64,000 nucleotides of DNA from Candidatus Methanoperedens sp. GTDB taxonomy: Archaea > Halobacteriota > Methanosarcinia > Methanosarcinales > Methanoperedenaceae. Each line of letters starts with the position of its first letter. Position 1 is the stretch's first letter. The translations under genes and the position numbers were made by a program. The stretch is taken from positions 124,001 through 188,000 of the forward strand of contig JAPMTS010000014.1 in NCBI GenBank assembly GCA_026552955.1. The letters run 5' to 3'. Shown here piece after piece: positions 1-64,000 of the stretch. The notes under the pieces were generated by a model that did not search any database, was not told the origin of the DNA, and worked only from the letters and a program-made list of their open reading frames with translations.

Positions 1-392
1 CCCACAAGGACCTTTTTTTTAAGATAAGATGCATATAAATATAAAAGGATTGAGTTGAATACCGCAATAAAAAAAGGGATGAGATCTGTTCCGATAAAAT
101 ACGAGATCATGATGCCTGCGGCGAATAATACAATTGAAAACCGAAAAGCGAAATTCCTGGTAATTCTTCCTGAAGGTATGGGCCGAGAAGGGCGATTAAT
201 AGCATCGATACCGGCATCGAAATAATCATTGATGGCATTCCCGGCGCCGGTGATCAAAAAAACAGTGATCAAGATCAAGCCCATCCAGACAAGCGCTCCC
301 GGCGCCGCGCTATATGCTATAGCCGCTCCGATAACGGCGGCAAGCCCTGCCATGGCGCAATTCTTGTATCGCATCAGTTCAAGCAGAACCAT
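1..392 (-). CDS. UbiA-family prenyltransferase, 3' part missing (probable digeranylgeranylglyceryl phosphate synthase)
   Basis: The minus strand reads open from an ATG at 392 to the window edge (130 codons), so the C-terminus is missing. The protein starts MVLLELMRYKNCAMAG, has hydrophobic segments, and carries NDYFDAGIDAINRPSRPIPSG at about residues 47-67. That is the first Asp-rich motif (NDxxDxxxD) of UbiA prenyltransferases. Archaeal members join a second geranylgeranyl chain to geranylgeranylglyceryl phosphate in membrane lipid synthesis, and the short N-terminus fits that subgroup. The ATG overlaps the nadA stop by one base (TAATG), so the two are probably co-transcribed. Heme O or menaquinone-type UbiA enzymes are alternatives. 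Confidence 0.8.
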   Translation of the reverse strand, partial: MVLLELMRYKNCAMAGLAAVIGAAIAYSAAPGALVWMGLILITVFLITGAGNAINDYFDAGIDAINRPSRPIPSGRITRNFAFRFSIVLFAAGIMISYFIGTDLIPFFIAVFNSILLYLYASYLKKKVLV

Positions 393-1300
393 TAATCACT
401 TCGCCCCGCTTCCAGCATCCTGTCAAGCGATCTTTTTGCTTTTATCCTGATACTTTCAGGGATCTTAATTATATGTTCATTGTTTTCAAGAGCCCTTATT
501 ATGCTGCCGAGAGTATTCATTTTCATGTTGGGACAGACTGCATATTTTGTCCCGGGGATAAAAGTCTTTTCGGGATTTTCCTTGCGCAGCCTGTGCAAAA
601 GCCCGATTTCCGTACCTATGATAAATTCCCTGGATTTCGATTGCTTTGCATATGTTAACATTCCGGCTGTACTCAGGACCTGGTCAGCAAGTGCTACAAC
701 CTCAGGCCTGCACTCAGGATGAACAAGAATTAGCGCATCCGGATGTTCCTCTTTTTCAAGCAGTATATCACCGGGAAGTATCAGGTGATGAGTGGGACAA
801 TAACCATTCCATGGAATTATTTTTTTTGTGGTATGGGCCGCAACATAAAGGGCAAGATTCCTGTCCGGAACAAAGATTATTTCCTCCTCAGGCAGCGAAT
901 TTACTACTTTAACCGCATTTGCCGACGTGCAGCAGATATCACTTTGTGCTTTGACCGATGCGGGTGTGTTCACGTAGCAGACAACAGCTGCATCAGGATA
1001 TTTCTCCATTTCAAGTTTCAGTAATTCAGGTGTGATCATAGCCGCCATCGGGCACTGGGCATTTGTTTCCGGCATAAGGACAGTCTTTTCGGGATTTAGT
1101 ATGGCTGCACTTTCAGCCATGAAATCCACACCGCAAAAAACAATAGTATCTGCACCGCTTGCGACTGCTTTCTGGCTCAGGCCGAATGAATCCCCCACAA
1201 AATCAGCGATATCCTGCACATCCCCCCGCTGGTAATTATGGGCAAGTATTACTGCATTTCTCTCTTTTTTTAGCTGTTTTATCCTGGTAACTTCATGCAT
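392..1300 (-). CDS. nadA: Quinolinate synthase NadA
   Basis: The 302-residue protein matches archaeal NadA in length and motifs: LAHNYQRGDVQDIADFVGDS near the N-terminus, FCGVDFMAESAAILNP, and CPMAAM. Cysteines at about residues 83, 170 and 258 (in CPMAAM, CPTHH and CPNMKMNTL contexts) are placed to bind the catalytic 4Fe-4S cluster. The enzyme condenses iminoaspartate with dihydroxyacetone phosphate to quinolinate, the entry to NAD synthesis, in the cytoplasm. It starts at ATG 1300, just after the mtr terminator region, and overlaps the UbiA-type gene at its 3' end. Confidence 0.93.
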   Translation of the reverse strand: MHEVTRIKQLKKERNAVILAHNYQRGDVQDIADFVGDSFGLSQKAVASGADTIVFCGVDFMAESAAILNPEKTVLMPETNAQCPMAAMITPELLKLEMEKYPDAAVVCYVNTPASVKAQSDICCTSANAVKVVNSLPEEEIIFVPDRNLALYVAAHTTKKIIPWNGYCPTHHLILPGDILLEKEEHPDALILVHPECRPEVVALADQVLSTAGMLTYAKQSKSREFIIGTEIGLLHRLRKENPEKTFIPGTKYAVCPNMKMNTLGSIIRALENNEHIIKIPESIRIKAKRSLDRMLEAGRSD

Positions 1301-1469
1301 ATTTCAGGGTCAAACATAATCCTATTGCTTAAATTGTTTTCTGACGAAAGTTGAAGATACAAATCAATGCTTTTTTTCAAAATGAAACCGCAGATTCCGA
1401 GTCGCATCTCTCAAATGAACGCGGATTTACTGCTTTGAATAGAAAAAAGTAAAAAAAATCGGTGTAAAT
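1301..1469. other. Short intergenic region between nadA and mtrH
   Basis: AT-rich gap holding the mtr terminator hairpin at one end and presumably the nadA promoter. No coding potential is visible. Confidence 0.5.
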
Positions 1470-1476
1470 TCACACC
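1450..1476 (-). terminator. Intrinsic-type terminator after mtrH
   Basis: On the minus strand GGTGT-GAATTT-ACACC forms a short stem that overlaps the mtrH stop codon (TGA, 1472-1470) and is followed directly by eight T residues. A U-tract after a hairpin is a plausible archaeal termination signal for the eight-gene mtr operon. Confidence 0.55.
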
Positions 1477-2420
1477 AATTTCTTTATTGGATGGGATTCA
1501 GCCAGCACACTGAGGCCAAGATCCTTTGCGGTCTCACCCAGCATGATATCTACCATTGCTACTGCCGGGAAAACTTTCTTTACGTTCTCAATCGGACCAT
1601 ACAGCAAGAAATTTGCGCCCATTATCTGTGCGACAAGGTTCGTGCCAATATCCACGGGCGGCCATGACTCTGTCTTTGCATCAGGATCCGTTTTCTTATA
1701 TTTCTTCATCCAGTCCCATGCTGAAGCCATGTTATGGAAGCCTCCGCCGGCGGGTAATCCCAATTTGCCTTTAATGGCAAGGACCGACCTGATGGTGGCT
1801 CCGGAGCCTGCTCCGAGAGGTGTTGCCGCTACATCCACCAGGGGTCTTGTGATCCCAACTTCTTTTGCGACATCAAGCATCCCTTTGGTTTGTCCGGTTC
1901 CTCCTTTTTCAAGGATCTCAAGTTTCCCTTCAACACTGGGATTCGTTGCATTAAATGCAAGGATAATTGCTGAGGTCAACTTGCTCTCTTTCAGGGCTTT
2001 GATCTCTTCAGCGCCTATACTGGCATTGATGGAATTGTGTATGGCACGTTTCTCAACACCGATCTCTTTTGCATACTTTGCAGCGACAGCTCTGACATGA
2101 CCGTCAGATGAATCTACAAGGAATGGTACATCATCACAGATATTTACGAACCAGTCAATATATTTCTTGATAGCTTCAGGTGTTTCACCAACAAGCTGAT
2201 TGAAATAGGGATTTCCTGTGGTATCTCCCATTACTTCCTGTGTATTCCACAGCTTCTCTGCTGCAGCTTTATCAAATACTCCTTTATCTTCATCAGATAC
2301 GATCTTGTGTTTTAAATAGAACATCGTACTGACAAGTACTGTTGGGTATTCTCCTGGCTGTCCGCCCACTTTTGTTTTACCGAACTCAAATACGTCTTGT
2401 TTCTTATCAAATCTGAACAT
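1470..2420 (-). CDS. mtrH: Tetrahydromethanopterin S-methyltransferase subunit H
   Basis: The 316-residue protein begins MFRFDKKQDVFEFGKTKVGGQPGEYPT, the characteristic MtrH start, and has the TIM-barrel methyltransferase fold expected of this soluble subunit. MtrH moves the methyl group between methyl-tetrahydromethanopterin and the corrinoid of MtrA. In a methane oxidiser it would act in the reverse direction. It is the last gene of mtrEDCBAFGH, 13 nt after mtrG, with GAGGTG as ribosome binding site upstream of the ATG. The terminator lies on its stop codon. Confidence 0.97.
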   Translation of the reverse strand: MFRFDKKQDVFEFGKTKVGGQPGEYPTVLVSTMFYLKHKIVSDEDKGVFDKAAAEKLWNTQEVMGDTTGNPYFNQLVGETPEAIKKYIDWFVNICDDVPFLVDSSDGHVRAVAAKYAKEIGVEKRAIHNSINASIGAEEIKALKESKLTSAIILAFNATNPSVEGKLEILEKGGTGQTKGMLDVAKEVGITRPLVDVAATPLGAGSGATIRSVLAIKGKLGLPAGGGFHNMASAWDWMKKYKKTDPDAKTESWPPVDIGTNLVAQIMGANFLLYGPIENVKKVFPAVAMVDIMLGETAKDLGLSVLAESHPIKKLV

Positions 2421-2433
2421 CTTGGCACCTCAC

Positions 2434-2703
2434 TTATTCTAATCCTAAAGCTTTCTTCACGGCATTGATCAATAATGGATTTGAAAGCGCTGGTGAAAGA
2501 AGCAGTAATAGATATACTACAACTATCATGAGCGCGGCGCAAATCCCATATAGAATTCCTATATCCCTTCCCAGTTTTTTCCCATACCTCTGGTGTATCT
2601 CAGAATTTGTGAACTCGATCTTTTCTTCGATATCATCCAATTTCTGGAGTATTGTTTTGTAATCTTCCGGATCAACAATTACTGTGGGAATCTTGTCTGT
2701 CAT
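2434..2703 (-). CDS. mtrG: Tetrahydromethanopterin S-methyltransferase subunit G
   Basis: Small 89-residue subunit with the typical start MTDKIPTVIVDPEDYKTIL and an amphipathic, coiled-coil-like stretch (KLDDIEEKIEFTNSEIHQR). A single C-terminal membrane helix (LYGICAALMIVVVYLLLLL) follows. MtrG is an accessory membrane-anchored part of the Mtr complex. Its start directly abuts the mtrF stop, in the conserved gene order. Confidence 0.95.
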   Translation of the reverse strand: MTDKIPTVIVDPEDYKTILQKLDDIEEKIEFTNSEIHQRYGKKLGRDIGILYGICAALMIVVVYLLLLLSPALSNPLLINAVKKALGLE

Positions 2704-2934
2704 TTAAATCCCTCCCAATAACTTGACAGGGATAAAGACCGTCAAAATAACCAGAAGGAAGCCGATAATAAATCCTATTACTCCTGTGGCGCCTACTCCT
2801 GATTCGAGTTTCTGGTTCCTTGCGATCAGTTGGCCGCGGTATCGGATATCTTCCACCAGTGATTCTATTGTTGCCATTGAAGGGGCTATCACCATTGGTA
2901 CGCCTTTTCCGTACTCGTATTCTTTCTCTGTCAT
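2704..2934 (-). CDS. mtrF: Tetrahydromethanopterin S-methyltransferase subunit F
   Basis: The 76-residue protein starts [20 protein letters not shown] and ends in one membrane helix ([19 protein letters not shown]). I use the ATG at 2934. A longer GTG-initiated reading (2949) exists, but its first bases are the GGAGG ribosome binding site, which lies in the end of mtrA. The mtrA stop and this ATG are separated by one base. The N-terminal part resembles the C-terminal part of MtrA, as usual for MtrF. Confidence 0.94.
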
Positions 2935-2935
2935 T

Positions 2936-3661
2936 TTATACTCCTCCACTGAATATCGCTATTCCAAGAATGGTAATTCCAAAGACCATACCTATCATTA
3001 TACCTTCTATCTTTCCGGAAAAGATGCCTGACATTAGCTTGTTCAAGTTTCCGATCTCAATTGTCTGGTGCTGGATTCCCCTTATCCTTAACTGTATCTG
3101 GGCTATCTCTGCCGCCATTGGTTTTAGACCACCAGCTTCAGCAACTTCTTCCTTTTCACCGACAGCTATAATCATTGGCTCTCCTTCAAAGGCCCCGGGG
3201 TCTCTTGCTGCAAGTTCCTTGATCTTTGCAATAATTTTACCCTCGTCCTCCGTGCCGATCATTTCCACAATTTCGATCTGTGCCTGGAACCTTTTAATCG
3301 CATCTTCGGGCAGATTTTCAATATATGGAATAGCACCTGTAGAACCCACGATCCTGTTATCCTTAATACCATTCTTGTGGAGCATTATAATAGCCTCACC
3401 GGCTATATGCCCTTTAACTTCTGCTCCCGTAACAAGCAGGAAGCGGATATTCGGGTTGGATATTACATTTGCAACTATTTTTTCAATACCAAGATTCTCT
3501 GTTTTATGGGGACCTGTTATCGAAGCGCCTGCTGCCAGTTGGGCCGCACCTTTAAGATGCGAGCCGCACGTTGTGACCGCGACGGGATTTTCAGGGTTGA
3601 TTGCTTCATATTCTCCTTTGACCACAGGCCATCCTGCTGCGGGTTTGACTTTGTTTACCAT
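2936..3661 (-). CDS. mtrA: Tetrahydromethanopterin S-methyltransferase subunit A (corrinoid protein)
   Basis: The 241-residue protein carries the corrinoid cofactor that accepts and donates the methyl group. The corrinoid-ligand histidine lies in [20 protein letters not shown] at about residue 51, and a C-terminal membrane helix ([20 protein letters not shown]) anchors it. The full-length, anchored form is the usual one in Methanosarcinales. It sits between mtrB and mtrF. Confidence 0.97.
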
Positions 3662-3973
3662 TTAAATCCCTCCTATTTTCAATAGGACCAGCAATAAAAA
3701 GGACACGATGAATCCTATTACAATTCCATAGAATGCATTGGTTACAATACCGGCATTATATGCTGCTCTTTCTCTTCCCGGGAATGTACTGAGTAAGGGG
3801 GATGTTGGTGAAAGCTGGTTCATCATATCTGTAACGATCTTATCCAGCTCATCAAGATGAGTATTTACATCATCCAGCGCATACTCAACTACATCTTCCC
3901 GTTCCTCTGCTATTACACCCGTTGTCGGGTTTAAAATCAAATGTAGCTCCGGAGCTACACGTATGTGGCTCAT
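3662..3973 (-). CDS. mtrB: Tetrahydromethanopterin S-methyltransferase subunit B
   Basis: The 103-residue protein starts MSHIRVAPELHLILNPTTGV and has a C-terminal membrane segment (FYGIVIGFIVSFLLLVLL), both typical of MtrB. It is an accessory membrane subunit of the Mtr complex. Spacing to mtrC (2 nt) and to mtrA (adjacent) is tight. Confidence 0.95.
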   Translation of the reverse strand: MSHIRVAPELHLILNPTTGVIAEEREDVVEYALDDVNTHLDELDKIVTDMMNQLSPTSPLLSTFPGRERAAYNAGIVTNAFYGIVIGFIVSFLLLVLLKIGGI

Positions 3974-3975
3974 AT

Positions 3976-4803
3976 CTATGCCTCCGTCTTGGGGATCAAA
4001 CCAGTTCCCAGAACAGATGATGCATCTTTATAGACCTCATCCCAGAATTTCTTGTAGTATATTACCCAGAGGATGATTCCAAGCATCATAGTAATGGCTC
4101 CGGATAATCCGAGTGTCATGATCGCACCAATACCGATTATTGTCATAGTTATCGCTCCTGTTGAAAAGGCAAGATATGTGGTTCTCTTCTGCTTCTCATC
4201 CGGGCCAAGAGTAGCATTGAATGGATGTAATATTGCCACTGCCCCTATCCAGAAAACTGCAAGTATTAAACCGTCATCGAAAACCATTTTCACGAATGTT
4301 TCAAATTGAAAGTTTCCTGCTACTGCAACACCAAAACCCAGTATTATCAGGGAACCGGCAGCTGCGATTTCTGTCATTCCACGGACCATTACCGGGATCT
4401 TCATTTTTATGACGTTCTGTGCGAACCAGCCGATTATCAGCCCGATTATTGATGCTGTCACAAGCGAAACGACAGGACCTGCCAGTGGGAACTTCGCCAT
4501 GATCGCTATACCGAACATTGAAGCGACAATACCCATTCCCATAGCTATCTGACCGATAGAAGGAACACCTGTTCCGAGACCATATTTCGAAACACGTCTT
4601 ACGGCATCAGCGCCCCACACAACTGCACAGATACCCCCAAGCGCCCCGAACGTGGGGGCTATGACCTTGAGCAGACCACCAACATTTCCGCCAATTTTCA
4701 TGCCAAGAACAGGGAAAAGATATGTGAGATATATTCCAAGTAATCCTCCCAGTACTCCGAAAAGCACTAGTTTATTTGGCGCAATTTCTTTAATTTCGCT
4801 CAT
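3976..4803 (-). CDS. mtrC: Tetrahydromethanopterin S-methyltransferase subunit C
   Basis: Integral membrane protein of 275 residues, mostly hydrophobic with six or more helices, starting MSEIKEIAPNKLVLFGVLGG. Together with MtrD and MtrE it forms the membrane part thought to move Na+ during methyl transfer. The ATG at 4803 directly abuts the mtrD stop. Confidence 0.95.
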   Translation of the reverse strand: MSEIKEIAPNKLVLFGVLGGLLGIYLTYLFPVLGMKIGGNVGGLLKVIAPTFGALGGICAVVWGADAVRRVSKYGLGTGVPSIGQIAMGMGIVASMFGIAIMAKFPLAGPVVSLVTASIIGLIIGWFAQNVIKMKIPVMVRGMTEIAAAGSLIILGFGVAVAGNFQFETFVKMVFDDGLILAVFWIGAVAILHPFNATLGPDEKQKRTTYLAFSTGAITMTIIGIGAIMTLGLSGAITMMLGIILWVIYYKKFWDEVYKDASSVLGTGLIPKTEA

Positions 4804-5538
4804 TTACATGCCTCCTGCTATCAATACTGCCACGATTCCGCACATTATACTTACACAAAAGCTTGTAAATGCATCTTTTGGAAGAACGCGTCTGAACTTG
4901 GGATCATGGAAGCCTTCAATCGTACCGCCCACACCATAGGAGGGGATAACGGAATTAACATAGAAAACACCCACGGTAAAAACACCCGCAACGGCAGCGG
5001 CACTTGTACCGATGATCGCACTCTGGGAATATAATCCTATCAGGACATAATATATCAGAGCGCCTCCGATACCACCGAGCATACCTCCGATAACACCGCT
5101 CACAAAGCACACTGTGGGAAGGCCCTGCCCCTGTGTTCCCTTAGACATATAAAGATCCTGTCTGTCTCCGGTTATAGGATCATTTTTGACCTGGGCTGAG
5201 GCAAAAGGCACTCCAACACCGAAAGCATAAACCATACTGCCCATAAGCATTGTGCATGCAATCATAATCATTGAACCCATCGCACCTGAAGCAAGGATCA
5301 GGAGCATTTGCGATTGAGGATCCGGAAGGCTGGAATACATATAACTTGCCGTTATCAATCCCACAAGTCCTGAACCCGCTGCGAGTTCCACGGTTCCTGT
5401 GCCAATACCTGTTGCCTGTGCCATAGCCGCCGGGGCTCCTCCCACAGGAATAAAGTGAACTGCTATACAAATCAACGTCCCGCTGATAGCTATCAGCAAA
5501 ATACTCTGCAAAATGACCGGATCAAGTAAAGATACCAT
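4804..5538 (-). CDS. mtrD: Tetrahydromethanopterin S-methyltransferase subunit D
   Basis: Integral membrane protein of 244 residues with Gly/Ala-rich helices (HFIPVGGAPAAMAQATGIGTG). It belongs to the Na+-translocating CDE membrane core of Mtr. It overlaps the mtrE stop by one base, so translation is probably coupled. Confidence 0.95.
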   Translation of the reverse strand: MVSLLDPVILQSILLIAISGTLICIAVHFIPVGGAPAAMAQATGIGTGTVELAAGSGLVGLITASYMYSSLPDPQSQMLLILASGAMGSMIMIACTMLMGSMVYAFGVGVPFASAQVKNDPITGDRQDLYMSKGTQGQGLPTVCFVSGVIGGMLGGIGGALIYYVLIGLYSQSAIIGTSAAAVAGVFTVGVFYVNSVIPSYGVGGTIEGFHDPKFRRVLPKDAFTSFCVSIMCGIVAVLIAGGM

Positions 5539-6446
5539 TATGAAGCAGCCTCCTTTTCTTCTTTATAAGGACCGTATGTTTTCCTTGCATTATATTCTAC
5601 AAGCCTGTTTCCTATTATCAGTAAGAACACTATAAGCAGTCCCACAATTATTGTCTTCCAGTAGTCTGCCGGTGTTTTAGGCTGCATGATTGTTGCTGGC
5701 CAGCTGCTCAAAAACACGACAAGACCAAGTGCAATCCCTGTTGCCGGTCCTCCGAATTTTGCGCAGAACCAGACATTATCGATACTATTCCTTAGCCCTG
5801 ATTCTGCTTTTCTGACGATCCTGCCTGAAAGGGATGTATTGAGGCCGCAGCCAAATTCACGGTTCTGGAATTCACGTTCTGCCCCATAATGGACATCGCC
5901 AACAGACGAACCTATTGCTCCTGCTGTTATTCCCCATATCAATGCCAGGAATGGTATCGAGAATGGATAAGCCAGGATTTCATACTGGATATATGCAAGA
6001 GACACAAGACAAAAATTTACAATGAAATTATGTCCGATGATCGAGGGTGTAGTGTATCTCATAATATCCATGTACAGAGGTTGCTTGAACCTTGTCTGGC
6101 TTGCAACCCTCCCGGCATATGAGGTTGTGGCAAAAATACCCAATACGATAGCGCCAACAAAAGCGCCCATAACTATCGCCATCAATGGGTAGAATTTGGC
6201 GTCCAATAGTACGACTGTAACTGTGCCTGCAGTTACTGCTGAAAGCCCATTGCTTACAGGTTCGCCTGAAATCGCTTTATTATATATTCTGTGCAAAAAT
6301 CCCATCTGGGGAGCTAATTGTACCTGGGAGTTCGGGTTGCTCTGGGAGCCTACATCGGATTCAAGATCCTCAAGGCATCCCGCAATAGTAGCAAGAGCTC
6401 CCATGAGTGCCAAAATAGCCATACTCATGGTTAAATCTAATACCAT
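5538..6446 (-). CDS. mtrE: Tetrahydromethanopterin S-methyltransferase subunit E
   Basis: Integral membrane protein of 302 residues, first gene of the operon. The segment LEDLESDVGSQSNPNSQVQL near the N-terminus contains the acidic motif family members use in or near Na+ translocation. AGGAGG lies 10 nt before the ATG. A TATA-like box at 6528-6536 gives a leader of about 55-60 nt. Confidence 0.96.
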   Translation of the reverse strand: MVLDLTMSMAILALMGALATIAGCLEDLESDVGSQSNPNSQVQLAPQMGFLHRIYNKAISGEPVSNGLSAVTAGTVTVVLLDAKFYPLMAIVMGAFVGAIVLGIFATTSYAGRVASQTRFKQPLYMDIMRYTTPSIIGHNFIVNFCLVSLAYIQYEILAYPFSIPFLALIWGITAGAIGSSVGDVHYGAEREFQNREFGCGLNTSLSGRIVRKAESGLRNSIDNVWFCAKFGGPATGIALGLVVFLSSWPATIMQPKTPADYWKTIIVGLLIVFLLIIGNRLVEYNARKTYGPYKEEKEAAS

Positions 6447-6456
6447 TTTATTATGT

Positions 6457-6462
6457 CCTCCT
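6457..6462 (-). promoter_or_regulatory. Ribosome binding site of mtrE
   Basis: A perfect AGGAGG on the minus strand, well spaced before the mtrE ATG, marks strong translation of the first gene of the operon. Confidence 0.8.
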
Positions 6463-6520
6463 ATTTTGAATTCAAATCACCATAAAAAACTATTATAGAT
6501 TAGTTTTTAACGGACTACCT

Positions 6521-6540
6521 TATTATACATTATAAATCTT
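6521..6540 (-). promoter_or_regulatory. TATA-box region of the mtr operon
   Basis: The minus strand reads GATTTATAATGTATAATAAG here, the best TATA-like stretch upstream of mtrE. It faces away from the antiporter promoter in the same 216-bp divergent region. Confidence 0.5.
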
Positions 6541-6624
6541 TCGAATATTGTCGGGCTATTTGCACATTGCGGCTTGATCCGGATAAGAAAACAGCAGCGA
6601 AAAAATACGATCTCAAACAAATAC

Positions 6625-6642
6625 AAAAAATTTATTTATACC
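6625..6642 (+). promoter_or_regulatory. TATA-box region of the Na+/H+ antiporter gene
   Basis: AAAAAATTTATTTATACC lies about 25-30 nt before the ATG at 6663. Archaeal transcription starts roughly 25 nt after the TATA box, so the message would have little or no leader. No ribosome binding site is visible, in agreement. Confidence 0.55.
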
Positions 6643-6662
6643 ATTCACATTTGTGGTAAATT

Positions 6663-8027
6663 ATGAGATGGTATATAATAGCCCTGTCCTTAATTATTTT
6701 GCTGGTTCCGACAGCTCTTGCATCGGAAGCCGTCGGTACGATCGATATTCCTAAAGTTATTCTCAGTCTTGCGATCATGTTGCTGGTCGCCAAGATCGGC
6801 GGTGAGATTGCTGAACGTAAATTCAAGCAGCCGGGTGTTCTGGGTGAGCTCCTTGCCGGCGTTGTAATAAGTCCTTTCGCCTTTGGCCCATACCTGGGTT
6901 TTCATGTCATTCCGGGAGAGATCCTTCCGATTTCACCTGAGATCGACCTGATAGGGCAGATAGGGGTAGTCGTACTGCTTTTCCTTGCTGGTATCGAGAC
7001 CGACGTGAAACAATTCATGAAATTCGGTAAAGTTGCCGGGTTGGTGGCAGCAGGCGGTGTGGTCGTTCCATTTGTATTGGGTTATTTTGCGATAAAAATG
7101 TTTTATACTCCACCGGCGGGAGAACCCATCGAATATGTGGCGTTATTTACCGGTGCGATATTAACGGCTACAAGCGTTGGTATCACAGCCCGCGTATTAA
7201 AAGACATAAACAGGATGAACTCGGAAGAAGGCACCACTATTCTTGCTGCGGCGGTCATTGATGATATCCTCGGTATCATAGTGCTGGCAATGGTGATCGG
7301 CATAATTGGGACTGCAACAGGAGCAGTGGAATTAAATTTCATCGATAATGCATGGAATGAAGTTGTTACCAAAAGCACCACGACAGATATATTATGGATC
7401 GTGATGAAAGCGGCTTTATTCTGGGGTGTGGTATTATTTGTGGGTCTGAAATATTCAGATAAGATATCCAGTTTGCTTGGCAAATTCGAAACAAAAGGCG
7501 CTCTCATGGTCATAGCCCTTGTAATTGGATTTGCGATATCGTACGTAGCAGCGTATATCGGTCTTGCCCTTATTATCGGAGCATATGCGGCAGGTCTTGC
7601 CCTTTCTGCTTCTTCCCATAAGGAGCAACTGATCGAAGAGATTTCCCCGGTTTTCAATTTCCTGGTACCGATATTCTTTGTGGCAATGGGTATGCTGGTC
7701 AATGTAAAAGATGCTGTCACGATCGCAGGTCTTGGGGTTTTGATATTGGTACTGGCAATCATTGGAAAAGCCGTTGGTTGTGGAGTTGTCGCATATTTTA
7801 GCGGCTTTAACTACAATGGTGCATTGCGCGTAGGGACAGGCATGATCCCCAGGGGCGAAGTAGGATTGATAGTAGCCTACATTGGCCTATCTTCAGGGAT
7901 CATTCAGCAGCCAATATATGTAATTGCCGTGGTAATGTCTATTGTCACTACTTTAATTACCCCGCCACTCCTCAAATCCACATTTGCAAAAGGCCCGGAA
8001 AAAGGATGGAAGGAAAAATCAGGTTAA
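6663..8027 (+). CDS. Na+/H+ antiporter, CPA2/KefB-NapA type
   Basis: The 454-residue membrane protein has about 13 hydrophobic segments. KQPGVLGELLAGVVISP and GVVVLLFLAGIETDVKQF are family signatures, AAAVIDDILGIIVLAM holds the paired Asp residues of ion-binding helix 5, and GMIPRGEVGLIVAYIG is the C-terminal signature. It lacks the TrkA-type nucleotide-binding tail of KefB channels, so simple Na+/H+ exchange is the best call. An N-terminal hydrophobic stretch ending in ALASEAVG may be a signal-like segment. It is divergent from mtr, whose product moves Na+, so the two may cooperate in Na+ balance. Confidence 0.88.
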   Translation: MRWYIIALSLIILLVPTALASEAVGTIDIPKVILSLAIMLLVAKIGGEIAERKFKQPGVLGELLAGVVISPFAFGPYLGFHVIPGEILPISPEIDLIGQIGVVVLLFLAGIETDVKQFMKFGKVAGLVAAGGVVVPFVLGYFAIKMFYTPPAGEPIEYVALFTGAILTATSVGITARVLKDINRMNSEEGTTILAAAVIDDILGIIVLAMVIGIIGTATGAVELNFIDNAWNEVVTKSTTTDILWIVMKAALFWGVVLFVGLKYSDKISSLLGKFETKGALMVIALVIGFAISYVAAYIGLALIIGAYAAGLALSASSHKEQLIEEISPVFNFLVPIFFVAMGMLVNVKDAVTIAGLGVLILVLAIIGKAVGCGVVAYFSGFNYNGALRVGTGMIPRGEVGLIVAYIGLSSGIIQQPIYVIAVVMSIVTTLITPPLLKSTFAKGPEKGWKEKSG

Positions 8028-8094
8028 AATCATAACCTGGTTAACTTCCATTTTTTCATTTTTAAAAAATATCTGATTTTATAAAAAAAAGTAA

Positions 8095-8514
8095 TTAATC
8101 AACTTCAACATATTTCATAATATCACCACGGGTGATAATACCTTTCAGGATCTTTTTGGATTTATCTGTTACAAGAATGGCCCTGACCCGATTATTCATC
8201 ATTTTTTGAGCCGCTTTCTGTATCGAATCACCTGAACATATTGCTATAATTCTCCTTGACATTATATCCCCGGCATTTTTTGCAAAGATGGATTTTAGGT
8301 CCGGGATAAGTCTTTCAGGATCAAAAGAGAATATTTTCAGGAAATTCAGTTTTGTTACAACTCCTGTGATCTCTCCGTTTTCCAGAACCGGGAACACATT
8401 AAAATCATATTTTTTGAACAAATCTCTCAACTCTCTCAGGGTTGTATCTTTTGTAACTGTGATCACATTGTTAGTCATCACTTCTTCGATTTTTTTCTCA
8501 ATTATTTGTCGCAT
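8095..8514 (-). CDS. Protein with two CBS domains
   Basis: The 139-residue protein is almost entirely a CBS pair: EVMTNNVITVTKDTTLRELRDLF and FPVLENGEITGVVTK form the first unit, and DIMSRRIIAICSGDSIQKAAQKM with ILVTDKSKKILKGIITRGDIMKY forms the second. CBS pairs bind adenosyl ligands such as AMP, ATP or SAM and regulate partner proteins. No partner domain is fused. It converges with the antiporter gene, separated by a T-rich gap. Confidence 0.85.
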   Translation of the reverse strand: MRQIIEKKIEEVMTNNVITVTKDTTLRELRDLFKKYDFNVFPVLENGEITGVVTKLNFLKIFSFDPERLIPDLKSIFAKNAGDIMSRRIIAICSGDSIQKAAQKMMNNRVRAILVTDKSKKILKGIITRGDIMKYVEVD

Positions 8515-8651
8515 TTACTACTCACCTTTTGATTTATTAAACACTAATGTAATTTCCGTATTATGAAAGTTTCTTTTTTGTTTCATAAGTTAAAATACGA
8601 TTTGAATTTAGGTTATGTCCTTTCCAGAAAATTGAAATGATTTTATGATGC

Positions 8652-8783
8652 CTAACCTCTATAAGAAATAAAAATATTATATATTAACCATCCTATCATT
8701 AAAAGAATAAAGAATGTTGCTATAACTATGATATATGCTCCTATTCCCAATTCCTTTATTTTTTCAATGAATTCTATTTTCAT
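8652..8783 (-). CDS. 43-residue single-span membrane protein
   Basis: A short reading frame starts with ATG at 8783 and ends with TAG. The protein has a charged N-terminal helix (MKIEFIEKIKELG), one membrane helix (AYIIVIATFFILLMIGWLIY) and a short tail. The ATG overlaps the stop of the upstream small gene as ATGA, a typical translational coupling. I do not recognise a family. Confidence 0.5.
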   Translation of the reverse strand: MKIEFIEKIKELGIGAYIIVIATFFILLMIGWLIYNIFISYRG

Positions 8784-8938
8784 GTATCTTCTCCGATCCG
8801 ATTCTCATTTTGTTCCGGAAACCTGCAACCACATATCTTGCAGGTTTGCGAGAAACCATTCTCCGTATGAAAGCACAGACCCCCTGCCATACTAACAGCA
8901 TGCCCATAGTGTTTGCATATCATTATTTTAGATTGCAT
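8780..8938 (-). CDS. 52-residue small Cys/His-rich (putative zinc-binding) protein
   Basis: The reading frame starts at ATG 8938 behind a strong ribosome binding site (GGGAGG, 8953-8948). It has Cys/His residues in MICKHYGH and LCFH and a TCKICGC knuckle, enough to bind one zinc or another metal. The stop overlaps the start of the 43-residue membrane protein. The pair lies alone in an otherwise empty 630-bp stretch between the CBS gene and the membrane-anchored regulator. Family not recognised. Confidence 0.6.
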   Translation of the reverse strand: MQSKIMICKHYGHAVSMAGGLCFHTENGFSQTCKICGCRFPEQNENRIGEDT

Positions 8939-9148
8939 GTATTGTTTCCTCCCTTTTTAAACACTAATCACCACAGAGAACAAACATAATTGATGGGCCT
9001 GTTTTATGAACAATAATTATCAAATGATATAAATCATTCTAATTTGTGATAACTTATTATTAATTATATATAAGTTCATTTTTTGATTGTAATAAGAGAT
9101 TAAGATTGTATAGAGGAAAACATAATACGAAGGATTCATGTAAATATT
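8939..9148. other. Divergent promoter region
   Basis: Very AT-rich gap between the small-gene pair (minus strand) and the winged-helix gene (plus strand). TTATTAATTATATATAAG around 9055-9073 is the best TATA-like site for the plus-strand gene. Nothing else is seen. Confidence 0.4.
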
Positions 9149-9676
9149 ATGAATTGTAATGGACGACCTGATAAAAGCCTGCTAATCCTAGGATTCATAT
9201 TATTATTAGTTTTATTTTCCTTTGCAGCCATAATGCCTTTCCCCTCAAAAAGTAAATTTCAAACTAATAAGCACTGTGCCGATCTTGGATGTAATTCATT
9301 GCAACAACAGCGATCCCATGAGGAAAAAATCCTGGACCAATTGGAATGTTCATCCGATTCAAATAAACAACTGTTTAGATTATTTGCTCTGGGAATAATC
9401 AATATTGATGAATTAACAATGTGGGTTCTGGGAGTAAACAGAAGAGTTGTTGTATTAAAAATGATGCATGAAAAAAGGATGATACAGGCATCCGATATAG
9501 CAAATTCAACGGATAGATCATTACAGAACATCAGTTATGCGATGCGGGAACTGGAAGAGCGTGGGCTGATTCAGTCCCTAACTCCCGGGAAAAAAACATG
9601 GAAGAAGTTTATTCCCACAGAAAAAGGAACAGAGGTATTTGAAAAACTCAAGAAGAATGATCTGATCGGAAAATAA
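9149..9676 (+). CDS. Membrane-anchored winged-helix transcription regulator
   Basis: The 175-residue protein begins with a single membrane helix (LLILGFILLLVLFSFAAIM, residues about 11-29), then a linker with CADLGC. A winged helix-turn-helix follows (VLKMMHEKRMIQASDIANST, ISYAMRELEERGLIQSL, TEKGTEVFEKL). The domain resembles MarR/PadR-type DNA-binding folds. A membrane-tethered regulator could sense envelope or redox state through its Cys pair; that role is inferred. It points at the Na+/Ca2+ exchanger gene. Confidence 0.7.
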   Translation: MNCNGRPDKSLLILGFILLLVLFSFAAIMPFPSKSKFQTNKHCADLGCNSLQQQRSHEEKILDQLECSSDSNKQLFRLFALGIINIDELTMWVLGVNRRVVVLKMMHEKRMIQASDIANSTDRSLQNISYAMRELEERGLIQSLTPGKKTWKKFIPTEKGTEVFEKLKKNDLIGK

Positions 9677-9692
9677 CTTGTTTTGATGTTTC

Positions 9693-10634
9693 TCAGGCAT
9701 TCCCAAATGATATGCTTACAATAACAAAAAGGACGTATATTCCCAAAAAAATAGCCCCTTCTCTCCTGTCGATCACATACCCTGATCTTTTAAAAATTAT
9801 TAGCAATATAGATAGCATCAGCATGAATAAAACGTGAGTAAGAATAAGTTCAGGATTTATGATAATGGGCCTTACAACAGCAGCAGCCCCAAGAACCCAC
9901 AATATATTTGCAACATTGCTTCCAACAATATTCCCAAGCGCCATTGTCATGTATCCTTTACGTGCAGATGATACTGAAACAAACAGTTCAGGTAAAGAAG
10001 TCCCGATAGACATGAGCAGGAGGGCAATAAGATATTCTGATACACCATAAGCCATGGAGAGTCCGATCATTGAATTTACAAGAATCCTTGCTCCTATGAG
10101 TATGCCAGCCAATCCTATTAACACTTCGAAAATATTTTTGATAATGCCATTTTTTCCGATATGTTCAACACCCAATTCCCTGTATGTAATGATTGAATGC
10201 CTCAAATAAAAAATGTAAGCAATTATGAATGCAGTCCCACCAATCCGTCCAATTCCACCTGCCAAGAGTAAGAACGCAGATGCAAGGGTCAGTATTATAA
10301 GATGTATCCTGCCACTATAAATTTCAGTATGTTTTATTGCAAGCGGTTTAATAATGCATGTCACACCCAGGATCAGGGCGATGTTAGTGATATTGCTCCC
10401 GATGATATCCCCTACAGCTATTTGACCATGATCGATGTATGATGCATATATATCTGAAGCCAGTTCGGGCAGTGAGGTTCCCAGCGCTACAAGAGTAATC
10501 CCAATGACGAAATCGGAAACTCCGAGCATCCTGGCTAATTTTGAAGCTCCTTCAGTGAAAACATCGCTGGATTTTATAATGATGGGGATTGAAATAAGGA
10601 ACAATAGCAGATTTAAGGTCATTTCCGATGGCAT
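9693..10634 (-). CDS. Calcium/sodium antiporter, CaCA (YrbG-like) family
   Basis: The 313-residue membrane protein contains both alpha repeats of the CaCA superfamily. The first is ALGTSLPELASDIYASY with GDIIGSNITNIALILG; the second is SIGTSLPELFVSVSSA with GNIVGSNVANILWVLG. Each G[ST]SLPE motif supplies the acidic residue of the ion site. The length of about 310 residues is typical of prokaryotic members. It probably exports Ca2+ in exchange for Na+, adding to the Na+-linked genes nearby. Confidence 0.9.
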   Translation of the reverse strand: MPSEMTLNLLLFLISIPIIIKSSDVFTEGASKLARMLGVSDFVIGITLVALGTSLPELASDIYASYIDHGQIAVGDIIGSNITNIALILGVTCIIKPLAIKHTEIYSGRIHLIILTLASAFLLLAGGIGRIGGTAFIIAYIFYLRHSIITYRELGVEHIGKNGIIKNIFEVLIGLAGILIGARILVNSMIGLSMAYGVSEYLIALLLMSIGTSLPELFVSVSSARKGYMTMALGNIVGSNVANILWVLGAAAVVRPIIINPELILTHVLFMLMLSILLIIFKRSGYVIDRREGAIFLGIYVLFVIVSISFGNA

Positions 10635-10785
10635 TGTTATCCAATTGAAGTTATTTTATATCCACCTTAATGTTGTGGTTTGGTGAAGATCAATTATATC
10701 ATCTTATTATCATCCACGAATCCCTGCAACCTGTAGTTTGGCCACGGTTTATTATGCTTGATCGAGATCACAGACGAATTCAGGC

Positions 10786-12534
10786 TCAGGCAATCACCAT
10801 GATTTTGCCTTCGACCGAGCCTGTTTTCTTCCTGCTGTAGTACACGCTTGCTGTATAGGTATATTCGCCTTTTTTCAATCCCTTCGGAATCCGCCATGAT
10901 TTCTCTAGGGATTTCTGTTTTCCAACTTGCATATTATTAATTCTTTTAGTCAGCTTTTTAACCATGAGATGATTTTCATTATGAATACTTACAACTATTT
11001 TTGCTTTCTTCCAGACAACTTCACCAGTGTTTGTTATATTAATTGAAAATGTCAGGATACTTCCAATATGAACCACATGTGGCTCCACCTTTGCTTGCAC
11101 CCTCACCTTTACCAATGGAAATAGAATTCCTCGCTTAACGAGAACTTGCCTGATCAAATGCTCATTGGCGCCATCGTAAATAGTTTTATCCGCAATAATA
11201 ATTGCATCGGCAGCATCCTCAAACTTAAGGTTCAGATTAAAATTACTCTCAATGATCAATCGGATTGCATTATCCCTTGCATCAAGCCTCTTTTCCTTGG
11301 TCTTTGAATCACCCCCCATTTCCAGATAAATATCCCATAGAGCTGCAGACCATATCTCTCCATCCCTGTCGCAACTATCCAACCCCAGGAAATCTTCAGG
11401 ATAATGTTTCTTATTATCAACCCTGCTCACGCAATTACCAATTTTTCCAATTCCATTCCAGTCCCCGACACATTCGCGATTAAAGCCTTCATTTATTTCT
11501 GCAAAAAAACAAGCGGCGAAAAAATCACCGAAACCCTCCGCAATCGGACAGGTATTCCAGTTAAGTCCAAACCCTGGTACCTGTTCATCCAGAATGACAT
11601 GGCAATATTCATGCAGGATTATATCGGCATCCTCTGCATCATCAATATACCATGTGCCGAAAATCAATTCCCTGGTGTCCGGATTATAATATGAGTTATC
11701 CACGAAATCTCCCTGGACATTTACTTTTATTGTTTCACTGCCTAAGGCTGTAAATCCAAGGCCCCGTATGTATCGTTGTGCCTCATTTATATGATAATAC
11801 GCCATTACTTCCTTGAACCTTGGATCAGACCTTGAATAGTTAAAAATCAAATTCTGCTCTTTTGCTCTATTCGGTGTGATGCACGTATCGACGTGTATGC
11901 CCCTGAGATAACCGGACCCGTCCAGTTCATTTAACAATACCTTTGAGTAAGCCCTATCCGGGATTTCAGATTCAGGAGTAAGATTCCTATCTCCAAGAAC
12001 AACTACAGGGTTAGGTATAAAGACCCTTCCTCTGCCTGTTGCCTTCAGGAGCATATCCAGAATATCAAGTATCTTGCCAGCTTTCAGGTCAATAAATACA
12101 TGCCATTCCTCAATCGGGTTAATTAGAGGAACAGCGATTCTCCACGCCACATAGTACTTTTCCCTTTTTTGATAAATTACCAGCTCCCCGGAAACTTTCC
12201 CTGAAAGTCTTTTTTCAACTTTAAGGGCATCAATGGCAATATGAATAGCTTCTTCCTGAGAGATACCCATTTCCCAGGATTCGATATAAAGGTCAGGATG
12301 ATAACAAATATCTACTTTTTTAACCAGATTTTTTTTATCCATATGAACCGAAATAAAAGTGTTGTGAATAGGCAATTCGTTGAAAAATTGCTGGAATATG
12401 ACATGACTGCCCCCCAAACTGTCCGTTATTTTGATTAACGTTAAATCCTTTAAGCTTTCCTTCATTTTAAATAATTTTAAATTATCAAGAAGAAAATTTC
12501 GTGCAGCTCTTTCAGGGTGTTCCACATCTTTCAC
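10786..12534 (-). CDS. Thermolysin-like (M4/M36-type) metallopeptidase with C-terminal beta domain
   Basis: The 582-residue protein has an N-terminal FTP/PepSY-like propeptide region (residues about 40-180) and a zinc peptidase core. The core carries ILHEYCHVILDE (HExxH) at about residue 330, with the third ligand likely in AEGFGDFFAA. A C-terminal CARDB-like beta domain follows (LTFSINITNTGEVVWKKA). Thermolysin relatives are normally secreted, but no signal peptide is seen at this ATG. The start overlaps a 35-residue zinc-ribbon gene by 23 nt and has no clear ribosome binding site, so the true start could be the ATG at 12465. Confidence 0.75.
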   Translation of the reverse strand: MKDVEHPERAARNFLLDNLKLFKMKESLKDLTLIKITDSLGGSHVIFQQFFNELPIHNTFISVHMDKKNLVKKVDICYHPDLYIESWEMGISQEEAIHIAIDALKVEKRLSGKVSGELVIYQKREKYYVAWRIAVPLINPIEEWHVFIDLKAGKILDILDMLLKATGRGRVFIPNPVVVLGDRNLTPESEIPDRAYSKVLLNELDGSGYLRGIHVDTCITPNRAKEQNLIFNYSRSDPRFKEVMAYYHINEAQRYIRGLGFTALGSETIKVNVQGDFVDNSYYNPDTRELIFGTWYIDDAEDADIILHEYCHVILDEQVPGFGLNWNTCPIAEGFGDFFAACFFAEINEGFNRECVGDWNGIGKIGNCVSRVDNKKHYPEDFLGLDSCDRDGEIWSAALWDIYLEMGGDSKTKEKRLDARDNAIRLIIESNFNLNLKFEDAADAIIIADKTIYDGANEHLIRQVLVKRGILFPLVKVRVQAKVEPHVVHIGSILTFSINITNTGEVVWKKAKIVVSIHNENHLMVKKLTKRINNMQVGKQKSLEKSWRIPKGLKKGEYTYTASVYYSRKKTGSVEGKIMVIA

Positions 12535-12619
12535 AAATCAGGACGTATTTTCCGCCTGGTAGTTTTTTTTGTGCCATACTGCACTCACCGCATTTGGGGC
12601 AAATTTTCTTTTCAAACAT
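12512..12619 (-). CDS. 35-residue zinc-ribbon protein
   Basis: The short frame starts at ATG 12619 behind GGGAGC and contains KICPKCGECSMAQ and LICERCGTP, two CxxC knuckles of a rubredoxin-like zinc ribbon. It overlaps the start of the metallopeptidase gene in another frame. Size and Cys pattern are typical of tiny archaeal zinc ribbons of unknown role. Confidence 0.5.
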   Translation of the reverse strand: MFEKKICPKCGECSMAQKKLPGGKYVLICERCGTP

Positions 12620-12669
12620 TATGATGCTCCCTGAAGAAGAATGGATTCCATCGTCTAAATATATTTTGC

Positions 12670-13470
12670 TCAAGATTCCAGAATATTCACTTTCGGTGCC
12701 TCAATACCATTTCTGGAAAATTCTTTCCATGCCCTTCTTGTCACTTCAGATTCGAATTCGAACTCATATCTTAAGTCATTCACATAAGATTTAGCCCGCA
12801 AGCGCCTGTAAAAAGGAAAATCCTTTAAAAGAATGGTAAAAGGGCGCTTCCTGGAAATATAAACATATTTTGAGGTCACAACTGATTCCTTTAAGATCTT
12901 CATAGCAAGAACCGCATCCGAATCTGAGTCTATGAACAAATCAATGACTACCATCATCTCAGAAGCTCCTGCATTTGCGCTTGCTACTGCCTGGGTAAAG
13001 ATCAGGTAATTGGGTGCAGATACAAGATTATCGTCAGGTGTGACAATTTTAGTAGCTCTTATTCCAATATCACTGACTTCACCATAATAATCTCCCATCT
13101 TTATCTTATCCCCCACCTGGTATGGTTTTTCAAACGTGATTACTATTCCCCCTATAACGTCAGCGAACAGGTCCTTAAGTCCAAAGCCAATTCCGGCGCC
13201 TAGAAGACCACCGAAAAGGATGAGCTGGCTGGATTCCCATTTTAGAATATATATTAATATATAATAAATTGTATACCCATATATTGAGAATTTCAATAAT
13301 GGAAGGACCATTTTTACAGTTATTCTATATTGGCCCGCACGTTCTGAGATAAATACCAGAATGAATGTAATGACTCGAATACAAAGATAAGCGATGAGAA
13401 TTATCAATATTGATGAGATTATTGTCCCTGTATCAATAACCGGCATTGATACTATGCTATTATCCGCCAT
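12670..13470 (-). CDS. MscS-family mechanosensitive channel
   Basis: The 266-residue protein has an N-terminal region with three membrane helices. The pore/beta region GGLLGAGIGFGLKDLFADVIGGIVI and EKPYQVGDKIKMGDYYGEVSDIGIRAT is diagnostic of MscS. Such channels open on hypo-osmotic shock. The ATG follows the ATPase gene stop with no gap, so the two are one transcription and translation unit. The first membrane segment begins only about 15 residues from the start. Confidence 0.88.
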   Translation of the reverse strand: MADNSIVSMPVIDTGTIISSILIILIAYLCIRVITFILVFISERAGQYRITVKMVLPLLKFSIYGYTIYYILIYILKWESSQLILFGGLLGAGIGFGLKDLFADVIGGIVITFEKPYQVGDKIKMGDYYGEVSDIGIRATKIVTPDDNLVSAPNYLIFTQAVASANAGASEMMVVIDLFIDSDSDAVLAMKILKESVVTSKYVYISRKRPFTILLKDFPFYRRLRAKSYVNDLRYEFEFESEVTRRAWKEFSRNGIEAPKVNILES

Positions 13471-14511
13471 CTACCACACCAACCTTAATTTCTTCAGGAA
13501 TTCTATTACGCTTTTTAATGCTTCCGGTCTGATGATGCAGGAAGCATCTTCGACCGATATCAATCCCTGTTTGGACAATCGGAAAATTATCTTGCCGACC
13601 TGATAATCAGGTCCTGCGATTTCTGACAGGTCATCGTTCGTAATAGATTTCATTGATAGAATGAGATTCAAAATGAAAGCTTCGTTGTAATCAAGTTCGA
13701 TATTAAATGATTCATCCTTGACGTTGCTTGGCTTAATTGTTGGATATTCGAGACTTCTCTGCCATACGATTTTTGCCACACCCGGATTTCCATTCGAAAC
13801 TCGATGGATCTTTCCAAAAATTATATCCTCACTGGCAATTATTTCTTCTTTTTTTAATAACCTGAGTTTAAGGAAATCATAATTTATCTTAAAATAAGGT
13901 AATTCGATCGTTTTTTTCCAGGATTTGATCGAAACGGGATATTTCATGAAATTAATAATTTTTTCCTTTTCAAATTCTACATCCCTGACAAATATTATTT
14001 CATCTTTTTTATATCCCGATAAGATGGACTCTTTTATTTGATATGTGGTAAATTTAGGCAGATTTATCTGAACTGGAAAAAATTTTCCAATATTTAAAAC
14101 TTCATCAAGATACTTCCATGAATAGAGATTCCATGTGGTAATGAATAAGATGGCAGGATTTGATACCAAATTCAAGAAATACTCAAGAACATCAAAACCG
14201 CCAATTTTGCGCATGTAAAGGAACTGGCAATCATCAATTAACACAATTCTTTTAGATGGCCCGGAAAGGATGATCTCATCTTTGTTTTTGACTATTGATG
14301 AAAAAGAAAATCTTGTTACCTTTTGGAGAATCATCTTTTCTATCTCGTTCATGATGGCCGTCCTACCTGCATAGGGTTCTGATATAATTGCCACATTCAA
14401 ATTACGTCCGGATTCGAAATCAGCTATAGCTGTCTGGATATTCGCGATTTCTTCCCGGAATCCAATTAATTCAGACGGAGTTTCTATTTTATCATTGCCC
14501 ATAAATCCCAA
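13471..14511 (-). CDS. P-loop ATPase with C-terminal winged helix, coupled to an MscS channel gene
   Basis: The 346-residue protein has a Walker A-like motif SEPYAGRTAI at about residue 45, with Arg where Lys is usual, and a clear Walker B (RIVLIDDCQF). It resembles the archaeal AAA ATPase/STAND group with a C-terminal winged helix (YNEAFILNLILSMKSITNDDLSEI, KIIFRLSKQGLISVEDA). The Lys-to-Arg change in the P-loop may lower ATP hydrolysis. The gene abuts the MscS channel gene, so a regulatory link is plausible. Exact function unknown. Confidence 0.65.
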   Translation of the reverse strand: MGFMGNDKIETPSELIGFREEIANIQTAIADFESGRNLNVAIISEPYAGRTAIMNEIEKMILQKVTRFSFSSIVKNKDEIILSGPSKRIVLIDDCQFLYMRKIGGFDVLEYFLNLVSNPAILFITTWNLYSWKYLDEVLNIGKFFPVQINLPKFTTYQIKESILSGYKKDEIIFVRDVEFEKEKIINFMKYPVSIKSWKKTIELPYFKINYDFLKLRLLKKEEIIASEDIIFGKIHRVSNGNPGVAKIVWQRSLEYPTIKPSNVKDESFNIELDYNEAFILNLILSMKSITNDDLSEIAGPDYQVGKIIFRLSKQGLISVEDASCIIRPEALKSVIEFLKKLRLVW

Positions 14512-14651
14512 ATTTTCTTAAAATACACTTTTACTTTATTGCACCATTAAAAGATTAATGTTATTATTTATAAAAGCTTTTAAGAGATTAAATGAACTTC
14601 ACATTGAATCGAAATAATAATATTCCGGCCTATAATTAGTGGAAGAAAAAA

Positions 14652-15521
14652 ATGTTCGAGATAATACAAGAAAACCTGCAATCCCTCATTATTTTCATAT
14701 TAGGCATAATAATTACGTTTATTATTGCCCGCATAGTACACAATTTCCTGACAAAACATACCCATAAGAAGATCCTCGAAGAACCTAAATTGAAAACCAC
14801 ATATCTTTTTATCGGGAGAGTAGTGGTTGCAGCTATTACTTTATTGGGGGTTGCTTCCACGACCTTCACTGCCTTTCCGGGAACAAGAGGCTTGGTATCC
14901 TCTTTATTCGTCGCAGCGGGTTTTGCCTCGATAGTTATCGGTCTTGCAGCACAGTCCACCCTTTCAAATATTATTTCCGGTGCGCTCATTGCAACAACCC
15001 AGCCCTTCAGGATAGGGGATACCGTAATGTTTCGAAATGAATTATGCAGCGTAGAGGATATGAAACTCACTTATACGACGCTTCGGATATGGGACAACCG
15101 GCGTTTGATGATTCCCAATTCACTATTCCAGAATGAGGTTGTGGTAAATTATACCGCAATTGATCCTGCGAAACTGGTCCCGATAACGGTGCAGATAAGT
15201 TATGAGTCAGACCTTGAAAAAGCCAGCCTCATCATGATCGATATAGCAAAAAAGCACCCCTATTTTTTACCCACGAAAGATTTGCCCAGGGTGCATCTCA
15301 TGGAATTTGCAGCATCAGGAATAAATATGCGCCTGTTGACAAAGGCAAAGAACCAGGACAGGGCATTTGAGATGTCAAAAGAAATACTTCGGCAGATCAA
15401 AAAAGAATTTGATGCCAACAGCATTGAAATTCCATACCCGAGGATGCAACTTGTGCCTGATAAAAAACTTGTGGAACAAATTCAAAGAATCGCTGATATC
15501 TCACGTTCTAACAGCAGATAG
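14652..15521 (+). CDS. MscS-family mechanosensitive channel (second copy)
   Basis: The 289-residue protein has membrane helices at residues about 10-30, 55-80 and 85-115. The MscS pore motif is AAGFASIVIGLAAQSTLSNIISG, followed by PFRIGDTVMFRNELCSVEDMKLTYTTL and the C-terminal cytoplasmic cage region. It is divergent from the ATPase-MscS pair, across a 140-bp AT-rich gap. It is only distantly similar to the first copy and is probably an independent osmotic channel. Confidence 0.9.
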   Translation: MFEIIQENLQSLIIFILGIIITFIIARIVHNFLTKHTHKKILEEPKLKTTYLFIGRVVVAAITLLGVASTTFTAFPGTRGLVSSLFVAAGFASIVIGLAAQSTLSNIISGALIATTQPFRIGDTVMFRNELCSVEDMKLTYTTLRIWDNRRLMIPNSLFQNEVVVNYTAIDPAKLVPITVQISYESDLEKASLIMIDIAKKHPYFLPTKDLPRVHLMEFAASGINMRLLTKAKNQDRAFEMSKEILRQIKKEFDANSIEIPYPRMQLVPDKKLVEQIQRIADISRSNSR

Positions 15522-15675
15522 TAGTGATAGAGGTATTGATCCACTTGAAAGAGGAGGAAAAGCCGGGCTCTTCGGGGGTACCGTGAATTAAAAGATGCAG
15601 GAGTACTGGATAAAACAATCTTGTGAGTCAGTTTTATTATCTTTTCGGACATTTCTTTGTCGTGGAGTGATATAT

Positions 15676-16638
15676 ATGACAGATTTCGATGAAATGGTCA
15701 CTGGTGCTGTAGAAAAAGTTATACCGAGTGTTGTAAACATCAGTGAAGTAAAGTTAATGAAGGACGCTTATCTGCATGTGCATCCGGTTCCGGGTGTGGG
15801 TTCAGGTTTCATAATAAATAAGGATGGCTATATGCTCACCAATGCCCATGTGGTGCTGGGTTCACAGGAGATAAAAGTGGCTCTGGAAGACGGAAGGATA
15901 TTCCCTGGAGAGATAAGAGGTCTAGACACAATGAAGGATCTTGCTGTGATCAAGATCAAAGCCAGCGATCTGCCAGTACCCCAGATCGCAAAAGACAACA
16001 ATCTCAAAATCGGGCAGATGGCAATTGCCATAGGCAGTCCTCTTGGCCTGGTGGGAGGCCCCACTGTCACAGTAGGTGTAGTAAGCGCTGCGAATCGGTC
16101 AATCCAGACCGAGGCAACATTCATGGAAGGATTGATACAGACCGACGCTGCCATTAATCCCGGCAACAGCGGAGGTCCGCTGATAAACAGCAAAGGTGAG
16201 GTGATAGGAGTGAACAGTGCCGTCATTCCCTTTGCGCAGGGCATAGGGTTCGCTATACCCATACAGCCTGCAATAGAAATTGCAGACCAGCTGATAAAGC
16301 ACGGTGAAATCATAAGACCATGGATCAGTTTCAATGCCATAGATGTCAATCCCAAACTGATGGCATATTATGACCTGCCCACTGCTAAGGGGGTAGTTAT
16401 TACTGATGTGGTAAAAGGAAGCGAAGCTGAAAAATCAGGTATAGAGATAGCGGATATCCTGATCAGGATGGATGAAATAGAGATAAATACGGTTAAGGAT
16501 CTCATCAAAGTGCTCAATAAACATAAAGTGGGCGACAAAGTAACTATGGAATTCTTCAGGGGACAAAAGAAGGTAAAGCTCAAGACCGTGCTTGAAAAAG
16601 CGCCGTCCATGCGGGGTCCACCGGCTCCCGGTGGATAA
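15676..16638 (+). CDS. HtrA/DegP-like trypsin-family serine protease with one PDZ domain
   Basis: The 320-residue protein contains the catalytic triad in LTNAHVV (His), MKDLAVIKI (Asp) and NPGNSGGPL (Ser). One C-terminal PDZ domain follows (AKGVVITDVVKGSEAEKSGIEIADILIRMDE). I chose ATG 15676, preceded by GGAGTG, over an in-frame ATG at 15595 because the extension is unlike a signal peptide. Without signal or anchor the enzyme would be cytoplasmic, which is unusual for HtrA proteins. It probably degrades or refolds damaged proteins. Confidence 0.88.
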   Translation: MTDFDEMVTGAVEKVIPSVVNISEVKLMKDAYLHVHPVPGVGSGFIINKDGYMLTNAHVVLGSQEIKVALEDGRIFPGEIRGLDTMKDLAVIKIKASDLPVPQIAKDNNLKIGQMAIAIGSPLGLVGGPTVTVGVVSAANRSIQTEATFMEGLIQTDAAINPGNSGGPLINSKGEVIGVNSAVIPFAQGIGFAIPIQPAIEIADQLIKHGEIIRPWISFNAIDVNPKLMAYYDLPTAKGVVITDVVKGSEAEKSGIEIADILIRMDEIEINTVKDLIKVLNKHKVGDKVTMEFFRGQKKVKLKTVLEKAPSMRGPPAPGG

Positions 16639-16641
16639 TTT

Positions 16642-18420
16642 TCAAAATCGCGCCAATCCTTCAGCTTCTGTTAGCATTTTGTCTATGATATCCAATCCCT
16701 CATACCAGAAACCGGGATCGTCAAGCCGTACTCCAAAATCTGCAAGCAGTTGTGCGGGTGAGCCATTCCCTCCCGAAGCGAGCAAATCCAAATACCTGGG
16801 GACAAAGCTCTTCCCCTCTTCCATGAACATTTTATAAAGAGACAGCACGAGGAGCTCCCCAAATGCGTATGCATATACATACCCGGGAGCCTCCAGGAAA
16901 TGTGTAACATAGCTCCACCATATCGAATAATTCCCGGTAAGTGTTACCGAATCCCCGAACATTTCTTTCTGGGTATCGATCCACAGTTCTCCAAACCGGG
17001 ATGCTGACAACTCACCTAACGTGCGCCGCTCTCTATGGATAGCATCCTCAAAACGGTTCATGGCTATCTGCCTGAACACCGTGGCAAAGATCTCTTCCAG
17101 TTTATTGCACAGCAGGCTCAATTTTTCATCCCTTCCTTCTGCTGTTTCAAGCTGTGACCGAAACACGAGCATTTCACCGAAAACCGATGCTGTCTCTGCC
17201 ATTATCAGCGGTGTCCTGCTGTTGAAGTAACCCTGCTTCCTTCCTGCCAGATACTGGTGGACGCCGTGTCCAAGTTCGTGTGCCAGGGTCTGGACATCAC
17301 GGTGTATTCCGGAATAGTTTACCATAACATACGGGTGAACATCAGGTGTGACAGGATCTGAGAAAGCTCCTCCCCTTTTTCCCGGCATAATGGGTGCGTG
17401 TATCCATCTATTATCAAAGAAATCCAGGGCAATATCCCTCATCCGGGGGGAAAAATCATTGTAAGCTTTTAGAACCATCTCTTTTCCTTCATCCCAGGGT
17501 ATCTTCTTTTCCAGGGAGAAAGGCAGTGGACCGTACCTGTCGTAATCAAACAGTTCATCGTATCCAAGCAGTTCTTTTTTTAGCCTGTAATATCTCCGGG
17601 GGATGTCATATCGGTTTTTGACAGCTTCAACAAGCGCGGTAACAATTTTTTCATCTATCTCGTTGTCAAGGTTCATGGAACTTACCCAGTCCGGGAATAT
17701 TCGCAGCCTGTCCATTATCATTTTGTCTGCCAGGATCGTATTGAAAATATGTGTCAGGATGTGTTTTTGTGATTCCAGTCCTTCTGTGAACTCCCCTGCC
17801 GATGTTATCCTTATCCTGCGATCAGGATTATAAAGGTCGGATAGAACTTCCTCTTCGGTCCTGCCTGCTTCTCCGAACTTTATCATGGAGAGCACTTTTT
17901 CAAAGAGCTTGTTCCAGTTTCCAGCTCCAACCGGTGATAGTTCAGCCAGGATCTTTTCTTCGGTTTCAGCTAACTGGTGGGGCCGGTATTTCCTGAGCTT
18001 TTCCAGATAATGCCTGTATTTGTCCAGTGAAGGATCTTCGAGGAGTGGGGTTGCTGCCTCATCTTCGAGGGAAGCCCATTCCAGCTCAAAGAAGAGCAGT
18101 TCTTTCTGGAACTGGCTTGAAATTTCCTCGACCTTCTGGAGGAATGCACCCGCCTGGGCATTATTCGACTGGGTCGTGAAATTAAGGTATGCGAACGAAC
18201 CGATACGCGAGATTTTCCGGTATATTTCTTCAAGTGTGATGACGGCATTGAGAAAATCACCCAGGGATATGACATTTAGTTTCTTTCGATATTTTGCGGA
18301 AAATAAAGCTGTTTTGCCTTTAATGTTCTCTATGTCTTTTTCTATATTGTCATCACTGATATCTGTATAAAGGTCGGTTAAATCCCATATCACATCCTCA
18401 CTGCCCAATCTATCTTTCAT
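16642..18420 (-). CDS. pepF: Oligoendopeptidase F (M3 family)
   Basis: The 592-residue enzyme matches PepF in size and shows the zinc motif TLAHELGHGVHQYLAG at about residue 385, with the second Glu in LIMAETASVFGEMLV. I start at ATG 18420 (MKDRLGSEDVIWDLTDLY), since family members begin with a similar WDLxxLY segment. The open frame upstream to 18573 runs into a transposase remnant. The enzyme cleaves short peptides in the cytoplasm. It converges with the HtrA-like gene, whose stop lies 3 nt away. Confidence 0.92.
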   Translation of the reverse strand: MKDRLGSEDVIWDLTDLYTDISDDNIEKDIENIKGKTALFSAKYRKKLNVISLGDFLNAVITLEEIYRKISRIGSFAYLNFTTQSNNAQAGAFLQKVEEISSQFQKELLFFELEWASLEDEAATPLLEDPSLDKYRHYLEKLRKYRPHQLAETEEKILAELSPVGAGNWNKLFEKVLSMIKFGEAGRTEEEVLSDLYNPDRRIRITSAGEFTEGLESQKHILTHIFNTILADKMIMDRLRIFPDWVSSMNLDNEIDEKIVTALVEAVKNRYDIPRRYYRLKKELLGYDELFDYDRYGPLPFSLEKKIPWDEGKEMVLKAYNDFSPRMRDIALDFFDNRWIHAPIMPGKRGGAFSDPVTPDVHPYVMVNYSGIHRDVQTLAHELGHGVHQYLAGRKQGYFNSRTPLIMAETASVFGEMLVFRSQLETAEGRDEKLSLLCNKLEEIFATVFRQIAMNRFEDAIHRERRTLGELSASRFGELWIDTQKEMFGDSVTLTGNYSIWWSYVTHFLEAPGYVYAYAFGELLVLSLYKMFMEEGKSFVPRYLDLLASGGNGSPAQLLADFGVRLDDPGFWYEGLDIIDKMLTEAEGLARF

Positions 18421-18524
18421 GATAATAGATTGTGGATTGATGTCTAATAATACTTTGCAGACAAAATGAATGTTTATATGGAATTGTAGGTTTTCTAAAT
18501 GACCACAATCGTTGAGTATTTGAA

Positions 18525-18649
18525 GGCGTTTGAGGAGATGACTCATCAAAGAATCCAATGATCGTATCCCCATTCAATTCAGGAAGTTTTTTTAGGATTT
18601 CTTCAGCGTCTTCTGGTCTTCGGTAATCGTGCTCAACTAATAGATACAT
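18525..18649 (-). pseudogene. Remnant of an IS630-type transposase
   Basis: The minus strand encodes GDTIIGFFDESSPQTPSN and then QRLWSFRKP, very like the middle of IS630-family DDE transposases (second catalytic Asp in FFDES). The segment starts near YLLVEHDYRRPEDAEEILKK and loses similarity after about 18530. Only about 40 residues survive, just upstream of pepF, so this is a dead fragment. Confidence 0.5.
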
Positions 18650-18736
18650 AGGAAAGGGGTGCAGGCACTGATATCAGGGATGCACCTGTCCTGACTTATT
18701 GGAAGAATTTACAATCCTGATCAAACATCAGGCTCA

Positions 18737-19591
18737 CTATCTCAGAGGTCTGGGCTGCTTATGCTCCGGAAGCACGGGCAATTCTGTCGTATTGACCAGA
18801 ATTGGCGAATCAATTTCCTTTGCCCTCTCAATGATCAATTCTTTGCCCTTTTGTGTCATCGCGAAAACCGGAACAGAGGTGCCAGCCTGGAGAAGCGGAT
18901 GTATGAGGCGGCGAACCATGTTTGAAGCGCATCCCGTGATAATGTCCATTTTCTGGATAAGCTCTTCAGCCTCCCTGCATTTAATGCCTGTAAGGTGAGC
19001 ACCGATCAGGATAAGATCAATGTCATTTTCTTTCTCGATCAAACGAAGTTTTCCAGCCTCCTCCGGAGAGACAACGCTGAGTGCAATTTTCTTAAAACCA
19101 AGTTCCAATGCTTTCATGAGGCCGCCTGCCTGGTCTATCCCTGCCTTTTCCGTATCAAGTACGATGCCTCCCCGCGATTCGATCCCGGCAATAATTTCCG
19201 GGATCGGCTCGGTTTCAATAAGTCCTGACATCAATGCACCCATCCCCTGGACAAGGGAAGGATTATTGGTGATTACGGTTCCGGCGCCATCGCATACAGT
19301 GACCGTGGAATCGATAAGCCCACAGGCCAGTGCGGTCATCATTATCTCACTTGCACCGAAATTAACAAAAACACCATAATCAAACCTTCTTTGGGGAGTG
19401 AACATGCCCAGTTCACGAATCCTGTATTCCATATTCTTTTTTGCTTCATCACTGGTGAGTCTTGAAACATTGGAGAACTTGCTGAAAACAGGGCACCAAT
19501 CTGCGACAGGTTCTCCTGCTTCCACAACCTTCCCATCTTTTACAACCACACGCGTTTTTCCGAAAAGTTCCATAATATGCGGCATTTTCAA
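18737..19591 (-). CDS. Methanogenesis marker protein 8 (DUF2099 family)
   Basis: The 284-residue protein opens with MPHIMELFGKTRVVVKDGKVVEAGEP and contains PQRRFDYGVFVNFGASEIM and CDGAGTVITNNPSLVQGMG, which I recognise as the DUF2099 marker found only in methane-metabolising archaea. Its biochemical role is unknown; a link to coenzyme M reductase or methyl metabolism is assumed from distribution. The start overlaps the stop of the 112-residue upstream gene (ATGA), so the two are an operon. Confidence 0.85.
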   Translation of the reverse strand: MKMPHIMELFGKTRVVVKDGKVVEAGEPVADWCPVFSKFSNVSRLTSDEAKKNMEYRIRELGMFTPQRRFDYGVFVNFGASEIMMTALACGLIDSTVTVCDGAGTVITNNPSLVQGMGALMSGLIETEPIPEIIAGIESRGGIVLDTEKAGIDQAGGLMKALELGFKKIALSVVSPEEAGKLRLIEKENDIDLILIGAHLTGIKCREAEELIQKMDIITGCASNMVRRLIHPLLQAGTSVPVFAMTQKGKELIIERAKEIDSPILVNTTELPVLPEHKQPRPLR

Positions 19592-19926
19592 TCACCTGCG
19601 AATTCATAAAGTTCAAGCAATTTGGCAGCTTTTTCTTTTGAGATCCTTTCCCTTACCACCTCGATAAAAGCATCCACATGCTCCTTCTTAACGCAGTGAA
19701 GGCTTTCCATTCCCTCAAAGACCAGATCTACAAGATAGATCAGCTCTTCCTGTGAAAGTTTCAATAAACGTTCCCTGAAATCCGAATTTGATGGGGAAAT
19801 ATGCTGGCTCACAGGAGGGAGCACTGACCTGAATTCCCATCCTGCATGAGCGCATGTGCTATCAACAAGTTCAGGCGCAATTTTCTTAAGAATCTGCAAA
19901 TCCGAAGAACTCAGCTTTCGTGCCAT
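19588..19926 (-). CDS. Small conserved archaeal protein, partner of marker protein 8
   Basis: The 112-residue, mainly helical protein has ILKKIAPELVDSTCAHAGWEFRSV and SQEELIYLVDLVFEGMESL. The same pattern occurs in the 104-residue product at 44086-44400: ILAKLAPEL, LPPVS or LPVSH, then EELxYLxDL. They are therefore paralogues. No named family is recalled. The overlap with the mmp8 start suggests a role in the same complex or pathway. No membrane segment is present. Confidence 0.7.
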   Translation of the reverse strand: MARKLSSSDLQILKKIAPELVDSTCAHAGWEFRSVLPPVSQHISPSNSDFRERLLKLSQEELIYLVDLVFEGMESLHCVKKEHVDAFIEVVRERISKEKAAKLLELYEFAGD

Positions 19927-19976
19927 GGTTCAATCATAATTTAAACAAGTATATAAGTTTAGCTGCAACCGATGAT

Positions 19977-20075
19977 TTCATGCTAAACTCCGCCAGAGGC
20001 GGCGCATCCGCTGGGGTCTGGGGTCGCACCCCAGCGCCGTTAAGGCAAAGTGGGACGAAAGTGTTAAAAGTACAC
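19977..20075. repeat. Interspersed repeat with hairpin, copy 1
   Basis: About 95 bp nearly identical to 61882-61978. Shared parts are CCGCCAG-GGCGGCGCATCCGC, CTGGGGTCGCACCCCAG (7-bp stem, 3-base loop), TTAAG and CGAAAGTGTT-A-AGTAC. It occupies the 5' flank of the 19588-19926 gene and the 3' end of the 20076-20255 gene. It may be a small non-autonomous mobile element or a transcription end signal. Confidence 0.7.
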
Positions 20076-20255
20076 TTATTTCTTCCGATACACATTCAGC
20101 CCGATCTTGACCGCTTCCTTCCCCGGAATAGACTGATTTCCTTCGCTTGAGGCGATGATAATCGTTTTCCCTGAAGTTGAGGGTCCGAACTCTTTACTTA
20201 GATCAACCTTGATCGTTAAGGTGTTCCCTTCAACTGACATTTCCACATTCTTCAT
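20076..20255 (-). CDS. 59-residue hypothetical protein
   Basis: The frame runs from ATG 20255, with GGAG upstream, to TAA. The product MKNVEMSVEGNTLTIKVDLS continues with KEFGPSTSGKTIIIASSEGN and a basic end. Alternating hydrophobic residues suggest a small beta-sheet protein. It starts 2 nt after the stop of the 87-residue gene, so both belong to one unit. Similar short acidic/beta proteins occur in Methanosarcinales, but I cannot name the family. Confidence 0.6.
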   Translation of the reverse strand: MKNVEMSVEGNTLTIKVDLSKEFGPSTSGKTIIIASSEGNQSIPGKEAVKIGLNVYRKK

Positions 20256-20256
20256 T

Positions 20257-20520
20257 TCAGCTCTCCTTATTCATTTCTTCTTTAATAACATCTTCAAAAC
20301 TCCAATTTCCCTCTACATATCTCCTAATCACTGATATTTGTTGAGACTCATTTAAAGAATCCCAGTACATCTTAATATCTTCAGCAACATCAAAAGTAAA
20401 ATCACCATTTGGAAGTGCTATAGGTATGCAGCTCCCAACTGGAGCACAAACTGCAATATTTATCAATTTTGCAGCTATACTTTCTGTTACTATTTTTCTC
20501 TTAATTATTATTTCAGCCAT
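20257..20520 (-). CDS. 87-residue hypothetical protein
   Basis: The product has MAEIIIKRKIVTESIAAKLI, a central segment with two Cys (VCAPVGSCIPIALPNGDF), and an acidic helical tail (YVEGNWSFEDVIKEEMNKES). It lies directly upstream of the 59-residue gene. No family recognised; composition and clean start support a real gene. Confidence 0.55.
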   Translation of the reverse strand: MAEIIIKRKIVTESIAAKLINIAVCAPVGSCIPIALPNGDFTFDVAEDIKMYWDSLNESQQISVIRRYVEGNWSFEDVIKEEMNKES

Positions 20521-20589
20521 AACATTTACTTTATCACGCAGGTTGAAATATAATTTGCTTAATAGGATCAGCCCAATCTGTGTGCTATC

Positions 20590-21180
20590 TTACTTTTTCT
20601 CTCTTCTCCAGCACCATGCCAGGATCAATGTGCTGACTGTGAATATCATCGAAAGGAACGGCACCGCTTTCGCCTGAGTTCCCTCCGGGGAGGCGGTCGT
20701 TCCAGGCGTGGGGACGGCGCCAGAATATTGTTCATCGAGGATGTAGGGATTGACGATGGTGAATTGGATTATCTCATCGTTTTTAGTTTTGAGATCATGA
20801 AACTGAACTAGTATGTTTATAGGTGCATTTCCATTCTTCCATGCTCCATTAGGGATTAATTTCCAAACAAATATTTTTGACCAGCCCGCCCCAATTTTCA
20901 AATTATCTATACTTTCATCTTGTTTGCTCCCTTCTAAAACAGTAAACGCTTTTGTGACTCCAGGTTCCGTTAATTCCACAAATACATGACCATTAATTTT
21001 AGAAGTGACTTCAACTTTTAGTTCGGAAGGTTCACCAATTTTTATTTGAACTGCATTCACTGTTGCATTTTCTCCGTTAAACCAAGCTTTTACAATCCCA
21101 TATTTATTTTCAGCTCCTACTGTTGTTTGAAAATTTAAAAACATTAATGCAAAAATCAATATAATTATTCTATATTTCAT
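20590..21180 (-). CDS. Secreted/anchored sarcinarray-like surface protein
   Basis: The 196-residue protein has a signal peptide (MKYRIIILIFALMFLNFQTTVGA) and a beta-rich domain with VKAWFNGENATVNAVQIKIGEP and KAFTVLEGSKQDESIDNLKIG. A Thr/Pro-rich linker and a C-terminal helix with a basic end (FLSMIFTVSTLILAWCWRREKK) follow. The domain resembles the sarcinarray family of Methanosarcina, from memory. The tail looks like a sorting or anchoring signal. Its start overlaps the stop of the 884-residue gene by 4 nt. Confidence 0.65.
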   Translation of the reverse strand: MKYRIIILIFALMFLNFQTTVGAENKYGIVKAWFNGENATVNAVQIKIGEPSELKVEVTSKINGHVFVELTEPGVTKAFTVLEGSKQDESIDNLKIGAGWSKIFVWKLIPNGAWKNGNAPINILVQFHDLKTKNDEIIQFTIVNPYILDEQYSGAVPTPGTTASPEGTQAKAVPFLSMIFTVSTLILAWCWRREKK

Positions 21181-23831
21181 GTTTTCACCTTGAATCCTTG
21201 TGACTCTTCAATAATCTCTCCATCTTTGTCACCAACACCTAATAATTTGCCAGGAGGTACTGCTATGAAAGTTCCTGTAGTAAATTGGAATTTAATTGGT
21301 TGATTTTCACCTATAGGGAGATCAGTTAAAGGATCCACTACTCTTGGTTGATTTAATCTCACATACACCTGCGCCTCATGCCCGAAGATCGGGTCAGGAT
21401 GCACTTCATTATCCACGTCCTGCACCTCAAACTTCACGAACTCTCCTTCAACGTCAATCGACCACATATTGAAAGTCGCGATCCAGGGTTCAAAAGTCGG
21501 CAAAATATGAACCCCGGTCACACCAAGCAGATTGATATTGCGCAATTTCAACGTATAAAGCTGCTCCTCACCATATGGCATCAGTGCATCCAGATAATCC
21601 GGTTCCTGGTTGATCAACAGTGTCACACTCTCATTCCATGCCTGTAGCTTCTGCGGCTGATAAATATTTCCATTCTCATCCACATGAAATGCCCTCATAC
21701 TCACAGCAAGAGGCAGTTTGAAGCCGCGGGACAGGAAGGTTCCTGCATCCCTGTTCGCCTGCTTTACCTTCTCTGGTTCGGAAAAGTTCTTTTTTATCTC
21801 ATCATCGATCTGTTTACTTCCCCGGGAGAATTTCTCACGTACCTGGTACTTCACGTGATCCACATACCACTCGCGAATGACCGATATTACCTTTGCGCTT
21901 GCGCTGTTGTACGTGCCTGAAAAATAGCCGGACTTATTCGCATATTCGATCTCCTTCTCCGAAACCTTCCTTATCAGGTCATCACGCACCGCATTGATCA
22001 GGTCCGAAGGAACAGGATAATTCTCATAATTGATCCCGGGGTCAAGACGGATATCATTTTTCATCATGCCTGTAATATCATCAACAGCGAACTGCGCCTC
22101 CTCATTGACCCATGAGGGTGCATCCAGGGTGTAGGATTTTGCGCCAGTATCGCCATTCAGGTCGGTGTTCTTCAGGTTCGGGATCTTGGTGGTATTAAAA
22201 AGATCCCTGTATTGCAGGTACGCAGCTTCAAGATTCGGGTCATTATGGCCGAACCTGTACGTCACATCCTCTGGATCAAATGTTCCATGCAGATCATTTT
22301 TCAAAGCAAGAGCCCTGCCTGCAAAATCAAGATCGATATTCGTATTTGAATTCTCAATCGCCTTCAGGGTGATTGTGACCTTATCCATCCTCGAATCCAC
22401 TACAGTCATATAATTATAATACGGCACCTGCATCGTGCACCCTTCCCCGCATGATTCCGTGACCCAGTAAGTATGCCGCCATACATGGTTTCGAGTCCAG
22501 GATAGCTCCCATGTTTCACCATACAGGTTTCCGGGAACATAGGATTCTCTTGCTATTGTTCCTGTTTGGGCCATGCTGTCAGGCTCGCCCCACGCATCAG
22601 TGCTGTAACTTTCTTCAAATCCGTTGTGGTCCCCTGGATGTTCAGAAACCACCCTTGCAACACCGGTCGCAAAAGAAGCGCTATATACCTGCCCAACGGC
22701 GGTCTTTATTTCCCTGTTCACAATAGAACCGCCCGGCTTTGAAATATTGTTGAGATAATCCGTGATGATCGTAATATTGAAATCATATTTTCCCTTCTGC
22801 GATTCTTCCTGTGCCTTTTCAGGATCATCAGTTGAAATATACGCGTCCTCCCTGGGATCAACCTTAAGGGAATTGTTATCAAGCACCACATCCCCGTATT
22901 TCTTCTTCTTTCCTGAAAGCGTCGCAACGGTCTGGTTTGCATATTCTACAAGACTTCTGGGGTCGATTGAATTGAACACAAATCCCTGGTCAAGAAGCAG
23001 CGCACCATTCAGGATCAGGGCAAGATTCGTATTGTCCACTATGTTGATGGGTGTTCCTTTTCCATATTGCATATATCCCCTGCCCCAGGTGTATGCCATG
23101 GCAAATGCTGTTGTCTCTGTCATCACGGCATTTGTGCCGTTTACTCTCTGGCCGTATTCTTCTGTCAGGTCACGCAAAAGCGGATACCTTGATGTGATCA
23201 ATGTTTCCACGCTTATGTTCTCGCTCAGGAGTTCCGAATTCATGTCAAGGTTTTTAAGATGGATCCTGACAGGCATGGATAGTTTCCAGTATGTTTCATA
23301 GCCGTTGTCTCCCGGTTCAAAAAGCGGCGGGGTTATAGTCCTGGTGAGTTTCATTCTTATCGGTGTGATGGTCATTTCCTTCCAGGAATACGTAGGTTCG
23401 ACATTCACACAATATCCGCTGTATGTGAAAGCGTCGTACATGTAATTTGATTCTATGTACCGGTTAAAAGTATTATTTGTCATGGCCAGCGCCCAATTCA
23501 TAGTGAATTGGTAGGGGCCGTCGTTGTATTCACTTGTGTTATCCGGTTGTATGACCGGCGTCTGGCCGAGTGACTTTAGCGCTTCCATCCCTGCATAGTT
23601 AAGCGCTCTTGCAAGGTCTGCCTTTGCATAGGATAAAGCCTGGTCAGGGGCTGATATTTCCGGGTCCTGCGACATTGTCTTTGCCATTTTTATATCCATG
23701 CGGGTAAGATTCAGGGAAACGATCGTGGAGAGGATCACGAAAAATATCCCGATCACAACAAAGGGAACGCGGGCAGACTCGTCCCTGAGGAAATGGGATT
23801 TATGGTTCCTGTTGTGGTTCTTTATAGGCAT
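21177..23831 (-). CDS. Large surface protein with N-terminal pilin-like membrane helix
   Basis: The 884-residue protein has a short basic N-terminus and one membrane helix (ARVPFVVIGIFFVILSTIVSL, residues about 20-40). The long remainder is probably outside the cell. It has many Asn/Thr sites, a Cys pair in TESCGEGCTMQ and a beta-rich C-terminus. The charged-then-hydrophobic start resembles type IV/Tad pilus pseudopilins. Similar large proteins occur in Methanosarcinales as uncharacterised families. It forms an operon with the sarcinarray-like gene. Confidence 0.6.
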   Translation of the reverse strand: MPIKNHNRNHKSHFLRDESARVPFVVIGIFFVILSTIVSLNLTRMDIKMAKTMSQDPEISAPDQALSYAKADLARALNYAGMEALKSLGQTPVIQPDNTSEYNDGPYQFTMNWALAMTNNTFNRYIESNYMYDAFTYSGYCVNVEPTYSWKEMTITPIRMKLTRTITPPLFEPGDNGYETYWKLSMPVRIHLKNLDMNSELLSENISVETLITSRYPLLRDLTEEYGQRVNGTNAVMTETTAFAMAYTWGRGYMQYGKGTPINIVDNTNLALILNGALLLDQGFVFNSIDPRSLVEYANQTVATLSGKKKKYGDVVLDNNSLKVDPREDAYISTDDPEKAQEESQKGKYDFNITIITDYLNNISKPGGSIVNREIKTAVGQVYSASFATGVARVVSEHPGDHNGFEESYSTDAWGEPDSMAQTGTIARESYVPGNLYGETWELSWTRNHVWRHTYWVTESCGEGCTMQVPYYNYMTVVDSRMDKVTITLKAIENSNTNIDLDFAGRALALKNDLHGTFDPEDVTYRFGHNDPNLEAAYLQYRDLFNTTKIPNLKNTDLNGDTGAKSYTLDAPSWVNEEAQFAVDDITGMMKNDIRLDPGINYENYPVPSDLINAVRDDLIRKVSEKEIEYANKSGYFSGTYNSASAKVISVIREWYVDHVKYQVREKFSRGSKQIDDEIKKNFSEPEKVKQANRDAGTFLSRGFKLPLAVSMRAFHVDENGNIYQPQKLQAWNESVTLLINQEPDYLDALMPYGEEQLYTLKLRNINLLGVTGVHILPTFEPWIATFNMWSIDVEGEFVKFEVQDVDNEVHPDPIFGHEAQVYVRLNQPRVVDPLTDLPIGENQPIKFQFTTGTFIAVPPGKLLGVGDKDGEIIEESQGFKVKT

Positions 23832-23932
23832 GCCTGACGGCGCAGAGGAACTGTAGTATTGATAAGGTTTGCTGTTTTATTCACGATCAAGAAATTTGAC
23901 AATTATCCGGTTTATGAATTGCTTTTTCTTCT

Positions 23933-24559
23933 ATGATGATGTTCAACACCCAAACATTTATCAGGTTTGTTACCAAATCTAATTTGTTCATGTCTGAATT
24001 TTATACTATCCTTACAAAAGTACTGGAAAATAAGCAGATGTCCATAAGCAGTATAGCAAGAGAATTGAAGAAAAAAGGATATGACCAGCACAGGTTGATA
24101 CTTACAGGATATCTTCGGGCTTTGCATGAAATGGGCCACCTGGAAGAGATCGACATACCGCCTTCCAAAGTATATACATTAAAATCCGGGATGAAACGCG
24201 ATGTTTATAGTATTGTAAAAGAGCATTTGAAGGACATTAACATTTCTGAACGATTAGAGATCGCAGTATTTATCCTTACCTCTCTTTTCCATCGCCCATG
24301 CTTTAAATTCGAACTTGAATTATTGGGTATCGAAGCACGAAAGACTGAAACCGTAAAGGAGTCAAAGGATGCTCGCCTCAAGGAGCACAGGACGGCTGTG
24401 ACACGCATTAAAATACCAATCGAAGATCCGGCTTTTGAGCTGAACGGGGACTCCAGCGATATTCAACTTCGCGGGACTAAAGTCATGATTGATATTATTA
24501 ACGATCTGATCGACCTTGATGGATTGAAAGCAAAATACCAGCAGACAAGACTTGCGTGA
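23933..24559 (+). CDS. Winged-helix DNA-binding protein, hypothetical
   Basis: The 208-residue protein has an N-terminal helix-turn-helix (YTILTKVLENKQMSISSIARELKKKG, LTGYLRALHEMGHLEEI). A C-terminal region with no recognised fold follows. Three ATG codons in a row (23933, 23936, 23939) lie about 20-25 nt after TTTATGAAT, in agreement with a leaderless start; ATG 23990 is the alternative. It is divergent from the surface-protein operon and may regulate it. Confidence 0.65.
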   Translation: MMMFNTQTFIRFVTKSNLFMSEFYTILTKVLENKQMSISSIARELKKKGYDQHRLILTGYLRALHEMGHLEEIDIPPSKVYTLKSGMKRDVYSIVKEHLKDINISERLEIAVFILTSLFHRPCFKFELELLGIEARKTETVKESKDARLKEHRTAVTRIKIPIEDPAFELNGDSSDIQLRGTKVMIDIINDLIDLDGLKAKYQQTRLA

Positions 24560-24642
24560 ACTACTTCTTCGGAAAAAATCATATTTTTTTGTCTTCCTTG
24601 AAATCCTGGATATCCTGCTCCTTTGAAGAAATTCTGAAAATT

Positions 24643-25245
24643 CTATTTACTCTTTTCAGTTTTTTTTGGAGTAACGGGGCTGTATTCCCTTGTTACCTGT
24701 TCGATCCAGTTCATTTTTCCCGGCAAAAAATCTTCTGGTGTTTTGCCAAGTTTTAAGGCATCGATTATTGAAATAACGGATTTCACAACAGCTATAATAT
24801 TCATATTCGTAGTATTGATCTCAAATACCAATTTATTTCTCTGTGTCGCTTCCACCAAGATCACATCCAGCGCTTCAGCATCAGCATTTTCCTTCACTTT
24901 TTGAAATGAGTAATTCTTTCTTTTTCCCAGGCGCTTTCGAAGGGCAACAGGATGCGCCCTCAGAACAATAACGGCATCTGCAGGCAATAAATGGCAAAGA
25001 TGACCTTCCATTATTACATCCCCGGATTTTTTTTCAATTTCCTGTTTCACGCGTTCTTCCAGCTTATCAATATCAGCTTCATAAGTGTCCCGAGCTTCGT
25101 CTTTTCCTGCGTACAGCTTTTCATCCAGAACAAGTCTATTCACATCAATAATACTGTACAGCTTCCTGTAATTTGAGTGCTCTCTTAAAACTTCACAAAC
25201 CGATGTTTTCCCTGTACCCGGCGTACCTGTCAGAGCGATCAGCAT
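24643..25245 (-). CDS. Adenylate kinase, AK6/Fap7 type
   Basis: The 200-residue P-loop NTPase starts [20 protein letters not shown] at ATG 25245. It has [27 protein letters not shown] and a lid-like [20 protein letters not shown]. This is the archaeal relative of eukaryotic hCINAP/Fap7, an adenylate kinase linked to small ribosomal subunit maturation. A longer frame to 25344 exists only because it overlaps hisC. The 7-nt overlap with hisC suggests co-translation. Confidence 0.85.
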
Positions 25246-26333
25246 AATATTGTGCGAAATGCTTCGATGACTTTTTCGTTCTGTTCCTGCAATCCAACAG
25301 ATATCCGTATCAGCGATTTGCCTGCGCCCCTGAAGGATGTGCAATCCCGGACAATTATCCCTTTTTTCAACAGCAATTGGCTGACGTCTTTAGAACTGTT
25401 CGGGGATACATCTACAAGGATAAAGTTCGCATCTGAAGAATAGACTTTACATACGGTTCCAAGTCCTTTTGAAAGCTGCAATCGCCCTTGTTTCACGGTA
25501 CTGACACTTTTTATCAGATGCTCCTTATCGCCAAGAGCTGCTAATCCTGCAGCAGTTGACAATATATCCACGGAAAATGGGGTCATCACTTTCATATATT
25601 CCCTTGCTATCCATTCAGGCACAATTGCATAACCCATGCGCATTCCGGCAAGGCCGAAGGCTTTTGAGAAAGTGCGCCCCACAATAAGATTTTCATACTC
25701 CCTGACAAGTCCGATGATACTGCTGCTGGCAAATTCAACATACGCTTCATCTATGAATACTATGGCATCAGTTAATTCCAGGATTTTTCGTGCATCTTTT
25801 TCAGGGATCGAATTACCCGTTGGGTTGTTGGGAGAGCAAAGAAATATCATTCTGGTATTTACATTGACTTTATCAAGGATAGTTCCCGGGGCAATATAAT
25901 AATCAGAATTCCGCTCAACGAACACGGGTTTACCCCCATTGGAAAGGGTTGCTATCTCATAATAGGAAAATGTTGGTATCGGAATTATTGATTCTGCCCC
26001 TTTCGACATAAAGAGCCGCATTATAGTATCAAGTATCCCATCCATACCATTCCCCGATACCACGATATTACCGGCAGGATAACCTGTATACTCTCCAATG
26101 GCCTGTCTTAATTCAAGCGCATCCGCCTGTGGATACAGGTGTACTCGTCCTGCTTTTTCTTTTATGGCCGCAACAGCCCGGGGTGACGGCCCAAGCGGAT
26201 TTTCATTTGAACCCAATTTGATTATGGAATCAGGATCAATCCCATATTTTCCTGCTATCTCCCCGATAGATTTTCCAGGAACATACTCCTTGATATCCTT
26301 AACTTCAGGCCGAACCAGTTCTTTAAATCTCAT
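25239..26333 (-). CDS. hisC: Histidinol-phosphate aminotransferase
   Basis: The 364-residue fold-type I PLP enzyme starts with a HisC-like N-terminus ([24 protein letters not shown]). Motifs are [33 protein letters not shown] and the PLP lysine in [17 protein letters not shown]. It converts imidazole-acetol phosphate to histidinol phosphate in histidine synthesis. It overlaps argD by 11 nt at its start. Confidence 0.93.
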
Positions 26334-27480
26334 TCAGCACCGACACCACCGTATCAAGCTGTTGTTTTGTTATAGTAAGCGGCGGGACAAAACGAAGCAC
26401 CGATTCTGACGTACAATTAAGAAGAACACCTTTTTCACGGGCACCTGCCACGATATCTTCACACTTTATCGAAAGTTCCATGCCCACCATCAGTCCTTTG
26501 CCCCGGATCTTAAGAATGTAATCCTTGTTGAGCTGTCGAAGTTCCTGAACAAGATAATTTCCCATATCGTATGATCTTTTTACCAGTTTTTCTTTTTTGA
26601 TAACATCGATACTTGCAAGAGCCGCTGCACAAGCCAGGGCACTGCCGCCAAAAGTTGATGCATGGTCACCGCGGACGAAATTTGCCGCCACATCCTCACG
26701 GGCAAGCAATGCGCCCATTGGGAAGCCTCCTCCCATCGCTTTTGCCGTTGTCATAATATCCGGGGTGATGCCGGAATGCTCTCTTGCGAACCATTTTCCC
26801 GTCCTGCCAAATCCTGTCTGCACCTCATCAAGTATTAACAAAACATTCTTGTCATCGCATATCTCCCTGACTTCCTTCAGATAATCATCAGATGGGATTA
26901 TCACTCCGCCTTCCCCCTGTATGGGTTCGAGTATTAATCCTGCCGTATTCTCAGTGATCGCAGAACGGATAGCATCGATATCATTATACGGGACAAAAAC
27001 TGCAGGAGCAAGCGGTTCAAAAGGTTTCCTGTATTTTTCTTTATGCGTGACACTTAAAGCGCCGCGGGTGCGTCCGTGGAATGCATGTTCTGTCGCGATG
27101 AACTCTTTTTTTCCTGAAGCTTTCCTGGCAAGTTTCAGGGCACCTTCAACTGCTTCAGCTCCGGAATTGCAGTAAAATACGCGATCCATGCCTGAAATAC
27201 CGGCAAGTTCTTCGGCAAGAAGTGCCTGATTCTCAGTATAATACAGGTTAGAAACATGAATTAACTGCTCTGCCTGCCTTTTTATTGCATCTACTACTGC
27301 AGGATGGCAGTGTCCCACATTATTTACAGCTATTCCCGCCACACAGTCAATATATTCTTTTCCATCAACATCCGTGACCAGCGCACCCTTTGCGCTCCGT
27401 ATGGCAATGGGCTGGCGGGTATATGTCTGGAAAATATATTTTTCATATTTTCCGACTATTTCATCATAATTAAGGGCCAT
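26323..27480 (-). CDS. argD: Acetylornithine aminotransferase
   Basis: The 385-residue class III aminotransferase carries [57 protein letters not shown] and the PLP lysine in [17 protein letters not shown]. It acts in arginine synthesis and could also serve lysine or succinyl-ornithine substrates. Overlap with hisC makes an aminotransferase pair followed by the AK6 gene. Start ATG 27480 fits family length. Confidence 0.92.
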
Positions 27481-27578
27481 CTATTCGATTCTCCAGTTTT
27501 CCCCGATTTCGTATGGATTCAGGGTTTGTCATGCTTGACGTCTCTTATCTTTAATATTTCTATTGCTTTGAAAAAAAA

Positions 27579-27782
27579 TCAGGGGGGAGCAAGAAATCTG
27601 TTTTTTGTAAACTCATTAAGAACAAGTTCTTTTACAGGGATATCCTCTTCCCTGCATTCTTCCTCTTTCCATGCTTCTATAGAACGAAAAATAAAGAACA
27701 TGCCATCCTTTTTCTTTGAATCTCTAAGATTCGGGTCCTCTGCTGCATCGAAAAATGATAGATATCCGTCCAATAGGGTCAT
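27579..27782 (-). CDS. 67-residue hypothetical protein
   Basis: The charged product contains LDGYLSFFDAAEDPNLRDSK and FRSIEAWKEEECREEDIPVKE. An AT-rich TATA-like stretch about 27 nt upstream would give a leaderless message. An overlapping frame on the other strand looks like a shadow. Family not recognised. Confidence 0.45.
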   Translation of the reverse strand: MTLLDGYLSFFDAAEDPNLRDSKKKDGMFFIFRSIEAWKEEECREEDIPVKELVLNEFTKNRFLAPP

Positions 27783-27906
27783 TCTTAAACAATAATGTAT
27801 TAATCAAATATGAATCTTACTCCATATATTCTCCCATGACTCAACATTTATCTATGATAGCAGATATTGAAGAGCCACATCTTCCAATCGCAGGGAAGGA
27901 GCTTAA

Positions 27907-29154
27907 ATGGTCGAATCAGACGCACATAAAAAATACGAATTCAAAAGGACGCTTGAGGCTCTTCGCGATAAACGCGGCCGGGGCACCGAACTTATCTCGC
28001 TTTATATTCCGCATGACAAACAGGTTTCGGATATCACAAGCCAGCTCAGGGAAGAATTCGGGCAGGCCTCAAACATTAAGTCCAGGGTCACACGGCAGAA
28101 TGTGCAGGGTGCCATTGAATCGCTTTTGTCAAGACTTAAACTTATTCCAAAGGCGCCTGAGAACGGCGTAGTCATTTTTTGCGGAGCTGTGGACATAGGC
28201 GCGAATAAGACCGATATGCAAACCTTCATAATAGAGCCGCCAGAACCTATTGTTTCATACAAATATCACTGTGACTCATCATTCCTTCTCACGCCGCTTG
28301 AGGATATGCTGCATGAGCAAAAGACCTATGGCCTCCTTGTTCTTGACAGGCGCGAAGCCACAGTAGGTATATTGAAAGGAAAACATATCGAAGAGATGGC
28401 GCATCTTACGTCCAATGTTCCGGGCAAACAGAGAAAAGGTGGCCAGAGTGCGCACAGGTTCCAGCAGCTTCGACTCATTGCCATCAATGATTTCTATACC
28501 CGCATAGCAGACGCTGCAAGCGAGGTCTTCCTTGGGATAAACCAGAAGGATTTTGAGGGTGTATTCATAGGCGGGCCATCCCCCACAAAAGAAGAATTTG
28601 AAGCGGGGGAATTCCTTCATCATGAAATCCAAAAAAAGATACTTGGCCTTTTCGATGTGGCAAACACCGATGAGTCGGGTTTGACCGAACTTTTCGATAA
28701 ACTGGGCGATGCTTTGCAGAACGTGGAAGTTGTCCAGGAGAAAAAACACATGGAACGTTTCCTTAAGGAACTTGTGAATGAATTGGGTCTTGCTTCTTAT
28801 GGCGAGGAGCAGGTGAGGAAAAACCTCCAGATGGGTTCTGTAGAAACGCTTTTGCTCTCGGATGAACTGCGAAAGGTGCGACTTACCATAAAATGCGGTA
28901 ATTGCGATTTTGAAGAAAAAAAGACCATGACCAAAAAACTCGGGGATGATGAATATCAGCCAGGCAATTGCACAAAGTGCGGATCAAGCCTGAGGGTAGT
29001 GGAATCCGTAGATATCGTGGAGGAGCTTTCAAACATCGCCGACCAGATGGGTACGAACATTGCTTTCATTTCAAGTGATTTTGAAGAAGGGAACCAGCTT
29101 TTAAGCGCATTTGGCGGGATTGCAGCTATTTTGAGGTTCAAGACCGGGATTTAA
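27907..29154 (+). CDS. prf1: Peptide chain release factor aRF1
   Basis: The 415-residue protein carries the stop-codon recognition motif NIKSRVTR at about residue 58 and the peptidyl-tRNA hydrolysis motif KGGQSAHRF at about residue 180, with the usual C-terminal zinc-knuckle (CGNCDFEEKK, CTKCGSS). It ends translation at all three stop codons unless TAG is recoded. The ATG follows GGAAGGAG. It converges with the 67-residue gene at 29151, overlapping by 4 nt. Confidence 0.96.
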   Translation: MVESDAHKKYEFKRTLEALRDKRGRGTELISLYIPHDKQVSDITSQLREEFGQASNIKSRVTRQNVQGAIESLLSRLKLIPKAPENGVVIFCGAVDIGANKTDMQTFIIEPPEPIVSYKYHCDSSFLLTPLEDMLHEQKTYGLLVLDRREATVGILKGKHIEEMAHLTSNVPGKQRKGGQSAHRFQQLRLIAINDFYTRIADAASEVFLGINQKDFEGVFIGGPSPTKEEFEAGEFLHHEIQKKILGLFDVANTDESGLTELFDKLGDALQNVEVVQEKKHMERFLKELVNELGLASYGEEQVRKNLQMGSVETLLLSDELRKVRLTIKCGNCDFEEKKTMTKKLGDDEYQPGNCTKCGSSLRVVESVDIVEELSNIADQMGTNIAFISSDFEEGNQLLSAFGGIAAILRFKTGI

Positions 29155-29354
29155 TATTTTTTCTTGTTTACCGTGCATTTGATGGTCAGATCGATCGATA
29201 AGCCGTTAATTGATTCCTCGGCATCCCGAAGCGTTTCCTTGATATTAGCATCATCAAGTACCTTCTGTATATGGCCTTTTATCCGTAAATAGCGGACATA
29301 CTCGTCAACGGTAAGCTGCTTTTCGTTATTTTCCTCAATAGAGATTAAACTCAT
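29151..29354 (-). CDS. 67-residue hypothetical protein
   Basis: The product is helical and acidic (VDEYVRYLRIKGHIQKVLDDANI) with a beta-like end (LSIDLTIKCTVNKKKY). TTATATTTA lies about 25 nt before the ATG, so a leaderless message is plausible. The stop overlaps the prf1 stop on the other strand. No family recognised. Confidence 0.5.
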   Translation of the reverse strand: MSLISIEENNEKQLTVDEYVRYLRIKGHIQKVLDDANIKETLRDAEESINGLSIDLTIKCTVNKKKY

Positions 29355-29441
29355 CCACGTATTAATATGTAAATATAAGCAAAATATTTTTTGATAAGAA
29401 AAGAATTTATGTGATGTGAAAGCCTCACATCACTTCAAATG

Positions 29442-30422
29442 TTACTGTCCTTCCATGAATGGACTCTTGACACCTGTCAAGACTGCCATTACACGTACTC
29501 TGCCTGTGAGCTGGTCATCAACTTTTGCGCCCCAGATAACTCTCTTTGTATTCGGGACTTTGTCCATTATCAATTCGCCTGTGACCGCTACCTCTTCGAG
29601 TGTCAGGTCTTCACCACCAACGATGTGGATTAATACACCATAAGTTGCTGACATATCGGAAATATCAAGCAATGGGACTGCAAGTGCCTGTGAAACTGCC
29701 TTTGCTACCCTGTCCTCACCGTCGCCTTCGCCAATGCCTATTGCTGAGACTCCACCGCGCTCCATTACTGCGCGAAGGTCTGCGTAATCAAGGTTGATCA
29801 GGCTTGGCTGTGTGATGGTTTCGGTAATATTCTTGACAAATGCGCCTATAAGTGCATTTGCTACTGCAAGGGCTTCTTTTAAGGGAAGGTTTCCTGCAAC
29901 TTCTCTCAATTTTCCGTTATCAATGACAATCGTTGCGTCGCAGCTTGCAGAGAGAGCTTTGATTGCTTCTCTTGCTTTCTCTCTCCTGAACTGTTCGATC
30001 TTGAATGGAATGGTAACACAAGCAATTGTGAGGCAGCCCAGTTCTCTTGTTAATTCACCAACTACAGGTATTGCTCCCGTACCGGTTCCTCCTCCCAATC
30101 CTGCTACAAGGAAAACAAGGTTTGTACCTTCAAGCTCAGCCCTGATTTCTTCCATGTTCTCTTTAGTTGCCTGGGCACCCATTTCCGGATATCCACCGCA
30201 TCCGTGTCCCTTGCATAATTTTTCACCCAGCAGAACCAGTTTATCGGCTTTGCTCATTGTACTTAAGTGATTTACATCAGTATTAGCTGCGATGATCTTT
30301 CCGCCCGCCATTCCTTTTTCTGCGATCCATGTCGTAATATTACATCCTGCGCCACCAAGCCCGACTACGGCCACTGATGGCTTTGACGTCTTTACAAACT
30401 CTGCCAACTTTTCGTTAACCAT
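29442..30422 (-). CDS. ftsZ: Cell division GTPase FtsZ (tubulin family)
   Basis: The 326-residue protein has the nucleotide-binding loop VVGLGGAGCNITTW, the tubulin signature AGLGGGTGTGAIPVVG and the T7 loop INLDYADLRAVM with catalytic acidic residues. It polymerises at mid-cell to drive division. It is shorter than typical archaeal FtsZ1 (about 370) and has an unusual Cys-containing insert, LCKGHGCGGYPEMGAQ. A TATATAC box about 60 nt upstream suggests its own promoter, separate from the cdh genes. Confidence 0.92.
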   Translation of the reverse strand: MVNEKLAEFVKTSKPSVAVVGLGGAGCNITTWIAEKGMAGGKIIAANTDVNHLSTMSKADKLVLLGEKLCKGHGCGGYPEMGAQATKENMEEIRAELEGTNLVFLVAGLGGGTGTGAIPVVGELTRELGCLTIACVTIPFKIEQFRREKAREAIKALSASCDATIVIDNGKLREVAGNLPLKEALAVANALIGAFVKNITETITQPSLINLDYADLRAVMERGGVSAIGIGEGDGEDRVAKAVSQALAVPLLDISDMSATYGVLIHIVGGEDLTLEEVAVTGELIMDKVPNTKRVIWGAKVDDQLTGRVRVMAVLTGVKSPFMEGQ

Positions 30423-30535
30423 GTTAAATGCCTCTTTCGAACCACATTTGGGTCTCTCTTCTATTTACACTCTTAAAGTATATAGATTTGATTGGTAAAA
30501 AGGTGTGTAAAAGTGAAAAAAGGTGTGATCTTTTT

Positions 30536-31945
30536 TTATTTGGGTTTTGGAGGCCAATTCTTCTCCATCCAGCCAGGGATCCGTCCCGAATCAGGTGGAC
30601 CGATCATCACACGAAGTCCTGTCACATCCTCCACATCTCCCTGCAGCCTTGCTGCAAGACCGGGAAGGATCAGGGTACTGTGAGATGTTTTGTCTTTAAA
30701 TTCGAAATTGGCCTTCTGGAATGTATCTTTTATTTTGGCCGCAGTAAGCTGTCCGCCTGCGACAGCCGCTTCAACCCCTATGCCGTCGGTATCAACCGCC
30801 GCAAGATAACAGTTTATCTTATTGGAAGAAAGGTCGCTTTCCACGGTATAGTAAGTAAGAGCAAAATTTGTTGTTACTATCACAGGTGAATCCTTTGTTG
30901 GCGAACCAACCTCATTTACACCCGGCGCCACCTTCACTGGCGTTCGCGGATCGGTATAGATCGTATCCCGTATGTGAACTTCAGGCAGCATGGCATACGG
31001 TTCAAGGCTGTGAAGTATCATTATGTCGCCGTACTTTACCGTAAACATCGAAGCAAGCACTGTTTCCCAGTATGAAGCAGTCACTGTGTCCTTAAAAACA
31101 AGCCATGCATTAAGGGGAACAGCCATGATCGGGTAGGCTATATCCTTTTGTCCTTCTTTTATCCCTGATCTTCGAAGTTTTATGAACCTCTCAAAAGTGT
31201 CTTTTAATTGTTTACCCTGCGGATATGTGCCAGGGTCAAGAATAAGGTCCTTTATACCCATTTCCTTGAAGGTAAGGGCCATGGACTTTAGCTTATCAAG
31301 ATCCGAAGAGAATAATACAACAGGGACCTTATAATTCAAAGCTAGTTCTGAAACTTCAATCCAGTTTTTCTCGGTCGCTGCATAAATCAGAGGATTTTTA
31401 TCCTTGACAACATCAAGTGCTGCTTTCAATGCGGCCGGATCAAATGAACACAGTACCAGGGGAAGTTTTGTTGTTTCATTTACTTTTCTGACCGCAGCTG
31501 CAAATTTCAGGGCATCACCCGAAACGCATCTTACGGCTATCATGTCAACTTTCAGGAATTTGCCTACATAGAATTTACGGAAATTCTGTATTTTGTTCAC
31601 CCTTTCCACAAGGTCATTTTCAGGCATTGTGTCCCATACATCATATGCAAAGGCGGTGGGATCAAAGAACGTCAGCTGATGGCGATAAAGGATATCATCC
31701 CCCCCGATCCTTTTTGCATGTTCACCCGTACCTAGAGTAATTTCATGTATCTCAGGAGCAAGCAGTGTCTGTAATTCCAGGTATTTTTTCTTGAAATTTT
31801 CCTTGAGTATGGGCGGGCAATCATCTATCTTCTTTGACCTGTCGATGAGATGGGACGCAAAAGCCATGCATGTTGCTTCACCGCATTCTGCGCAATTTGT
31901 CTGTGGCAGGTATTTATACACCTGGAGAGGGCTGTTCAGTTTCAT
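30536..31945 (-). CDS. cdhE: Acetyl-CoA decarbonylase/synthase gamma subunit (corrinoid Fe-S protein, large)
   Basis: The 469-residue protein starts [21 protein letters not shown]. Its N-terminal cluster motif C-x2-C-x4-C with a later Cys (TNCAECGEATCMAFA, DDCPP) binds one 4Fe-4S, and a TIM-barrel domain plus C-terminal corrinoid domain follow. It carries the methyl group between H4MPT and the acetyl-CoA synthase subunit. The ATG overlaps the cdhD stop as TAATG, so an upstream in-frame extension is rejected. Confidence 0.95.
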   Translation of the reverse strand: MKLNSPLQVYKYLPQTNCAECGEATCMAFASHLIDRSKKIDDCPPILKENFKKKYLELQTLLAPEIHEITLGTGEHAKRIGGDDILYRHQLTFFDPTAFAYDVWDTMPENDLVERVNKIQNFRKFYVGKFLKVDMIAVRCVSGDALKFAAAVRKVNETTKLPLVLCSFDPAALKAALDVVKDKNPLIYAATEKNWIEVSELALNYKVPVVLFSSDLDKLKSMALTFKEMGIKDLILDPGTYPQGKQLKDTFERFIKLRRSGIKEGQKDIAYPIMAVPLNAWLVFKDTVTASYWETVLASMFTVKYGDIMILHSLEPYAMLPEVHIRDTIYTDPRTPVKVAPGVNEVGSPTKDSPVIVTTNFALTYYTVESDLSSNKINCYLAAVDTDGIGVEAAVAGGQLTAAKIKDTFQKANFEFKDKTSHSTLILPGLAARLQGDVEDVTGLRVMIGPPDSGRIPGWMEKNWPPKPK

Positions 31946-33228
31946 TATACCACCGCCGCGATCCAATTATCAATATTTAAGGGTTCTGTTTCCTTCAGGC
32001 CATATAATGTCTGGGTAATTTCCTTGAGAACCTGTACTGCAGTTGGATGCATCATCATGAAAAGGTCGTTCCCTGCTAGAGATAATGTCAATCCGGTGAT
32101 AATTTCCCATATCGGTCCGCGATACTCACGAGGTCCCCAGTCGGAATCTTCCTTCAATGGTGATGATGTCATCCATGCCTCACGGGCTCCCCATGCATTA
32201 GTGGTGCCGCTTGACATCGGGAAATTGAGTTCGGTATCACCTGAGAGACCGGCAAGCCTGATACGTTCCATATTCGTGTAAGCATAATCAAGGCCGTATC
32301 CAAGAGCAGCGGTCGTAGGGTCCATCAATATATTTTCACGCGCCACACCGCATTGTTTCATAAGTTTGCGATTCAATTCTTTTTGCGCATTTATCTCAAG
32401 TTGAGTCCATGAAAGTACTACATGGTTATATTTCTTGGCCGCCTCAGCGATCCTGGCATAATCAAGGTTCAAGCTGGCCGATGCAAGAATACACCGTTCA
32501 CCTTCGGCGACTTCTGCGGCTTTCTCAAGAACAGCCGGATCTTTTTCGGGGTTGCCGGAACCTCCGATCACGATTGGAACGTCTACGGCCTGCAGAACCT
32601 CTTCCACGGTTTTTGCCGCCTGAGCAGGTGATGTGTCCTTTATGTTAGGATCTGTGCTGATAAGATGTATAGTGACCATATCCGCCCCGAAATCCCGGAC
32701 TACTTTCTTTGCCCATTCCGCAGGAGAATTGATGACATCTTCATAATTGGATTTTACCGCTTTTGCCATGTTGATAGGCATATCAAAAACATCCATAGTA
32801 ATGTGATTGCGATGCGGCATCGGGCTGTCAAAATAATAGGGAAGGGCATTTTCCCCGCCAAGCGTTATTGTACTTTTTCTGCTTCCACCGTCTGATGATG
32901 TTGCCCCAAGTACTACTTCCTGTATGGGAGTCTTCCATTCCTCTATTTTTCCCACACTGAATTTCGACTCGATTAACGTGCTTAACCTCTTTGGAGCTGC
33001 AGGTCCCCCCAAGATTTGGTCAACGGGATAACCCAATATTCTTGAAATATTCATCAAGTGAATAGCCATCTGGGCAGTCTCATGACCTAATGCATAGGCC
33101 ATCTGGGGATTCATACCCGCCTGTCCGAGGTCTATCTCAACATCACCTTCAATTTTTACTCCTTCGAGCGCTTCAATTTCGCCACCAAAGAGCGTTCCAA
33201 GTTCTGAGAGTTTGATCTTTTTTGTCAT
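31945..33228 (-). CDS. cdhD: Acetyl-CoA decarbonylase/synthase delta subunit (corrinoid Fe-S protein, small)
   Basis: The 427-residue protein starts [21 protein letters not shown] at ATG 33228, the normal CdhD start. It contains [21 protein letters not shown] and [20 protein letters not shown]. It partners CdhE to form the corrinoid Fe-S methyl carrier of the ACDS complex. A longer frame to 33279 would extend into the promoter region. The cdhABC genes for the catalytic subunits are not in this window. Confidence 0.95.
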
Positions 33229-33273
33229 TCTTACATCCCATTTCGCACTATTAATCGTCCAAGATGGGACTGG

Positions 33274-33292
33274 GTGCATATATATTTTTATA
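33274..33292 (-). promoter_or_regulatory. TATA-box region of cdhDE
   Basis: The minus strand has AAATATAAAAATATATATG here, about 45-60 nt upstream of the cdhD ATG. It is the strongest TATA-like stretch in the gap and faces the divergent small Cys protein gene. Confidence 0.5.
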
Positions 33293-33386
33293 TTTCAGGA
33301 TACACAATTTACAAAAAAAATTACATGCTCACCAAATTTAAATATTAAAACATCTATTGCAAGGTAAAGAACAATGTGTGGAAAAA

Positions 33387-33638
33387 ATGAACGGAGAAAA
33401 AGAGATGGATCTCACCATTGGAAAATGTGGTATTGCCTGTGGATTATGTAAAAATTTCAATAACGGATGCCAGGGGTGTGAAATCGAGAACTATTCCAAA
33501 CATGCATGCATCATTTTCAATTGTGCCGAAAAAAAAAAAATCAGTTATTGTCAAAAGTGTGTGGAGTTTCCATGCAATTTGATGAGAGGTCTTTCCAAAT
33601 CATATTGTCCCGTATTCACTTCAATAAAAATAGAGTGA
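33387..33638 (+). CDS. DUF3795-like small Cys-rich protein
   Basis: The product of about 83 residues is Cys-rich: IGKCGIACGLCKNFNNGCQGCEI, then HACIIFNCAEKK and YCQKCVEFPC. This is the pattern of DUF3795, small archaeal/bacterial proteins presumed to bind zinc or Fe-S. I start at ATG 33387; ATG 33405 (GGAG upstream) is an alternative. A run of A at 33529-33540 could cause slippage. Confidence 0.7.
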   Translation: MNGEKEMDLTIGKCGIACGLCKNFNNGCQGCEIENYSKHACIIFNCAEKKKISYCQKCVEFPCNLMRGLSKSYCPVFTSIKIE

Positions 33639-33654
33639 GTAAAAACCACATCTA

Positions 33655-34443
33655 TTACCATGAATTCTTCATAGCATACTCAACCGCATTCCGAAAGATC
33701 GCTATTCCTGCACCTTCTTCCGGCAATTCTTCACGTGTCCATCTGGGATGGTTCGTCCTGTGCTGGAATGCCTCAGGATGGGGCATCATCCCGAAAACAC
33801 GGCCCGTCTTATTGCATATTGCTGCGATATTATTCACCGAGCCATTGGGATTGTGGGGATATCCCGCAGATTTTCCTTCCGTATCCACATATTGAAAAAC
33901 AATATGATTGCCTTTTTTCAACTTTTCAAGAACCTGCAGGTTCTTTGTCACGAACTTACCCTCACCGTGGCGCACAGGAAGGTAGATATTCTCAATCCCT
34001 TTCGTAAACACACATTTTGATGTTCTATTTGCCTTAAGATGCACCCACCTGTCCTCGAATCTTCCCGAATCATTATAGGTAAGTGTTACTTCCTGGGTGG
34101 AATAATCCTCATTAAAACCCGGAAGCAAACCCATTTTTACCATTGCCTGGTAACCATTGCAGATACCAAGGATCAATTTTCCCGAATCGATGAACTCCTG
34201 TATTTGCTCTCCAATATTATATTTGACCATATTCGCAAGTACTTTGCCAGAGGCGATATCATCCCCGAATGAAAAGCCGCCGGGGAATGAAAGGATATGA
34301 TAATCGGAAAGTCTTTCTTTTCCATTGATCAGGTCATTGATATGTACACGTTCTGCTCTGGCTCCTGCACGTTTGAATGCATGCTGGGTTTCTCTATCGC
34401 AGTTGATGCCGTAGCCTGTAAGGACAAGAACTTTTGGGATCAT
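33655..34443 (-). CDS. purQ: Phosphoribosylformylglycinamidine synthase subunit PurQ
   Basis: The 262-residue class I glutamine amidotransferase shows the nucleophile Cys in LILGICNGYQAMVK (about residue 94) and the His-Glu pair in MMPHPEAFQH, with FPGGFSFGDDIASG typical of PurQ. It supplies ammonia from glutamine to PurL in purine synthesis. The length exceeds bacterial PurQ (about 225) because of an insert around FNEDYSTQEVTLTYNDSG, also seen in other archaea. Confidence 0.93.
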   Translation of the reverse strand: MIPKVLVLTGYGINCDRETQHAFKRAGARAERVHINDLINGKERLSDYHILSFPGGFSFGDDIASGKVLANMVKYNIGEQIQEFIDSGKLILGICNGYQAMVKMGLLPGFNEDYSTQEVTLTYNDSGRFEDRWVHLKANRTSKCVFTKGIENIYLPVRHGEGKFVTKNLQVLEKLKKGNHIVFQYVDTEGKSAGYPHNPNGSVNNIAAICNKTGRVFGMMPHPEAFQHRTNHPRWTREELPEEGAGIAIFRNAVEYAMKNSW

Positions 34444-34664
34444 TGATTTTCCAGTAATTTTTAGGTTTTCCTGTATATTGAATTAATCTATAATAAGGTC
34501 ACCGGGGACAGGTATTCAGAAGTATTGGATTTGAATTACTTTCCCTGGTTGCATTGCTTGAATATAGCACAATGAATAGTGCAAGATATAATCCATATAA
34601 GCCACCAACCGCAAATAGGGTTTAATAAGTTAAATTTAATATCAAGCTATAAGAGGTTACAGGA
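34444..34664. other. Divergent promoter region
   Basis: AT-rich gap between purQ (minus) and the CNNM-type gene (plus). TTTAATAAGTTAAATTTAAT near 34620-34640 is the best TATA-like site for the plus gene. No coding signal. Confidence 0.35.
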
Positions 34665-35984
34665 ATGTCCGATATCACTTTTCAAATTATGTTCATTATT
34701 CTTCTTACAATTGCTAACGGTGTTTTTTCCATGTCTGAGATTGCAATTGTTTCGGCACGTAAAGCGCGGCTTCAACAATGGGTCAATGAAGGAAATGCAA
34801 AGGCACGTGTGGCATTAGATCTTGCTGATTCACCCAATCGTTTATTATCCACAGTTCAAATTGGTATCACACTCATAGGCATACTGGCTGGTGTATTAGG
34901 TGGAGCAACAATATCAGAGGAACTATCGGCACGCTTGATTTCTATACCATTACTTGCGCCCTACAGCGAAGCTATCGCTCTAGGTATTGTGGTTCTGGGA
35001 ATTACCTATCTAACGCTGATTATCGGTGAACTTGTGCCCAAAAGACTGGCATTACATAACGCAGAGCGAATAGCCTGTACTGTGGCCGCTCCTATGCGCG
35101 TGTTATCCCGGATCGCCTCTCCAGCAGTTTATCTGTTGAGCATTTCGACAGATGCAGTACTCAGGATATTGGGAATACGACCAGCTGCCGAGTCGCCAGT
35201 AACAGAGGAAGAGATTAACATCCTGATCGAACAGGGCATGAAAGCTGGGACGTTTGAAGAAGCAGAACGAGATATGGTAGAGCATGTATTTCGCCTTGGC
35301 GACCTGCGTGTTGGTGCATTGATGACGCCGCGGACTGAGATAGTCTGGCTCGACATCGATGACACCCCCGAAGAAATACGGCGTAAGATAGCTGATAGCG
35401 GTAATTCCCGTTTTCCAGTAGGTCAGGGTAGCCTTGATAATATTCTTGGGATAGTGCAGGTTAAGGACATGTTGAGCCGTACCATGGCAGGTAAGCCCAC
35501 GGATCTGAAGGCATCCTTGAGGCGCCCGTTGTTTGTGCCCGAAAGTACGCATGCATTAAAAGTCCTGGAATTATTTAAGCAATCTGGCATACATATCTCA
35601 CTGGTAGTCGATGAATATGGCAGTGTTCAGGGATTGGTAACACTAAATGACATACTGGAAGAGATCGTTGGGGATATACCCTCGGTAGAGGACCTGGAGG
35701 AACCGCTGGCTGTGCAACGCGAAGATGGTTCGTGGTTACTGGATGGAATGTTACCTGTGAATGATTTCAAAGAAATATTCAGAATCAAACAACTGCCAGG
35801 AGAGGGCATCTATCAGACATTAGGCGGCTTTGTGCTGATGCATGTGGGGCGTATTCCTCATGAAGGTAATCATTTTGATTGGGGTGAATTACGCTTTGAG
35901 GTGGTGGATATGGATAAAAACCGAATAGATAAGGTGCTGGTTATGCCTGCTCGAAAAGCATCCCCTGTTCAACAAACTAAATAA
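34665..35984 (+). CDS. CNNM/CorC-type transporter with CBS pair (hemolysin-C family)
   Basis: The 439-residue protein has an N-terminal DUF21 membrane domain (residues about 1-190: VFSMSEIAIVSARKARLQQW, ELVPKRLAL). A CBS pair follows (GALMTPRTEIVWLDIDD, NSRFPVGQGSLDNILGIVQVKDML, ISLVVDEYGSVQGLVTLNDILEEIVGDI), then a C-terminal CorC_HlyC domain. Relatives export Mg2+ or Na+/Co2+. Wording of the motifs is bacteria-like, so transfer is possible. A structured repeat-like segment follows at 36025. Confidence 0.9.
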   Translation: MSDITFQIMFIILLTIANGVFSMSEIAIVSARKARLQQWVNEGNAKARVALDLADSPNRLLSTVQIGITLIGILAGVLGGATISEELSARLISIPLLAPYSEAIALGIVVLGITYLTLIIGELVPKRLALHNAERIACTVAAPMRVLSRIASPAVYLLSISTDAVLRILGIRPAAESPVTEEEINILIEQGMKAGTFEEAERDMVEHVFRLGDLRVGALMTPRTEIVWLDIDDTPEEIRRKIADSGNSRFPVGQGSLDNILGIVQVKDMLSRTMAGKPTDLKASLRRPLFVPESTHALKVLELFKQSGIHISLVVDEYGSVQGLVTLNDILEEIVGDIPSVEDLEEPLAVQREDGSWLLDGMLPVNDFKEIFRIKQLPGEGIYQTLGGFVLMHVGRIPHEGNHFDWGELRFEVVDMDKNRIDKVLVMPARKASPVQQTK

Positions 35985-36024
35985 CACACAATGTGAAAGG
36001 ATAAGATAGCTTTTTAACTTCGTT

Positions 36025-36079
36025 GGGTTCAAAGGGTGAGCTAAGTCCCCTTCCGAAAGGTAGGGGATACAGCGAACCC
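36025..36079 (+). ncRNA. Structured element at the left side of an IS200/IS605 remnant
   Basis: GGGTTC (36025-36030) pairs with GAACCC (36074-36079). Inside, TCCCC-TT-CC-GAAA-GG-TA-GGGGA forms a hairpin closed by a GAAA tetraloop. A competing CAAAGGG/CCCTTTG pairing (36030-36036 with 36077-36083) could form an alternative fold. It lies 49 nt before the transposase remnant, so an IS left-end structure is likely. A riboswitch-like or other RNA is possible. Confidence 0.5.
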
Positions 36080-36127
36080 TTTGGAGAAATACTTTCACTC
36101 TGCATGGTATAAGCAGATATAGCTTCC

Positions 36128-36364
36128 TTGAAATATTACATGTTATTCAGAGCAAAGCCTACACTTGATATTCCAAAATACATGAATGCTATTAAGACGA
36201 TAACGTCGAGGGAAATAAAGAGGAACTTTCCAGAAGTAAAACAGAAATTGTGGGGTGAGGCATTCTGGTCTCCATTATATTTTCTTGCAACAAGCGGTCA
36301 GGTTACGCTGGAACAATTGAAAAGATATGTAGATGGGCAGGGAGAACCAGATGCAGCTAACTGA
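36128..36364 (+). pseudogene. C-terminal fragment of IS200-type transposase TnpA
   Basis: The product holds KPTLDIPKYMNAIKTITSRE, then FPEVKQKLWGEAFWSPLYFLATSG and KRYVDGQG. This is the C-terminal half of Y1 HUH transposases. The N-terminal half with the HUH metal site is missing, so it cannot be active. The 3' end overlaps the tnpB start in the usual way (14 nt). Confidence 0.8.
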
Positions 36365-36602
36365 AAAGGTCAGGATATCCCCTACAATAGAACAGGAAGA
36401 GGTATTATGGCACTTATCAGAGCAGTGCAGACTCATCTACAACTTTGCCCTTGCAGAAAGAAAAAAGCAGTGGGAACTAAATAATCTCAGATTCGGATTT
36501 CAGGTATTTCCATGGGGAAAACAGGAGTGGATAGGGTACACCAAGCAGCAGAACGACCTTCCATGGATAAAAGAATTGCAATTACCGGAAAACCCGGTGT
36601 AG
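36351..36602 (+). pseudogene. N-terminal fragment of TnpB (IS605 OrfB)
   Basis: The frame from ATG 36351 encodes MQLTEKVRISPTIEQEEVLW, then IYNFALAERKKQWE and GYTKQQNDLPWIKE, the first helix-turn-helix region of TnpB. Similarity ends near 36570, and a TAG follows at 36600. The RuvC-like nuclease is absent. The last bases of the fragment contain the start codon of the next gene. Confidence 0.8.
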
Positions 36603-37072
36603 GCAAGTCCACTGTTTGCCGCAATATTGTGGAACATCTGACCTGCACATATGGAGGGATGGTGAGTGCAGATATAAGAGTTGAAGGGGAACGTGTGGGG
36701 TTTGGAATAATGGATATCTCCACCAAAGAACAGGGAATCCTTGCCCACAAGGACGGTCACGGCCCTTGCGTGGGAAAATATAATGTTAATCTTGATGATC
36801 TTAACAATATAGGAGTAAACAGTATAAAAAATGCACTCAGTTACGATCTTGTAGTCATCGATGAGATAGCTCCGATGGAATTCAAGTCGAAGGAATTCAT
36901 CCAAATAGTAGAGAAGGCGCTCGACTCTTGCAAGAATATGCTTGTAGTGCTGCATCAAAAATCCAACCACCCACTTGCCCAGAGGATACGAGAAAAGTTT
37001 GAGATATATACCGTAACAGAGGATAACAGGGAAAGTATCGTGGCAGTGATAGTTAATAGGATAAAGAAATAG
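36563..37072 (+). CDS. THEP1-type nucleoside-triphosphatase
   Basis: The 169-residue protein starts MDKRIAITGKPGVGKSTVCR (P-loop) and has a Walker B region YDLVVIDEIAPMEFKSKEF plus MLVVLHQKSNHPLAQRI, as in archaeal THEP1 NTPases (human NTPCR relatives). The physiological substrate is unknown. The ATG lies inside the TnpB fragment in another frame and no ribosome binding site is visible, so the native leader was probably replaced by the IS remnant. Confidence 0.88.
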   Translation: MDKRIAITGKPGVGKSTVCRNIVEHLTCTYGGMVSADIRVEGERVGFGIMDISTKEQGILAHKDGHGPCVGKYNVNLDDLNNIGVNSIKNALSYDLVVIDEIAPMEFKSKEFIQIVEKALDSCKNMLVVLHQKSNHPLAQRIREKFEIYTVTEDNRESIVAVIVNRIKK

Positions 37073-37415
37073 AATACACTGGAAAGCAAAGGCAAAAAAG
37101 ATATATTTTTACATAGTTACAAAGCCTTCTCACCGACCAAGTCTCAAACACTGAATCTTTGATTGAGGCATGGATAATGGCTTCGCACACTTTCTGGACG
37201 TTTTCGATTTCTTATAGGTATCTGGCCACTGTCGCTGTACCAAAAATCAAAAAAGCAGGAATTCACCAAATCTTGATAAATCCGGGGTCAAAAAGGAATG
37301 AGGCGCTTATTTATTTAAGAATTCAGATGGAAAAACATATAACCAAAAATGAACATAGTTATTTTGCACATAATCAGGGGGAAAAATTACGAGCGGCCTT
37401 TATAAAAATATCCTG
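37073..37415. other. Gap between THEP1 and universal stress protein genes
   Basis: AT-rich. TTTATTTAAGAATTC near 37309-37323 is a TATA-like candidate for the stress-protein cassette. A plus-strand open frame across it (37159-37455) has no recognisable protein signature. GGGGGAAAAATT at 37377-37388 may be the ribosome binding site and an unusual start for the next gene. Confidence 0.35.
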
Positions 37416-37865
37416 GTGGCAACAGATGGGTCAGAACATACTGAAAAAGCAATAATCCATGCAATTGAGTTAGCAAAGCTCACGGGAGCACAGCTTCATG
37501 CAGTGTATGTGATCAGCATTATCTCCCCTCCTGAAAATCTGGACATTAAGACCGACTATGATTCTGGATCATCAGTTTCTATTGATGCATCCATGGATGG
37601 ATTAAAGAAGATACTTCAACTGGATGGGGATAAAGCAATAAGATCCATAGAGGAAAAGGCAGCGATAGAGGGTGTAACTGTCAGGAAATGGATCCTGGAA
37701 GGGCAGCCTGCAAAAGAGATACTGAGGCTTGCCGAAGAGCAATCATTTGATCTGATAGTAATGGGAACGCTGGGCAGAGGCGGGATCGAAAAATTCCTGC
37801 TTGGAAGCGTGGCAGATAAAGTGATCAGGGGTTCAAAGATCCCTGTGTTGACCGTGAGAAAATAG
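37416..37865 (+). CDS. Universal stress protein (UspA family)
   Basis: The 149-residue protein has VATDGSEHTEKAIIHAIELAK and the ATP-binding motif LIVMGTLGRGGIEKFLLGSVADKVI. The in-frame DNA before the GTG at 37416 encodes LYKNIL, the first beta strand of the fold (YKNILVATDGS). The true start is therefore probably upstream, where no ATG, GTG or TTG exists after the stop at 37373; ATT 37386 behind GGGGGA is the best candidate. It ends 19 nt before the 21-residue peptide gene and leads the radical SAM cassette. Confidence 0.85.
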   Translation: MATDGSEHTEKAIIHAIELAKLTGAQLHAVYVISIISPPENLDIKTDYDSGSSVSIDASMDGLKKILQLDGDKAIRSIEEKAAIEGVTVRKWILEGQPAKEILRLAEEQSFDLIVMGTLGRGGIEKFLLGSVADKVIRGSKIPVLTVRK

Positions 37866-37867
37866 AA

Positions 37868-37875
37868 AGAGGAGG
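37868..37875 (+). promoter_or_regulatory. Very strong ribosome binding site of the 21-residue peptide
   Basis: AGAGGAGGTGA just before the ATG at 37885 is a near-complete anti-16S match, the strongest in this part of the window. It implies high translation of the tiny peptide. Confidence 0.75.
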
Positions 37876-37884
37876 TGAAAAAAA

Positions 37885-37950
37885 ATGAAAATCAGAAAGA
37901 TTAAGAAAGTATCAAGAGGAACATGCAAATGCAAATCCTCATGCGCGTAG
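37885..37950 (+). CDS. 21-residue Cys-rich peptide, candidate precursor of a modified peptide
   Basis: The frame encodes a basic leader-like half (MKIRKIKKVSRG) and a compact Cys core (TCKCKSSCA) with three Cys, then TAG. It sits behind an exceptional ribosome binding site, 19 nt after the stress-protein gene and upstream of a radical SAM/SPASM enzyme. These are features of RiPP precursor genes, such as sactipeptide or ranthipeptide precursors. Length is very short for a precursor, and no family is recalled. Confidence 0.6.
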   Translation: MKIRKIKKVSRGTCKCKSSCA

Positions 37951-37991
37951 AAATGTCGGGAATAATTCGCACAACCTGAGAGAACCGGATG

Positions 37992-38042
37992 AATTGACGG
38001 GAGACGTTGTATCTATTGTGTAGATATATCCGTCTCTCAATT
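37992..38042 (+). promoter_or_regulatory. Stem-loop between peptide gene and maturase genes
   Basis: AATTGA-CGG-GAGACG (37992-38006) pairs with CGTCTC-TCAATT (38031-38042), leaving a three-base bulge. The loop contains a second short hairpin, TATCTA/TAGATA. A hairpin directly after a precursor gene often protects or partly terminates the message so that the peptide is made in excess over the enzymes. That role is inferred here. Confidence 0.55.
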
Positions 38043-38082
38043 ACCAATGATCCAAATAATAAAAAGAGAGTTTGATCGATAG

Positions 38083-38247
38083 ATGACAAAACAAGAAATT
38101 AATCCTTATGTAACCCTTATTTGCACCCACTGCGATTTCTACAAGGAGGATGATACACAGCTTGAATGCGCCGCCTTCAAGGTTTTAAAAGCCATGCTCC
38201 AGGAGGGCAGGATTACACCCGTTGAGATAAAGGATGCCTTGCGGTAA
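38083..38247 (+). CDS. 54-residue Cys-containing protein of the radical SAM cassette
   Basis: The product starts MTKQEINPYVTLICTHCDFY and has a further Cys in LECAAFKVLKAM. The helical tail is EGRITPVEIKDALR. It overlaps the radical SAM start by 14 nt, so they are translated together. It could be a second peptide substrate or a peptide-carrier/recognition partner. From memory, methanogen genomes pair small Cys proteins of similar size with radical SAM enzymes. Confidence 0.65.
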   Translation: MTKQEINPYVTLICTHCDFYKEDDTQLECAAFKVLKAMLQEGRITPVEIKDALR

Positions 38248-39463
38248 ATTTCCCTTGTTGGCGCCGGGTCATATCCTGCGTGAGCTTGAATCACCTGTTG
38301 TTTATAATATCTCTCGGGATGAGTTGTACGAACTTGATGATGAGGCGTTCCAGTTTTTAAAAAAATGTAATGGTATGACCCCTTTCCCGGATCTGTTCCT
38401 GAAGGAAAAAAGGGATGAAAATATTGATTTCATGCTGGATGAGGGGATTATCAATTTCACCGAGGGAAATGAAATAAAAACGATCAAATCTCCCCATTCA
38501 CCTATTCCCTCCCTTCGGTATCTTCTGTTAAATATCACAAATAAATGCAATCTCAAATGTAAGCATTGTTATCTCCCGGATCCTGGAAAACGTGAGATTG
38601 ACCCTGGTATTTTTGAAAAAGCAGTGCAACAATTTGAAGAAATGGGTGGTTTGAAACTCATGATATCTGGTGGTGAACCGCTGATCCATTCAAGATTCTG
38701 GGAACTTATGGATATACTGCCATCGTATGAATTGAATGTGGTTATCCTGTCAAACGGAACTCAGATAGACAAGACCACAGCCAGGAAATTATCCCGTTAT
38801 GTTCATGAAGTGCAGATCAGTATCGACGGTATCCGTTCCCATGATCTTCTGCGAGGAAAAGGTTCGTATGCCAGGTCTATGAAAGGCATTTCTCGCTTAC
38901 ATGAATCCGGGATACCCATTTCGATCGCCACTATGATACATAAATTCAATACTGATGAGTTTGATGAGATGGAAAAGCTTTTTTCAACGATGGGAGTGAT
39001 CTCATGGGGCGTTGATGTTCCCTGTGTTGTGGGTAAGCTTTGCGAAAACAGGGATTTTGTTCTCGATTTGAAGGAGGCAGCCAAATGCTTAAAATACGGG
39101 TTTGGAGCCGGCGCACATGAAAGCACGGGAGATCTCACATGCGGTTCGCACCTCTGTTCGGTAGCTTCCGACGGTTGCGTCAGTAAATGTGGATTTTTTG
39201 AAAATGAACCAGCAGGAGATGTTCGTGATCTGCGGTTAGCATGGGAGAACATCTGCACGACCAGCTTATGGAGACTTGATGAACTTGAATGCAAAGAGTG
39301 TGCGGTGCTTCATGAATGCAAAGGCGGATGCAGGTTCAGGGCAAAGCAATATAAAGGAATACTTGCCCCTGATCCTTTGATGTGCTATGCTAATTTGCCT
39401 GGTGGAAGGAAGTACGAGCAGGATGTTAAGAAAAGAATTTCTCCACCTAAAGGAATGGTGTGA
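38234..39463 (+). CDS. Radical SAM/SPASM peptide-modifying enzyme
   Basis: The 409-residue enzyme has an N-terminal PqqD/RRE-like region (residues about 15-75: YNISRDELYELDDEAFQFLKKC). The radical SAM core has CNLKCKHCYLPDPG (CxxxCxxC) and MISGGEPLIHSRFWEL. A C-terminal SPASM-type domain with many Cys (CGSHLCSVASDGCVSKCGFF, CKECAVLHECKGGCRF) would bind extra 4Fe-4S clusters. This architecture is that of RiPP maturases making thioether or C-C links. The two small Cys peptides upstream are likely substrates. Confidence 0.88.
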   Translation: MPCGKFPLLAPGHILRELESPVVYNISRDELYELDDEAFQFLKKCNGMTPFPDLFLKEKRDENIDFMLDEGIINFTEGNEIKTIKSPHSPIPSLRYLLLNITNKCNLKCKHCYLPDPGKREIDPGIFEKAVQQFEEMGGLKLMISGGEPLIHSRFWELMDILPSYELNVVILSNGTQIDKTTARKLSRYVHEVQISIDGIRSHDLLRGKGSYARSMKGISRLHESGIPISIATMIHKFNTDEFDEMEKLFSTMGVISWGVDVPCVVGKLCENRDFVLDLKEAAKCLKYGFGAGAHESTGDLTCGSHLCSVASDGCVSKCGFFENEPAGDVRDLRLAWENICTTSLWRLDELECKECAVLHECKGGCRFRAKQYKGILAPDPLMCYANLPGGRKYEQDVKKRISPPKGMV

Positions 39464-39695
39464 TGATCTTTTCTGGGCGCTATGAAAAATGAAGGTAAAT
39501 ACGATATGTACATGATGAATGCCGATAGATCAGATAACCATGATATTACTCCGAATTACTTCCCTCCCGCTTTTCTGGTTCATTCACCAATTTTTTCTAA
39601 GAACGATTCAGCCATATTCTTCATAGGCTGAGAAATTTGCGCCTCAAATGAAATAAATGACCACAACAAACAATTGGAAAAGACATCTGAAAAAG
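39464..39695. other. Non-coding gap after the radical SAM gene
   Basis: No convincing gene. A short open frame from 39657 (34 codons) ends inside the structured element that follows and contains TPLNGVVSVRITIPPSG, which might be the last residues of a TnpB, but this is weak. Confidence 0.35.
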
Positions 39696-39790
39696 ACGCC
39701 ACTTAACGGCGTTGTGTCCGTAAGGATTACAATCCCACCATCCGGGTCTGTCCCCGGATGAAGAGAAGTGAAGGAGAAATCTGAAGAATC
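39696..39790 (+). ncRNA. Three-hairpin structured RNA, possible right end of an IS605-type element
   Basis: Hairpin 1: ACGCC-ACTTAAC-GGCGT. Hairpin 2: TTGT, TCC-GTAA-GGA, ACAA, with a GNRA tetraloop. Hairpin 3: CATCCGGG-TCTGTC-CCCGGATG, a perfect 8-bp stem. A purine-rich tail follows (AAGAGAAGTGAAGGAGAAAT). Compact hairpins followed by a purine-rich end resemble omega-RNA/right-end regions of TnpB elements. The matching tnpA/tnpB fragments lie 3.1 kb upstream. Confidence 0.45.
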
Positions 39791-39887
39791 TTGTTTTCGT
39801 GATTCATCCCGCTGATTTTACCAAACTGGGGTTGGTTGCGCTTTATCACGATAACTTAATTATTAGTGCAGATTCAATTTGTGATAG

Positions 39888-42134
<2,247 letters not shown>

Positions 42135-42344
42135 AGGTCTGCACAGGCTTCTCACAGGGAGAGAAACGGTAAGCTAATCTGGTAGCGAGGGGATTTTCTT
42201 CCCCACACTCCCTGGCATTCCGCACAAAACGGTTTTCGGAAATCATCGGTGCAGTCAGATTGAACCAGTTTAAATGAACAGAGAATATTGTGTTCATCAA
42301 AATCAAATAGCAGAGCTAAATAATCTGCAGGTCTAACAAAAATT
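42135..42344. other. Gap after katG
   Basis: No supported gene. A minus-strand frame (42152-42352) encodes FAECQ-like residues with two Cys but has no clear start or family. It may be debris from an old insertion. Confidence 0.3.
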
Positions 42345-42690
42345 TTATTCAAGTGGGAATGAACGTTCCAAGCTGAAGTATACTGAATATTTCTGCTGTC
42401 TTTTTTCCCATCTCTTCAATGTATCATTCTTTTTGTTCTTTTCTACTATTTTGTCATTGTAAAGCAAACCAAGCCTCATTTCGTCCAGGTACTCGGCCAG
42501 TTTTTTAATAGACAGACTCTTATCGTTGATTTCATGGAGAAGGTAGTTGTACAACAATAATCCCGTCACACAAAGAAACACATGAGCTCTGATTTTTCGA
42601 TCTTTCCTATACCAACAAAAATCTTGTCGTATCGCTTTTCTTTTGAATACTTTTCTCCTGTATTCTTGTATATATATCAAAGGTATGCGG
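42345..42690 (-). pseudogene. C-terminal remnant of a transposase (IS4/IS1634-like)
   Basis: The minus strand encodes KDRKIRAHVFLCVTGLLLYN, then EYLDEMRLGLLYNDKIVEKN and LKRWEKRQQKYSVYFSLERS. This is the conserved C-terminal segment of IS1634/IS4-type transposases. The N-terminal catalytic part is missing, and the upstream open frame runs into the tRNA gene, so the gene is dead. Confidence 0.65.
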
Positions 42691-42724
42691 GACGAAAGTA
42701 TTCGGATTTGAACTAATTGCAAAG

Positions 42725-42809
42725 CGCCGAGGGGGAGATTTGAACTCCCGCTGTGCGTAGCACAACCGGTTTTCAAGACCGGCGCCTTAGGCCGCTGGGC
42801 TACCTCGGC
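42725..42809 (-). tRNA. tRNA-Ser (anticodon UGA)
   Basis: The minus strand folds as a class II tRNA. The acceptor stem is GCCGAGG / CCTCGGC with discriminator G. The D-arm is GCCCAGCGGCCTAAGGC, and the anticodon arm CCGGTCTTGAAAACCGG has anticodon TGA. A long variable arm (TTGTGCTACGCACAGC) and T-arm GGGAGTTCAAATCTCCC follow. The long variable arm and the discriminator base are serine features. No CCA is encoded. Confidence 0.95.
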
Positions 42810-42932
42810 ATATTTCCTGCGGAATGGTCGGCATGGTTTATTAATATTGCCTACATGGAAACATTTAAACTCATTCGATAATTATTGACCATACAATAGA
42901 ATATATGATTAAATGATATTACAGAGGAAAAA

Positions 42933-43256
42933 ATGACAAATTTATTACTTGTCCTTTCAAAGGACCCATACACAACAGAAACTCCCGACCTTGTACTTGA
43001 TATCGGGCTGAATGCAAAGGAAAAAGGAAACGATGTCTCGTTCTATTTAATAGAAGACGGCATAACAGCTGCAAGAAAATCAGAATTCGGGAATAAACTC
43101 GCAGCAGCGGAAAAGAAAGGCATCAAGATATTTGCAGACGATAAAGCGGTACTTTCAAGGTCACTTACTGACAAATTAATTAGCGGGGTTGAAATAAAAG
43201 AAATCGGAACACTTCTTGATTATATCATGGAATATGATAGAGTCGTGTGGTTTTAG
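42933..43256 (+). CDS. DsrE-family protein (first of three)
   Basis: The 107-residue protein has the DsrE/TusC-type Rossmann-like pattern (LLLVLSKDPYTTETPDLVLD, GNDVSFYLIEDGITAARKS). It has no Cys, like non-catalytic subunits of TusBCD/DsrEFH sulfur-relay hexamers. It ends DYIMEYDRVVWF. The next gene starts 9 nt later. The three genes probably form one complex for sulfur transfer, perhaps tRNA thiolation or cofactor sulfur. Confidence 0.75.
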   Translation: MTNLLLVLSKDPYTTETPDLVLDIGLNAKEKGNDVSFYLIEDGITAARKSEFGNKLAAAEKKGIKIFADDKAVLSRSLTDKLISGVEIKEIGTLLDYIMEYDRVVWF

Positions 43257-43264
43257 GTGATACT

Positions 43265-43633
43265 ATGACAGATAAACAGCTTACGATAGTTTCAATAAAC
43301 GGTCCCTACAGGGATGAAGGTGTATTCACGATGATGAGGCTTGCCCATGCGGCAAAAGAAAAAGGAATAACGGTCAATTTCTTCAACTATCTTGATGCCA
43401 CAGTGATCGCTCACAGGGACCAGGCACCAAAAGAGTTTCCCCCCATTGAAACAATTTTTGGGACAATCGTCAAAAAAGGCATAAAGCAGCCCAAAGCTGA
43501 TGCCATTGCATGTATAAAATGCACGGATGCAAGGGGTGTTACAAAGCAGCAGACTGAAGGCGTCATAATCGGCGGACTTTATGACCTTGGCGAATGGACC
43601 GGAGAATCGGATAAAACAATACTCATCGGGTGA
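43265..43633 (+). CDS. DsrE-family protein with Cys motif (TusD/DsrE-like)
   Basis: The 122-residue protein starts MTDKQLTIVSINGPYRDEGV and contains IACIKCTDARG at about residue 85, the likely sulfur-accepting Cys. It would be the catalytic member of the trio. I chose ATG 43265 over the GTG at 43247, which lies inside the upstream gene. Confidence 0.75.
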   Translation: MTDKQLTIVSINGPYRDEGVFTMMRLAHAAKEKGITVNFFNYLDATVIAHRDQAPKEFPPIETIFGTIVKKGIKQPKADAIACIKCTDARGVTKQQTEGVIIGGLYDLGEWTGESDKTILIG

Positions 43634-43638
43634 TTAAA

Positions 43639-44013
43639 ATGAGCAAGAAAGTAAATGTTATTGTAACACAACCTCCTTATGGAAAAGAAGATGCATTTTC
43701 GGCAGTTCCGCTGGCTGCTTCACAGGTTGCAGCAGGGAATGAAGCCTCATTGATCTTCGTAAGCGGGGGTGTCCATTCAATAGTGAAAGGACAAAAAACA
43801 GGATATGGAGACCTTGCGGTATGGTTCAAGGATGTACCGTCAGTAGAAGCTGAAATCACCAAGAACAGAGAACTTGTAAGGTTCTTTGCGCTTGACAGGG
43901 ATGTGGCAAAACGCACTATTTCCGATTCCGAGATCATTTCAGGGATAAAAAAGATAACACTTCCTGAATTGACGGACATGATACTTGAAGCGGATGTGAA
44001 CCTGGTATTTTGA
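43639..44013 (+). CDS. DsrE-family protein (third of three)
   Basis: The 124-residue protein starts MSKKVNVIVTQPPYGKEDAF and has ASLIFVSGGVHSIVKGQKTG and LELTDMILEADVNLVF-like ends typical of DsrF/DsrH members. It has no Cys. Start ATG 43639 lies 5 nt after the preceding stop. Confidence 0.72.
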   Translation: MSKKVNVIVTQPPYGKEDAFSAVPLAASQVAAGNEASLIFVSGGVHSIVKGQKTGYGDLAVWFKDVPSVEAEITKNRELVRFFALDRDVAKRTISDSEIISGIKKITLPELTDMILEADVNLVF

Positions 44014-44085
44014 AGAAGTATCTTTCTTCCACAGGATTTTATTATAATGGAAACCAGTGAAAGAATCAACTCAATATGAAATAAT

Positions 44086-44400
44086 ATGAGAATATTATCA
44101 GATCTGGATAAAAAGATCCTTGCAAAACTTGCGCCTGAACTTGAAGGCGCAACAGGCCCTGCGCCCGGGCATGATTACAAGTTCATCCTGCTTCCGGTCT
44201 CACATAAATTATCAGAATCCCCGGAGGATTTTGCCAACAGAGCCAACAGGTTGACAGATGAAGAGCTTGTCTACCTGATCGATCTTATTTTGCAGGGCGA
44301 GGAGGATGTACGCTCACTTGCTGAGGGGGATTATGATGCACTTCTTGAGATGATCGAGAAAAGGCTACCGGAAAAAGCCAAAGAACTAAAAGATTTTTAA
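44086..44400 (+). CDS. Small conserved protein, paralogue of the 19588-19926 gene
   Basis: The 104-residue protein has ILAKLAPELEGATGPAPGHD, LLPVSHKLSESPEDFANRAN and EELVYLIDLILQGEED. The order and spacing match the 112-residue partner of marker protein 8. It follows the DsrE trio by 72 nt and converges with SAM synthetase, sharing adjacent stops. Function unknown; both copies lie beside methane-metabolism genes. Confidence 0.7.
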   Translation: MRILSDLDKKILAKLAPELEGATGPAPGHDYKFILLPVSHKLSESPEDFANRANRLTDEELVYLIDLILQGEEDVRSLAEGDYDALLEMIEKRLPEKAKELKDF

Positions 44401-45600
44401 TCAGCATACAGGTATTTTCCCGTATGCCAGCTCCATGCAGAACTCCTGGATATTCGAAAGTTCTCTGTCTATGACCTCATTGATTTCTTTTTCCACACTC
44501 TCAAGCGTTCCTCTCTCCATGATGGCCTGCGCCGCAGCTATCTTTGGCTGGTCGATGGGCTCCCCTATCTGGCTCAAAAGCCACACATAGACCTCTTTGA
44601 TGTCAGGGACATTGACATATATTTCATTTGCTATCCTGTGGCTTAAGACATTGTAGATCTTTCCCACATGGCTCACAGGATTTTTCCCCGCAGCAGCTTC
44701 ACTGCTCACCGGCCGGTTAAGGGGAATGATACCGTTCACACGGTTCCCGCGTCCCACCTGGCCTGAATCTGCGTCCTCTGCTGAAGTCCCCGTTACTGTA
44801 AGATAAATACCGCCCATGCCACGCCCTTCCCTATCAAGCGTGTTCAGGGAAATGGATGGTTCAAATCCAGTTCTTCCAATGACATACATTTTTATTTCTT
44901 CAAGAAGTTCATCTTTTTTCCTGAAATACTCAGATTCTGACCCAATGAACATATCGATAAGGGGGTCTGCAATGGTCAGGTCAAGTTTATTTTTTTCCCG
45001 CAAACCCATGACTTTAATATCCTCGCCAGATTCGGGAAATCTTTTCTTGAAATCCTTTGAGTTCAAATATCGCTCTGTTTCAAGCACCAGGGTCTCTGTA
45101 GGCGTCATAGGAGCATATCCAACAGCAGCGGAGGTATCATTCGCACCAAGTATCGTATCTTTTCTCTTGAATATGTCGGTTAGTTCTGATGAACCCCTGG
45201 CAATTTCAACCTGATAATGAATAGAATCGCCGTTTACAAACCGAAGGTTATTTTTTATCCATTCTTTTGCGGCGTCTATCGCAATATTATTGACATCAAT
45301 GACCTCATCTCCAACCTCAAAAGTAGCTCTGTCCCCAAAAATGATACGCATAGGTTTCAGGATCACACCCCCCTGGAATTTTGTTTTCACTTCGCCTGCA
45401 ACAAGCATCCCCTTGTCGATATTGTGGTGCATTACCGTGCCGAACCTGTCAAGGTATTCCCTGCATAGATCGACCGAAACCTGATTCATTATGGAATCGC
45501 AAATATAATCAGGATGACCAAGTCCTTTTCGTTCAACGACTTCGACTTTGCGGCCTGTAACTGGTGTTGCGCCGAGTTCTTCGATTTCGATGTTTCGCAT
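44401..45600 (-). CDS. mat: S-adenosylmethionine synthetase, archaeal type
   Basis: The 399-residue protein starts MRNIEIEELGATPVTGRKVE and has VERKGLGHPDYICDSIMNQVS, GRGNRVNGIIPLNRPVSSEAAAGKNPVSHVGK-type ATP/Met-site segments, and NTLDREGRGMGGIYLTVTGT. It is the divergent archaeal MAT, unlike bacterial MetK. It makes AdoMet for methylation and radical SAM enzymes. I start at ATG 45600; a 5-residue longer frame lacks support. Confidence 0.95.
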   Translation of the reverse strand: MRNIEIEELGATPVTGRKVEVVERKGLGHPDYICDSIMNQVSVDLCREYLDRFGTVMHHNIDKGMLVAGEVKTKFQGGVILKPMRIIFGDRATFEVGDEVIDVNNIAIDAAKEWIKNNLRFVNGDSIHYQVEIARGSSELTDIFKRKDTILGANDTSAAVGYAPMTPTETLVLETERYLNSKDFKKRFPESGEDIKVMGLREKNKLDLTIADPLIDMFIGSESEYFRKKDELLEEIKMYVIGRTGFEPSISLNTLDREGRGMGGIYLTVTGTSAEDADSGQVGRGNRVNGIIPLNRPVSSEAAAGKNPVSHVGKIYNVLSHRIANEIYVNVPDIKEVYVWLLSQIGEPIDQPKIAAAQAIMERGTLESVEKEINEVIDRELSNIQEFCMELAYGKIPVC

Positions 45601-45720
45601 CCTTCCAAACTCCAATCAATAGATGAACCTGCATGGATAAATAGATGATTTATTTTAGGGATTTTCTGACAAATGCCTGGGAGGACCAATGAGAATGAGT
45701 TCACAAACCGTAGTGAGACT

Positions 45721-45880
45721 CTATTTCAACGGGATAATATTGATAGGATTCGGCTTCCATGAAATCACCAGGCTGCGCGCCCCCTCATGTCCTCATAGCC
45801 GCCCCGGGTTACGTCAGCTGTGACGTGCCGGGAATCAATCGATTCGAGGTGCGCCGAGGTTTCAGCGAAAATAAAGAGCC
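45721..45880. repeat. Interspersed hairpin repeat, copy 1
   Basis: Core of GC-rich repeat: TATTTCRACRGGAT, the ...CATAGCCGCCCCGGGTTACGTC block, and CGCCGAGGTTTCAGCGAAAATAAAGAGCC. Variable hairpin: GAATC-AATC-GATTC. Left end of the array. Confidence 0.8.
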
Positions 45881-45944
45881 CTGGCAATTTGAAACCCCGG
45901 ATGGACGCAGATATAAATTATTGAAAAAGACATGGTATCTACAT

Positions 45945-46295
45945 TCAGGTATCCCTTATTTTAAAAACCTTGTCTTTCAAAATAATAAATTTCTTATAGA
46001 CTTCTGTCGATTTCAACAATGTTTCAAGCAAATGCATCCTTATAGCACTATTTGTGGTTGAAGCCCTTATCAATATTACTCCACTTGATGGTTTCTCCAA
46101 TCTGAAAACAAGTTCACCAAAATCCTTATCGTCGGTTATCAAGACTCTTCTTTCTTTGTTTGCTTTGTCCAGAACTTCTTCATCAGATGCAGATGGTTTC
46201 CAATCACCCACAAAAATAACATCATATCCTGCTGCATTCAATAAATTTGAAAGTCTCTTGCCTGAGCATTCATCCACCAGAAATTTGACTTTCAA
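45945..46295 (-). CDS. DUF5615 (PIN-like) toxin
   Basis: The 116-residue protein has VKFLVDECSGKRLSNLLNAAGYDV and VLITDDKDFGELVF, the paired acidic motifs of the DUF5615 PIN-like group. VILIR lies near the C-terminus. Such proteins are probable RNases. Its ATG overlaps the stop of the DUF433 antitoxin gene by 4 nt. Confidence 0.82.
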   Translation of the reverse strand: MKVKFLVDECSGKRLSNLLNAAGYDVIFVGDWKPSASDEEVLDKANKERRVLITDDKDFGELVFRLEKPSSGVILIRASTTNSAIRMHLLETLLKSTEVYKKFIILKDKVFKIRDT

Positions 46296-46543
46296 GCCGT
46301 TTCCACCATCGGTATAATTTGTTCTCCGGCTATGACTTCAGAAACATAAGTCAGTGCTGCCCTGATGTCTTCTTCTGTAATATTCGGATATTCTTCCAGG
46401 ATATCGCTTATGCTCATCCCATCCGCCAGTCTTTTAAGTATGGCATCAACAGGAATTCTGGTACCCTTAATAATAGGTTTTCCAACCATTATTTTGGGGT
46501 TTACTACTATTCTTTCTTCCATCTCTATAATAGTTGGATTCAA
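46292..46543 (-). CDS. DUF433 antitoxin
   Basis: The 83-residue protein has the DUF433 signature VVNPKIMVGKPIIKGTRIPVDAILKRL and LEEYPNITEEDIRAAL. This is a helix-turn-helix antitoxin that pairs with DUF5615 toxins. The pair is a type II toxin-antitoxin module lying between two repeat copies. Confidence 0.85.
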   Translation of the reverse strand: MNPTIIEMEERIVVNPKIMVGKPIIKGTRIPVDAILKRLADGMSISDILEEYPNITEEDIRAALTYVSEVIAGEQIIPMVETA

Positions 46544-46591
46544 ATCTATTATAGTTTTGTGTGTTTATTTCGACATGGTTTTAAATAAGTT

Positions 46592-46701
46592 CCCAGGCTG
46601 CGCGCCCCTCATGTCCCCATGGCCGCCCGGGGTACGTCCGCTTTGACGCACCGGGAATCGACTGAGTTGATGGGCGCCGAGGTTTTATCGAAAATAAAGA
46701 G
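46592..46701. repeat. Interspersed hairpin repeat, copy 2
   Basis: Variable hairpin: ATCGACTGAGTTGAT; core GGGCGCCGAGGTTTTATCGAAAATAAAGAG. The downstream part is interrupted by the IS66-type element. Confidence 0.8.
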
Positions 46702-46799
46702 CGCTGGCGATTTGAAAGCGCGGATGAATAGGTATCGACACAAATGTTTGTCATAAAGCGCTTATGCTTTGCGTTTTTATATGAAAAAAACGTATTTGT

Positions 46800-48155
46800 T
46801 TAGCTCAGACACAATTCCTGTCTGAGTACCTTTTCAAGTTCTTCAAATCCATTCTTTCCCTGCAATCTAGCAGTAGCCAGTAATGAGGCAATATACTGAT
46901 AATTTTCAGCTCCTTTTATAGACCTAAAACAACCAATGATTTTGCGCATAATAACATGCTCTCTTATTGCCTGTTCGGCAAGATTATTAGTTGGCTCCAT
47001 TCCAGGATAAATCAGACAAGTGAACCAACAACCACGACCATTTTCGAGATAGGTCAAAGGTTTCTTGAGTTCTTTAAATTCGCTATACTTAGCAATAATT
47101 CCATCCAATTCCTTCTCGAACAAGTCTTTCTTTTCCATTCTGTCTGCCATTGACACCATAGAAGAATCTCTATCCAGAAATTCCCTCAATTTTTTGAAAC
47201 AGGAATGGATATCATCGGATAATCTCTTTCCGTTATCTGATACATCGATGCAAGCATCAACTACACGCAAGAGATGTGCCCAGCATCGTTGAAGCTTCAT
47301 CCAATTATAAGCTCTCCACCCATCGGCACTATTCGCTCCTTCGGATTCTTTTCCGAGAATTTCTTCAAGGACCTTCTTGCCCCTTGATTTTCGAATAACG
47401 ACGAGCACTTCATTAGTATCTGTCCGGAATATCCATAGCCAATATTGTATTCCAAGGACTTTAATTCCGGTTTCGTCTATATACCTCCATTTTGCTCGAC
47501 GTATCTTTTGAATCTTATCTTCGTAATCCTTCTTACAGGCTTCACCAACTCTTAATAAAATGTCATGAATTCCTTTTGGACTTATTTCCAAATCATTGTA
47601 TCGCAATGCGAAATCCTGTATCTTCCTTATCACACCACGAAGAAAGAATTTAAGCATGACGATATAAACAAGGATATATATTCCAAAGACACCTGTTTTC
47701 GGGCATTCAGGATGTTTTGAAATGAATTGATGTCCACAATCCCGACATTTTACCTTCCAACGATTATATCGTTTTCTTGTGATCTTTTGAGGGGGAGGCA
47801 TGTCTTCTATTATTGAAGTTTCACATGTTTCCAGTTTTTCAATATTGAGACTATTGCATTTTTCACAATAATCAGCAATAACTTCTTCGGTGTTTTCAGG
47901 CTCTTTTGTTGGTCTAGTTGCTCCTTTATGCCCGATAGGTGCACCGCGTTTTTTTGGTAAAGGGATATTTTCGGTTGGAGTCTTGTCAGCTTTTTCTATT
48001 TGCCTTGCTGATGGTGGTGTATTCGGATTCTCGTAGTAAAGCAACCTCTTTTTCAGGTCTTCGTTCTCTTTTTTTAACTCTTCATTCTCTTTCTCAAGCT
48101 CTTGGTTTCGAAGTATTGTAATTTCAAGTTGTTTAAAATAATCGTCGGGAGTCAC
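46800..48155 (-). CDS. IS66-family transposase
   Basis: The 451-residue protein has an N-terminal coiled coil (ELEKENEELKKENEDLKKRL) and a zinc-finger segment (CEKCNSLNIEKLETC, CRDCGHQF). The DDE core has YIDETGIKVLG, SADGWRAYNWMKLQRCWAHLLR and EPTNNLAEQAIREHV. It looks full-length. It starts with GTG overlapping the DUF2080 stop. Confidence 0.92.
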   Translation of the reverse strand: MTPDDYFKQLEITILRNQELEKENEELKKENEDLKKRLLYYENPNTPPSARQIEKADKTPTENIPLPKKRGAPIGHKGATRPTKEPENTEEVIADYCEKCNSLNIEKLETCETSIIEDMPPPQKITRKRYNRWKVKCRDCGHQFISKHPECPKTGVFGIYILVYIVMLKFFLRGVIRKIQDFALRYNDLEISPKGIHDILLRVGEACKKDYEDKIQKIRRAKWRYIDETGIKVLGIQYWLWIFRTDTNEVLVVIRKSRGKKVLEEILGKESEGANSADGWRAYNWMKLQRCWAHLLRVVDACIDVSDNGKRLSDDIHSCFKKLREFLDRDSSMVSMADRMEKKDLFEKELDGIIAKYSEFKELKKPLTYLENGRGCWFTCLIYPGMEPTNNLAEQAIREHVIMRKIIGCFRSIKGAENYQYIASLLATARLQGKNGFEELEKVLRQELCLS

Positions 48156-48310
48156 TCTTCACACACCACAACATAAACAGTCTTATTAAGATATTCTTTT
48201 GGGCAGTCTATCTTTGCCCCCGTTCCAAATTTGGTGACAGTTTTTTGAAAAAAACCAATTACTCCATCTGTCAGGACAAGTTTGCCTTTTTCTATCTCGA
48301 TTTTCCTCAT
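48152..48310 (-). CDS. DUF2080 transposase-associated protein
   Basis: The 52-residue product, MRKIEIEKGKLVLTDGVIGF and then TVTKFGTGAKIDCPKEYLNK, matches the DUF2080 proteins encoded beside archaeal transposases. It lies inside the IS ends and overlaps the transposase start by 4 nt. Its role in transposition is not known. Confidence 0.85.
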   Translation of the reverse strand: MRKIEIEKGKLVLTDGVIGFFQKTVTKFGTGAKIDCPKEYLNKTVYVVVCEE

Positions 48311-48414
48311 CAATTATCTTAATATATATTAATATATATTAATCTTTCGGTCGAAATGATTTTTTGAGAGGTTGAATGGGTTAAAATGGATTAGCTAAAC
48401 AAATACAAAAAAAC

Positions 48415-48500
48415 AACTAACTCGTACGAACTGATACGAACTCAAGCAATCGGAGTTCGCAAGCGTTCGTTTTAGTTCGTTGTTTTATTCGATATTTTTG
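48415..48500. repeat. Palindromic TACGAACTC repeat, copy 1
   Basis: AACAACTAACTCGTACGAACTGATACGAACTC followed by an inverted copy (GGAGTTCGCAAGCGTTCG). In the other copies (53655, 54912) TACGAACTC and GAGTTCGTA form a clean hairpin. Here the second arm has changes. The repeat is a part of the larger composite. Confidence 0.7.
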
Positions 48501-48640
48501 CATTGTCATACATGAACTATGTTCACGAGGGAATTTATGTTGTATAATTCACTGCACATATATCACTTTTTTAATATTAAATTCTGGGCGCTAACATGTT
48601 TCCAAAGCAGCCATCATAAATCAAAACCATAACAAGAGTC

Positions 48641-48788
48641 TATTTCGACAGGATGGACAGGATGGACAGGATTCGAACCGCAGCTTTCATGAAATCACCA
48701 GGCTGTGCGCCCCTCATGTCCTCATAGCCGCCCTGGGGTTACGTCCGCCGTGACGCGCCGGGAATCAACAGAGTCGATGAGCGCCGAT
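48641..48788. repeat. Interspersed hairpin repeat, copy 3
   Basis: Preceded by ATTCTGGGCGCTAACATGTTTCCAAAGCAGCC. The hairpin AATCAACAGAGTCGATG has one mismatch. It is cut short after GCGCCGA. Confidence 0.8.
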
Positions 48789-48904
48789 ATGTACCCACAC
48801 TCGATATAGGCCAGGGAGAATTTATGGTTATAAAACTTGGGAAAGAATTAAGGGTAATAAGCCTTCGAAAATTTGATATGATATCAAAATGATATAATAT
48901 CTTA

Positions 48905-49144
48905 ATGACAGAAACTCAGGTAATTTTCAGACTTGAAAAAAGAATGCTTAAAGAGTTTGATGAAACTCTGAAAATGTCTGGTTTTAAGACAAGGAATGAA
49001 TGGTTCAGGGCTGCAATAAGGTCATTCCTGGAAGATGTTGAGCGGAAGAAAGTTCTTAAAAAATTAAGTAAACTCGAAGTAAAAGGATTAGAGGAAAAAG
49101 ATATTAAAGAGATGGTAAAGGAATGGCGGTCTGAGAAGAAATAA
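48905..49144 (+). CDS. Ribbon-helix-helix antitoxin
   Basis: The 79-residue protein has an N-terminal ribbon-helix-helix (TQVIFRLEKRMLKEFDETLK, GFKTRNEWFRAAIRSFLED) and a charged tail that would bind the toxin. Its stop overlaps the PIN toxin start by one base (TAATG). Confidence 0.82.
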   Translation: MTETQVIFRLEKRMLKEFDETLKMSGFKTRNEWFRAAIRSFLEDVERKKVLKKLSKLEVKGLEEKDIKEMVKEWRSEKK

Positions 49145-49569
49145 TGATAATTATTGATACAAATGTCCTGCTGGCATTTCTTCTCACTAACGGCATAACA
49201 CGCAGAATTATATTTGAGAACCCTGAAGTATTTATGTCTCCTGAATATTGTTTTGATGAACTCTGGGAGCATAGGGACCGATGGAATAAGAACGACCTTC
49301 CGGATAGTGAATTGATTGAAGTTGTTAACGATGTAAAGAGATTGTTTGTGATGGCTGTATCTCCTGATCTTTACAATTCGTATATTTCAGAAGGCGAAAA
49401 ACTTACTGATGATAAAGAGGACGCACCTATTATCGCACTTGCTTTATCTGTGGATAATGAAGGAATCTGGACGTACAATACAAAGCACTTCAGACAGGAG
49501 GTTTTTGGAGAACTCATAAGGGTATTGTCCACAAAAGATGTAATCAAGCTATATCCTTTAAAGGAATGA
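49144..49569 (+). CDS. PIN-domain toxin (VapC-like)
   Basis: The 141-residue protein starts MIIIDTNVLLAFLLTNGITR, the first Asp motif of PIN RNases, and has acidic residues in DDKEDAPIIALALSVDNEGIW near the C-terminus. Together with the upstream antitoxin it is a type II toxin-antitoxin module. The class is closer to the archaeal PINa group than to classical VapC. Confidence 0.8.
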   Translation: MIIIDTNVLLAFLLTNGITRRIIFENPEVFMSPEYCFDELWEHRDRWNKNDLPDSELIEVVNDVKRLFVMAVSPDLYNSYISEGEKLTDDKEDAPIIALALSVDNEGIWTYNTKHFRQEVFGELIRVLSTKDVIKLYPLKE

Positions 49570-49618
49570 TCGTAAGGCTTGAAATTCGCAACTATGCACC
49601 ATTATGTTTTAAAAGAGA

Positions 49619-49740
49619 CCCCGGGGTTGTGTCCGCAAATTTGTCAAGTGCCGGAAATCGACATATTCGATGTGCTCCGAGGTTTCAAATCAGAATGACG
49701 CGCCGGGAATCTATCCATTCGAGGCGCGCCGAGGTTTCTA
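49619..49740. repeat. Interspersed hairpin repeat, copy 4 (two tandem hairpins)
   Basis: Two hairpin units follow each other: ATCGA-CATAT-TCGAT, then GAAT-CTATCC-ATTC, each ending in CCGAGGTTTC. It lacks the usual left part. Confidence 0.8.
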
Positions 49741-49748
49741 TCAAAATC

Positions 49749-50111
49749 TTATAGTTTAATGACCCTTACTTTATCTTCCTTCACAATTACAAAATTTCCT
49801 TCAAAAGAAATACTTGTTTGCAGAAGCCATTCTAGAATCTGCAATATATATTTCGGTGATTTTGGAGTCACTCGCAAAAGAATAATTCCAAATGGTTTGT
49901 TGCATCCCTGTTTATATATCAATTCTCCAAAATCTTTATCGAATGTTACTATTACCCATTTATTTTTTAAAGATAGTTCCAATATCTTTTTATCGCTTGC
50001 CTTTTTATATTCTTCAATAACTGATATTATGCTATATCCTTCTTTTCGGAGCTTTTTGATTGCCGATAAAGGGATGTTTTCATCGGCTAAAAAGGAAAAT
50101 ATACTTTTCAA
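49749..50111 (-). CDS. DUF5615 (PIN-like) toxin, second copy
   Basis: The 120-residue protein has FLADENIPLSAIKKLRKEGY and VIVTFDKDFGELIY, the same acidic motifs as the 45945 gene, but the sequences have diverged strongly. Its start overlaps the stop of the DUF433 antitoxin. Confidence 0.82.
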   Translation of the reverse strand: MKSIFSFLADENIPLSAIKKLRKEGYSIISVIEEYKKASDKKILELSLKNKWVIVTFDKDFGELIYKQGCNKPFGIILLRVTPKSPKYILQILEWLLQTSISFEGNFVIVKEDKVRVIKL

Positions 50112-50374
50112 GCGGTAGCCTTTTCGGGAATTATGTAAATGTGTTCTTCTTTCAGGAGGGACAGCGAATATTCTAAAGCTGCAAGTATATCTTCCTTTTT
50201 GATTTGCGGATAGTTTTCCATGATTTCCTCATGAGTCCAATTGTTTGCAAGCAGTTCCATCACGAACTCAACAGAAATCCTGGTTCCCTGGATAACAGGC
50301 TTGCCACTGAGAATATCAGGGTCACATATTATTCTCTTGAAAATTTCTTTCTGCATGATAATCCAATCATACAA
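50108..50374 (-). CDS. DUF433 antitoxin, second copy
   Basis: The 88-residue protein carries CDPDILSGKPVIQGTRISVE and then MENYPQIKKEDILAALEYS, the DUF433 signature. The longer N-terminus (MYDWIIMQKEIFKRI) may be trimmed to the ATG at 50356. It is the antitoxin of the 49749 toxin. Confidence 0.84.
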   Translation of the reverse strand: MYDWIIMQKEIFKRIICDPDILSGKPVIQGTRISVEFVMELLANNWTHEEIMENYPQIKKEDILAALEYSLSLLKEEHIYIIPEKATA

Positions 50375-50589
50375 TTTAATTGAGCTTATATAAAAGTCTT
50401 GTTAGTAATCATAGCAAGTATGAATGATAAGAAGCCTGAGCTTTGCGGTATTTGCACTCTTTGCGGTATTGAACAGATGCGTACATTGCAGGTTAAGCGT
50501 ACGCATATTTATTGCTTTTTAATATTAAATTCTGGGCGCTCACATGTTTCCAAAGCAGCCAATATGAGTCAAAACCAGAGCAAGAGGCT
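50375..50589. other. Gap and repeat shoulder
   Basis: Contains TTTGCGGTATTTGCACTCTTTGCGGTATTG (short direct duplication) and ATTCTGGGCGCTCACATGTTTCCAAAGCAGCC, the shoulder that precedes most repeat cores. No gene. Confidence 0.5.
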
Positions 50590-50755
50590 ATTTTCGACAG
50601 GATGGACAGGATTTACAGGATCCGAACCGCAGCTTCCATGAAATCACCAGGCAGCGCGCCCGCCATGTCCCCATAGCCGCCCCGGCGTCCGCTGTGACGC
50701 GCTGGGAATCTATCCATTCGAGGCGGCGCCGAGGTTTCAGCGAAAATAAAGATCT
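50590..50755. repeat. Interspersed hairpin repeat, copy 5
   Basis: Hairpin GAAT-CTATCC-ATTC-GAGG, identical to that at 52205 and 52589. The block ...GGCAGCGCGCCCGCCATGTCCCC has several changes. Confidence 0.8.
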
Positions 50756-50925
50756 CTAGCAATTGGAAACTGCGGATGAACGCCGATAAACGCAGATGTG
50801 AAATCACATTCCGGCGCAAATATTTCTGGAAAAATATATTTTTGCTTTTCGACATTCGCGCTCTTTTTCAGGCGCCAATCAGCTCCCGAAGCAACCGACA
50901 TGAATCAAAACCAGAGCAAGAAATT

Positions 50926-51092
50926 CATTTCGACAGGATAGCACAATTGACCTGATGCGAACCGCAGCTTCCATGAAATCCCCAGGCGGCGCGCCAACCA
51001 TGTCCTCATAGCCGCCCCGGGGTTACGTCCGCTGTGACGCGCCGGGAATCAACAGAGTTGATGCGCGCAGAGGTTTCAGCGAAAATAAAAAG
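50926..51092. repeat. Interspersed hairpin repeat, copy 6
   Basis: Hairpin ATCAAC-AGA-GTTGAT, a perfect 6-bp stem. Followed 70 bp later by a toxin-antitoxin module. Confidence 0.8.
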
Positions 51093-51162
51093 CCTTGGCA
51101 AGAAAAGATTTAAAGACTTCAAAGCGAATATAATGTTAATATAATACTGTATAAGGTGAAAA

Positions 51163-51381
51163 ATGGTAAATATTGTGCTAAAATTCCCTGATGATTTAAA
51201 TTGGATAATTAAGAATAAGGAGGGGCTGAAATGGGTAGAGGCTGCTATCATTAATAGGTTGACCGATATAAAAATTGGAAATCTGATGGCGGAAAAAAGC
51301 GAGTTGAAAGATGAGGATATAGATGAAATAGATCATAAAGTAAAACGCGCTCTTTATAAAACAATAAAGGCTGAAAAATGA
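51163..51381 (+). CDS. Antitoxin of a PIN toxin pair
   Basis: The 72-residue protein starts MVNIVLKFPDDLNWIIKNKE and ends in a charged helix (EDIDEIDHKVKRALYKTIKAEK). No DNA-binding fold is clear. Size, acidic/basic composition and a 4-nt overlap with the PIN gene mark it as the antitoxin. Confidence 0.72.
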   Translation: MVNIVLKFPDDLNWIIKNKEGLKWVEAAIINRLTDIKIGNLMAEKSELKDEDIDEIDHKVKRALYKTIKAEK

Positions 51382-51788
51382 AATTAGTTCTGGATTCCAA
51401 TATCATCTTTTCAGCTTTAATAAAAAAATCAAAAACAAGAGATATTATCCTCAGCGATTTTTTTGAACTGTATGCTCCTGAATACATTTTCAACGAGATA
51501 ATTAAACATAAAGAACTCTTATTGAGGAAATCTAAATTAGACCAAGGGGATTTTGATGCACTTCTCTTATTATTACAGAAGCATATCCATCTTGTTACAA
51601 AAGAAAAATACGACAAAAAGATGGCTATAGCTGAGGATATTTTAGGGAATATTGATATAACGGACTCACCGTTCTTAGCTCTTGCTTTGGCTTTTAATTG
51701 CTCAATCTGGAGCAATGATGGACATTTCCAACAACAAAATAAGGTTGTGGTGTATACATGTAAAGATCTGATGAAAAATATCCGTTAA
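51378..51788 (+). CDS. PIN-domain toxin
   Basis: The 136-residue protein starts MKLVLDSNIIFSALIKKSKT and has LDQGDFDALLLLL and DITDSPFLALALAFNCSIWSND, with the acidic residues of a PIN RNase active site. It overlaps the upstream antitoxin (ATGA). It is distinct in sequence from the PIN genes at 49144 and 61338. Confidence 0.82.
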   Translation: MKLVLDSNIIFSALIKKSKTRDIILSDFFELYAPEYIFNEIIKHKELLLRKSKLDQGDFDALLLLLQKHIHLVTKEKYDKKMAIAEDILGNIDITDSPFLALALAFNCSIWSNDGHFQQQNKVVVYTCKDLMKNIR

Positions 51789-51793
51789 AATTT

Positions 51794-51903
51794 TCATGCA
51801 GCGCCCCTCATGTCCTCATAGCTCCCCCGGGGTTACGTCCACTGTGACGCACCGGGAATCAGCAGAGTCGATGCGCGCCGAGGTTTCGGCGAGAATAAAG
51901 AGC
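51794..51903. repeat. Interspersed hairpin repeat, copy 7
   Basis: Hairpin region GGAATCAGCAGAGTCGATGCGCG. The left part is trimmed at the end of the PIN gene. Confidence 0.8.
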
Positions 51904-51947
51904 CTTGGCAATTTGAAAACGTTGAGAATTCAAAAGTATCGACCGGG

Positions 51948-52025
51948 AACACGGATGACACGGATCGGACGGATTTACACGGATAATCGTATCCGTGCGC
52001 ATCCGTGTAATCCGTGTGCTATCGG
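51948..52025. repeat. CACGGAT palindromic repeat, copy 1
   Basis: CGGATTTACACGGATA-ATCG-TATCCGTGCGCATCCG forms a long, almost perfect hairpin flanked by more CACGGAT units. Further copies are at 54093, 54517 and 55366, always on the right side of a hairpin repeat. Confidence 0.75.
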
Positions 52026-52204
52026 CTGATGACTAGATGTTTATGAAATCACATTGCGGCGCAAATATTTATCATAAGAAGCGCTCAAACTTTGCATTCT
52101 TTGTGGTGAAATGAGTTGCATATTTATTCAAATTTCAATATTAATTTTTCCGGCGCTGACAGGTTTCCAAAGCAGCCAACATGAATAAAAACCATAACAA
52201 GATT

Positions 52205-52375
52205 CTATTTCGACAGGATGGACAGGATTGACAGGATCCGAACCGCTGCTTTCATGAAATTACCAGGCGGCGCGCCCCTCATGTCCTCATAGCCGCCCCA
52301 GGTTTGCGTCCGCTGTGACGCGCCGGGAATCTATCCATTCGAGGCGGCGCCGAGGTTTCAGCGAAAATAAAGATC
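52205..52375. repeat. Interspersed hairpin repeat, copy 8
   Basis: Starts TATTTCGACAGGATGGACAGGATTGACAGGATCCGAACC. Hairpin GAAT-CTATCC-ATTC. Confidence 0.8.
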
Positions 52376-52588
52376 TCTAGCAATTGGAAACTGCGGATGA
52401 ACGCCGATAAACGCAGATGTGAAATCACATTCCGGCACAAATATTTCTTGAAAAATGTGCTTTTGCTTTTCGACTTTCGCGCTCTTTAGTGTGTAAAACC
52501 CCACAAATATATCTGGTTTAGAATATTAAATTTCAGGCGCCAGTCTGCCCCCGAAGCAACCGACATGAATCAAAACCATAAAAAGAGT

Positions 52589-52754
52589 TTATTTCGACAG
52601 GATGGACAGGATTTACAGGATTCGAACCGCAGCTTCCATGAAATCACCAGGCTGTCGCGCCCCTCATGTCCCCATGGCCGCCCCGGGGTACGTCCGCTGT
52701 GACGCGCCGGGAATCTATCCATTCGGCGCCGAGGTTTCAGCGAAAATAAAGAGC
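52589..52754. repeat. Interspersed hairpin repeat, copy 9
   Basis: Hairpin GAAT-CTATCC-ATTC with the right arm followed directly by GGCGCCGAGG; a few bases are missing compared with copy 8. Confidence 0.8.
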
Positions 52755-52803
52755 TCTGGCGATTTGAAACCGCGGATTAATATGGAAATGTGTCCACTTA
52801 ATG

Positions 52804-53079
52804 TTAGTATACTTCATTATGCGTTCCTAAATCTATCAGCAAGACTTTCTCTTTTTCTTTATCCACGAATCTAAATATCAACCTTTGTTCATAATTTATT
52901 CGCATTGCCCATGTTCCTTTCAGGATGCCGCTTAAGCTATGTGTTTTCAATGATGGATGAAAAGGATCAATCACAAATAATTCCATTTTATTCCTGAATT
53001 GCTCCGTTAAATCAGGATGTTTCTGGTTCCACTTTTTAAATAATCTTTTAAACTTTTCATCCCATATAAGTTCAATCAT
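52804..53079 (-). CDS. RelE/ParE-superfamily toxin (YafQ/HigB-like)
   Basis: The 91-residue protein has the compact RelE-like pattern: MIELIWDEKFKRLFKKWNQK, LKTHSLSGILKGTWAMRINY and RLIFRFVDKEKEKVLLIDLGTHNEVY. The ending GTHxEVY is typical of the YafQ/RelE group. Such toxins cut mRNA on the ribosome. Its start overlaps the upstream antitoxin. Confidence 0.87.
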   Translation of the reverse strand: MIELIWDEKFKRLFKKWNQKHPDLTEQFRNKMELFVIDPFHPSLKTHSLSGILKGTWAMRINYEQRLIFRFVDKEKEKVLLIDLGTHNEVY

Positions 53080-53290
53080 TCAGGTCTTTCCATAGCTCAT
53101 TAAGCTTCCCGATCTTTACATTTCCCTCTTTGTAAGCCTTCAATGCTTCTTTTACCCGCTTAGATATTTCGATCCTTCTTAACTCAATTTGTCTTTTAGA
53201 AAGAATATTTAATAGATACTCCCGATCATCAAATTCTAAATGTTCTGTTTCTTCGAGAACTTTATCTAGGGTAACCATTTCGTTCATCAT
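53072..53290 (-). CDS. Antitoxin of a RelE-like toxin
   Basis: The 72-residue helical protein (TLDKVLEETEHLEFDDREYL, SKRVKEALKAYKEGNVKIGK) lies directly upstream and overlaps the toxin start by 8 nt. It resembles the short antitoxins that pair with RelE-type toxins in archaea and cyanobacteria. Confidence 0.78.
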   Translation of the reverse strand: MMNEMVTLDKVLEETEHLEFDDREYLLNILSKRQIELRRIEISKRVKEALKAYKEGNVKIGKLNELWKDLND

Positions 53291-53360
53291 TTTATCATGA
53301 TATTTCTTGTGTGCTTACTATTTAAATAAATCCATTTTCAAAGCAGGTACATTTCATTAC

Positions 53361-53404
53361 ACGCCGGAAATCCACCGATTTGAGGCGGCGCCGAGGTTTC
53401 AGTC
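53361..53404. repeat. Interspersed hairpin repeat, copy 10 (short)
   Basis: Only the hairpin and the right part remain. AAATC-CACC-GATTT keeps five pairs with different bases than other copies. Confidence 0.75.
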
Positions 53405-53430
53405 AATATCTCGCGCCCTGGGAATCATAA

Positions 53431-53574
53431 ATCGAAGATGAACCGCAGCTTCCATGAAATCACCAGGCTGTCGCGCCCCTCATGTCCCCATGGCCGCCCC
53501 GGGGTACGTCCGCTGTGACGCGCCGGGTCTCAACAGATTTGAGGCGCGCCGAGGTTTCAGCGAAAAAAAGAACC
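53431..53574. repeat. Interspersed hairpin repeat, copy 11
   Basis: Hairpin CTCAA-CAGAT-TTGAG, five pairs with compensating changes; flanked by GACGCGCC and GGCGCGCC, which extend the stem. Confidence 0.8.
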
Positions 53575-53654
53575 ATGGCAATTGGAAACCACAGATGAAC
53601 GGTATTAACACAAATATTTATCATAAAGCGCTCATGCTTTACGTTCTTATATGA

Positions 53655-53735
53655 ATAAAAAACAACTAACTCGTACGAACTGATACGAACTCACGCAACC
53701 GGAGTTCGTACGCGTTCGTTTTAGTTCGGTGCTTT
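53655..53735. repeat. Palindromic TACGAACTC repeat, copy 2
   Basis: TACGAACTC-ACGCAACCG-GAGTTCGTA makes a 9-bp stem. The intact form of the site into which the IS66-type element inserted in copy 1 lies just upstream. Confidence 0.75.
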
Positions 53736-53888
53736 TTTCGATATTTTTTGCATTGTCATAGATGAACCATGTTCACGAGGGAATTTGTGTTGTAAAATTC
53801 ACTGTAAATATATCATTTTTTTAATATTAAATTCTGGGCGCTGAAACGCTTCCAAAATAGGTACATGAATTAAAACCAGAGCAAGAGT

Positions 53889-54057
53889 CTATTTCGACAG
53901 GATGGACAGGATTTACGGGATTCGAACCGAGCGTTCATGATATCCCCAGGCTGTCGCGCCCCTCATGTCCCCATGGCCGCCCCGGGGTACGTCCGCCGTG
54001 ACGCGCCGGGAATCAAATGAGTTGAGGCGCGCCGAGGTTTCAGAAAAATAAAGAGCC
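53889..54057. repeat. Interspersed hairpin repeat, copy 12
   Basis: Hairpin TCAA-ATGAG-TTGA, followed by GGCGCGCCGAGG. Confidence 0.8.
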
Positions 54058-54092
54058 GAAAACCGCTGAGAATACAAAAGTATCGACCGGGA

Positions 54093-54181
54093 ACACGGAT
54101 GACACGGATCGGACGGATTTACACGGATAATCGTATCCGCGCGCATTCGTGTAATCCGTGCCATCCGTGTGCTATCGGCTG
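54093..54181. repeat. CACGGAT palindromic repeat, copy 2
   Basis: Near-identical to 51948-52025, with TATCCGCGCGCATTCG replacing TATCCGTGCGCATCCG. Confidence 0.75.
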
Positions 54182-54320
54182 ATGACTAGATGTTTATGAA
54201 ATCACATTTCGGCGCAAATATATATGAAGCACCACAAATATATCACATTTAGAATATTTAATTTCAGGCGCAAACATATTCCCGAAGCAACCGACATGAA
54301 TCAGACCCAAAGCAAGAGTC

Positions 54321-54488
54321 TATTTCGACAGGATGAACAGGATTGACAGGATTCAAACCGCAGCTTCCATGAAATCTCCAGGCGGCGCGCCCTCATGTCC
54401 TCATAGCCGCCCCGGGGTACGTCCTCTGTGACGCGCCGGAAATCAACAGAGTCGATGAGCGCCGAGGTTTCAGCAAAAATAAAGAGCC
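54321..54488. repeat. Interspersed hairpin repeat, copy 13
   Basis: Hairpin AATCAACAGAGTCGATG with one mismatch in the stem, followed by AGCGCCGAGG. Confidence 0.8.
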
Positions 54489-54516
54489 GGAAACCGCTGA
54501 GAATACAACAGTATCG

Positions 54517-54608
54517 ACCGGGAACACGGATGACACGGATCGGACGGATTTTCACGGATAATCGTATCCGCGCGCATTCGTGTAATCCGTTCCATCCGTG
54601 TGCTATCG
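54517..54608. repeat. CACGGAT palindromic repeat, copy 3
   Basis: Close copy of 54093-54181 that ends GTGTGCTATCGG. Confidence 0.75.
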
Positions 54609-54672
54609 GAAATGCTGAAGGACTCAGACATGCTCCGAAAAAGTCAATTTGAATCAAAACCAGAGCAAGAAT

Positions 54673-54838
54673 CTATTTCGACAAGATAACATTGATAGGA
54701 TTCGAACCAAAGCTTTCACGAAATCCCCCTGCAGCGCGCCCCTCATGTCCTCATAACCGCCCCGGGGTACGTCCGCTATGATGCACCGGGAATCAACCCA
54801 TTCGAGACGCTCCGAGGTTTCAGCGAAAATAAAGAGCC
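54673..54838. repeat. Interspersed hairpin repeat, copy 14
   Basis: Hairpin GAAT-CAACCC-ATTC, followed by GAGACGCTCCGAGG. Confidence 0.8.
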
Positions 54839-54911
54839 CTCAATTTGAAACCGCGAATGAACGGTATTAACACAAATATTTGTCATAAAGCGCTCATGCT
54901 TTGCGTTCTTA

Positions 54912-54995
54912 TATGAACAAAAAACAACTAACTCGTACGAACTGATACGAACTCACGCAACCGGAGTTCGTACACGTTCGTTTTAGTTCGGTGCT
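54912..54995. repeat. Palindromic TACGAACTC repeat, copy 3
   Basis: Same hairpin as at 53655; the second arm is followed by CACGTTCGTTTTAGTTCGG. Confidence 0.75.
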
Positions 54996-55151
54996 TTTTT
55001 CGATATTTTTTGTATTGTCATACATGAACCATGTTCACAAGGGAATTTGTATTGTAAAATTCATTACACATATATCACTTTTTTAATATTAAATTCTGGG
55101 CGCTGATATGTTTCCAAAGCAGCCAACATGAATCAAAACCTGAACAAGAGT

Positions 55152-55322
55152 CTATTTCGACAGGATGGACAGGATTTACAGGATTCGAACCGCAGCTTTC
55201 ATGAAATCACCAGGAGGCGCGCCCCTCATGTCCTCATAGCCGCCCCGGGTTTGCGTCCGCTGTGACGCGCCGGAAATCAAGCGAGTCGATGCGCGCCGAG
55301 GTTTCAGCGAAAAAAAAGAGCC
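55152..55322. repeat. Interspersed hairpin repeat, copy 15
   Basis: Hairpin region AATCAAGCGAGTCGATG, weaker pairing; last copy of the array. Confidence 0.8.
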
Positions 55323-55365
55323 TTGGCAATTTGAAACCGCTGAGAATACAACAGTATCGACCAAG

Positions 55366-55452
55366 AACACGGATGACACAGATCGGACGGATTTACACGG
55401 ATAATCGTATCCGTGTGCATCCGCGTAATCCGCGTCATCCGTGTGCTATCGG
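55366..55452. repeat. CACGGAT palindromic repeat, copy 4
   Basis: TTTACACGGATA-ATCG-TATCCGTGTGCATCCG again forms a near-perfect hairpin. Confidence 0.75.
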
Positions 55453-55675
55453 AAGTGCTGATGGATTCAGATGTTTTGAAATCACTAGCCAGCGCAAACA
55501 TTTGTAATAAAACGCGCTCAAGCTTTGCAACTTTGCGGTGTAAGGCGCTCATATTTATGCACAATTTAATATAATTTATTCATTCGCGCAATATATTGCT
55601 CTCTCCCTAGTCCCTGCTTTCCTTCCCATGGGCTACTCTGGCGTAAACACGCATCATACTTAATTTACATAATGG

Positions 55676-55720
55676 TTTAAATTTAATTACAATGGTATCG
55701 TAATTAAATTGTAATTAATT
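55676..55720. promoter_or_regulatory. AT-rich operator-like inverted repeat before the 55749 gene
   Basis: AATTTAATTAC (55680-55690) and GTAATTAAATT (55700-55710) are an inverted repeat, followed by GTAATTAATTATAAC. Similar TTACAAT/ATTGTAA sites precede the winged-helix and methyltransferase genes. A regulator shared across the cluster is likely. Confidence 0.55.
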
Positions 55721-55748
55721 ATAACATACTATAAATATATTTATTAGC

Positions 55749-56273
55749 ATGAAGTTTACGCGTGACGGTAAAGAACATATTGCTATTAAAAAGATTTGCC
55801 TGAATGACGATACGGTTATTGGTGTTTTTGAGGGAAGTAGGGGGGCCAATCCAGACCATGATATTCTTATCAAGTACCAAGAAAATGGTAAGCGATTGAG
55901 AACCCCTAAGCATATTCATTGGGTTATTGATTTACTTATCAAGAAAGAGCATAATCGAGATCTTACTTTAGAGTTCATGAAGTATTTGCGGAGTATGTAT
56001 GATAAGGTTGAACCGTTTAAGAGTAAAGAAGATAGAAAAAAGTGCACTCTAAGTCAGACTACTCATGAAAAACTAAAGCCATTTCAGGAATTAAATAAGT
56101 TTGGAGAATACAAAGTGGATTTTATCGGGAATCTTATTGAGTTAATGATAAAGATGGAAAAGAACACTCCTCCAGAAAAACCAGCAAGAGTTTTCAAAGA
56201 GTTAATGGACGCCATGATTGCGGAAAAAGAAATCTTTGTTATTGTCAGTAAGGCTACGCAAATTGGCCGATAA
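55749..56273 (+). CDS. 174-residue protein of the modification cluster (candidate nuclease or specificity partner)
   Basis: The product starts MKFTRDGKEHIAIKKICLND and continues with HDILIKYQENGKRLRTPKHI and HWVIDLLIKKEHNRDLTLEF, with a helical, charged C-terminus. No known catalytic motif is obvious. It converges with a Dam-type methyltransferase and its promoter shares the operator-like motif, so it could be the restriction partner. Function not recognised. Confidence 0.6.
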   Translation: MKFTRDGKEHIAIKKICLNDDTVIGVFEGSRGANPDHDILIKYQENGKRLRTPKHIHWVIDLLIKKEHNRDLTLEFMKYLRSMYDKVEPFKSKEDRKKCTLSQTTHEKLKPFQELNKFGEYKVDFIGNLIELMIKMEKNTPPEKPARVFKELMDAMIAEKEIFVIVSKATQIGR

Positions 56274-56292
56274 TGGTTTTTTAATATAAAAT

Positions 56293-57174
56293 TTAATAAT
56301 TTAAAATCACTGCTTCTGCTATTGCTCCTCTTCCATTACCATTGCAATTTATCATCCTCTTTGCGCTGACTTTCTCAATTCTATAATCATTATACAATTC
56401 TAAAATAAAGTCTGAATAACTGTTGCTTAACATTAATTGACAGCCTTTTTTATCAAGTTCGCGATAAACATCTGCTAGGCGACTCTGGTCTTTTTCTGAA
56501 AACGAACTGCTTGTATAACTTGTGAAGCTGGAAGTTTGAGAGAGGGGATGATATGGGGGGTCGAAATACACGAAATCTTTTTGCTGAGCTATATTGATTA
56601 TTTCCTCGAAGGGCATTGATTTTAGTGTAACACCCTGAAGCAGCTTTTGCGCTTCTCTTAAATCTTTTTCCTGGAAAATGGAGGGATTTTTATAGCTCCC
56701 TATAGGTACGTTAAATTTCCCTTTAGAATTCACACGATAAAGACCGTTAAAGCAAGTTTTGTTTAAATAAATAAAACGTGCTACTGATTCCATTTTTGAT
56801 AAAATTTTTGTATCTATACCCCGTTGAAAATAATAATATTCTTTACAATGTTTTGACCTATGATCTTTCAATAATTCTAATAATCCTTCAACATCATATT
56901 TTATAATTTCGTAACAATTTATAAGTTCCTGGTTATTATCAGAAAGAAAAAATTCCTTATCAGAATATAAATTTTTTATATAAAAAAATACTGCGCCACT
57001 TCCTAAGAAAGGTTCAAAATATTTATTAAATTGTTTTGGGAAGAAATCTACAAATTGGTTCAATAATTGTGTTTTGCCGCCAGCCCATTTTATAAATGTA
57101 GGAATCGAATTATTTTTTTGGTATTTTTTTGAAGATGTTTCAAGAAACCGTTGTTTCAGTAAGATTTCACTCAT
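56293..57174 (-). CDS. D12-class adenine-N6 DNA methyltransferase (Dam-like)
   Basis: The 293-residue enzyme has the AdoMet motif FIKWAGGKTQLLNQF and FEPFLGSGAVFFYI, and the catalytic DPPYHPLSQ (DPPY) at about residue 200, in the alpha-class order. It methylates adenine in a short DNA site, as Dam or DpnII-type methylases do. I start at ATG 57174; TTG 57177 is also possible. It overlaps the stop of the winged-helix gene by 8 nt. Confidence 0.92.
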   Translation of the reverse strand: MSEILLKQRFLETSSKKYQKNNSIPTFIKWAGGKTQLLNQFVDFFPKQFNKYFEPFLGSGAVFFYIKNLYSDKEFFLSDNNQELINCYEIIKYDVEGLLELLKDHRSKHCKEYYYFQRGIDTKILSKMESVARFIYLNKTCFNGLYRVNSKGKFNVPIGSYKNPSIFQEKDLREAQKLLQGVTLKSMPFEEIINIAQQKDFVYFDPPYHPLSQTSSFTSYTSSSFSEKDQSRLADVYRELDKKGCQLMLSNSYSDFILELYNDYRIEKVSAKRMINCNGNGRGAIAEAVILNY

Positions 57175-57451
57175 CAACTATGTTTCCCCCAGTAATTTCA
57201 TCAATTTTGGATAAAACTTTTATTCCTTTATCAGTTATTTTGAATAACTTGGTTTTTCTTCTTTCAGGCGTTAAGCAAATGACTATTCTATTTTCCATTA
57301 GTTCACTCAATGTACTGCTTACGTGACTAATCGGAATGCTCAGATTTGTTGAAATGTCGCTTGGGGTAAATACTGAATTCTTTAGCAATAATAAAATACG
57401 AAGCCTCTTATCGCTTGATTTTACAAAGCTGATTAAATCCCAATCGTTCAT
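57167..57451 (-). CDS. Winged-helix regulator of the modification cluster
   Basis: The 94-residue protein is a compact winged helix: SSDKRLRILLLLKNSVFTPS, SIPISHVSSTLSELMENRIV and KLFKITDKGIKVLSK. It is co-transcribed with the D12 methyltransferase and lies beside the TTACAA/TTGTAAC operator-like sites. It may act like the control (C) proteins of restriction-modification systems. Confidence 0.78.
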   Translation of the reverse strand: MNDWDLISFVKSSDKRLRILLLLKNSVFTPSDISTNLSIPISHVSSTLSELMENRIVICLTPERRKTKLFKITDKGIKVLSKIDEITGGNIVDE

Positions 57452-57454
57452 TGG

Positions 57455-57565
57455 CTTGATTTAGGTTACAAGGTGGTTTAAACTTAGTTACAAGATAATT
57501 GTAATTAAATTGTAACATTATTTTTTTAAGTACTCTGTAATTAAATAATAATTAAAATGTAACTA
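57455..57565. promoter_or_regulatory. Divergent promoter with repeated TTGTAAC / GTTACAA sites
   Basis: GTTACAAGATAATTGTAATTAAATTGTAAC (57487-57516) is an inverted repeat. A second site, CTGTAATTAAATAATAATTAAAATGTAAC, lies at 57535-57563, and a half site GGTTACAAGG at 57464. The gap drives the winged-helix gene one way and the 57598 gene the other. Confidence 0.6.
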
Positions 57566-57597
57566 TATTTATTTAGTCTCAGAAATATATTTTAAGC

Positions 57598-58128
57598 ATG
57601 GTAAAAAAACCTGCAATCTATAGTGCCGAGCTTAATAAAACACCGCTAAGAATTCGAAACACTACAAGAGAAGAATTTCGAAAAAAACTCGTAGAAATTC
57701 CATTTCGTGGATATGAGGTGGAAACCCTTTCCGATGGAAGAAAAATTTGTATAACAAAACCTGGCGGAAAAAATGTTTACGGACGAATGCAAATTCATGA
57801 TTTCATGGTTTAGATTCTTGATGAATCTAATAATAAACTCTGGAGAATAAGTCATAAAGAAATATTTAATGATCTCAAAAATAAAATGAACCAAAATAGT
57901 ACCGAAGCCAAAAAAGTCATTTTAGCTCTAAAAAGGGTTCATGAGGGAGAGGAGCCTGAAGAAGTATTGAATGAAAATGCACAGTTGGGCAAATCATTAC
58001 AAGGTTATGCTCCAGATTTAATTCTCAAAGTCTACAAATGGATATGGGGGCAAGAAGATTGTAATTATCCCAACGGCGAGGGGAGAAACATGTCTATGAA
58101 TGCTATTATGGAAGAAATATTCAGATGA
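57598..58128 (+). pseudogene. Protein of about 176 residues interrupted by one in-frame TAG
   Basis: The frame from ATG 57598 encodes MVKKPAIYSAELNKTPLRIR ... MQIHDFMV, then TAG at 57811-57813. The same frame then stays open with protein-like sequence (ILDESNNKLWRISHKEIFND) into the segment that starts at ATG 57886 and ends with WIWGQEDCNYPNGEGRNMSM ... EEIFR. The simplest reading is one gene with a Trp-to-amber nonsense change. Readthrough as pyrrolysine cannot be excluded in this order. No known family. Confidence 0.6.
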
Positions 58129-58134
58129 ATGGTC

Positions 58135-58365
58135 TCAACTTTTTGGATTAATTAGAATAACTCTCCCTTGTCGAATGGATTCTTGCTCATCAATTTGACT
58201 TCCACAATCACGACAGAAAATTTGTAAATCCTTTTTATTTATGCCTTCAGTTTTTACTTCTTCAAACTTCCCGTCAATAAATTCCAAGATTTGATATTGA
58301 TTTGGCTCAGTATCAAAAAATCCAAAACCACATTTTGGACACTTATTTTTCCCGACTCTTTTCAT
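58135..58365 (-). CDS. Small zinc-ribbon protein
   Basis: The 76-residue product has KNKCPKCGFGFFDTEPNQYQ and LQIFCRDCGSQIDEQESI, a two-knuckle zinc ribbon. It begins 7 nt after the stop of the 60-residue gene on the same strand. Probably part of the modification cluster. Function unknown. Confidence 0.6.
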   Translation of the reverse strand: MKRVGKNKCPKCGFGFFDTEPNQYQILEFIDGKFEEVKTEGINKKDLQIFCRDCGSQIDEQESIRQGRVILINPKS

Positions 58366-58372
58366 AAATCAC

Positions 58373-58555
58373 TTATTCTTCAATCATATCAGCCAGATAA
58401 TGCATTACTTTACCCATGCTGATTTTTTTCAAAGATTCTTCTTGCTTATTTCCATTGATGACATTTACGACTTCGATTGGAAGATAAATCTCTCTATTTT
58501 CACAACATATTGACACTTTCCGTAATAGATCTACTAAATCATTTATTTTCATCAT
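58373..58555 (-). CDS. 60-residue hypothetical protein
   Basis: The product MMKINDLVDLLRKVSICCEN continues with YLPIEVVNVINGNKQEESLK and an acidic helix (GKVMHYLADMIEE). It lies between the zinc-ribbon gene and the TTACAAT-containing promoter of the second methyltransferase gene. Family not recognised. Confidence 0.5.
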   Translation of the reverse strand: MMKINDLVDLLRKVSICCENREIYLPIEVVNVINGNKQEESLKKISMGKVMHYLADMIEE

Positions 58556-58589
58556 ACCATCGCAGTCTTAAAGGTTTTCAAAGTATAAA

Positions 58590-58635
58590 TACTTACAGTT
58601 TAATTACAATTTATTTACAATTAAATATGTAAATG
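58590..58635. promoter_or_regulatory. AT-rich operator-like region before the second methyltransferase
   Basis: CAGTTTAATTACAATTTATTTACAATTAAATATG carries two TTACAATT sites of the same kind as those at 55676 and 57487. TATAAATACTTAC just upstream may be the TATA box of one of the divergent genes. Confidence 0.55.
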
Positions 58636-58673
58636 AAAACAAATATTACCAGCCAGTAAAATTCAAGGTTGAA

Positions 58674-59627
58674 ATGGTAACAAAAAATTCAAAGCCAGAG
58701 CAAGAACAAAAACTAGTTCATATTTCAATGAAAGAAATAACTCATCAAGATTATTTAAAAATTTTAAAAAAACATGATCACGTTGTTATTGATAACGTAA
58801 AAGTCCCCCTCAATGCAAATAGTAAGATAAAAAAATTCGCCCCATCCACCTTCACCCCCGAAACCACCACCGTCTGGAGCTTCCCCGACCGCGGCGACTG
58901 GGCAACGCACGTTGGCAACTACAGGGGCAACTGGTCGCCCTACATTCCCCGAAACCTCATTCTTCGTTATACGGCGCCCGGTGAGCTGGTTCTTGACCAG
59001 ATGGCTGGCTCAGGCACAACGCTTGTGGAATGCAAGCTCCTGGGGCGGCGCGCCGTGGGCGTGGACATAAACCCGGATGCGGTCATGGTGGCGCGAAACA
59101 GGCTGGACTTTTCTTATGCGACCCTGGACGCTGATTATGTGGCGCCGGAGATAAAAACGTATGTCGGGGATGCGCGCTGCCTTGACCTTATCGGAAACGA
59201 GACCATTGACTTCATCGCAACCCATCCACCTTATGCCAGCATTATCCCGTATTCCCATGACCGCGTGGGTGATTTATCAAGCGTTCATAACATTGCCGAA
59301 TTCCAGGATGAAATGCGCCGTGTCGCCTTTGAGTGCATGCGCGTCCTCAAACCGGGAAAGCACTGCGCCATCCTCATGGGTGATTCGCGGCGCAACAAGC
59401 ATTTCATTCCCATAACGCCGCGGGTGATGATGAGCTTCCTTGAGGCGGGATTTATTCTCAGGGAGGATATCATCAAGATGCAGTGGAAGATGAAAAGCAC
59501 CAGGGAAAAGTGGTTCGGGAAGAAATATGATTTTTACCTGATAGGGCATGAGCACCTGTATGTGTTCAGGAAACCTGATGTGGAGGAGAGGACGACGAAA
59601 TTTAAGGAGAGTATGAAGTGGTGGTAG
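58674..59627 (+). CDS. DNA methyltransferase (N4-C/N6-A class, TPPY-type), copy 1
   Basis: The 317-residue enzyme has the AdoMet motif DQMAGSGTTLVECKLLGRRAVGVDI and the catalytic THPPYASIIPYS. The segment LVHISMKEITHQDYLKILKK at the N-terminus is AT-rich, while the DNA turns GC-rich from 58848 on (FAPSTFTPETTTVWSFP). The GC-rich part is nearly identical to 60267-61061, so the gene is a fusion of two pieces. It lies last in the modification cluster. Confidence 0.87.
   Translation: MVTKNSKPEQEQKLVHISMKEITHQDYLKILKKHDHVVIDNVKVPLNANSKIKKFAPSTFTPETTTVWSFPDRGDWATHVGNYRGNWSPYIPRNLILRYTAPGELVLDQMAGSGTTLVECKLLGRRAVGVDINPDAVMVARNRLDFSYATLDADYVAPEIKTYVGDARCLDLIGNETIDFIATHPPYASIIPYSHDRVGDLSSVHNIAEFQDEMRRVAFECMRVLKPGKHCAILMGDSRRNKHFIPITPRVMMSFLEAGFILREDIIKMQWKMKSTREKWFGKKYDFYLIGHEHLYVFRKPDVEERTTKFKESMKWW
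58848..59627 (+). repeat. About 780-bp duplicated methyltransferase segment, unit 1
   Basis: Nearly identical to 60267-61061. The left edge is sharp: both begin at ATTCGCCCCATCCACC after unrelated AT-rich sequence. A third shorter piece lies at 61770-61881. Confidence 0.85.
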
Positions 59628-59648
59628 GCGCGTTCCATTCGATAAAAC

Positions 59649-59906
59649 TTAGGCAGCGACCTGGAAAGATTGTCCAATGGGTTGGAAATTGGCTACTTCC
59701 TTGCGTTCTAATTTCTTCCTGATCTCGTCAAAACGCTTTACAATTTCCTGCGAATAGAGCCGTTCTCCACAATGCAGGCAAACCTCTGCCTTGACTTTTA
59801 GAATGGCTGTATTAACACCTCCACGCAATAATTTCTCAACCTCTTTTTCTGTAAGCTCTCCGCCGCAAACAGGACACTTATCAAATGGTTTTGTTTGTTT
59901 CATCAT
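59649..59906 (-). CDS. Antitoxin with YgiT-type zinc finger
   Basis: The 85-residue product has CPVCGGELTEKEVEKLLRGG and EVCLHCGERLYSQEIVKRFD, the zinc-binding N-terminal domain of MqsA/YgiT antitoxins. I take ATG 59906, which overlaps the toxin stop as ATGA and has AAAGGAG upstream. No C-terminal HTH domain is present, as in short archaeal members. Confidence 0.85.
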   Translation of the reverse strand: MMKQTKPFDKCPVCGGELTEKEVEKLLRGGVNTAILKVKAEVCLHCGERLYSQEIVKRFDEIRKKLERKEVANFQPIGQSFQVAA

Positions 59907-60211
59907 TTTCTCCTTTGCCAGTTTATCCATTTAGAAGGGTCTGGTCTATACACTGTTATCATAACTGCCCATTTTGTATCGAGATTATATGCCCAAACAC
60001 TATGAACGGGTTCGTTATTAAATAAATTACCATATATTAAGCAACTCGGATAAGGTTTATCATCCTTATAATCTTCAATAATTTTACCAGTGAGTACTGA
60101 AAAGAATATCTCATCATAAGATAACACATCATTTTGCGCTTCTTCATCAGCATGGTCAGTAATGCGAATCTGACCCGCCCGAATAGCATTTTGGATATCA
60201 GTTATTTCCAT
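59903..60211 (-). CDS. DUF4258 toxin
   Basis: The 102-residue protein has ITDHADEEAQNDVLSYDEIF, IEDYKDDKPYPSCLIYGNLF and WAVMITVYRPDPSKWINW, the DUF4258 RelE-like pattern. It is upstream of the YgiT-type antitoxin, the usual order for this pair. The module sits between two copies of the methyltransferase segment. Confidence 0.85.
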   Translation of the reverse strand: MEITDIQNAIRAGQIRITDHADEEAQNDVLSYDEIFFSVLTGKIIEDYKDDKPYPSCLIYGNLFNNEPVHSVWAYNLDTKWAVMITVYRPDPSKWINWQRRK

Positions 60212-60266
60212 TTATGATTCCTTTGGCATACCTATATAATTTTATACTTCATATAATATACTCTCA

Positions 60267-61061
60267 CAATTCGCCCCATCCACCTTCACCCCCGAAACCA
60301 CCACCGTCTGGAGCTTCCCCGACCGCGGCGACTGGGCAACGCACGTGGGCAACTACAGGTGCAACTGGTCGCCCTACATTCCCCGAAACCTCATCCTTCG
60401 ATATACGGCACCCGGTGAGCTGGTTCTTGACCAGATGGCGGGCTCGAGCACAACGCTTGTGGAATGCACGCTCCTGGGGCGGCGCGCCGTGGGCGTGGAC
60501 ATAAACCCGGATGCGGTCATGGTGGCGCGAAACAGGCTGGACTTTTCTTATGCGACCCTGGACGCTGATTATGTGGCGCCGGAGATAAAAACGTATTCCG
60601 GGGATGCGCGCTGCCTTGACCTTATCGGGAGCCAGACCATTGACCTCATAGCAACCCATCCTCCTTATGCCAGCATTATCCCGTATTCCCATGACCGCAA
60701 GGGAGATTTATCAAGCGTTCATAACATTGCCGAATTCCAGGATGAAATGCGCCGGGTAGCGGTTGAATGCATGCGCGTCCTCAAACCGGGAAAGCACTGC
60801 GCCATCCTCATGGGTGATTCCCGGCGCAACAAGCATTTCATTCCCATAACGCCGCGGGTGCTGATGAGCTTCCTTGAAGCGGGTTTCATTCTCAGGGAGG
60901 ATATCATCAAGATGCAGTGGAAGATGAAAAGCACGAGAGAGAAGTGGTTCGGGAAGAAATATGATTTTTACCTGATAGGACATGAGCATCTGTATGTATT
61001 CAGGAAACCGGATGTGGAGGAGAGGGTGACGAAGTTTAAGGAGAGTATGAAGTGGTGGTAG
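60267..61061 (+). CDS. DNA methyltransferase, copy 2, truncated at the N-terminus
   Basis: The sequence from 60267 matches copy 1 almost base for base, but the AT-rich N-terminal 55 codons are missing. Translation would have to begin at GTG 60345 or at an unrelated start. The AdoMet motif reads MAGSSTTLVE instead of MAGSGTTLVE, a change of a key Gly, so activity is doubtful. Catalytic THPPY is kept. Probably a decaying duplicate. Confidence 0.75.
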   Translation, partial: QFAPSTFTPETTTVWSFPDRGDWATHVGNYRCNWSPYIPRNLILRYTAPGELVLDQMAGSSTTLVECTLLGRRAVGVDINPDAVMVARNRLDFSYATLDADYVAPEIKTYSGDARCLDLIGSQTIDLIATHPPYASIIPYSHDRKGDLSSVHNIAEFQDEMRRVAVECMRVLKPGKHCAILMGDSRRNKHFIPITPRVLMSFLEAGFILREDIIKMQWKMKSTREKWFGKKYDFYLIGHEHLYVFRKPDVEERVTKFKESMKWW

Positions 61062-61120
61062 GTGGCAGTACGACATATAATTAGAAAACTTTAGATAATA
61101 TAAAATCTAAAGGGATAGAT

Positions 61121-61378
61121 ATGACTGTTATACATATAAAAGACGATACAAAAGAGCTTTTAATGAAATTTATGGCAGAAATTCGACAGAAAGAGAAAAA
61201 AAGAGTCTCCTACGATGAGACCATTAAATATTTACTTGAAGGGGGTAAACGAAAAAATAAAAAAAAGTTATTACCTCTTTTTGGATGCATTGAGAAAGGA
61301 CAGGCTTATAAAGATCTTGAGGAGTTGAAATTACTGGATGAAAAAAGATTTGAGCGCTTATCCAGGAGTCGTAGTTGA
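61121..61378 (+). CDS. VapB-like antitoxin
   Basis: The 85-residue protein has MTVIHIKDDTKELLMKFMAE and SYDETIKYLLEGGKRKNKKK, then an acidic helical tail. It is immediately followed by, and overlaps by 41 nt, a PIN toxin gene, the usual order. It has no certain DNA-binding fold. Confidence 0.78.
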   Translation: MTVIHIKDDTKELLMKFMAEIRQKEKKRVSYDETIKYLLEGGKRKNKKKLLPLFGCIEKGQAYKDLEELKLLDEKRFERLSRSRS

Positions 61379-61766
61379 TACTGGCGTCTGGATAGAATAT
61401 TTTTTAGAAACAACTCTCGGTCGAAAATTTAAAGAAAAAATAGTTGAAAGCAGAATTTCGATATACATAAGTGAAACGGTTGTTTCTGAGATATTTTATG
61501 TTTTTTGCAGGCAGAAAGGGTTTCAAGAAGCAAAAAAGAAGATTGATATGGTTTTAGATGGGGCTGAAGTTATCGAGGGTAGAGAGATTCAAATGATCGC
61601 TGGAAAATACAAGTGTGAACGTGCAATTTCACTTTCAGATTGTTTCACAATGGCCGTTTCGAAAAGTATAGGCTCTCCAGCGCTGTTTAAAGAGGAGGAG
61701 GAAATATGTCTGGAAATCAATAAAAAAGCCTTTGATGTTGAACTCTTTTTCTTGGAAAATATCTGA
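61338..61766 (+). CDS. PIN-domain toxin (VapC-like)
   Basis: The 142-residue protein has GVVVDTGVWIEYFLETTLGR and ERAISLSDCFTMAVSKS, the two acidic motifs of VapC RNases. The first in-frame ATG at 61338 lies inside the antitoxin gene. Its 3' end is followed directly by the third methyltransferase fragment. Confidence 0.83.
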   Translation: MKKDLSAYPGVVVDTGVWIEYFLETTLGRKFKEKIVESRISIYISETVVSEIFYVFCRQKGFQEAKKKIDMVLDGAEVIEGREIQMIAGKYKCERAISLSDCFTMAVSKSIGSPALFKEEEEICLEINKKAFDVELFFLENI

Positions 61767-61769
61767 TTT

Positions 61770-61881
61770 CTGGAGCTTCCCCGACCGCGGCGACTGGGCA
61801 ACGCACGTTGGCAACTACAGGGGCAACTGGTCGCCCTACATCCCCCGTAATCTCATTCTTCGTTATACGGCGCCCGGTGAG
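61770..61881 (+). repeat. Third copy of the methyltransferase segment (fragment)
   Basis: CTGGAGCTTCCCCGACCGCGGCGACTGGGCAACGCACG to GGCGCCCGGTGAG matches the start of the duplicated segment. It breaks off at the point where the interspersed hairpin repeat of 19977 begins again. Confidence 0.85.
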
Positions 61882-61978
61882 TTCATGTTAAACCCCGCCA
61901 GCGGCGGCGCATCCGCCGGGGTCTGGGGTCGCACCCCAGCGCCATTAAGATAATGTTGACCGAAAGTGTTGATAGTAC
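61882..61978. repeat. Interspersed repeat with hairpin, copy 2
   Basis: Close copy of 19977-20075. CTGGGGTCGCACCCCAG is identical in both. It is fused to the third methyltransferase fragment on the left. Confidence 0.7.
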
Positions 61979-62220
61979 GCTATCCTGTCCAAAAATCGTA
62001 ATCCTACAGGAGTTCGTATCAGTTCGTGTTCATCTTGATTGAATCCTATTTTTCATATACGGCGCCGCCTTTCGGCGGGTTGCTGTATGGGATTCTAATT
62101 AAACTGTGAAAACATTGTCTGATCGACACAAAGATGATTAAGGAAGGCCATGAGGATTGTTAGATTCGGACATGTTTAAATATTCCAAATGCACTCTATT
62201 TCAACAGGGCAAAGAAAATG
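61979..62220. other. Non-coding gap before trm1 stop
   Basis: Contains GAGTTCGTATCAGTTCG (a partial copy of the TACGAACTC repeat) and a GCCGCC-TTT-CGGCGG hairpin near 62063. No gene seen. Confidence 0.45.
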
Positions 62221-63354
62221 TCAGCTACCAGCCATCTCCATCACAACCTTCTTTATCTCCTCCATCCCCGCATCCGTCTTGAAGGAAATCCCTGAGAAAT
62301 GCGTTCGTGATGCTTGAAAGCCTTTCTCCTTCAAAGCAGTAACAAGGTCGATTGTGGACATTGCAGTTATCCCCAGGAGCTTGCACACCTTATGGATGTC
62401 GTAATGCATCGGGATATCAAGCTCATCGCTGCATGATGTTATCAATTTGCGCACATCCTTGAATTCCCTCTTCTGGGCCTCATCAAGCAGCTTCTGGCAA
62501 AACTCCCGATCATGAAGTCCCCCCAACCACAACGGTCCTGCAAGGGATGTCTTGTGACTGCATACAGGACATTTTTCTTCCATATGGACAGCAAGCCCCA
62601 GCTTCCAGTTTCTATCCCCGCAATTGAAACAATGAGAGAGAAATCCCATGTTCTTCAAGCATTCATCCGCTTCCTTGATGCCTTTTTTCACCGAAACGAA
62701 GAGCCGGACATAATGAGCGCTGGCATATGAAAGCAGAGGCGCCATGGCCTTATCGTATTTTGCCAGCGTCCTTGCCGCAGCGCCCATTAGTATCCTTACT
62801 CCCATCTCAGGGTAGTATTCGGTCTTGAGAGGTACAGCCGAATAGTTCCTGATGCCTGCTTTTTTATGGGCGCCGCAAAGGGGTGCTGTATCCGTGGCAG
62901 TAATGCAAAGCAATCGCTTTGTTGAGAAACACGCCGCATCCAGGAATGGCGCAGGGGTTCCGAAGGGGTCAAGGTCTATTATATCAAAACTGCTATCCAG
63001 CATCACTACATTGGCGTTCCTCTTCATTGCAGTGCAATTGGAGAGGTTATTAAGTTCGATATTTCTTTTTATTAATCCGTATGAAGCCTCTTCCCAGTCG
63101 CTCATTGTGGTATTCAAACCAACTTCACCTGCAATGCGAAGCCCCCGGATCCCTGATGCACAAAGAGCATCAAGATACGTGTAATCAGGATTGTCTCTTG
63201 AAAAACATGCTATTGCCGCCACTGCCATATCCCTGTTGGCTCTCATTGCAGGATTGTAGAAGACCTGGACCGATGAAGGCGGGAAATTTGAATTCTCATC
63301 AGGGACCGGTACCTCGACCTTTGTGGTGCCTTCAGTGATTATTTTTGTCAGCAT
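62221..63354 (-). CDS. trm1: tRNA (guanine26-N2)-dimethyltransferase Trm1
   Basis: The 377-residue enzyme has FYNPAMRANRDMAVAAIACF, LDALCASGIRGLRIAGE (AdoMet site), and the catalytic DLDPFGTPAPFLDAA. A C-terminal zinc-binding part carries CFNCGDRNW and CPVCSHK. It dimethylates G26 in tRNAs. The length is typical for archaeal Trm1. It is downstream of the HdrA-like gene on the same strand. Confidence 0.95.
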   Translation of the reverse strand: MLTKIITEGTTKVEVPVPDENSNFPPSSVQVFYNPAMRANRDMAVAAIACFSRDNPDYTYLDALCASGIRGLRIAGEVGLNTTMSDWEEASYGLIKRNIELNNLSNCTAMKRNANVVMLDSSFDIIDLDPFGTPAPFLDAACFSTKRLLCITATDTAPLCGAHKKAGIRNYSAVPLKTEYYPEMGVRILMGAAARTLAKYDKAMAPLLSYASAHYVRLFVSVKKGIKEADECLKNMGFLSHCFNCGDRNWKLGLAVHMEEKCPVCSHKTSLAGPLWLGGLHDREFCQKLLDEAQKREFKDVRKLITSCSDELDIPMHYDIHKVCKLLGITAMSTIDLVTALKEKGFQASRTHFSGISFKTDAGMEEIKKVVMEMAGS

Positions 63355-63391
63355 GAGATTTCCACATTTGGCGGGATTTCCTTATATAATG

Positions 63392-64000
63392 TTATGATAC
63401 CGGGTCCTCTTTATCTGAAATTTCCTCTTTTCGGCTCATTTTCTGTGCTTTCGCTCCCGCCTGGGAAGCGAACACATTCAGGAGGTCTGTCAATTTCTCA
63501 TACTGCGCGGTCTCAATATGCGAATACCGGATCGGTTTTTTGTGCTTTCTCGTATCTTTCTTGAGCTTCTTATAAAGGTCATCGGAGCGAGATGTGAGTT
63601 TCTCATCTGTTATCCCTTCGATAAGCATAACACCTGTTGCCCCATACTCAAATGCTGCATTTACTACATCAGCATCCAGGATATGGACAGAGGGAATACT
63701 TACCAGCCTGACAAGAGAAGAATACTGCTTCCTGTTAACTCCTGCAATATCGGCCGCTGCATATGCATACGGGTCGATGAATACAATAACACCGGGAGCT
63801 TCGCTTAATATTCCTTGTAGCTGCGCTTTCACCTGGTCTCGCGTGAAATTTCGTATCTCGATGCCTTTAATAGGACACGCCGGGACACAGATGCCGCAGC
63901 CTGTGCAGGCCAGAGGAGATAACAGCGCTTTTCCCCCCTCCAGGGCAAGCGCATTATATGGGCAGGCTTTCACACAATCCCCGCACCCGTTGCACTCAAG
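63392..64000 (-). CDS. C-terminal part of an HdrA-like Fe-S protein with MvhD-like domain (5' end outside)
   Basis: The frame is open to the window edge (203 codons). It shows two 4Fe-4S motifs (CNGCGDCVKACP, CTGCGICVPACPIKG), then a domain like MvhD (YAAADIAGVNRKQYSSLVRL, VNAAFEYGATGVMLIEG). The Cys residues that bind the 2Fe-2S cluster of MvhD are absent (FIDPYAYAAADIAG). HdrA-MvhD fusions take part in electron bifurcation at heterodisulfide reductase. A separate ferredoxin-like polypeptide is an alternative. Confidence 0.72.
   Translation of the reverse strand, partial: LECNGCGDCVKACPYNALALEGGKALLSPLACTGCGICVPACPIKGIEIRNFTRDQVKAQLQGILSEAPGVIVFIDPYAYAAADIAGVNRKQYSSLVRLVSIPSVHILDADVVNAAFEYGATGVMLIEGITDEKLTSRSDDLYKKLKKDTRKHKKPIRYSHIETAQYEKLTDLLNVFASQAGAKAQKMSRKEEISDKEDPVS

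Follow-up and report, generated by a model that had tools for sequence, protein, structure and literature searches.

The locus described here likely encodes a radical-SAM RiPP family that has not been described before and whose product takes part in copper handling, with both the modification of the peptide and its binding of copper being inferred. We read it as a RiPP family based on the fact that a very short peptide, a maturase typed by its fold and a partner protein with a CxxC...C motif (Cys54) co-occur across archaea and bacteria. All of the evidence is genomic; modification, copper binding and expression have not been shown. The window, by which we mean the whole 64,000-nucleotide stretch of DNA that was analyzed, is contig C36:124001-188000 of a Candidatus Methanoperedens genome of 2.48 Mb, and the features of the locus within it are as follows (window positions, strand, description).

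37389..37865, +, universal stress protein gene (Pfam Usp, 8.9e-35), probable start ACG 37389
37870..37878, +, ribosome-binding site AGGAGGTGA, 6 nt ahead of the ATG of the peptide gene, as read from the sequence
37885..37950, +, putative precursor peptide MKIRKIKKVSRGTCKCKSSCA, 21 residues (66 bp), with a basic leader-like half and a TCKCKSSCA core
38083..38247, +, Cys54, the 54-residue partner, with invariant C14-x2-C17...C29 and three predicted helices
38234..39463, +, radical SAM/SPASM maturase, 409 aa (Pfam Radical_SAM, 1.6e-23), below every NCBIfam cut-off
38234..38509, +, RRE/PqqD-like N-terminal domain of the maturase (residues 1-92), predicted from the order of strands and helices in the model and from profile alignments
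38546..38569, +, CX3CX2C radical-SAM cluster motif CNLKCKHC (residues 105-112), cysteines invariant in the alignment
39140..39385, +, SPASM domain of the maturase, with seven cysteines (residues 303, 319, 353, 356, 362, 366, and 384)

A first-pass annotation of the window had proposed a candidate RiPP system at this place. The positions it gave for the frames of 21, 54, and 409 residues are those listed above and all three held, and the proposal itself is supported, with a wider reach (other archaeal families and the Nitrospirae) than was first claimed.

The precursor peptide gene

The near-perfect ribosome-binding site that had been claimed for the 66-bp gene was confirmed, and its GAGGTG is kept in three related genomes (G018, G016, and G002). 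An SD-like motif precedes 32 of the 34 archaeal copies of the peptide, versus 10% for ATGs in general at these loci. The family consensus is M-x-I-x-K-[IV]-x-K...CKC[HK]xSC over a length of 20-21 residues, and in the Methanoperedens-group peptide set the majority of variants end in G[TSMIA]CKCHSSC[ATVSI] followed by the stop codon. Among the 34 archaeal copies, core codons differ by 0.025, 0.016, and 0.495 per site at codon positions 1, 2, and 3, respectively, with 1882 synonymous versus 97 nonsynonymous codon-pair differences. The leader half is less constrained, yet I3, K5, and mostly K8 are retained.

Since the frame and its ribosome-binding site are kept in dozens of genomes, and since variation in the core codons is nearly confined to third positions, the peptide is a real, translated gene under purifying selection, a conclusion that is drawn from sequence alone and without expression data. 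The first-pass annotation had named the absence of this frame beside homologous enzymes as the result that would refute it; the frame proved to be strongly conserved. A chance ORF at 37885-37950 was ruled out by this conservation together with the ribosome-binding site and the synonymous bias of the core codons. No family in Pfam, PHROG, or NCBIfam covers the peptide or Cys54, and gene callers likely miss such a precursor, it being too short for routine annotation.

The position of the peptide gene varies among genomes. In G018, G016, G002, and G012 the frame, with its ribosome-binding site, is upstream of Cys54; in G003, G005, G017, and G021 it is just downstream of the enzyme, as it is in two sister-family genomes and in Nitrospirae bacterium RBG_13_39_12. 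These placements bear on the explanation that the short frame acts in regulation as a leader peptide (attenuator) and has no product of its own. In favor of an attenuator are the very short length of the frame, its strong ribosome-binding site and its location upstream of the operon in the window. Against it, the location of the frame varies, with some copies preceding Cys54, others following the enzyme and others unlinked to either, and what is conserved in the core is the amino acid sequence and not a run of codons, with synonymous change being frequent. An attenuator peptide was rejected on the basis of the varying position, and this explanation retains almost no support.

The radical SAM/SPASM enzyme

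The cysteines of the CX3CX2C motif and all seven SPASM cysteines are invariant in an alignment of 18 homologs from archaea and bacteria (alignment A3), and by these two sets of cysteines the enzyme qualifies as a radical SAM maturase. Its AlphaFold model (pLDDT 84, pTM 0.85) has SkfB, SuiB, and CteB as its best folds in the PDB, and a profile search ranked SkfB first. Profile alignments to CteB (5wgg, query 19-213) and TigE (8vpo, query 21-240) begin inside the N-terminal domain and run through it. Pfam PqqD had no match in the enzyme, and the N-terminal domain alone found nothing by sequence in the PDB. The earlier identification of a radical SAM/SPASM enzyme with an RRE/PqqD-like N-terminus held, with the RRE part being a prediction from the modeled fold only, for which there are no leader-binding data.

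The nearest named relatives of the window enzyme, at 82% identity, are from Candidatus Methanoperedens. The enzyme scored under the cut-offs of the sactipeptide models AlbA (66 of 850 bits), SkfB (57 of 300), and StsB (77 of 625), and likewise under those of the cofactor-pathway models PqqE (58 of 381 bits) and MftC (96 of 265). Orthology to NirJ, AhbD, PqqE, or MftC was ruled out, the scores being far under the cut-offs.

These scores also bear on the explanation that the peptide serves as the raw material for a diffusible redox cofactor, in the manner of PqqA or MftA. SPASM enzymes with RRE-like domains act in this way in the PQQ and mycofactocin pathways, and the core region of the enzyme resembles the models for those pathways. 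Against this explanation are the distance from the PqqE and MftC cut-offs and the occurrence in one genome of several peptide copies, with His/Lys variants that depend on context and are placed in copper operons (see below), which would suit a locally used peptide better. We consider a cofactor role to be highly improbable.

A second, short piece of the enzyme gene, from its C-terminal end and probably a remnant, was observed at G001:C1:126242-126469 (L132) as an open frame of 97 aa with 71% identity; it is ~10 kb from a dispersed peptide copy at G001:C1:116658.

Co-occurrence of the peptide and the enzyme

A profile search, using a peptide profile built from 19 peptides of which one row was bacterial, found the peptide in ~33 of 100 relatives of the window genome, and these are nearly the same relatives that have the enzyme (29) and Cys54. 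Within Methanoperedens, G010, G020, G026, G027, and G029 lack both peptide and enzyme. The bacterial sample comprised 296 genomes from the phylum of Nitrospirae bacterium RBG_13_39_12. With the archaeal-trained model, 81 of these genomes were positive for the peptide, 98 for the enzyme profile and 77 for both (Fisher 5.5e-46). Some of the enzyme-only genomes in this search were false negatives of the archaeal-biased model, as six of them had CKCKGSC peptides adjoining the enzyme. A retrained peptide model gave 99 peptide-positive genomes, with 96 having both genes, three the peptide only and two the enzyme only. The figure from the retrained model is partly circular, based on the fact that some of its training rows came from the tested genomes, while the archaeal-trained figure is almost free of circularity. 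At 55 of the 98 bacterial enzyme loci a peptide was found within 3 kb.

In the phylum to which the window belongs (394 genomes), peptides were also found in families f9 (which we take to be, probably, Archaeoglobales), f30, and f34. The enzyme was present in nine of nine peptide-positive genomes tested from these three families, versus two of 71 that were peptide-negative. The co-occurrence of precursor and maturase that is expected of a RiPP class is met. Because the genomes share ancestry and do not count as independent, the p-values for co-occurrence are too small and are indicative only.

In the enzyme tree the archaeal and bacterial sides are cleanly separate (100/99), and based on this split we see no recent exchange between archaea and bacteria. 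A virus origin was set aside, as a scan of viral contigs gave no confirmed relative, and no plasmid relative covering 80% of the enzyme was found.

The Cys54 partner protein

The relatives that have Cys54 are essentially those that have the enzyme, and in archaea its gene is directly upstream of that of the enzyme; in the window the two genes overlap by 14 nt. C14, C17, F19, and C29 are invariant. The bacterial form is a two-domain protein whose gene has the opposite orientation to that of the enzyme; it adjoins 30 of the 74 enzyme loci that were fetched, and some of these loci repeat a single place. The model of Cys54 has three helices and is of low confidence, and no fold match to this model was found in the PDB.

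The first-pass annotation had left open whether the substrate is the tiny peptide or the 54-residue protein. The evidence favors the 21-mer, with the modification itself remaining unproven. The alternative is that the enzyme modifies Cys54 and that the 21-mer is an independent metal-binding peptide. In support of this, Cys54 is directly upstream of the enzyme gene, often overlapping it, in nearly all archaeal loci, and its three cysteines are invariant. Against it, Cys54 is conserved over its full length, as folded proteins are, and in bacteria it is a duplicated protein of 110-130 residues on the opposite strand that was not found beside 44 of the 74 fetched enzyme loci. The peptide, by contrast, tracks the enzyme genome by genome. 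We do not expect this alternative to be correct, and Cys54 is a conserved partner that is likely not the substrate. That it may be a metal-binding helper is a guess, as there are no binding data.

Linkage to copper genes

A subset of the peptide copies, and only a subset, is genetically linked to genes for CopA, an HMA chaperone or CsoR. We defined CopA-type ATPases by TIGR01511. Of the bacterial copies situated away from the enzyme, 14 of 34 are within 8 kb of CopA, versus 0.46 expected; no CopA was found within 8 kb of any of the 33 enzyme-adjacent bacterial copies or the 47 enzyme genes. In archaea, CopA is within 5 kb of six of 41 dispersed peptide copies (0.38 expected) and of four of 32 enzyme loci (0.29 expected). 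The expected counts assume uniform gene placement, and since contigs are fragmented and genomes related, the p-values are indicative only. Two same-strand operons illustrate the arrangement: CopA - HMA chaperone - peptide - Cys54 - enzyme in the archaeal locus L372, and Cys54 - enzyme - peptide - universal stress protein - CopA in Methanoperedens G003 (L105). HMA domains also occur in these copper operons, and genes for a Met-rich secreted protein, YHS-domain proteins, and SHOCT proteins recur near dispersed copies; a CsoR-family repressor was seen once. Many peptide copies have no nearby copper gene. The copy in the window is one of them, as no copper gene was found next to its cassette and the CopA of this genome is ~131 kb distant, on the same contig.

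Position 17, in the core, differs with context in bacteria. It is His in 14 of the 15 copies near CopA (the other being Tyr) and Lys in all 43 copies beside the enzyme (P 1.5e-12, ignoring relatedness; alternative starts within a copy were removed by hand before counting). In archaeal copies this residue is nearly always His, and it is Lys in the window copy.

The statistics on CopA operons strengthen the suggestion in the first-pass annotation that the product may bind metal. Copper handling by the peptide product is likely, although this is inferred from genomic linkage without data on copper binding or copper response. A related explanation leaves the peptide unmodified, as a miniature metallothionein or copper chaperone, and gives the enzyme another role in the same stress response. 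In its favor, CKC[HK]xSC as it stands is a plausible Cu(I) site, and many copies are in CopA operons far from the enzyme. Against it are the near-perfect dependence of the peptide on the enzyme at the genome level, the fact that the two genes directly adjoin in many genomes, and the RRE-maturase fold of the enzyme. We regard an unmodified peptide as unlikely and favor a modified one.

Other neighbors of the dispersed copies were observed. One archaeal copy, in G526 (L379 3649-4964), is beside an apparent nickel/cobalt transporter and an ArsR-like regulator, and based on these neighbors the metal link may not be to copper only. The neighbors of several dispersed Methanoperedens copies (L157, L159, L161, L164, L165, and L166) appear to include geranylgeranyl-reductase-type oxidoreductases, FtsX/MacB-like ABC permeases, and a ClpP-like SDH protease whose N-terminus is TRASH-like.

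Comparison with known systems

The thioether-forming systems of SkfB (sporulation killing factor) and CteB resemble the one described here in their radical SAM core, SPASM cysteine pattern, RRE-like N-terminus and Cys-containing precursor encoded nearby. They differ from it in that the precursor here has only 20-21 residues with a fixed core, CKC[HK]xSC, occurs in archaea and Nitrospirota, and has copies in copper operons; as noted above, the enzyme is also far under the skfB model cut-off. A Cys-rich core and a SkfB/CteB-like fold fit a sactipeptide or ranthipeptide, which remains a possibility, but do not show it, as the thioether linkage is inferred. SuiB, PqqE, and MftC share the superfamily and fold of the enzyme, whereas no curated family cut-off is met here and the precursors differ.

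Methanobactin, bufferins and oxazolins are similar in being Cys peptides tied to copper homeostasis. All three are made by MNIO enzymes, bufferins and oxazolins have Sec signal peptides, and bufferins, as copper chelators, promote growth when copper is in excess (PMC12452194). In contrast, the system described here has a radical SAM/SPASM enzyme and a basic peptide of 20 residues without a signal sequence. At 20-21 residues, basic and with no hydrophobic stretch, the peptide has no Sec signal such as those of bufferins and oxazolins, and no MNIO (DUF692) was found among the Pfam-scanned neighbors, a search that did not cover whole genomes. Bulbicupramide of Microbulbifer is a copper-chelating RiPP from a conserved cluster (PMC12538549); it is alike in having a conserved RiPP cluster and, as we propose here, a copper-chelating product, and differs in being from another bacterial group. 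Our literature search found no paper with these core motifs and none combining Archaeoglobus, SPASM and RiPP; unpublished or paywalled accounts are not excluded. The family is likely undescribed, with no family for the peptide or Cys54 in the libraries searched.

Proposed pathway

In the pathway that we favor, the basic half of the peptide (M-x-I-x-K-[IV]-x-K) would bind the RRE domain of the enzyme as a short leader, and a 5'-deoxyadenosyl radical would modify the CKC[HK]xSC core with the SPASM clusters acting as electron acceptors. The modification would most likely join at least one Cys sulfur to a neighboring carbon (a thioether, -2 Da each), although the thioether as the specific bond rests on analogy with SkfB and CteB and we would lean slightly against it. 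Cys54 may assist by binding the peptide or metal. The product would be a small intracellular Cu(I) ligand, a buffer or carrier serving CopA-type pumps, and a single enzyme in each genome would act on the products of several dispersed peptide genes. In the bacterial set, the genes beside the enzyme would make up a Lys-17 type and those in copper operons a His-17 type.

Several points count against this pathway. No conserved protease or dedicated exporter was found with the cassette, and the three peptide-bearing bacterial genomes in which the retrained model left no enzyme partner among the 296 remain. Cross-linking of all three cysteines, should it occur, would leave few thiols for copper.

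A bolder reading, which we judge could as easily be wrong as right, is that this is an ancient RiPP system of archaea and Nitrospirota with one SPASM enzyme per genome and dispersed 20-residue peptides, in which the His-17 type of the CopA operons would be a modified Cu(I) carrier or buffer in the cell and the radical-SAM counterpart of the MNIO-made copper peptides. If true, this would be a new RiPP class with a very short precursor, spanning two domains of life and having a housekeeping copper task rather than one in antibiosis. It would also supply a missing small-molecule part of copper homeostasis in methane-oxidizing archaea, related archaea of their phylum and Nitrospirota, together with a model substrate of 20 residues for work on SPASM chemistry. 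The His/Lys-17 split provides a direct, testable prediction of structure and function.

The universal stress protein and other features of the window

The universal stress protein had been counted as part of the system in the first-pass annotation, with a GTG start at 37416; neither claim was supported. Its gene adjoins the cassette in three genomes only (that of the window, G018, and G003), and G021 has a further copy at a distance of ~2 kb. As it is linked in only a few close relatives, the protein was ruled out as a defining part and is likely a local companion of the cassette. The gene has no ATG, GTG, or TTG at its natural start, where an ACG is found seven bases after a GGGGG/GGGAGG site. 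Initiation at this ACG is suggested by its conservation behind that site in three genomes, those of the window (37389-37391), L101, and L105. The start is very likely ACG 37389, upstream of the GTG, as inferred from the DNA only.

Upstream of the cassette, at 36128-36602, is the remnant of an IS200/IS605-type element, with a Y1 transposase fragment (Pfam Y1_Tnp) followed by an apparent truncated OrfB. At 39933-42134 is an ORF of 733 aa that resembles a catalase-peroxidase (KatG), an identity assigned by appearance only; its codons are, by eye, more GC-rich than the surroundings, and horizontal acquisition is possible. Three short overlapping ORFs form a run at 42933-44013, the first two being DsrE-like by Pfam.
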